25,234 nucleotides of DNA from a virus. This document shows positions 1-25,234 of the stretch, one piece after another. The stretch lies in the IMG/VR virus record IMGVR_UViG_3300028569_000155, positions 1 to 25,234 of that record; one strand, written 5' to 3'. The notes beneath the pieces were generated by a model. That model was not told the DNA's origin. It did not search any database and saw only the letters and a program-made list of their open reading frames with translations. A program made the translations under genes and the position numbers. The stretch's first letter is position 1; each line of letters starts with the position of its first letter.

Positions 1-119
1 TTTTTATTTCTATCTACTAATTCTTCCCAAGTTTCTCTACGTTCTTTTTCGGGTTGATATTTTGCATATTTTAAATGGGTGGTAATTTCACTTAGGATTT
101 TTGATTCTTTTGAAAGCAT
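1..119 (-). CDS. Adenosylcobalamin-dependent (class II) ribonucleotide reductase, N-terminal fragment
   Basis: Only the first 39 codons are present; the gene runs off the left edge. From the ATG at 117-119 the peptide begins MLSKESKILSEITTHLKYAK and continues with YQPEKERRETWEELVDRNK. The segment KYAKYxPExxRRETWEExVDRN is a hallmark of the N-terminus of class II, B12-dependent ribonucleotide reductases of the Lactobacillus RTPR type, as known from the family. The enzyme would reduce ribonucleotides to deoxyribonucleotides for phage DNA synthesis without needing oxygen or a separate radical-generating subunit. It follows the helicase gene by 16 nt and so is probably the next gene of the replication operon. 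The leader is A/T-rich with no Shine-Dalgarno motif. The catalytic core is outside the window, so the class rests on the N-terminal signature alone. Confidence 0.75.
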   Translation of the reverse strand, partial: MLSKESKILSEITTHLKYAKYQPEKERRETWEELVDRNK

Positions 120-135
120 GGGTTTTTATTTATAT

Positions 136-1494
136 TTATGTATTTAATTCAAAAAATTTATTACTTAACATTTGTCTATCTAAATCATCAAAGTTACCAT
201 TTGATGGCTTTTTTGGTGCAACGGTATCTGCTTCTTCATCGTAATGATCTCCAATTGAAATGTGACCATTTGATGTGTTAACATCTACTTGAAAAGTTAA
301 TCCATCCATTCCATATCTGTTTTTCATAATATGAAGTCTTCCGGTTCCGTTAACTTTATCTTCTTTTTTTCTTGATAACGACATGGATAAGTCGGTAATC
401 ATCATTTTATCATAACTTCCTGCGGCTTTATCACCCTCAATAACGTCATCTTTAGCTCCTGCGCGGTTTACTTGAGAAACTGACCAAATTGGTATATTAA
501 GTTCTCGAGCTAATCCTTTCGTGCTGGTATAAATATCATCAATTTCTCCCTTACGGTCAACATTTCGTTTTTTTGTTGAAAGTAAATCAATATAATCTAT
601 TAATATAAGATCAGGTTGAATTCCTAAATCAATTACCTTTTTTATGTGAGATTCTATAGTATGTATTGTAGTTTTTCCCATAGGGTATTCACGGATAATC
701 AATTCTCCTGGTAATTCAGCGGTTAATGTTTCTACTTCTGCTTTATGTTTTTCTAATTGGTCTACTGGGGTTCCTGTAAAGAAAGCATCATATCTTCGTC
801 CTGTATAGGATTCACTTAATTCTAATGTATAGTGAATAACATTGTAACCCATTTTAACAGCGTGTCCACCTAAAGCAACCAAACACCATGATTTACCACC
901 TCCAGGATTACCAAAAATTAATCCTAAATCTCCATTACCTAAACCACCTTGAACCAATTCATTAACTTGCTCCCAAGGAGTAGGTACAATAGTTCTATGA
1001 TCTTCTCGGTAACGTGATTCAGTATCTTTTTTATATTCGTGTCCAATGTTTTTATCTTGTCCAGCTTTCATTGCTGATTCAATCATATATTTGATTGAGT
1101 CATAATCACCGGCTTTTAATAGATCTACACTGTTTAGTAGTGCTTTTTTTAGCTGTTGATTTTTACAAAACGTTGAAAATTCTAGTTGAACATATTCTAA
1201 ATCTTCTAAATCTGCTCTATATGCTTCACGTAATTGTTCTTTAACAGACACTTTAAGTACCTCGTTATCGAGTTTTTTCATTTCAACTTTTAAAATATCC
1301 ATGGATATAACCGTATGATAACTTTCGTAATATTGAATGATTTGATTTATAACCCATTTATGTGCAGGGTTTGAAAAATATTCATCACTTAGTACATCGT
1401 TTATATTTTGTAAAAACTCTTTATGTGTTAGTAAAGAAGAGATTACTTTCATTTGAAACGATGGACCGTATTCGTCAATTGAAGAGAGGGTCAA
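136..1494 (-). CDS. Replicative DNA helicase, T4 gp41/DnaB type
   Basis: This 452-residue protein is a hexameric 5'-3' replicative helicase that would unwind DNA ahead of the phage polymerase. The N-terminal domain (about 1-150) is helical and begins with a gp41-like segment (SIDEYGPSFQMKVISSLLT). The RecA-like motor follows, with Walker A GNPGGGKS at 195-202, a conserved glutamate in YTLELSE near 225, Walker B LILIDYIDLL ending near 305, the sensor SQVNR at 340-344 and a likely arginine finger in MKNRYG near 393. T4 gp41 is 475 residues, so the length fits. The start is odd: the frame opens at TTG (1492-1494) and the next ATG (residue 15) would cut into the conserved N-terminus, so TTG is preferred. 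The gene sits directly downstream of the homing endonuclease gene, which may have replaced the original start region. Confidence 0.93.
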   Translation of the reverse strand: MTLSSIDEYGPSFQMKVISSLLTHKEFLQNINDVLSDEYFSNPAHKWVINQIIQYYESYHTVISMDILKVEMKKLDNEVLKVSVKEQLREAYRADLEDLEYVQLEFSTFCKNQQLKKALLNSVDLLKAGDYDSIKYMIESAMKAGQDKNIGHEYKKDTESRYREDHRTIVPTPWEQVNELVQGGLGNGDLGLIFGNPGGGKSWCLVALGGHAVKMGYNVIHYTLELSESYTGRRYDAFFTGTPVDQLEKHKAEVETLTAELPGELIIREYPMGKTTIHTIESHIKKVIDLGIQPDLILIDYIDLLSTKKRNVDRKGEIDDIYTSTKGLARELNIPIWSVSQVNRAGAKDDVIEGDKAAGSYDKMMITDLSMSLSRKKEDKVNGTGRLHIMKNRYGMDGLTFQVDVNTSNGHISIGDHYDEEADTVAPKKPSNGNFDDLDRQMLSNKFFELNT

Positions 1495-1546
1495 AACTTT
1501 TATTTTTTAAATTGTTAATAACTTTTATTTAATGTAAATATAATAT

Positions 1547-2170
1547 TTATTCTTTGTATTTCCAAATATAACCTCCAGAAGTTTTAGTAGTTCCTAAAAG
1601 AGCATTCTGGATTTTTAAATTTGTAATGTCTTTTGCTTCTTGGGCAGATTTGTATTCTCTAACAATATTACCTTCTAGATCATATTGTATAACTGGTTTA
1701 AAGGTAGATTCTCTATTTCTAGTTTTAAGACTTTCTGAAATCCATGGGCTAATTCCTCTTGGTTTTCCCTTATCTGATCTAACTTTTGTTTGGTTTCTAG
1801 TTTTACCTGTTCTTCCTTTACTCATATTATTTCTTGCTTCTGTAGATTTTGGTTTACCTAAACTAGACATTTTAATTTTTAATTTTGTTTCATCCGAAAG
1901 TCCACTATTTCCAAAAGCTTTATTTGTTCTATTCATAAACATCGGGTTGTTTTCGACATCAAACTTTTGCAACCAAAATTCTTCTCGTTTAGCTAAATTT
2001 TCTTTACAATCACAATATTCAAGTATATTTTTAACTAAATTAATTTTACCTTCTGTTTTAATTATTTGTTTAATTTCAGCTCCACTTCCAAAATAACTAG
2101 GACTATTTGATACATCTTTTCCTATATATTTTTTACCCGTGGGGATATGAGTTGTTAAATAAATGACCAT
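1547..2170 (-). CDS. Free-standing GIY-YIG homing endonuclease (Seg-like)
   Basis: This is a mobile endonuclease gene of about 207 residues, unlike its replication neighbours. From the ATG at 2168-2170 the N-terminus reads MVIYLTTHIPTGKKYIGKD, giving the degenerate VIY...YIG pair of the GIY-YIG nuclease fold, followed by YFGSG and by REEFWL, which carries the likely metal-binding glutamate. The middle holds a NUMOD3-like DNA-binding stretch (LSDETKLKIKMSSLGKPKS) and a basic linker. The C-terminus (VIQYDLEGN, then AQEAKDIT and GGYIWKYKE) matches the NUMOD1 helix-turn-helix module. Such enzymes cut an allele lacking the gene and spread by repair. The frame is open to a TTG at 2200, but the ATG gives the normal family start. 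It is wedged between the nuclease and helicase genes with no sign that either is split. Confidence 0.88.
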   Translation of the reverse strand: MVIYLTTHIPTGKKYIGKDVSNSPSYFGSGAEIKQIIKTEGKINLVKNILEYCDCKENLAKREEFWLQKFDVENNPMFMNRTNKAFGNSGLSDETKLKIKMSSLGKPKSTEARNNMSKGRTGKTRNQTKVRSDKGKPRGISPWISESLKTRNRESTFKPVIQYDLEGNIVREYKSAQEAKDITNLKIQNALLGTTKTSGGYIWKYKE

Positions 2171-2215
2171 ATGTTGTTTTATTATACATATTAACAACAA
2201 TTGGAAATGTCATTT

Positions 2216-3247
2216 TTATTGTTGCTTTTCCAACAAATCTTTAAAAACATCGCGAACCCAATAATCTGTATTTCTTATTAAGTTTCCGATTTGATCTTCA
2301 TTACACATTTCTACAAATGTTTCTGGAAGGTAATTTAGTGGTGTGTTTTCGACAAACTTATCGATAAACATTTTATCTTTATCATCCATCATTGGGTTGG
2401 ATAAATCCATTACCCTATATTTATCTTCTAGCAATGGTATATCATGTAATACTCTTGCATAGATTATATGTTCTTTCAATTTAGCTTCAGCTATATCTAA
2501 TAAATCATCAAATGATAGGTCTCTTGTTGCAATTTCAGGGAATCGTTTAAATAAACCCTTTGATCCTAATCCTTTTATACCAGTTACACCATCTGAATTA
2601 TCACCCATTAGCAATTTGTATAATAGGAAATTGTGTGGAGTAACGTTAAATTTTTCTTTTACTGTATCTGTAGTATAATATTCTTTTTCAATTGGTCTGT
2701 AGATGATAACTTTCTCGCTAACTAACTGCAGGTAATCTTTATCGCTAGATACTATGAATACTCTATCTTCGGGTTGTGTAGGCAATGTACTACTTAAATA
2801 TGCGATAATATCATCTGCTTCTACCCTAGGTAACGATACTGTTTTAACAGGTAAAGTTTTTAAGTACTGGATTATACGAACAATTTGGTCTACTTTAGAA
2901 TCGTCTTCATCTTCTAGATTATCAAATAATTCATGTTTAGTAATTCGAGATACATTTCTATTTGATTTGTATTCAGGGATTATATTTTTCCTATTATTAG
3001 AAGAACCTACACCATCAAATACCATATAGACTTGGGTTGGTTGAAGTGTTCTAATTAAAGCACCTAAAGATCGAAAAAATCCTCCTAAACCCCCTATATG
3101 GACTCCATTTGAATTTACTGCATTTATAGCACTAAAGTTTCTAAAGAATAGATTGAGTCCATCTATTAGCAGGTAGCGTTCTGATTGTGGCAATTCATCT
3201 CCATGTTCTTGTACAGTATCTAGGAGGTTTAAGAGGTCTTTTTTCAT
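2216..3247 (-). CDS. 5'-3' exonuclease / RNase H, T4 Rnh-type (FEN family)
   Basis: This 343-residue flap-endonuclease-family protein probably removes RNA primers from lagging-strand fragments, as T4 Rnh does. Acidic metal ligands are visible: D in YLLIDGLNLFFR (about 29), D in VFDG (78), the cluster VEADD (142-146), SSDKDY (D169, D171) and GDNSD (D216, D219). A helix-3-turn-helix DNA-binding segment GVTGIKGLGSKG follows. The C-terminal third is family-like but less recognisable. I chose the ATG at 3245-3247; the frame extends six codons further only by using a TTG. The gene begins one base after the stop of the small in-frame ORF that trails uvsX (TAATATG), which suggests translational coupling. 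Identity as a FEN-family nuclease is secure; RNase H versus other flap activity is inferred from context. Confidence 0.92.
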   Translation of the reverse strand: MKKDLLNLLDTVQEHGDELPQSERYLLIDGLNLFFRNFSAINAVNSNGVHIGGLGGFFRSLGALIRTLQPTQVYMVFDGVGSSNNRKNIIPEYKSNRNVSRITKHELFDNLEDEDDSKVDQIVRIIQYLKTLPVKTVSLPRVEADDIIAYLSSTLPTQPEDRVFIVSSDKDYLQLVSEKVIIYRPIEKEYYTTDTVKEKFNVTPHNFLLYKLLMGDNSDGVTGIKGLGSKGLFKRFPEIATRDLSFDDLLDIAEAKLKEHIIYARVLHDIPLLEDKYRVMDLSNPMMDDKDKMFIDKFVENTPLNYLPETFVEMCNEDQIGNLIRNTDYWVRDVFKDLLEKQQ

Positions 3248-3248
3248 A

Positions 3249-3350
3249 TTAATCTTCGTTATCAAATAAATCTGGTTTCTTTGGTTTGTTTCTATTTCCT
3301 ACATGATTAATATACCCAAAGGATTTTGCTATATCACTGGTAAAGATCAC
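3249..3350 (-). CDS. Possible 33-codon ORF or uvsX C-terminal extension
   Basis: Immediately after the uvsX stop (TAA at 3354-3356) the same reading frame stays open for 34 codons to a TAA at 3249-3251. The peptide would read (L)VIFTSDIAKSFGYINHVG, then NRNKPKKPDLFDNED. It could start at the GTG at 3348-3350. It ends in an acidic DLFDNED tail that echoes the DLFDPEEVD end of UvsX. Its stop lies one base before the nuclease ATG, so it fills the gap exactly. It could be a small separate gene, the former C-terminus of a longer UvsX cut off by a stop, or chance. There is no ATG and no known family that I recognise. Confidence 0.35.
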   Translation of the reverse strand: MIFTSDIAKSFGYINHVGNRNKPKKPDLFDNED

Positions 3351-3353
3351 AAG

Positions 3354-4445
3354 TTAATCAACTTCCTCAGGATCAAAAAGATCATTAGTGGTAGCAACCT
3401 CATTCCATTCAGAATTGTCTTCTTGTACAGAATATGTACCTTGTCCTAAAATATCAGCCCATTCACTTACATGAGCATCTTTATATTTCTTAATAACATT
3501 CGGATCATCTTTAATGAAACCATGTACTGTTGATACAATAGTTCCCATTGTAGTAATTCCATTGATGTGGTTTTTGTCACAGGCAATTTTTGTACGCAAT
3601 GCAAATTCAACTTTCTTCTTATCCTTAACAGCGTTAATTTTAGAAGTACCTGCATTTGTAACGTTACCAAATGTCAAACATAATGAAACATCATAATAAA
3701 ATGTATCTCCACCTTTGTTTGTCATTCTAGGTTGTGACATAGGAGTTAAAGCCGGAGCAACACCTACTTTATTCACAATAAATAAACTATTCGTGTATTT
3801 TGAGCTTTCCTTACGGGACATTACAATCTGTTGATTAATAAAGTTTCCGAATTGAGTTGCGATAGCTCCTGCATTCCACATTGGATTGTTTTTCCCTTGA
3901 TTAATAGACATATCACATGGAATTGAACCAACTGAATCCCAAATGAATAATAGATCGTATGGTAAATTACCTTTCTTCTGTTCAGTTAATAAATCAATAA
4001 TAAATGCTGCAATATCTTCAATTGAATTTAATGAGCTTCTATCTCGATATATAAAGAAACCATTTTGATCTATAATTTCACCTGTTTCTTCATCAACTAC
4101 ATCATCCATTTGAAACCCCATTGTTTTCCAGTGGTTCCAATCATGTTTCATCTCTGTAATAATCAATACAGGTAATATTCCCATTTTTTGAGCATTAACT
4201 GCTATTTCAATGGTCATAGTAGATTTTCCTGTATTACTTTTCCCTCTAACCATTGAATTATGGCCCATAGGGATACCAGGAATGGACAAAGCTTCTTGCA
4301 AAGCTGGTGAAAATGGTATCCACTTTTGTTCTTTGAATTTAACATTTGATGCTAAACCCTTATTTGCTTTAAATTTATCTAAACTAAAGGCGGATTTCAG
4401 TTCTTTGTCCGCCGCCTCTGTTAGCGATTTTCTTATTTTGGCCAT
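3354..4445 (-). CDS. uvsX: UvsX/RecA-family recombinase
   Basis: This 363-residue protein would form the presynaptic filament on single-stranded DNA and drive strand exchange for recombination-dependent replication and repair. It has the RecA core: Walker A RGKSNTGKST at 67-76, a likely catalytic glutamate in IITEMKHDW near 98, Walker B LLFIWDS at 165-171, and a loop L2-like segment MTNKGGDTFYYDVS at 241-254. The C-terminus is acidic (NDLFDPEEVD), as is common for recombinases whose tails control DNA access. Its length is close to T4 UvsX (391 residues). It starts 13 nt after the SSB stop, and the partner gp32-like protein is the preceding gene, matching the functional pairing known in T4. 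No uvsY-like mediator was recognised in the window. Confidence 0.92.
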   Translation of the reverse strand: MAKIRKSLTEAADKELKSAFSLDKFKANKGLASNVKFKEQKWIPFSPALQEALSIPGIPMGHNSMVRGKSNTGKSTMTIEIAVNAQKMGILPVLIITEMKHDWNHWKTMGFQMDDVVDEETGEIIDQNGFFIYRDRSSLNSIEDIAAFIIDLLTEQKKGNLPYDLLFIWDSVGSIPCDMSINQGKNNPMWNAGAIATQFGNFINQQIVMSRKESSKYTNSLFIVNKVGVAPALTPMSQPRMTNKGGDTFYYDVSLCLTFGNVTNAGTSKINAVKDKKKVEFALRTKIACDKNHINGITTMGTIVSTVHGFIKDDPNVIKKYKDAHVSEWADILGQGTYSVQEDNSEWNEVATTNDLFDPEEVD

Positions 4446-4458
4446 AACTTATTTTAAA

Positions 4459-5280
4459 TTAAAAGGGCATGTCGTCGTCTTCTTCAAATAAAGCATCAAA
4501 ATTATCTGCTTTAGATTTTTTAGCCGCCGGTTTGGTTGATAGACTGTAATTTGATTGTGTTTTTTCTTCTTCTTTAAATTTTCCATCAGCAGGAAATTCT
4601 TCCTCTTTTTCATCTTCAGGATTTAACCATTCTGCAAGTGCGGATTTGATTTCATCAAATGGAAGCATTTTGTAAGATTCTTTTGGATTAACTTGATCCT
4701 CTAACCATAATTCACAATCCTTATCATTTTCAGATAATGGAGAAGTTTTCATTGATGGTGTAATTGTAGTTTTGTTATAAACTGTTCCTGTAGATTCAGG
4801 TCCAACTGTAACTAACTTAATGTCACGTCCCATCATGATGTCTGTGAAATCACCTACTTCTTCATCAGCAGCCATTTGCAAAAATGCTTCGAAAATTTCT
4901 TTACCAAATTCCCACAATTGAACACCTTCACTTTCTTCACCACGTACAATTACAGGAGCGAAAATACGGTTTTTAGGGTCTAATTTCTTAGCCAATCTCC
5001 AATTTTCCTTGTCATTTGTACCACGAAGTTGCTTTGCGAATTCAGCAATTGGATCCTTTTCATTCCAGTTTAATGGAGAAGCAATTACTTTTTTACTTCC
5101 GATACCGTAGTAAAATTTCATTTCCGTGAATGGAAATTCTTTGTTGTATTTGAACGGAACAACACGTACCGTTTGTTTACCAATCTGCGGTTTAAATCGC
5201 TTTGTTTGGTTGTTAGCGCCCCCACTTGTAGGTTTGGACTGCATAGACTCAAGTTTTTTCTTGATTGCATCTAGATTCAT
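4459..5280 (-). CDS. gp32-like single-stranded DNA-binding protein
   Basis: This 273-residue protein would coat single-stranded DNA at the fork and load partners. The layout is that of T4 gp32: a basic N-terminus (MNLDAIKKKLESMQSKP), an OB-type core whose segment EGVQLWEFGKEIFEAF resembles the gp32 GKVFKYRFGKKIW region, and a long acidic tail. Two differences stand out. The zinc-binding Cys/His set of T4 gp32 is missing: the equivalent stretch (YYGIGSKKVIASPLNWN) has no cysteine, and the only Cys in the protein is in DCELWLED. The last residues are EEDDDMPF, nearly the same as the DDDIPF tail of bacterial SSBs. It lies directly upstream of uvsX. Assignment rests on core resemblance, tail and position. 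Confidence 0.85.
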   Translation of the reverse strand: MNLDAIKKKLESMQSKPTSGGANNQTKRFKPQIGKQTVRVVPFKYNKEFPFTEMKFYYGIGSKKVIASPLNWNEKDPIAEFAKQLRGTNDKENWRLAKKLDPKNRIFAPVIVRGEESEGVQLWEFGKEIFEAFLQMAADEEVGDFTDIMMGRDIKLVTVGPESTGTVYNKTTITPSMKTSPLSENDKDCELWLEDQVNPKESYKMLPFDEIKSALAEWLNPEDEKEEEFPADGKFKEEEKTQSNYSLSTKPAAKKSKADNFDALFEEDDDMPF

Positions 5281-5337
5281 ATATAACTATTTTATTTGTT
5301 TACAACTTAATATAATAACCTTTATTTAATAAGCCAA

Positions 5338-5799
5338 CTATAATTCAATGATCTTGAAGATCTTTGTATTAAGTTGCTTAATTTCATTGTGTTGAGTTAA
5401 CAATATACAATTTCTGTAATGTTGCCAATTCACTGGGTAATTTGTGTCAACTGCTCCACCATTCAATTTTTTAATTAATTCATTTAATGCATTGATTGTA
5501 TAGAGTGTGTTGGAATCTTTTTTTCTATGTACTAAAATAGTATTGTCAGGAATATCGTTTACATTTCCTTGATCTACATTATATGTAACAACATATTCGT
5601 TATTACTTTTAATATGTAGTACAAACATTTTATTATACATTATGGTATAACGTGATGAAAGTCCACTTATTAATGATTCTAAATCATTCAACGAAGAAAA
5701 AGTGCAAAATAGCCTGTTATTCATCAATAGTGAATCAAGTGTGATATTATAATCATATTGATCATACATATTGGTGGGTTGTTCAAGAGTGGTATACAT
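5338..5799 (-). CDS. Conserved-looking protein of unknown function in the replication cluster
   Basis: This 153-residue protein does not match any family I can name. It begins three bases after the polymerase stop, so it is probably translated together with it, and 57 nt separate it from the SSB gene. The sequence is a compact mixed alpha/beta protein with alternating hydrophobic strands (MFVLHIKSNNEYVVTYNVD; NTILVHRKKD) and a helical middle (INALNELIKKLNGG). It has no signal peptide, membrane segment or obvious catalytic motif. The tight spacing suggests a polymerase accessory or regulatory role, but that is inference only. The start is the first ATG; a second Met at residue 11 is an alternative. 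Confidence 0.75.
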   Translation of the reverse strand: MYTTLEQPTNMYDQYDYNITLDSLLMNNRLFCTFSSLNDLESLISGLSSRYTIMYNKMFVLHIKSNNEYVVTYNVDQGNVNDIPDNTILVHRKKDSNTLYTINALNELIKKLNGGAVDTNYPVNWQHYRNCILLTQHNEIKQLNTKIFKIIEL

Positions 5800-5802
5800 A
5801 AC

Positions 5803-7053
5803 TTATTTTATATTATTATAATTGGTACCTGTTTTTACTTTAAATTGCAGATTTTTATCGTTTATTACTTTTGCTATTTGTTCTAGCAATTCTTTCTCGT
5901 TATCATCTACATCAAACAAAAAACTATCATACACATATAAGACGAGTTTTGTATTTTTACCTCGCAATATTTTAAATATTTCATACAATATACAAACATT
6001 ATTTGCGGTCTCCAAGTTTTGTAACACGTAATTTAAAAGCTTTTGTGGATTCATGTTTTCCAGTTCACTTTTTAAAAATCTATGATTTGAAATAGGGCAT
6101 GTGATGTATCCATTGTGTTGAAATTCATCCCACAAATTATCTGTATATGCTATTACTTTTCGAAAGAATTCGAGTTCCTGATATTCTTTCCAAACTCCTC
6201 CATAGAGCTGTTGAAACGTGATTTCTTTTGCTTTGGAGTAATCCACTCCATACATTTTAGCAAAACTACCATGAATATCACTACTGTCAAAAGTATAATT
6301 GAGTAAATTAGCGAGCAGGGTAGGATGATAAGCACTAATATCCATTTCAATAAAAATATCATTGCGCGGTATAAAACATTCTCTTTCTCCATTGTTTTTG
6401 TCTAAAGCTGAAAAATTAATTCCTCCAAATGCGTTGGAGGGTCTTGTTGTTAGTGTATTTAAATTATATTGCGTGTATATAAACTCGTTTGCCTCTTTAT
6501 CGAAGTACTGCTCGAATAATGTTTTGTCCACCTTTATACCCGCTCGTTCGAGTTGATTAAACACCAATGCTGCTTTATTGTAAAACGGGTTTAACCTTGT
6601 ATCATCAAAATTAGCATAGTTTTGTTCACATACCTCATAGTGTTTTACAATCGGTACAATAGTGTTTAAATTTTGTATATTAGGGTACCTATTGTATAAC
6701 TGCATGTGAGCTTGGGTCAACTGCTGTATATACGTATGTGGGGAGGGTGAGGGTTGGTAACAATGTTTAATAGGGAAATAATGTAAAAATTCTTTTTTAT
6801 CTCTTACATAAATATTTTCTATACTATTTAATACTCTTTCTACTATCTCTAAATCAAAGTTTATTGTTTCGCTATGGTTTATAGCAATGATATATCCTTT
6901 GTTGTCGTTTTCAAAACGCAAGTATATTGAACATACCTCATTTTCAACAGGATGAAGATTATGTGAACATGGAATGATATCAACATAAGCTACTTGATGC
7001 TTGATGCGACAAATGGTTTCTATATGTTCAATATCTTCTATAAGCCAATACAT
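5803..7053 (-). CDS. Compact family A DNA polymerase
   Basis: This 416-residue protein carries the palm and fingers motifs of DNA polymerase I. VFNQLERAGIKVD (164-176) matches the start of the pol domain. TRPSNAFGGINFSAL (203-217) matches the template-binding region. Motif A is IEMDISAYHPTLL with D238. DIHGSFAKMYGV (259-270) precedes motif B, where K276, F280, Y284 and G285 align with E. coli K758, F762, Y766 and G767. Motif C is LYVYDSFLFD with D376. The two catalytic aspartates are kept, but the E. coli Glu710 equivalent is His243 and the usual HDE of motif C is YDS. The region between residues 176 and 203 is very short, so the thumb is minimal. The N-terminal 150 residues look like a degenerate exonuclease domain (VAYVDIIP) with no clear DxE. 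T4 itself uses a family B polymerase. Confidence 0.88.
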   Translation of the reverse strand: MYWLIEDIEHIETICRIKHQVAYVDIIPCSHNLHPVENEVCSIYLRFENDNKGYIIAINHSETINFDLEIVERVLNSIENIYVRDKKEFLHYFPIKHCYQPSPSPHTYIQQLTQAHMQLYNRYPNIQNLNTIVPIVKHYEVCEQNYANFDDTRLNPFYNKAALVFNQLERAGIKVDKTLFEQYFDKEANEFIYTQYNLNTLTTRPSNAFGGINFSALDKNNGERECFIPRNDIFIEMDISAYHPTLLANLLNYTFDSSDIHGSFAKMYGVDYSKAKEITFQQLYGGVWKEYQELEFFRKVIAYTDNLWDEFQHNGYITCPISNHRFLKSELENMNPQKLLNYVLQNLETANNVCILYEIFKILRGKNTKLVLYVYDSFLFDVDDNEKELLEQIAKVINDKNLQFKVKTGTNYNNIK

Positions 7054-7057
7054 GGTT

Positions 7058-7088
7058 TAAAGATACAAACAATACTTTAAAACTCCAA
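7058..7088 (-). promoter_or_regulatory. Possible Bacteroidetes-type promoter before the polymerase
   Basis: On the coding strand a TTG (7086-7088) is followed after 20 bases by TATCTTTA (7058-7065), close to the TTTG-N19-21-TAnnTTTG pattern of Bacteroidetes housekeeping promoters. It lies at the junction of the structural and replication modules, just before the polymerase ATG, which is a sensible place for an early promoter. The match is imperfect and AT-rich sequence produces such matches often. Confidence 0.22.
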
Positions 7089-7090
7089 GT

Positions 7091-7840
7091 TTAAATTAAT
7101 CGGGGAGTATTATTAATTAAAGGAGAAGGGGGGAGAATTGGTGAAGTGGAAGTATTTAAACTTAAATTAGTAGGATTGTTATTTGGTTCTACGTAATATT
7201 GAGTGTAACTTTTAAAGAATTGGCTAAAACCATTAAAATTGCTATTTCTAGAGGCTACATTAACATTTGTTGAATTTGTACTAGCTACGTTTGTTAAATC
7301 TCCTTTAATTATCCATTGAACGCTAGTTGGAGTATATAAATCCCATGCTACTTGAGAATCTTGGTTTTGAAGTTTAGTAAACATAGTTTTGTCAATTTCA
7401 ATATATTTTAATTCATTATTTTTTTTACAAAAATATCTTGTAAAATATCCATTTTGAATGTCTTGTTTTGTTGGGTGTTCTGGGTTGGTTGTAGGGAGTA
7501 ACCTTGCGTTAGTGAAATTAGATCCTGGGATGCTATCATATTGGGCTGTTTGGGCCTCGAAGGTTTTTTGTATAATAACATCTTGGTTAGTTGTAGAAAA
7601 TTGAGGAGGATAATTATTATATGAGAATGATTCATTATATGAAAGTATAAATACAGGGTAGAGTTTTTGTGGTGGGTTAATGTTTGGGGTTTTACCAGCA
7701 AATATTTCTCCATTAGAAGTTTTATAGTAATAACCTAAATATGGGGTTTGATTAGGGGATTGATTTGGACTGTTTAGAGAAAAGGTCCCATCAGAGGTAT
7801 ATAAATTAGTTTTTACTTGGGATTTTGGGTAGTATGGCAT
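7091..7840 (-). CDS. Putative virion protein at the end of the baseplate cluster
   Basis: This 249-residue protein has no family that I can name with certainty. It is rich in Asn, Pro, Thr, Ser and Tyr and poor in charge. The N-terminus (MPYYPKSQVKTNLYTSDGTF) leads to YLGYYYKTSNGEIFAGKTP, a small beta-rich segment of a kind seen in phage baseplate and fibre-associated proteins. The C-terminal 70 residues are low in complexity (Asn/Ser/Thr, ending in PPSPLINNTP). There is no signal peptide or membrane segment. It follows the M15 peptidase gene by 27 nt and is the last gene before the replication module, which supports a structural role in the baseplate. An overlapping frame inside it (7408-7713) looks like a composition artefact. 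Confidence 0.7.
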   Translation of the reverse strand: MPYYPKSQVKTNLYTSDGTFSLNSPNQSPNQTPYLGYYYKTSNGEIFAGKTPNINPPQKLYPVFILSYNESFSYNNYPPQFSTTNQDVIIQKTFEAQTAQYDSIPGSNFTNARLLPTTNPEHPTKQDIQNGYFTRYFCKKNNELKYIEIDKTMFTKLQNQDSQVAWDLYTPTSVQWIIKGDLTNVASTNSTNVNVASRNSNFNGFSQFFKSYTQYYVEPNNNPTNLSLNTSTSPILPPSPLINNTPRLI

Positions 7841-7867
7841 GTTAATAAATATTTTGATAGAGAGTTT

Positions 7868-8860
7868 TTAGTATTGAGTTGCATTTGGGTAATCTGCTGG
7901 GGATCCATCCTCTGCTCGGAATTTGGTATTTATTTTGTGGTCTGTTTCTCCTATACTCCAATGCCACCATTCATTAGAGACTCTTCTTAATCCAGCATCA
8001 TATAAAGATTTATATAATAATCCATGAGAGAGTATGTCATCTTTTATTTTAACTTTAACCCCTTGAAGATTAGTATATGATCCTCCTTGATCTAAATCTA
8101 CCGCTTGTCCTGCTACATGGTATCCACTACAAGGATTTGCTTTTACAGGACCTTTTTTCCCTCCAGCTACCCATGCCTCATATGCCTGTTTTTGAAATGC
8201 AAATGATCTTAAACTATCTCCTATAAGGGCACGCCCATTCATTCCATTTTTTATTATGGTTATACTTCTAATTTTAGTTAAAAAATTATCATATGCACTT
8301 TCTAATTTAGCTATATAATGTTCATTCCCTTTAACAAAACCACCATAAGCATTATTAATTTTAGATGTTACCATAGCGCCTGCTAATTTTCCAGGGAGAT
8401 CAGGACATCCAGGACCATTACCTAGTTTAGAAGTAGTTACGGGATTGTTATCTTCAGCAGGTTTTACAGGGGCAATAGCCGCTTCTTTTTGAACTTCAAA
8501 CTTTAGGCTTCCTGTTATTTTACTAACTGTGTCTGTTCTTGGGATTAAAGTTAAATTTAATGAGGTTTCCCAATCTCCTTGATTTAATTTATGGTCTACT
8601 CCCGTTACTATAAATCTTAAAGTATTAGAATATCCAATAGGAAGAAAACTTGTATCTATTGTGAGCCCATTGTAAATTTTAATTCCAGAAAGCCCATCCA
8701 TTGTAAAGCCGATTTTAAATGGGATAAACCCAATAGAACCTCCAGAATCTTTAATTTTATTATTAAAGTCATTTTCAGAAGCAGCCACCATTGCTTTGAA
8801 ATATTCAGTAGCTACTTTTAAATTTTCTCCAATAAGTGAATCTGTAAATTTTCCAGGCAT
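7868..8860 (-). CDS. Tail-associated murein peptidase: hub-type N-terminus plus M15/VanY-like domain
   Basis: This 330-residue protein has two parts. Residues 1-132 are almost identical to the N-terminus of the preceding gene and resemble the closing domain of baseplate hub proteins (FIVTGVDHKLNQGDWET at 83-99). Residues about 205-310 form a D-Ala-D-Ala carboxypeptidase-like (LAS/M15) domain: SLRSFAFQ at 216-223, SGYHVAGQAVD at 245-255 giving zinc ligands H248 and D255, and EWWHW at 297-301 giving the catalytic E297 and ligand H300. The enzyme would cut peptide cross-links in the cell wall when the tail contacts the cell. The linker (130-150) is Pro/Asn-rich. No signal peptide is present, consistent with delivery on the virion. 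A free endolysin role is possible but less likely given the hub domain. Confidence 0.88.
   Translation of the reverse strand: MPGKFTDSLIGENLKVATEYFKAMVAASENDFNNKIKDSGGSIGFIPFKIGFTMDGLSGIKIYNGLTIDTSFLPIGYSNTLRFIVTGVDHKLNQGDWETSLNLTLIPRTDTVSKITGSLKFEVQKEAAIAPVKPAEDNNPVTTSKLGNGPGCPDLPGKLAGAMVTSKINNAYGGFVKGNEHYIAKLESAYDNFLTKIRSITIIKNGMNGRALIGDSLRSFAFQKQAYEAWVAGGKKGPVKANPCSGYHVAGQAVDLDQGGSYTNLQGVKVKIKDDILSHGLLYKSLYDAGLRRVSNEWWHWSIGETDHKINTKFRAEDGSPADYPNATQY
8465..8860 (-). repeat. Duplicated hub-type domain, copy 1
   Basis: The first 132 codons of the M15 peptidase gene repeat the first 126 codons of the neighbouring lysozyme-like gene (copy 2 at 9554-9931). By eye the two proteins agree at most positions from MPGKFTDSLIGENLKVATEY to KEAA, and the DNA is also very similar. 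The main difference is a short insertion (SENDFNNKIK against a shorter run) near residue 30. This marks a fairly recent tandem duplication. Confidence 0.92.
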
Positions 8861-8872
8861 ATTAAAGTTTAT

Positions 8873-9931
8873 TTATTGCCATTTAGCAGGTACAACTCCC
8901 ATATCCCATTTAGAAACTAATATTGCTAATTCTAAACCATCATCCCAACCAACTAATCCTGCCCTTAATGCTTTTATAACGGTTGGGTAATTTCCATTGG
9001 TAAGAGTTTTTATGGTTGCTAAGACTCCATCATTCCAAGTTTTATAAGATTGTACCCCTACCGATGTGCAATTGGTAGATGGAGTACCAACAGTAATCTT
9101 ATGTTTAGAGTTCCATCCATTATAAGCGCAATTTGCTCCTTCAGCTCTTCTCCAATTTTTCATCCATAATAAATTACCGGTAGTAAGTGGGGCTCCAAGG
9201 CCTGTTAAAACTTGTTTAAAATATAAAGTATTTTCATTTTCAGTAAATTTTGATCCATTAGCATGGGACATTAATTTTCCTTTATTACTATTATTTGAAG
9301 ATAATCCATCCTTATAAACTTCTATTACATATCCATTAGGTCTTATACCTTGTTCAAACTCTAAAAGCATTTTTCTTCTGGCTGGGTTAAATGATGGTTT
9401 TGGTTTGTTAGTAAGTGGGTCTATACCTATAAAATTGTTAGTGTTTGATGGATCAGGATAGTTTGGTCCTGGTACCCATGCCATAAAGTCTCCTCTATTA
9501 CCTCCATATTTGTTGTTAGATTTGGTTACAGGATTAACAGGGTCAACATGGTTTACAGGAGAAACAGCTGCTTCTTTTTGAACTTTAAACTTTAGGCTTC
9601 CTGTTATTTTACTAATTGTATCTGTTTTAGGGATTAAAGTTGTATTTAAAGTTGTTTCCCAATCTCCTTGGTTTAATTTGTGATCTACTCCTGTTACTAT
9701 AAATCTTAAAGTGTTAGAATATCCTATGGGCATAAAACTTGTATCTACTGTAAGTGAATTGTAGATTTTAATTCCAGAAAGTCCATCCATCGTAAAACTA
9801 ATTTTAAAGGGTATAAACCCAATAGAACCTCCAGAGTTTTTATTTTTGGGGTCTGCTACCATTGCTTTAAAGTATTCAGTAGCTACTTTTAAATTTTCTC
9901 CAATAAGTGAATCTGTAAATTTTCCAGGCAT
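8873..9931 (-). CDS. Tail-associated lysozyme-like protein: hub-type N-terminus plus glycosidase-like domain
   Basis: This 352-residue protein shares residues 1-126 with the M15 protein that follows it. After a Pro/Asn linker, residues about 180-225 form a small unassigned region. Residues about 233-330 resemble a lysozyme-like domain found in phage tail and tape-measure proteins: LGAPLTTGNLLWMKNWRRAEG (246-265), with E264 as the candidate general acid, then a CAYNGWN segment, TNCTSVGVQSYKTWNDG (286-302) and IKTLTNGNYPTVIKAL (307-322). It would cleave the glycan strands of peptidoglycan during infection. The stop lies 12 nt before the next start, so the two hydrolases are probably co-expressed. 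The glycosidase call is from remembered family pattern and is less sure than the M15 call in its sister. Confidence 0.75.
   Translation of the reverse strand: MPGKFTDSLIGENLKVATEYFKAMVADPKNKNSGGSIGFIPFKISFTMDGLSGIKIYNSLTVDTSFMPIGYSNTLRFIVTGVDHKLNQGDWETTLNTTLIPKTDTISKITGSLKFKVQKEAAVSPVNHVDPVNPVTKSNNKYGGNRGDFMAWVPGPNYPDPSNTNNFIGIDPLTNKPKPSFNPARRKMLLEFEQGIRPNGYVIEVYKDGLSSNNSNKGKLMSHANGSKFTENENTLYFKQVLTGLGAPLTTGNLLWMKNWRRAEGANCAYNGWNSKHKITVGTPSTNCTSVGVQSYKTWNDGVLATIKTLTNGNYPTVIKALRAGLVGWDDGLELAILVSKWDMGVVPAKWQ
9554..9931 (-). repeat. Duplicated hub-type domain, copy 2
   Basis: First 126 codons of the lysozyme-like gene, the partner of copy 1 at 8465-8860. Both copies end at the same point, just after KEAA, where the proteins switch to unrelated linkers and catalytic domains. 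Confidence 0.92.
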
Positions 9932-9952
9932 ATTAAAATATTAATTTTTTAA

Positions 9953-12592
9953 TTAAGGAAACGTTTCCCATATCCTCCCATTACCTTCTATTCCAAAACA
10001 TTTTGCAGTATAAGCCATAGCACGTTCAAAACTTGCAATTGTGTCTTCATTTTCATTTCCCGAAGCATTTGTCTTAGCTACATCCTTATCGGCCGCAATT
10101 AATTTTTCTTTAAATCTATCTAGTATACCATCATTCCACCGTGCAAATGCTGTAGCTTCTACTCCTTTAACATACCCTCCAGCAGTAGCACCAACGGTAA
10201 CCATGGTTGCATATTCTGGGGTGATGGCTGTTTTTAAATCAACTTTTCTTACAAATGTAGATGCATCTCTAGGGTCTTCAAAATAATTTTGTTTGCTATA
10301 TCCATATAATTTTAATTCATAAGATGTTGATTCATTAGGTTGGTGATTACTTGGGGAGGAATCAAGAATTTCTAATGTGTTAGAATTTTCATCTATTATA
10401 GGTTCTAAATTATTAACTCCTCCTAAGGAAACATTTATACCATCACATAAAGACTTAATAAAATTATATACAGAAATATTTCCTTTTTCATCTAAATTTG
10501 AAGTTAAACTTTCAGCTATAAATTCAAAATTTAAATATACATTCATAGCATTGGCCGTTTGATTATTACCTGCCCATACTTCTAATTCAGGAAATATGGT
10601 TTGATCCCATGACCAACTTGCTCGGTTAAAATCCTTTCTACTTACTATGCATTTTCTCCAATCAAAAGATATTTGATCAGGTAAACAAAGCATAGGTGAA
10701 GAGGTTGAGTTTATATTAAATAAATTTTGGTTGTCATTGTGTGTGCTCTGGCCTTGGTCTATTCTAGTAACAACTTTTTGTTCAACAAGATTTAATAAAT
10801 AACCAAATCTCATATAGTATTGAGGGATATCTAATTTTAAAACAAAAGCATCTTTTATTTTATATCCAGTATTTTTTAATGGGTTTGGTATTGAATTTTT
10901 ATTTGACGGAGCATAAGTGGGTTGATTTTGTAATTTCTGGATAAATAATATTGCTCCAAAAAATTCAGGGAGGCGAAGTTGATCAACAGGAGGTGGAAGG
11001 TTATCTGGTTTGTTGGGGAAGAGAAATAAATCTTTTACTTTATATGTAATATTTGTAGAAGTTGTAAATGTAAAATCAGTATCTGCTGTGGCGGCATTAA
11101 AATCATCTATAAATTTTTTAATAAAAAGTGAAATAGGATCAGTTTTAATTCCTTGGGGTAGATTTATTAGGTATAACTCATGTTCTATTTGACTAAATTT
11201 CTTTTCATCTACAATATCATAATACGCCTTTTCGGATTTAAGTTCAATTACTGATTTATTTTGGTGATATTTTCCTTTTGCTATTGTTGGTGAAGTAAGA
11301 TCTCTTGGGAACCATCCAACCCCGGGGGTTGTAGGGGGATTAATAGGAGCAACTAATGGTGAAAGACGGGGTAATGCTGGGTCTTTAAATGTTTTTGTAG
11401 CCGAGGAAAATAATAAATCCTTTCTAAATATTCCTCCTGATGGAAGGTAGGCGTTAGTAGCAAAATTCCTAATACCTACTTGCGCTGTTATTTTATAAGT
11501 CCAATCTGCTGTAGTTATGATTGCCGGTCCTGTTTGTAGTAGATTTCCAAGATTTGCAGTAGGTTGAACAGCAGGAGGATCTTTCTGTTTGGTTTCTATC
11601 GTAATTTTTGTTGAGTCTTGTGTTTGTAGGTTTTGAAGTCTAAAAACATGAAGAAGAGATAATATAATGTTATCTTTTCTATGTTGGTCTAAAGTACTTG
11701 ATTCATTGGTAAAACCTAATGAGTTACTATTAACATATTCTAATGTGTCTGTAGCCGCTATTACATTAGATTTTAAAGATTCTACTACATCTCCTAAGCT
11801 TATTATAGTTAATTCTACATCATATGAACCATCATTATTGAAAGACCAATTAAAATTTGAAACTTTACCTAATAATGCATCATAGTTCCCTTGATGTTTA
11901 TCTCTTAATGATTCTATTTGTGGTAAGATCTCCCTATGAGTATTTTTAGCCCATCCATCACTAAAAAATTTTGAATTACTTTCAATAAGTGTAGGACCCA
12001 TTTGTTCGGTTGTAAATCTTTCATCGGTTGGGGTGTTAGGGTCATCTTTTACACCTGATTGATAGGTTTTATAAAATGAATTTCCCCATTCTAATAAAAC
12101 TGTATATCCTAGTCTTAAATAAAGAATATCTAAAACAGTAAGTTGGTTTCTTGATTGAGCAATAAATTTAACTGTTGCTTTTTTTAAAGATCCTCGATTT
12201 AATGACTTAATATCAGCACTGATTATACCAGGCATTGGGATTATTCCCCATTCTTTATCAGGAATATATGTTCCATTATCTCCAATAAAATCTGATTTTT
12301 GAATTAAAGTTTCTGTTTCGTTATACTGTGACAGCCCGCTAAATAAAACATGATTTTTAGCTAAACCTTTTCCTTTTAAAAATTTAATTTCAGCTTCACT
12401 GTATCCTAGAGTTTTTAACTTAGATTCTTTTACTGAGACCCCAGATGCTAGTTTTATCCAGGATGTTGGTAGGTTTGTTGTTAATATGTCTAGATCTGGG
12501 CGTAAATTATTAATACCCGCACCATGAGTATTTTGTCTAATAAGAATCTGATTTTTAACATAATCTTCAATTGGGTCTCCTATTATAGCCAT
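9953..12592 (-). CDS. Large baseplate hub-like structural protein
   Basis: This 879-residue protein is the largest in the window and lies between the gp53-like gene and the hub-lysin genes, the place of the central hub (T4 gp27/gp5 region). Features seen are MPGIISADIKSLNRGSLKKA (about 119-138), LDILYLRLGYTVLLEWGNS soon after, and a C-terminal segment EYATMVTVGATAGGYVKG near 797 followed by FARWNDGILDRF. These segments look like those of hub proteins of T4-related marine phages, but I cannot place exact domains. There is no membrane segment or signal peptide. Its last part precedes a gene that starts with a hub-closing domain, so the hub may be built from this protein plus the two sister lysins. 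The structural role is confident and the hub identity is moderate. Confidence 0.72.
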   Translation of the reverse strand: MAIIGDPIEDYVKNQILIRQNTHGAGINNLRPDLDILTTNLPTSWIKLASGVSVKESKLKTLGYSEAEIKFLKGKGLAKNHVLFSGLSQYNETETLIQKSDFIGDNGTYIPDKEWGIIPMPGIISADIKSLNRGSLKKATVKFIAQSRNQLTVLDILYLRLGYTVLLEWGNSFYKTYQSGVKDDPNTPTDERFTTEQMGPTLIESNSKFFSDGWAKNTHREILPQIESLRDKHQGNYDALLGKVSNFNWSFNNDGSYDVELTIISLGDVVESLKSNVIAATDTLEYVNSNSLGFTNESSTLDQHRKDNIILSLLHVFRLQNLQTQDSTKITIETKQKDPPAVQPTANLGNLLQTGPAIITTADWTYKITAQVGIRNFATNAYLPSGGIFRKDLLFSSATKTFKDPALPRLSPLVAPINPPTTPGVGWFPRDLTSPTIAKGKYHQNKSVIELKSEKAYYDIVDEKKFSQIEHELYLINLPQGIKTDPISLFIKKFIDDFNAATADTDFTFTTSTNITYKVKDLFLFPNKPDNLPPPVDQLRLPEFFGAILFIQKLQNQPTYAPSNKNSIPNPLKNTGYKIKDAFVLKLDIPQYYMRFGYLLNLVEQKVVTRIDQGQSTHNDNQNLFNINSTSSPMLCLPDQISFDWRKCIVSRKDFNRASWSWDQTIFPELEVWAGNNQTANAMNVYLNFEFIAESLTSNLDEKGNISVYNFIKSLCDGINVSLGGVNNLEPIIDENSNTLEILDSSPSNHQPNESTSYELKLYGYSKQNYFEDPRDASTFVRKVDLKTAITPEYATMVTVGATAGGYVKGVEATAFARWNDGILDRFKEKLIAADKDVAKTNASGNENEDTIASFERAMAYTAKCFGIEGNGRIWETFP

Positions 12593-12599
12593 AACTTTT

Positions 12600-12914
12600 T
12601 TATATTAATTCATTTAAATCTTCATAGGTTGATATAATTGATAAGATTCTATCTGATGATGGAATTCTTAATTGAGTTCCAATAATTGGATATAATGAAT
12701 CTGATGGTTGGTTTGGGTTTGCCCTATTTATTACCCACCATAAAGAAGAATCATTATAATAATTTGAAGCTAAAATATCATATCTATCACCTTGTGTTGT
12801 ATATACATAAATATCAGAAGGGGATGTTAAAATCGCAGGATATTTAATATTTGTAAATCTTCTTTTCGGATTTTCTGGGGTTTGGATTACTTGGGCGACG
12901 TTATATCTGTTCAT
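12600..12914 (-). CDS. gp53-like baseplate wedge protein with LysM-like fold
   Basis: This 104-residue protein contains a LysM-like motif: GDRYDILASNYYNDSSLWWV (residues 42-61), INRANPN and a closing GTQLRIP. The same pattern (GDR.D.IA..YYG....WWVI..AN, then GTxLRIP) is typical of gp53-type baseplate proteins of contractile phages, which link the wedge and hub around the tail tube. It is shorter than T4 gp53 (196 residues), so it may be the bare LysM module. It sits between the gp48/54-like protein and the hub-like protein, only 7 nt before the latter, in the order expected for baseplate assembly. Confidence 0.82.
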   Translation of the reverse strand: MNRYNVAQVIQTPENPKRRFTNIKYPAILTSPSDIYVYTTQGDRYDILASNYYNDSSLWWVINRANPNQPSDSLYPIIGTQLRIPSSDRILSIISTYEDLNELI

Positions 12915-12929
12915 TTTAAGGGAGGGATT

Positions 12930-15032
12930 TTAAAGTCTAATTCTTGATCTCTTTTGAATGGGAGATAACGAACTAGGATCGGTGGTTTTCCATGGGGAAT
13001 TGTAATATATATCATCTTCTAGTGTACGTTCCCGTAGAGTACTTGCTGGGCGCTCTAGTGTATATGGAGGGGAGAATGGGGTATTTTCTAAAATATCTTC
13101 GGATTGTAGATCTTGTGCTGAGATATATGAAGGGGGGTTTTCGGTTTGGTTCAATCCAAAATATCTTTCAGGTCCTGGGATAGTAGAAGGAGTAGATTGT
13201 ATACTTGGTCTGAATTTATGGATTGGAGTAAATTTAATTTTTACCTCTACCATATGTGGGAGTTGTTGGACAAATTGTGATTCATTTTTTTTATCATCTT
13301 TTTCTAAATTAATTTCCCATGGAGATTCCTCGGGGATTGATAAGTCTACTGAAGATATAAATCCTGGTTGTTGGTTTAGCCAATCTCCTAGGGTTATTTG
13401 GTGGAAATTTCCACTCATATATCCCTGTGGTGAATAATAAGGGGCTACAGAAGAAGCTAAATAATTTAATTTATTATATATAGGCATTAATTCTTCTTTA
13501 GTAGATGCTGCTACAGTAAAGGAGATATTAATGTCTCTTTTAAACCCACTATATTTATAAAAATTTTCACCCCTTCCCACATAATCAAGTGCCTTCCATT
13601 CCCCATTATAAGAATCTGAAAAGTCATTAAGAAAAACTCTAAAATGCATAAAATTTAAAGGGAGAAACTTTTGATTTCCAATTTTTGAATTATCGTACAC
13701 CCCAATATTGAAATCAATTAAATCTTTAAGGAAGAGGTTATCTAAGTCAGGGAGTTCGTTGGAATATATAGGAGAGGCGTTGATTAAATCTTGGGGTCCT
13801 ATAAGTTTATTTGTTGTAAATTCTGTTTTTCCTTTTAATGGGTTAGATCTATTTCCTCTTTTACTCGGGTTTCCTAGATTAATTCTTTTTTCAATGTTAG
13901 TAGTATATGGTGTTGGTACAGAATTATCTGTTGTAGTTCTGGTGCTTAATAGATCGTAATGTGAAGTAGAACTTAAAAAAGTTTTTATATTTCCTTTTGC
14001 AATTGAGGATGATGGAGTTTGATTAAAAAGTTTTTCTCTAAAATCTGGAAGGGTTTCAAAGCTCTCATTAGGTACTTGGGAATTAAAATCTAGTCTAGTC
14101 CATGTTAGTGGGGTTGAAAAATTACCATCATTGTTTAAATTTAATAAATCTTTAAAATTAGCTAATGTTTTTAATGGATTTTTTCCCGTATTATCTGTAG
14201 CAAAGTTTATTTTAGTGTTTCCAATCCCATAAACAGACCCAGGACCTCCATCATACTTAAGAAGTACATCAGCATTTGGTAAAAGAGTATAACCTACAAA
14301 AAGGGTATCATTTGGGTAATCAAGTTTTCCAGGCCCATAAATTTTAGCAGTTTTATCACTAAGGGCTATTAGGCGATTTTTGGGTTGGAGGAAAACTGGG
14401 AAAGATTCATTAAATTGGCGTGAATAAATAGAATCTTGGTAGGTGTTTATTTTTAATTGAGGAGTTAATCCTGTAGGATCAATACCTTGTTTATTTAAAA
14501 AGACTCCTAAAAATCCAACACCGGCTTGAGCTATAGTAGATGTTGGTGAATATATACCTTCATTAATTATTCCACCACCATAAGCTGCTCCTCTTGAGGA
14601 TTCTGTTTTAACTCCTATAGTAGAAAGTAAATTTTGTTTTATAATAAATAAGGGACCACTAAAACTTTTAAAATCAAAAAAATATTTAGTTAATCTTTCT
14701 ACATCATCTGCGGCTCTTAAATATCCAAATAAATTACCTCTATTTAAAAAATCGGGACCCCATGATTTTGGGTTATATCTAATTTGATTAGGTAATGATG
14801 CAAATACTGAACCTAAATATGGGAATAAGTTGCTTTGGGTTCCTGTTGTTGTAAATCCGCCAACAAGTTTTTTAGTGGATTTTTCATATTTAATAGGAGT
14901 AAGAAACTTTACCTCATCTGGGGGTGGGGTTATGACATATGGTTGATTGGAATCTCCAAATGTTGTATTTGAATTTCCATTCACATAGAATTTAAAAGTT
15001 CCAGGGTCAGTTAATATTTGAAAAAGTCCCAT
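12930..15032 (-). CDS. Baseplate tail-tube junction protein (gp48/gp54-like C-terminal domain)
   Basis: This 700-residue structural protein has a long N-terminal part rich in Asn, Ser, Pro and Tyr with no family I recognise. Its conserved-looking domain is at about 455-610: FMHFRVFLNDFSDSYNGEW, then YVGRGENFYKYSGFKRDINI, EELMPIYNKLNYLASSVAPY, SPWEINLE and PHMVEVKIKFTPIHKFRP. This pattern resembles the tube-initiating baseplate proteins (T4 gp48/gp54 type), which cap the baseplate hub and start tail-tube polymerisation. T4 gp48 and gp54 are about half as long, so the N-terminal extension is unusual. The C-terminal tail (620-700) is Pro/Ser-rich and probably flexible. It overlaps nothing and starts 2 nt after the stop of the 108-residue paralogue. 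Confidence 0.7.
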   Translation of the reverse strand: MGLFQILTDPGTFKFYVNGNSNTTFGDSNQPYVITPPPDEVKFLTPIKYEKSTKKLVGGFTTTGTQSNLFPYLGSVFASLPNQIRYNPKSWGPDFLNRGNLFGYLRAADDVERLTKYFFDFKSFSGPLFIIKQNLLSTIGVKTESSRGAAYGGGIINEGIYSPTSTIAQAGVGFLGVFLNKQGIDPTGLTPQLKINTYQDSIYSRQFNESFPVFLQPKNRLIALSDKTAKIYGPGKLDYPNDTLFVGYTLLPNADVLLKYDGGPGSVYGIGNTKINFATDNTGKNPLKTLANFKDLLNLNNDGNFSTPLTWTRLDFNSQVPNESFETLPDFREKLFNQTPSSSIAKGNIKTFLSSTSHYDLLSTRTTTDNSVPTPYTTNIEKRINLGNPSKRGNRSNPLKGKTEFTTNKLIGPQDLINASPIYSNELPDLDNLFLKDLIDFNIGVYDNSKIGNQKFLPLNFMHFRVFLNDFSDSYNGEWKALDYVGRGENFYKYSGFKRDINISFTVAASTKEELMPIYNKLNYLASSVAPYYSPQGYMSGNFHQITLGDWLNQQPGFISSVDLSIPEESPWEINLEKDDKKNESQFVQQLPHMVEVKIKFTPIHKFRPSIQSTPSTIPGPERYFGLNQTENPPSYISAQDLQSEDILENTPFSPPYTLERPASTLRERTLEDDIYYNSPWKTTDPSSLSPIQKRSRIRL

Positions 15033-15034
15033 GG

Positions 15035-15361
15035 TTAAATGTGTGTTTGGTTTTCATATTTATTTCCTCTCCCATATATAAGTTTATATTTGGGATCACC
15101 AAGATCATCTAAATCAAGATTTGAGGGTAATGGTAAAGGATTAAAAACCCCATCATTGTATGACACATATTGGTTGTTTACTTGAGTATTTATTACACCC
15201 GATTCATTTTCAAATCCTATAGTTGAATACCCAGGTTTATCATTTTTAAAATCATAATGTAATCCAGAATATTTTGTAGATAATGGATTTGGGGTAATTA
15301 CGTTCCCATCATTAACTGAATAAACAGATCCTACGGTTTCAAGTTTATCTTTTAAACCCAT
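15035..15361 (-). CDS. Small structural-looking protein, paralogue B
   Basis: This 108-residue protein has no known function but is clearly a sister of the 110-residue protein encoded just before it. Shared points are the start MGLKDKLETVGSVYSVNDGN against MGLLNKLQTVGSAYTTYDGN, then NPLSTKYSGLH against NPLATKYSNLH, a YSYNDG/QSYDDG element and the NPLPLPS element. It is polar, glycine- and asparagine-rich and lacks membrane segments. Placement between tape measure and baseplate genes suggests a small tail-tip or baseplate component. Two bases separate its stop from the next start. Confidence 0.78.
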   Translation of the reverse strand: MGLKDKLETVGSVYSVNDGNVITPNPLSTKYSGLHYDFKNDKPGYSTIGFENESGVINTQVNNQYVSYNDGVFNPLPLPSNLDLDDLGDPKYKLIYGRGNKYENQTHI

Positions 15362-15372
15362 GATCTTTTAGT

Positions 15373-15705
15373 TTATATAGGTTGGTTATTTAAATAAGGT
15401 AAAGCTTGTGTAGAGGAGTTTGGAGAAAAATTATTATGGTTTGCTATTGTAGGAGGAACTCCATTTAAATCTTCTAATGAAGGTAATGGGAGGGGATTAA
15501 CAATTCCATCATCATAAGATTGATAAGCAGTATTAACACTTTGATAAGTTGGACCTCCATTTAATGAGTACCCTCCATTTACTGCTCCTGCTAGGTTACC
15601 ATGTAAATTAGAATATTTAGTAGCTAATGGATTTATTGGAGGAGTATTACCGTCATATGTGGTATATGCAGATCCAACAGTTTGTAATTTGTTTAATAGT
15701 CCCAT
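15373..15705 (-). CDS. Small structural-looking protein, paralogue A
   Basis: This 110-residue protein is the first of the tandem pair between the tape measure and the tube-baseplate protein. It keeps the MGL..KL.TVGS.Y...DGN start, the NPL.TKYS.LH element and the YDDGIVNPLPLPS element shared with its sister, and then ends in an Asn/Ser-rich tail with no similarity. One copy of the repeated TATTTATAAT motif lies 20 nt before its ATG, so it may be the first gene of a baseplate transcript. Function unknown. Confidence 0.78.
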   Translation of the reverse strand: MGLLNKLQTVGSAYTTYDGNTPPINPLATKYSNLHGNLAGAVNGGYSLNGGPTYQSVNTAYQSYDDGIVNPLPLPSLEDLNGVPPTIANHNNFSPNSSTQALPYLNNQPI

Positions 15706-15725
15706 GATTATTTGTTTTTAATTTT

Positions 15726-15735
15726 ATTATAAATA
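15726..15735 (-). promoter_or_regulatory. Repeated late-gene upstream motif, copy 1
   Basis: Coding strand TATTTATAAT, 20 nt before the ATG of the 110-residue paralogue, in the gap after the tape measure gene. It contains a TATAAT box and is one of seven near-identical copies in the structural region. Confidence 0.55.
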
Positions 15736-15742
15736 TTATATT

Positions 15743-18010
15743 TTATTGGATTTGGTAACTGTTTTTAGATGCTTCTAAACCTTGTGTATTTGGTTGAGCT
15801 CCTGTTGTAGCTTCAATTACTTTTTTACCATCAATTGCTACATTTACTGGTCGACTTGCTAAAGCCATTATAGAGCTTTTTAAGTCAGCTATATCTCTAG
15901 ATGAATTATTGCTACTTGCAATTTGAACGGCACCTTGAGGAGCAGACACCATATCATTTGCTTTAAATAGGTCAGTTCCAGCAACAATTGAATCTTTATT
16001 GTTAAATGAAATAGCTCCTTCTGGACCAAATAAGACTCTACTTCCGTAACCACTACCTCCAGTTGATGGGGAAATTATACCATCATTCATTAAAGAATAT
16101 AATCCCGCCATTCCCGCGGCAATGGCCCCAGCCGCTAATACGGGACCAACAACAGGGACAGCACCTACTGATGCCCAAGCACTTCTTACAATAGAAATTC
16201 CAGCATTTATTTTTTCTAAAACCTTTATTTCTTTTAATACTTTCATTGCATTTTTAGCCCCACTAATAAAATCAAACACACCTTTAACTAGTTTTAAGGC
16301 TATAATAGATCCAATTACAACTAAAATTGTTTTCATCCCTCCAAGTGAATTAATAATTTCTTTAACTTTATCAAACATTGTTTGAAAATTTGTATTTATT
16401 GTAGTTAAAGTTGTTAATATACTAGGCATAGTTTCATCAGCCATTTTCAATTGAGCTGCTCCTAATTGTTCTTGAATAGACTGTTGTTCAAACTGTTGAG
16501 CTAATTGTTCATCCCCTAAGGCTTTTAATGCTTCTTCAGCAGTCATAGTTTCACGAAGCTTATCATATTTTGCTTTAGCATCTTCTACAGATGCAGCACC
16601 TATATTTTTTAATGCTTCTTGTTCCATAAGTGAAGAAGCTAATTCTTCACGGCTCATTCCAACGGCTTTTGCAATTGCCTCTTGTTGGATTCGATTCATA
16701 TTAGCAAAATGAGCAGAATCACCAACATTTTTAGCAATTTCATCTGAAAGGGTTGCTAAATCATTGTTTAAAGCTGCTTCACGGGCTTTTTCTAAATTTA
16801 AATCTTTACCAAGTAATAATTCTGCACTTAATTCGGATTCAATAGATTCTTCAAAATTAAGAATACTTCCGGCAATGTCATCTACTTTATTTAAAGAAGT
16901 ACCTAATGCCTTTGCTTTAGCATATGCATCACCTAATCCTTTTGCAGATCCATGAAATGACATTTTAATAGCAGCTGAGGTTTTAGATATTTCTTTTAAT
17001 GCTGTTTTTTCATTTAGTATAATACCTTTTTGAATTCCTGAAATTTTTACTTGACCCATTAATTCTCCAGTAAATTTTTCGGCACTTTGATTGGTTGCTA
17101 ATGTTAGTTTGGATATATCATTAACCTCATCAGCTGTTAAACCAGCATAATGAGACATTTTAGATAAAAATGTTACATCTTTTTGAAAAGATTCAGACAT
17201 ATTTTCAAAAGCAACATTTGAACCTAAAGAATCATTAATAGAAACTAACGTTTCTTCTATATGAGCAGAATTTACAAAAACATCATTAGAGGCCTGGGCC
17301 ATTTTCACCATTTCACCTCTAGAATTTGCAGCGGCCGTGTATGTCATGTTCATACTTTTGGCCGTTTTTCCTAATTGTTCATCAGTTTCAACAATAGCAC
17401 CGAATATAAATCCTATTAATTTATTAATTAAATTTAAAGGATTAAGCATTCCATCTAAAGGGGTAGATACTTTATCTAATTGTTTTCCAATTTTACCTAA
17501 CGCTTCAAATTCTTTTGCTTTTTGAGCTGCTTTCTTTAATCCTTTTTCTAAGTTTTCAACTTCACTAACAGTACTAGCTATACTTTCTGCTAGGTCCTCT
17601 TGGGCCCTATTATTAGCGTTAATTTCATTTGTTACCTTTTCAAGACTTTTTACTGCAGCTTTATAAAGTTTAGAATTACCATGAAGTTTAGTTTGAGTCT
17701 TTTCTAAAATATCTTTTTCTTTAGCAAGTGAAGTTGCTCTATCTGAAAGAGATTTTTGGGAATCTTTTAAAGATTTATTTGATTCTTGAACTTTTTTAAT
17801 TAAATTATCAAGTCCCTTTTCATCTAATTCATTTTCTTTTGATTTGTGATCAACAAGTTGTTGAGATATAGTAACTAAAGATTCAAAAGGAGTTAAAGTA
17901 CTTTTAACAATACTATCAGTAGATTTTAACCCATCATTGATACTTTTAATGTTTTCCTTTAATTGATCAGTAATACTTTTTAACTCTTTAGCATCATCAT
18001 TAGTAGCCAT
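15743..18010 (-). CDS. Tail tape measure protein
   Basis: This 755-residue protein has the tape measure layout. Residues 1-170 are a charged heptad-rich coiled coil (for example KKVQESNKSLKDSQKSLSD). The middle is helical and alanine-rich. Two hydrophobic segments lie at about 561-578 (ILVVIGSIIALKLVKGVF) and 616-641 (VGAVPVVGPVLAAGAIAAGM), of the kind that may insert into the host inner membrane. The C-terminal region has a Gly-rich turn (NDGIISPSTGGSGYGSR) and FGPEGAISFNNKDSIVAGTD, often seen near the end of phage tape measures. At roughly 0.15 nm per residue the tail would be about 110 nm, near that of T4. It follows the gp26/gp51-like chaperone pair, the usual gene order. Confidence 0.92.
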   Translation of the reverse strand: MATNDDAKELKSITDQLKENIKSINDGLKSTDSIVKSTLTPFESLVTISQQLVDHKSKENELDEKGLDNLIKKVQESNKSLKDSQKSLSDRATSLAKEKDILEKTQTKLHGNSKLYKAAVKSLEKVTNEINANNRAQEDLAESIASTVSEVENLEKGLKKAAQKAKEFEALGKIGKQLDKVSTPLDGMLNPLNLINKLIGFIFGAIVETDEQLGKTAKSMNMTYTAAANSRGEMVKMAQASNDVFVNSAHIEETLVSINDSLGSNVAFENMSESFQKDVTFLSKMSHYAGLTADEVNDISKLTLATNQSAEKFTGELMGQVKISGIQKGIILNEKTALKEISKTSAAIKMSFHGSAKGLGDAYAKAKALGTSLNKVDDIAGSILNFEESIESELSAELLLGKDLNLEKAREAALNNDLATLSDEIAKNVGDSAHFANMNRIQQEAIAKAVGMSREELASSLMEQEALKNIGAASVEDAKAKYDKLRETMTAEEALKALGDEQLAQQFEQQSIQEQLGAAQLKMADETMPSILTTLTTINTNFQTMFDKVKEIINSLGGMKTILVVIGSIIALKLVKGVFDFISGAKNAMKVLKEIKVLEKINAGISIVRSAWASVGAVPVVGPVLAAGAIAAGMAGLYSLMNDGIISPSTGGSGYGSRVLFGPEGAISFNNKDSIVAGTDLFKANDMVSAPQGAVQIASSNNSSRDIADLKSSIMALASRPVNVAIDGKKVIEATTGAQPNTQGLEASKNSYQIQ

Positions 18011-18025
18011 ATCTTAAAATGTTTT

Positions 18026-18035
18026 GTTATAAATA
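18026..18035 (-). promoter_or_regulatory. Repeated late-gene upstream motif, copy 2
   Basis: Coding strand TATTTATAAC, 15 nt before the tape measure ATG. It differs from the other copies only at the last base (C for T). Confidence 0.55.
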
Positions 18036-18050
18036 TTAAAAATATTAATT

Positions 18051-18374
18051 TTATTTATATAATACCTTGGGGTTGGACTTTGATGGGGATCCCATATTAA
18101 AAGATTGGGTTTCTGAGTTTTTTAAATTGGAGGATTTTGAAGAGGCCTTTTTATGGGATTCTTTTTCCTCCTCATAAAATTGTTTTATTTCATTAAAAAT
18201 AAAACGGCGGATATAGATGGGCATGTTATAAACCACGGGCCAACTATATCCACCTTTACCATAAAAACAAATTTGGTGAATTTGCTTATATATTTGTAAT
18301 TTTATTATTGATGTATTAGGATCATTCGAAGTCAGGCCAAAAAAACTTAAGCCCAATTGGAATATTGACTCCAA
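18051..18374 (-). CDS. gp51-like tail/baseplate assembly protein, overlapping frame
   Basis: The core IHQICFYGKGGYSW (residues 32-45) and VYNMPIYIRRFIFNEIKQFY (48-67) resembles T4 gp51-type hub assembly factors and the second partner of tail chaperone pairs. The C-terminal 40 residues are Ser/Lys-rich. The frame overlaps the end of the gp26-like gene by 53 nt in the +1 frame and contains no ATG before the core. It opens only with TTG (18372-18374, used here), and the first Met falls inside the core. A run of seven T on the coding strand (18339-18345) lies in the overlap where a +1 or -2 slip would join the frames. So this is either a TTG-started gene or the 3' half of a frameshift product. 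Confidence 0.72.
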   Translation of the reverse strand: MESIFQLGLSFFGLTSNDPNTSIIKLQIYKQIHQICFYGKGGYSWPVVYNMPIYIRRFIFNEIKQFYEEEKESHKKASSKSSNLKNSETQSFNMGSPSKSNPKVLYK

Positions 18375-19059
18375 TCGAATCTCCGGTGGGAAAAAAAGTT
18401 AAATCAACGTCGGGTTGAATTTTCTTAATATGTCCTCTTAATGATTTTGAGTCTCGAGCTAGTAGATGATTATCTACAAATTCTCTAATTACTTTTGGTT
18501 CCCGACTATTACCTACTGAGGTAATCATGTATTTCATTCTGGTAGATAGTTCGGGAGAGAAATCTTTATTTATTTTTTTAAGCCCTTCAAGTTCACGGGA
18601 AATATTTTGTTCATCACTGTGGGTTAGTAATTTAAAAGTGATTTCTGTTTTAGAAAATGGGAAAGTGTATGGAAATTCATTTACACCTTGTGTAAAATCT
18701 TTTTCATCAAATGGTTTTGGATTTATTTGAGATAAATCAATACTGTGTTCTTCACCATTATATTCAAAAACATATTCAGAACCATATCCTAAAATACGGG
18801 CCGCAACCATTATAGCATTTTTGTCTCCAACAATTAATTCATTATATTCAATTGGAGTTACAATCATAGCTTTTAATAATTTATCAATAGCTGTACCATT
18901 TTTAATATAATTTGGGTTTAAAAGAATATCTTCTTCTTTAGCCGTCATATACTTCATTTCAATTACACCTTTTGATAATTCAGAATCTTTTGGATAAACT
19001 AATCCTTTAGATGGTAATTCAATAGTTTCTGTTGGGGTTTTAAATTTTTCTTCTTCCAT
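18322..19059 (-). CDS. gp26-like baseplate hub/tail assembly chaperone
   Basis: This 245-residue protein matches the gp26-type T4 baseplate family by its N-terminal part: IELPSKGLVYPKDSELSKG (about 13-31), EMKYMTAKEEDILLNPNYIK (33-52), then GTAIDKLLKAMIVTPI and NAIMVAARILGYGSEY. Proteins of this family help assemble the hub and tape measure and are thought to correspond to tail assembly chaperones. The T4 protein is 208 residues. It ends in NIPIGLKFFWPDFE with a TGA at 18322-18324, unlike the TAA used by most neighbours. The gp51-like frame starts before its end. It begins 41 nt after the preceding gene, with a weak TTATAAC element in the gap rather than the full repeated motif. Confidence 0.85.
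   Translation of the reverse strand: MEEEKFKTPTETIELPSKGLVYPKDSELSKGVIEMKYMTAKEEDILLNPNYIKNGTAIDKLLKAMIVTPIEYNELIVGDKNAIMVAARILGYGSEYVFEYNGEEHSIDLSQINPKPFDEKDFTQGVNEFPYTFPFSKTEITFKLLTHSDEQNISRELEGLKKINKDFSPELSTRMKYMITSVGNSREPKVIREFVDNHLLARDSKSLRGHIKKIQPDVDLTFFPTGDSIGVNIPIGLKFFWPDFE
18339..18345 (-). promoter_or_regulatory. Candidate programmed frameshift site (run of seven T)
   Basis: Within the gp26/gp51-like overlap the coding strand reads CTT AAG TTT TTT TGG in the gp26 frame and TTA AGT TTT TTT GGC in the gp51 frame. Slipping by +1 or -2 on the T run would pass ribosomes from one to the other. Tail chaperone pairs of many phages use -1 (lambda) or -2 (Mu) shifts, so the idea fits the role; the site itself is inferred. 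Confidence 0.45.
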
Positions 19060-19100
19060 AATTTTTATTTGTTATAACTTATTTGTCTTATATACATATA

Positions 19101-19472
19101 TTAAAGAGCAGTAATATTATCAGGATTTACATTAAATGATAAAACTCCTTTTACTTTTAATATTTCTTTACGTATTTCTTCCATTTTTGAGCGATCAAAA
19201 CCACTTTTTGCAATCCAAGGATAACCATCTACTTTTACAGTCATTATAGCTTGGAATTTTGATTGATCTTGTTGATTAAATTCTAAAGGTTCTTTAGATG
19301 ATATAACTGTAACCCCGGGGATTGAACGGATATCTGAGTATATTTCTTTTTGTGGGCGTAAATCAATATTAGTGATTAGCATACCAATCATTTTATATTT
19401 GTCTTGGTATTCTTCATTAAGTTTTTTACTTAATTCTTCTTTTATTAACGCACGTAAATTATTTAATTTCAT
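19101..19472 (-). CDS. Small alpha/beta protein of unknown function in the tail cluster
   Basis: This 123-residue protein has an amphipathic, charged N-terminal helix (MKLNNLRALIKEELSKKLNE) followed by a compact domain at 27-123. The domain order looks like strand (MIGMLITNIDL), helix (KEIYSDIRSIPG), strand (VTVISSKEP), strand (FQAIMTVKVDG), helix (SKMEEIRKEILKVKG) and strand (VLSFNVN), a ferredoxin-like pattern. No enzyme motif is seen. It is the first gene after the terminator that follows the tube gene, and it has its own copy of the repeated upstream motif. An assembly or structural role is likely from position only. The KLNE|E sequence at the end of the first helix fits the [L/I]xE cleavage rule of T4-type prohead proteases, but it is short and may be chance. 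Confidence 0.72.
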   Translation of the reverse strand: MKLNNLRALIKEELSKKLNEEYQDKYKMIGMLITNIDLRPQKEIYSDIRSIPGVTVISSKEPLEFNQQDQSKFQAIMTVKVDGYPWIAKSGFDRSKMEEIRKEILKVKGVLSFNVNPDNITAL

Positions 19473-19484
19473 GTTGTAGCATAT

Positions 19485-19494
19485 GTTATAAATA
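19485..19494 (-). promoter_or_regulatory. Repeated late-gene upstream motif, copy 3
   Basis: Coding strand TATTTATAAC, 12 nt before the ATG of the 123-residue protein. It is the only such motif between the terminator at 19542-19580 and this gene, so it is the best candidate for restarting transcription there. Confidence 0.6.
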
Positions 19495-19541
19495 TGGGTA
19501 GATATAGTTTAATTAACGTGTTAATGTGATAATATATAATA

Positions 19542-19580
19542 AAAAAATGAAAGCTCCAAATTTCTTTGGAGCTCTTTTTA
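19542..19580 (-). terminator. Rho-independent terminator after the tail tube gene
   Basis: A perfect 9-bp stem, AGCTCCAAA (19552-19560) paired with TTTGGAGCT (19565-19573), closes a 4-base loop that reads GAAA on the coding strand, a stable GNRA tetraloop. On the minus strand the stem is followed by TTCATTTTTTT. It begins about 25 nt after the tube stop codon. The other strand also has a T-rich tail (CTTTTT), so it could act in both directions. It would end the sheath-tube transcript. Confidence 0.87.
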
Positions 19581-19597
19581 ATTTTGTTGTTTTGTTC

Positions 19598-20086
19598 TTA
19601 GTAGTTCAAGATACAATAATCTGGTTGAATTGTTAATGCAATGTTGACAGCAGTTCCATCATCATCCCAGTTATAATCTCCAAAATTAACATCCGTTACC
19701 ATTGCTCCTTTAATCATCCATTCAGAAACAATATCTCCAACTGGACCGACTACTTGGAATTGTAAGTCTTTTTTATAAAAATCGGAGTAACCATCTCTAC
19801 CTGTTACGGATTCGTGACCTAAACGTATCCATTCCATTACAGCTTGTGCTCCAGATGGGGTTATAGATTCATATAATGTCATTGCAATTGTACCCCAAAC
19901 AGATTTTCCTTTTACATAACGTTGGATGTTAATGTGGTTAAGAGCAACTGCGGTTTGAGTTAATGATACTGCTCCTACTCCTTTTATTAAATATGATGGT
20001 ATACCATCCATTTTTAATATAAAACGATTTGACTGTTTAGGTTCAAAAGGTGTAAAAAAGATATCTGAATAATTTAAAATTGCCAT
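19598..20086 (-). CDS. Tail tube protein, gp19-like
   Basis: This 162-residue protein is the major tube subunit that polymerises inside the sheath; T4 gp19 is 163 residues. Recognisable segments are PFEPKQSNRFILKMDGIPSY (13-32), LNHINIQRYVKGKSVWGTIA (49-68), PSGAQAVMEWIRLGHESVTG (76-95), RDGYSDFYKKDLQFQVVGPVG and LTIQPDYCILNY at the end. These match gp19-type tube proteins closely. It follows the second sheath gene by 46 nt and is followed by a strong terminator, consistent with very high late expression together with the sheath. Confidence 0.96.
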   Translation of the reverse strand: MAILNYSDIFFTPFEPKQSNRFILKMDGIPSYLIKGVGAVSLTQTAVALNHINIQRYVKGKSVWGTIAMTLYESITPSGAQAVMEWIRLGHESVTGRDGYSDFYKKDLQFQVVGPVGDIVSEWMIKGAMVTDVNFGDYNWDDDGTAVNIALTIQPDYCILNY

Positions 20087-20106
20087 TGGTTTTTTATTTT
20101 AATTTT

Positions 20107-20116
20107 ATTATAAATA
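20107..20116 (-). promoter_or_regulatory. Repeated late-gene upstream motif, copy 4
   Basis: Coding strand TATTTATAAT, 20 nt before the tube gene ATG. Confidence 0.55.
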
Positions 20117-20132
20117 TTGAATTTTTTAGTTT

Positions 20133-21836
20133 TTATCCAGGAAATTCAGCTCCTGTTGGTTGCAAGATGAAATCTAATGAAATAAATTCAGCGGTGCGTG
20201 TTGGTTGAATATAAATTTGTCCTACAAGTTGATTTTGATCAATTACTGCGGGGCCATTATTAGAATCATCCATAATAACTTTAAAAGCATATAATCCTTG
20301 TTTTTGTTGAATTCTTTCTAAAAATGGTGTTACTCTAGTTATAAATGAACCTCTTGTTGACAATGTATTTTGTTCAAATACTATAGTATCAGAAATTTGA
20401 CGAATATAATTTTTTAATTCAATCATCAAACGTCTTACGTTTACACGATCAAGAGCAGATTGAGCTTTTTGTAATGTTTTTTGTCCAAATACTACAACAC
20501 CTTGTCTTGGCAATGTAGCTATTGGGTTTATATTATTAGCATATAGTGTATCTCTTTGTCCTTGAGTTAATTTGTATTGAGCTTGTAATACTGTATATAA
20601 ACCACCTCTATTAATACCTGCAGGTGCAAACCATGGAGCCGATACTTTATCATTGAAAGCATATACACCTGGGATTACAGTTGAAGCTGGTACCCATACT
20701 TGTTTTCCTGTTGATGGGTCTGAAATGCGAACCCAAGGCCAATATGAAGCGGCATATGAAGTATCTCTTGATTGAGCTTGTGTGATTACATCTCCTACAG
20801 TACTATTATAATCTACTAAATCAAATACAAATAAATTATCTCCTCTAGAGATAGTATTTGTAATAACGCTAGTGATTTGTGATGTATGATTATCATTTGT
20901 TAGTCCTGGGGTAAATAAAACATTGAATTGGTATGCTTCTCTATTTCCAAGTAAAGCAATCATTTTATTATAATCACCACCTATTAAACCTTGAGTATTA
21001 GATGAATTTATAGCATCATAAAAATTAATTGGAGATGTTGATAATACTGTTCCTGTGGCACCATCAAATGAACCACTTCCATTTATTGGAATTGATGCTG
21101 TATATGCACTTACTGCAACCCCATTAGCATCAAAATAGTTTGGTGTATTATAATTAACCGATTTAACATATACGTATCTGGATTTATTTGTAAAACTTCC
21201 TGATAATTGCATTTGGGTATTAGCCTGGTCGTAATTTAATACTTGATCACCAATTACTTTAGAAATGTAACGGCTTGAGTTAGGATCTAAAGTAACACTA
21301 TTAAAAGCTTCAAGTACTACTTTATTATTTGTAATATCATTTCCTCTTCTAATTAATACATTAAATGTACCTGATCCTGTATTTGAATTTGTAATTTCAA
21401 ATCTAACATTATTTACAGATCCTGAAGCTAATGATCCAGAGGCATCTAAAGAACTTGAACTGTTCATAATTATTCCTTCGGAAATAGTTCCAAGTGAAAA
21501 TGATGATGATGTAAAGTAGTTTGTAGCTGATGTGCTTGTTGCTTCACTAAAAGATCCACTTGCTACTCTAGCTACTAATAATGAAGTACCACCATAATTA
21601 AAATAATTATATGCTGCAATTGAAGTAAGATATGAATATGAATTACCACCACTTATGAAAGTATCTCCAAATAACATTGTAAAATCAGAATATGAAGTTA
21701 CTAAGGTAGGAGTTTCATATGGGCCTTTTACTGTTGGGCCTATGATAGCTGCTCCCGCTTGTACCGGTTGACCCGTTAAAAACGTATTATCTATCTCACT
21801 AATTGCTACTCCTGGTGAAGTTGTAAAATTTGCCAT
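20133..21836 (-). CDS. Tail sheath protein, gp18-like, copy B
   Basis: This 567-residue protein is a contractile sheath subunit. The N-terminus (SPGVAISEIDNTFLTGQPVQ, then AGAAIIGPTVKG) and the C-terminal domain (LDRVNVRRLMIELKNYIRQI, then the closing RTAEFISLDFILQP) are sheath hallmarks and are closely shared with the preceding gene. It is shorter than T4 gp18 (659 residues). The middle (about 100-270) is Ser/Thr/Asn-rich and the most divergent part between the copies, as expected for surface-exposed sheath domains. It lies between sheath copy A and the tube gene. The motif TATTTATAAT is 11 nt before its ATG. Either copy alone could build a sheath. Confidence 0.95.
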   Translation of the reverse strand: MANFTTSPGVAISEIDNTFLTGQPVQAGAAIIGPTVKGPYETPTLVTSYSDFTMLFGDTFISGGNSYSYLTSIAAYNYFNYGGTSLLVARVASGSFSEATSTSATNYFTSSSFSLGTISEGIIMNSSSSLDASGSLASGSVNNVRFEITNSNTGSGTFNVLIRRGNDITNNKVVLEAFNSVTLDPNSSRYISKVIGDQVLNYDQANTQMQLSGSFTNKSRYVYVKSVNYNTPNYFDANGVAVSAYTASIPINGSGSFDGATGTVLSTSPINFYDAINSSNTQGLIGGDYNKMIALLGNREAYQFNVLFTPGLTNDNHTSQITSVITNTISRGDNLFVFDLVDYNSTVGDVITQAQSRDTSYAASYWPWVRISDPSTGKQVWVPASTVIPGVYAFNDKVSAPWFAPAGINRGGLYTVLQAQYKLTQGQRDTLYANNINPIATLPRQGVVVFGQKTLQKAQSALDRVNVRRLMIELKNYIRQISDTIVFEQNTLSTRGSFITRVTPFLERIQQKQGLYAFKVIMDDSNNGPAVIDQNQLVGQIYIQPTRTAEFISLDFILQPTGAEFPG

Positions 21837-21847
21837 TTTATTTTTTT

Positions 21848-21857
21848 ATTATAAATA
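21848..21857 (-). promoter_or_regulatory. Repeated late-gene upstream motif, copy 5
   Basis: Coding strand TATTTATAAT, 11 nt before the ATG of sheath copy B, in the gap between the two sheath genes. If it is a -10 box the leader would be only a few bases. Confidence 0.55.
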
Positions 21858-21885
21858 TTAATTTTTTTTCTAAAATATATTATTA

Positions 21886-23643
21886 TTATGGAAACGTTGC
21901 TCCCGAAGGTAATATATTAAAGTCTAATATAATAAATTCAATTGTTCTAGTAGGTTGTAAATAAATTTGTCCAATTAATTGGTTTTGATCTACTACACTA
22001 GGTGGGTTGTTTGTTTCATCTATCACTACTCTAAAAGAGGTTAACCCTTGTTGTTGTTGGACAACAAATAAATAGGGATTTATTAATGATAAAATTTCAT
22101 TTCTTGTAGCTTCGGTGTTTTGTTCAAATACAAATGAATCGGCTATTTGGGAAATATAATTTTTTAATTCAATTAATAAACGTCTTACATTTACACGATC
22201 TAAAGAGCTTCTTTTCTTTTGCAATGTTTTTTGTCCAAATACTACTACTCCGGTGTTAGGAAAAGTTGCAATTGAGTTTACATTATTTTGATATAATAAA
22301 TCCCTATTTCCTTGAGTTAATACCCTTTCAGCTTGAATTACATTAGGCATAATTCCTCTATTAATTCCTGCGGGGGCAAACCAAGGATATGCGATAGTAT
22401 CATTTTGGGCATATACTCCAGGGATCCATGTTGAGGTTGGAATCCAATTTTGTTGACCAGTTGATGGATTATTAATTTTTAACCAAGGCCAATAAGTTGC
22501 TACATATGAAGTATCAAAATTAAGAGCATTTAAGGTTACTGGGATGATATTAGAGTTGTATCCTACTATATCGATAATAGCCATTGCATCTCCTCTATTT
22601 TGGACCATTGTATTTAACTGTTGAATTACAGGGAAATGGGATGGGTAGAATGTTGAGTCTCCTATTAATCCAGGGGTAGTAATAAAATTATAATTGTAAG
22701 CATCTTTATTTGCTAATAAAGAAATAGATTCTGTATAATCATTGGCTTTTAAACCTTGAATGTTTGTATCTGAAATATTTTCATAATATGCACCGGCGGC
22801 AAATGTAGGGAGATTACTTCCTTTTCCATCCCCAAAAACTCCACTTTGTGTTGTGGGGATTGAACCGGTAAATTGGGATTTTGGTGCTCCATTATTATCA
22901 AGATAACTTGGGGTAGTTTGGTTTACTTGTTTAACACGAACATATGCTGATTTATTAGTATAACTTCCTGATAATTGAACATAATATTCACCATTATCTA
23001 CTGCTACGTTTTCTGTTTGATTTCCAATAGCTCTTTCGATGTAATTTGGGGCTAATGGATCTAATGATAAATTTGTCCAGGTTTCTAATATTGAAGGAGA
23101 TAACGTTGTATCATTTCCTTGTCGAATTAATAATGTAAATGTTCCTAAGTTAATGTTTGGGGAAGATATTTGCCATCTAAAATTATCTGCTGATCCACTT
23201 AATAAAGTTCCATTTGATCCTGTAGGACCAACGCTATTCATTATTCCTCCCTCAGCCAATGTTTCTAATATAAATACATCGGTATTATATGGAGCTCCTG
23301 CGGCATGCGATGAAGCTGAAATAAATGAGGATGATGCTGGGGTCCAAGCTGTAGTTGTGCTTCCACTTACCACACGAGTTACTAATAATGAACCTCCTCC
23401 ACTATTAAAGTAGTTAAATGCGGATAGAGATGTTAAATATGAATATGTTTGACTTCCGCTTAAAAATGTAGAACCATATTTATTTAAATAATCACTATAA
23501 GTTGTACATAATGTTGGAATACCTACTTTACCTTTAACTGTTGGGCCTATAATAGCGGCACCCGCTTGTATGGGGGATTGAGTTATAAAGGATTGATCAT
23601 TCTCTATAGATAATACACCAGGTGATACAATTGTTTCTGCCAT
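21886..23643 (-). CDS. Tail sheath protein, gp18-like, copy A
   Basis: This 585-residue protein is the first of two tandem sheath genes. The N-terminus (VSPGVLSIENDQSFITQSPI, then QAGAAIIGPTVKG) and the C-terminal domain (SLDRVNVRRLLIELKNYISQ, then RTIEFIILDFNILPSGATFP) align with copy B, as do the central YWPWLKINNPSTGQQ and WIPGVYAQND-type segments. It has its own insertion near 95-150 (a Ser/Ala-rich stretch followed by VFILETLAEGGIMNSVG) and differs mainly in the outer domain. It begins 45 nt after the small coiled-coil gene, with a copy of the repeated motif in the gap. No frameshift or early stop was seen in either copy, so both are probably expressed. Confidence 0.95.
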   Translation of the reverse strand: MAETIVSPGVLSIENDQSFITQSPIQAGAAIIGPTVKGKVGIPTLCTTYSDYLNKYGSTFLSGSQTYSYLTSLSAFNYFNSGGGSLLVTRVVSGSTTTAWTPASSSFISASSHAAGAPYNTDVFILETLAEGGIMNSVGPTGSNGTLLSGSADNFRWQISSPNINLGTFTLLIRQGNDTTLSPSILETWTNLSLDPLAPNYIERAIGNQTENVAVDNGEYYVQLSGSYTNKSAYVRVKQVNQTTPSYLDNNGAPKSQFTGSIPTTQSGVFGDGKGSNLPTFAAGAYYENISDTNIQGLKANDYTESISLLANKDAYNYNFITTPGLIGDSTFYPSHFPVIQQLNTMVQNRGDAMAIIDIVGYNSNIIPVTLNALNFDTSYVATYWPWLKINNPSTGQQNWIPTSTWIPGVYAQNDTIAYPWFAPAGINRGIMPNVIQAERVLTQGNRDLLYQNNVNSIATFPNTGVVVFGQKTLQKKRSSLDRVNVRRLLIELKNYISQIADSFVFEQNTEATRNEILSLINPYLFVVQQQQGLTSFRVVIDETNNPPSVVDQNQLIGQIYLQPTRTIEFIILDFNILPSGATFP

Positions 23644-23659
23644 TGCAATGAATTATTTT

Positions 23660-23669
23660 ATTATAAATA
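23660..23669 (-). promoter_or_regulatory. Repeated late-gene upstream motif, copy 6
   Basis: Coding strand TATTTATAAT, 16 nt before the ATG of sheath copy A. Confidence 0.55.
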
Positions 23670-23688
23670 TAGCGTGTTTCAAACTAGA

Positions 23689-23952
23689 TTAATCTAATTT
23701 AGTAATCTCGCCTGTTTCTGGGTTAAGGGTAAATTTACCATATTTGTCTATTAAAGACGTAGAAAACTCAGATTCTTTTATTGAAAGATCTTTTAAAAAT
23801 GTTTTAGCACTTTCATGGCGATCTTCAAGTTGTAATTTAACCATTTCAATTTCTCCTAACTCTAGTACTAATGATTGGGTTTTTTGTTGGATGTCTTTTA
23901 ACGTACTTTTTTCTTCTTCTGTTAAAAACTTTTTTTCTGAAACTATTGACAT
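23689..23952 (-). CDS. Small coiled-coil protein of unknown function
   Basis: This 87-residue protein is acidic and mostly helical. Residues about 10-65 (for example LTEEEKSTLKDIQQKTQSLV and LGEIEMVKLQLEDRHESAK) form a likely coiled coil, and the end (YGKFTLNPETGEITKLD) looks like a small beta hairpin. No enzymatic or DNA-binding motif is seen. It lies between the gp15-like region and the sheath genes, where T4 has its terminase genes gp16 and gp17. It is too short and lacks the features to be called a small terminase. A copy of the repeated motif lies 11 nt before the ATG. Confidence 0.78.
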   Translation of the reverse strand: MSIVSEKKFLTEEEKSTLKDIQQKTQSLVLELGEIEMVKLQLEDRHESAKTFLKDLSIKESEFSTSLIDKYGKFTLNPETGEITKLD

Positions 23953-23963
23953 AAATTTATTTT

Positions 23964-23973
23964 ATTATAAATA
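23964..23973 (-). promoter_or_regulatory. Repeated late-gene upstream motif, copy 7
   Basis: Coding strand TATTTATAAT, 11 nt before the ATG of the 87-residue protein, within the short gap after the 48-codon gene. Confidence 0.55.
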
Positions 23974-23975
23974 TA

Positions 23976-24122
23976 TTATGTTCCTTGCAAAACATATGGT
24001 TTTTTGTAATTTTTACTGTTTTTACATTTACTTGTTTTAGACTTGGAGTGAACTCCCGGTCTTCTTTTTTTTGGTTTTCTGTTAAATGAAATTGTTGATT
24101 GTGTTTTTGATTTTGCTGCCAT
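23976..24122 (-). CDS. 48-residue highly basic protein
   Basis: This short gene encodes MAAKSKTQSTISFNRKPKKR, then RPGVHSKSKTSKCKNSKNYK and KPYVLQGT, with a TAA at 23976-23978. Its ATG overlaps the stop of the gp15-like gene (TAATG), a classic coupled start. About a third of the residues are Lys or Arg and there is one Cys. The composition is unlike a random frame of AT-rich DNA, and the KKRRPGVHSKSKTSKCKNSK segment looks like a conserved basic peptide seen in other marine phages, from memory only. It could bind nucleic acid or sit inside a structural complex. Function unknown. Confidence 0.75.
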   Translation of the reverse strand: MAAKSKTQSTISFNRKPKKRRPGVHSKSKTSKCKNSKNYKKPYVLQGT

Positions 24123-25027
24123 TATATGTTATTTATATTATTAACTGTTTCGATACCAATAATAACCTGAGTTTTACTATTGTATTTTTTAATAGCTGTA
24201 AGTTCTTTTTGTATTGTGTTTGGAATTATATATCCAAATAATTTAATAGTAAATGTTCCCTTTATAACTCTATTTGTACCATCTGCAATTTCTACTGTAG
24301 TAGAGTATGAATCAATAGATGCTTTAAATTTGAATCTTTCTGGGTCTCCCCAATAAGAGTCGGATGCATAATTAACGGCTTCAATTATTTTATTTAATTG
24401 TTCAACGTAATATGTTTGGATAGCACAACTATATGTTAGAGTTACATAATCTGGGACTACATTAACTACGAATTGTTCTACAGGTTTATGGTTTGTTAAT
24501 ACACTAAAATTAGAATATGCATTTTTTCCATTATATGTTTTCATCCAAGATGAGTATAAATGGGGGGAATTGGCATCTAATTTGTTTGTTAAGGAACGGT
24601 TTTTATCAATTGTATCCCTTTTAAACATGATTAAAGGAGACATAATAGCACCATTTTTATCTTTATAGTAACCGTCTTTTTGAACTGATTTCCAACGTTC
24701 AGGGGCACCATATATAACAGGAACGGGGATTCGTACACCATTTTGGTAAACTGTAGGGCGAATAACATTTTGAAAATAGTACATTATAGATTCATCTATA
24801 TCTTGTAATCCTATAGTAAATGGTTTTGTAGGATCATCTTTAAATGACATTTGTTCAGAACGATTGAAATCGATTCCACTTTGTTTTGTATCTGTAAATT
24901 GGTTAAATTCTGAAGGAATATTTGGGTTACCTAAAGAACCACTTGTTTCCGGAAAAACATAAGGGTCTACCAAACCATTCGAGATCTGTTTTTGGGATTT
25001 TGGATTTGGTTTTCTAGTTGGTGGCAT
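24122..25027 (-). CDS. Tail sheath stabiliser/terminator, gp15-like
   Basis: This 301-residue protein resembles T4 gp15, which caps the top of the tail and binds the neck. After a disordered 65-residue N-terminus rich in Pro, Ser and Asn, it shows the gp15 order of elements: VRIPVPVIYGAPERW (98-112, as IRVPITYASKEHF in T4), IMSPLIMFKRDT (128-139), PDYVTLTYSCAIQTYYVEQL (192-211, as IYELSIFTRYEDD) and RVIKGTFTIKLFGYIIPN (253-270, as EWSLTFEVNGWMYPP). T4 gp15 is 272 residues. The place before the sheath genes fits T4 order (13-14-15...18-19). Its stop overlaps the start of the basic 48-residue gene. Confidence 0.75.
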   Translation of the reverse strand: MPPTRKPNPKSQKQISNGLVDPYVFPETSGSLGNPNIPSEFNQFTDTKQSGIDFNRSEQMSFKDDPTKPFTIGLQDIDESIMYYFQNVIRPTVYQNGVRIPVPVIYGAPERWKSVQKDGYYKDKNGAIMSPLIMFKRDTIDKNRSLTNKLDANSPHLYSSWMKTYNGKNAYSNFSVLTNHKPVEQFVVNVVPDYVTLTYSCAIQTYYVEQLNKIIEAVNYASDSYWGDPERFKFKASIDSYSTTVEIADGTNRVIKGTFTIKLFGYIIPNTIQKELTAIKKYNSKTQVIIGIETVNNINNI

Positions 25028-25030
25028 ATC

Positions 25031-25234
25031 TTATATTCTTTCTTTTGTAATTTGAACTCTATCAGCAGGTACATAATGACATACACACATAATAGATAAA
25101 TTAGAACCAAAGTTTTCTAATCCTGGGTTTAAAGGGTTTTCATTGTATGGGTATGCTGGATCTTTACCTACAAATAATTGGTTAGCATTTGTATTTTCAA
25201 CTTCCCAATATCCTTCATACCACATGATAATATC
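25031..25234 (-). CDS. Neck protein-like C-terminal fragment (possibly gp14-type)
   Basis: Only the last 67 or so codons are in the window. The frame is open through the right edge: the codons before the first Met read D-I-I, and DIIMWYEGYWEVENTNANQL resembles the GDLIYFPMDNSLFEI region of T4 gp14. The Met at 25223-25225 is therefore probably internal. After VGKDPAYPYNENPLNPGLEN the fragment ends CHYVPADRVQITKERI, 3 nt before the gp15-like start. The order gp14-gp15 is that of T4. The similarity is short and the family call is tentative; head-tail connector function is inferred from context. Confidence 0.5.
   Translation of the reverse strand, partial: DIIMWYEGYWEVENTNANQLFVGKDPAYPYNENPLNPGLENFGSNLSIMCVCHYVPADRVQITKERI

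What the first reader, a model, noticed from the sequence alone, without database searches (positions are those of the whole stretch)
5803..7053. Minimal family A polymerase with unusual active-site residues in a T4-type replisome
In a set with gp41-, gp32-, UvsX- and Rnh-like proteins one expects a family B gp43. Instead there is a 416-residue family A protein with both catalytic aspartates (D238, D376), but with His243 at the Glu710 position, YDS for HDE in motif C, a very short thumb region (176-203) and no recognisable proofreading triad. Rhodothermus phage RM378, a far-T4 phage, is remembered to have a split family A polymerase with a separate exonuclease, so a proofreading subunit may be encoded elsewhere.
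Basis: partly seen in the sequence, partly recalled or inferred. Interest (0 to 1): 0.65.

Follow-up and report, generated by a model that had tools for sequence, protein, structure and literature searches.

The report
Accessory thumbless phage PolA (divPolA1)
This gene encodes a stripped-down second DNA polymerase, a family already described in 2024 as divPolA1, that large T4-like phages carry in addition to a normal copying enzyme; it is not a replacement for that enzyme, and its exact job is still untested.

Summary
The gene lies on the minus strand (7053->5803, 416 aa). AlphaFold2 gives a confident model (pLDDT 92.8) that matches the large fragment of bacterial Pol I over its whole length (Z 26.2, 383 of 416 residues), with a vestigial exonuclease domain and almost no thumb. 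Both catalytic Asp are kept; Glu710->His, Arg754->Tyr, His881->Tyr and loss of Glu883 are fixed or nearly fixed in 233 relatives down to 25% identity.

It does not replace gp43. Relatives 76-85% identical sit in contigs that encode a full family B gp43; the 174 kb one also has gp61 and gp44. The immuto clade has a 780-aa exonuclease-bearing PolA instead.

This is divPolA1 (Yutin et al. 2024, PMC11348598): a new member of a known kind. Added here: it always travels with an uncharacterised 153-aa protein (5338-5799) in a fixed operon p153-gp32-UvsX-FEN-DnaB; gp61 primase is in every record of 150 kb or more, so it is no primase substitute; dN/dS is 0.17. Most likely it is an accessory, non-proofreading, Pol I-like gap-filling or primer-extending polymerase. 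No biochemistry was found.

The parts
5803..7053 (-). divPolA1: 416-aa thumbless, exonuclease-dead family A DNA polymerase
6589..7053 (-). residues 1-155: vestigial 3'-5' exonuclease-like domain without conserved catalytic acids
   Evidence: AF2 model aligned to Bst from residue 300; D25/I27 variability
6445..6528 (-). residues 176-203: where the about 90-residue thumb of Pol I is missing
   Evidence: E169-R204 is 36 aa against 128 aa in E. coli Pol I; no thumb helices in the model
6316..6354 (-). motif A FIEMDISAYHPTL: catalytic D238 (= D705) and invariant H243 (= E710 steric-gate position)
6199..6240 (-). motif B YSKAKEITFQQLYG: invariant Y272 (= R754), K276 (= K758), F280 (= F762), Y284 (= Y766)
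5920..5937 (-). motif C YVYDSF: Y375, catalytic D376 (= D882), S377 (= E883; Ser or Ala in all relatives checked)
5338..5799 (-). p153: 153-aa protein of unknown function, strict partner of divPolA1, starting 3 bases after its stop
4459..5280 (-). gp32-like single-strand DNA-binding protein
   Evidence: PF08804 7.5e-12, phrog_1192
3354..4445 (-). UvsX-like recombinase
   Evidence: phrog_97 2.9e-18
2216..3265 (-). FEN-type 5'-3' exonuclease (equivalent of the Pol I N-terminal domain and of T4 Rnh)
   Evidence: PF02739 2.2e-34; NCBIfam Pol I residues 3-243, 7e-43
136..1494 (-). DnaB/gp41-like replicative helicase
   Evidence: phrog_19 2.4e-73

Best explanation
The gene encodes divPolA1, an accessory polymerase of large T4-like phages. 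It is descended from the large fragment of Pol I, has lost proofreading (the exonuclease domain is vestigial) and nearly the whole DNA-gripping thumb, but keeps the two metal-binding aspartates, the O-helix Lys/Phe/Tyr and Arg668/Gln849, so it probably still adds nucleotides. The chromosome is copied by a separate full-length replicase (gp43 family B in the window's clade). divPolA1 most likely makes short, distributive patches on gp32-coated templates: filling the gap after the operon's own FEN removes a primer, or extending UvsX- or primase-made primer ends before the replicase takes over. That is Pol I's division of labour with the FEN and polymerase parts on separate genes. p153, encoded 3 bases downstream, is probably its obligatory partner, perhaps supplying the DNA hold that the missing thumb would give. 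Shown here: fold (predicted), residue conservation, presence of the replicase in relatives, operon and partner linkage, purifying selection. Inferred: polymerase activity, gap filling, and the role of p153.
For: AF2 model pLDDT 92.8, pTM 0.90; VIA-align Z 26.2 to M. smegmatis Pol1, with Bst and Taq large fragments within about 1 Z, spanning model residues 1-416; Foldseek E 2.8e-18 to Klenow. D238, H243, Y272, K276, F280, Y284, Q345 and D376 are identical in all 233 aligned members of three clades that share about 25-36% identity, and D238, H243, K276, F280 and D376 also in 11 more divergent ones. Replicase elsewhere: PolB in G001, G002, G004, G006, G010, Mel-JY01 and LR756508 and in 7 of 10 Mel-clade contigs; full PolA in immuto and 9 of 10 immuto-clade contigs. 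It is retained while the replicase family changes. Operon divPolA1-p153-SSB-UvsX-FEN-DnaB: p153, SSB and UvsX in 78 of 78 loci with 7.5 kb downstream, FEN and DnaB in 77 each. p153 and full-length divPolA1 occur in the same 6 of 50,697 phage records. dN/dS median 0.17. A PolA with Ser at the Glu883 position (Tt72) is active, its S616A mutant has 76% activity and its E710-equivalent mutant 35% (PMC9324360).
Against: No biochemistry was found. Arg754, which contacts the triphosphate in Pol I (my knowledge), is Tyr in all members, and Glu710 is His, so activity or sugar selectivity may differ. Without a thumb, DNA binding may need a partner nobody has shown. T4 itself has a FEN (Rnh) and manages without divPolA1, so proximity of the FEN does not prove gap filling. 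Two UvsX-bearing contigs (L410, L411) have neither divPolA1 nor p153 at this place, so it may be dispensable or movable. Loci from one collection are not independent.
Confidence: 0.6

Rival explanations
1. Ribonucleotide-tolerant or primer-initiating polymerase: with the Glu710 steric gate replaced by His and a motif C reading YDS/YDA (compare HDS in T7 RNA polymerase, from memory), divPolA1 extends or makes RNA or mixed primers together with gp61, in the manner of eukaryotic Pol alpha.
For: Invariant His at the Glu710 position and never an acid at Glu883; helicase, SSB and FEN are its constant neighbours. The Glu710 position blocks ribonucleotides in Pol I (PMC9324360). The divPolA2 family was proposed as a possible RNA polymerase (PMC11348598).
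Against: gp61-type primase is present in every record of 150 kb or more, so priming is covered. F280 (= F762) and the profile favour DNA polymerases: hhalign finds Klenow at 5.8e-6 and no meaningful match to T7 RNA polymerase. His is bulky and could still exclude a 2'-OH.
Confidence: 0.2
2. Catalytically weak or dead polymerase fold kept as a scaffold that binds primer-template or p153 and coordinates gp32, UvsX and the helicase.
For: Glu710, Arg754, His881 and Glu883 all replaced; thumb missing; fixed pairing with p153.
Against: Both metal-binding Asp, the O-helix Lys/Phe/Tyr, Arg668 and Gln849 are identical in 233 members at about 25% identity, which a scaffold would not need.
Confidence: 0.12
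3. One reading: it is the phage's replicative polymerase, used instead of gp43, with a proofreading subunit elsewhere.
For: It sits in the replication operon and the window shows no other polymerase.
Against: Full-length replicases with exonuclease domains in long relatives; the window is a 25 kb fragment; the RM378 precedent is family B.
Confidence: 0.04

Closest known systems
divPolA1 (Yutin et al. 2024, PMC11348598), member Flavobacterium phage immuto gp001
   Same: Homologous over the whole length (36% identity), conserved palm residues, truncated thumb, inactivated exonuclease domain, replication genes downstream, and a regular DNA polymerase elsewhere in related genomes.
   Different: Belongs to a clade for which no cultured phage turned up here, with a family B replicase; motif C reads YDS rather than YDA. 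Otherwise the same kind.
Bacterial DNA polymerase I large fragment (Bst, Taq, M. smegmatis Pol1)
   Same: Fold over the full chain including an exonuclease-dead domain; D705, D882, K758, F762, Y766, R668 and Q849 equivalents.
   Different: About 90-residue thumb missing, E710->H, R754->Y, H881->Y, E883->S; the FEN part is a separate gene.
divPolA2 of barbaviruses (PMC11348598)
   Same: Second, divergent PolA next to a regular PolB; no canonical thumb; no exonuclease (from the paper).
   Different: Different N-terminal domain and variable gene neighbourhood, according to the paper; not compared by sequence here.
Rhodothermus phage RM378 split polymerase
   Same: Far-T4 phage; polymerase and exonuclease on separate genes.
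   Different: Family B, not family A.

Membership tests
divPolA1 (PMC11348598) | Homology to Flavobacterium phage immuto gp001 | tested here: met
   36% identity over 96% of the query, 2e-74
divPolA1 (PMC11348598) | Palm-domain catalytic residues conserved | tested here: met
   D238 and D376 invariant
divPolA1 (PMC11348598) | Thumb truncated | tested here: met
   36 aa against 128 aa between anchors; no thumb helices in the model
divPolA1 (PMC11348598) | 3'-5' exonuclease catalytic aspartates replaced | tested here: met
   No conserved acids across clades; the domain itself is retained
divPolA1 (PMC11348598) | Conserved replication genes downstream | tested here: met
   p153-SSB-UvsX-FEN-DnaB in the window and in nearly all of 78 loci
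divPolA1 (PMC11348598) | A regular DNA polymerase in the same genome | tested here: inconclusive
   The window is a 25 kb fragment; met in longer relatives
Canonical family A polymerase (Pol I) | PF00476 above curated cut-off | tested here: not met
   25.8 against 34.3 bits; the immuto homologue passes at 42.7
Canonical family A polymerase (Pol I) | Family A fold of palm and fingers | tested here: met
   Z 26.2, 383 of 416 aligned
Canonical family A polymerase (Pol I) | Glu710, Arg754 and Glu883 equivalents | tested here: not met
   His, Tyr and Ser
T4-type replicase (gp43, family B) | Family B palm domain | tested here: not met
   Only family A polymerase profiles match this protein
Nucleotide polymerase in function | Template-directed nucleotide incorporation | not testable with these tools
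   Needs purified protein

The most novel reading that the evidence does not exclude
divPolA1 and p153 form a two-component polymerase in which a separate small protein replaces the thumb in trans, with a re-purposed active site (His in place of the Glu710 steric gate) that extends RNA or recombination primers for whatever replicase (A or B, and by the 2024 paper C) the phage carries: a phage counterpart of Pol alpha.
Probability: 0.15. Interest if true: 0.75.

Novelty: new member of a known kind. Interest (0 to 1): 0.4.

Why it matters
Hundreds of environmental T4-like phage contigs keep a second, thumbless, non-proofreading polymerase and a dedicated small partner while the main replicase differs between clades. 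Knowing its job would show which replication step needs its own enzyme in these phages, and whether a polymerase can work without a thumb of its own. The residue table and the partner give a direct experimental handle.

Tried and rejected
Primase replacement: rejected as a necessity because gp61-type primase is found in all records of 150 kb or more. Split family A replicase as in RM378: rejected. Separate proofreading subunit: PF01612 was found only in the immuto full-length PolA, and the family B replicase has its own exonuclease domain. Relationship to single-subunit RNA polymerase: no meaningful profile match. Descent from the immuto full-length PolA: no profile match beyond a short stretch, so no recent duplication is visible. 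p153 function: no match in PHROGs, Pfam, NCBIfam or PDB sequences; AF2 pLDDT 79.5 with a ferredoxin/RRM-like core; best Z 7.3 is in the range of chance, and viral matches other than one uncharacterised homologue are weak. A viral-contig scan with the LR756508 copy found nothing. One paper guessed for immuto held nothing relevant. PF00476 misses many close copies of this very protein in whole-record searches, so 'no PolA' from that model excludes only canonical PolA.

Full report
What is there. The ORF at 5803-7053 lies on the minus strand and encodes 416 aa. Sequence searches give weak but consistent family A signals: phrog_17 'DNA polymerase' 3.6e-11, PF00476 6.5e-6 and below its cut-off. In the annotated phage collection it has relatives along most of its length only in four immuto records (36%), Microcystis phage Mel-JY01 (28%) and the 484 kb LR756508 (30%). 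IMG/VR holds hundreds of relatives. The window itself is a complete 25,234-base IMG/VR record, hence a fragment.

Anatomy. A 47-sequence alignment gave an AlphaFold2 model with pLDDT 92.8 and pTM 0.90. VIA-align places it on the large fragment of bacterial Pol I over its full length: Z 26.2, 383 residues, 3.5 A rmsd and 17% identity to M. smegmatis Pol1 6vdd, with Bst and Taq fragments within about 1 Z. Foldseek agrees (1kfd, E 2.8e-18). The N-terminal 155 residues thus correspond to the exonuclease domain, but the acids are gone: the first site is mostly Asp/Glu in two clades and Ile/Val in the third, the next is Ile27. Profile alignment to Klenow fixes the active site: D238/D705, H243/E710, Y272/R754, K276/K758, F280/F762, Y284/Y766, Q345/Q849, Y375/H881, D376/D882, S377/E883, R204/R668. 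From the pre-thumb Glu to Arg668 E. coli has 128 residues; the window clade has 36, immuto 42 and the Mel clade 24: the thumb is essentially absent.

Conservation. In 233 members of three clades D238, H243, Y272, K276, F280, Y284, Q345 and D376 never vary; position 375 is Tyr in all but one; position 377 is Ser or Ala. Eleven more divergent copies keep D238, H243, K276, F280 and D376. The median dN/dS within the window clade is 0.17. So the protein is under selection and its departures from Pol I are fixed family traits. Loss of Glu883 is tolerated in a characterised enzyme: Tt72 phage polymerase has Ser there, its S616A mutant keeps 76% activity, and the Glu710-equivalent mutant keeps 35% (PMC9324360). 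Arg754 to Tyr has no such precedent that I found.

Not the replicase. G001, a 173.8 kb contig with an 85% identical copy, encodes gp43 (132552-135281; phrog_262 1.6e-136; PF00136 and PF03104; motifs DFTSLYPS and SDTDS), gp61 primase (33715-34653; phrog_47 7.6e-45) and gp44 clamp loader (phrog_168 5.4e-72). PolB is also found in G002, G004, G006, G010, Mel-JY01 and LR756508 and in 7 of 10 Mel-clade contigs. Immuto and 9 of 10 immuto-clade contigs have instead a roughly 780-aa PolA and no PolB; in immuto its exonuclease domain was confirmed. Every record of 150 kb or more has a gp61-type primase.

Neighbourhood and partner. In 78 loci with at least 7.5 kb downstream, the order divPolA1-p153-SSB-UvsX-FEN-DnaB is kept across all three clades (p153, SSB, UvsX 78 of 78; FEN and DnaB 77 each), interrupted only by an occasional homing endonuclease or one small gene. 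p153 is found in exactly the same six annotated phage records as full-length divPolA1. An independent search for p153 in IMG/VR gave 53 loci; 48 have divPolA1 upstream and the other five lie within about 1.1 kb of a contig end. An independent search for UvsX gave 45 loci with enough upstream sequence among those newly fetched: 43 have both genes and two (L410, L411) have neither; in none was only one of the pair found to be missing. p153 is absent from T4, RM378 and T7. It is better conserved than divPolA1 itself (window against immuto 58% and 36%). Its model (pLDDT 79.5) shows a beta-alpha-beta-beta core with a conserved HRKK..NTxYTIN stretch; no database match is convincing.

Comparison with what is known. 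After the anatomy was worked out, the literature search led to Yutin et al. 2024 (PMC11348598), who describe divPolA1 in 14 phages (immuto and relatives, 155-190 kb) in addition to a regular polymerase of family A, B or C, with truncated thumb, inactivated exonuclease and conserved palm residues, next to replication genes. The window protein meets every feature that a fragment allows to be tested. It is a new member of that kind. Not in the parts of that paper that I read are the invariant His at Glu710 and Tyr at Arg754, the strict p153 partnership, the gp61 test and the scale of the family; its figures and supplements were not available to me.

Mechanism. Shown: predicted fold, residues, purifying selection, fixed operon and partner, replicase elsewhere in relatives. 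Inferred: it is an active, low-processivity, non-proofreading polymerase that acts on gp32-coated DNA with p153, doing Pol I-type patch synthesis after FEN or extending primers for the replicase. Its persistence through changes of replicase family, with the helicase, SSB, UvsX and FEN constant, suggests that its partners are among those constant proteins. The main rival is a role with ribonucleotides suggested by the lost Glu710; no tool here can decide that.

Noticed in passing
window 4459-5280 (-): The gp32-like protein ends in ...EEDDDMPF (G001...DEDDDLPF), resembling the C-terminal tip of bacterial SSB (DDDIPF, from memory); the immuto and Mel-JY01 homologues do not end this way. It might recruit host SSB-binding proteins.
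   Followed up: partly
window 1547-2200 (-): GIY-YIG-type homing endonuclease (phrog_314) inserted between FEN and DnaB; present in only 2 of 21 window-clade loci by this query, and elsewhere in the same operon in 5 of 26 immuto-clade loci.
   Followed up: partly
window 7868-8860 and 8873-9931 (-): Tandem genes share a nearly identical N-terminal module (MPGKFTDSLIGENLKVATEYFKAMVA...) followed by different C-terminal domains; G001 has three such genes in a row (79474-82488). Looks like a baseplate module with exchangeable ends.
   Followed up: no
window 20133-21836 and 21886-23643 (-): Two adjacent paralogous genes that look like tail sheath proteins; the same pair is present in G001 (63552-67086).
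   Followed up: no
L410 and L411: Two related contigs keep SSB-UvsX-FEN-DnaB but have unrelated small genes where divPolA1 and p153 should be: joint loss or relocation.
   Followed up: partly
G031 and G037 (Mel clade): Family B polymerase split into two ORFs of about 600 and 300 aa, the cut falling inside the polymerase domain.
   Followed up: no
L002 37898-40231 (immuto gp199): The full-length immuto PolA has HDQ instead of HDE in motif C, so loss of Glu883 is not confined to divPolA1.
   Followed up: no
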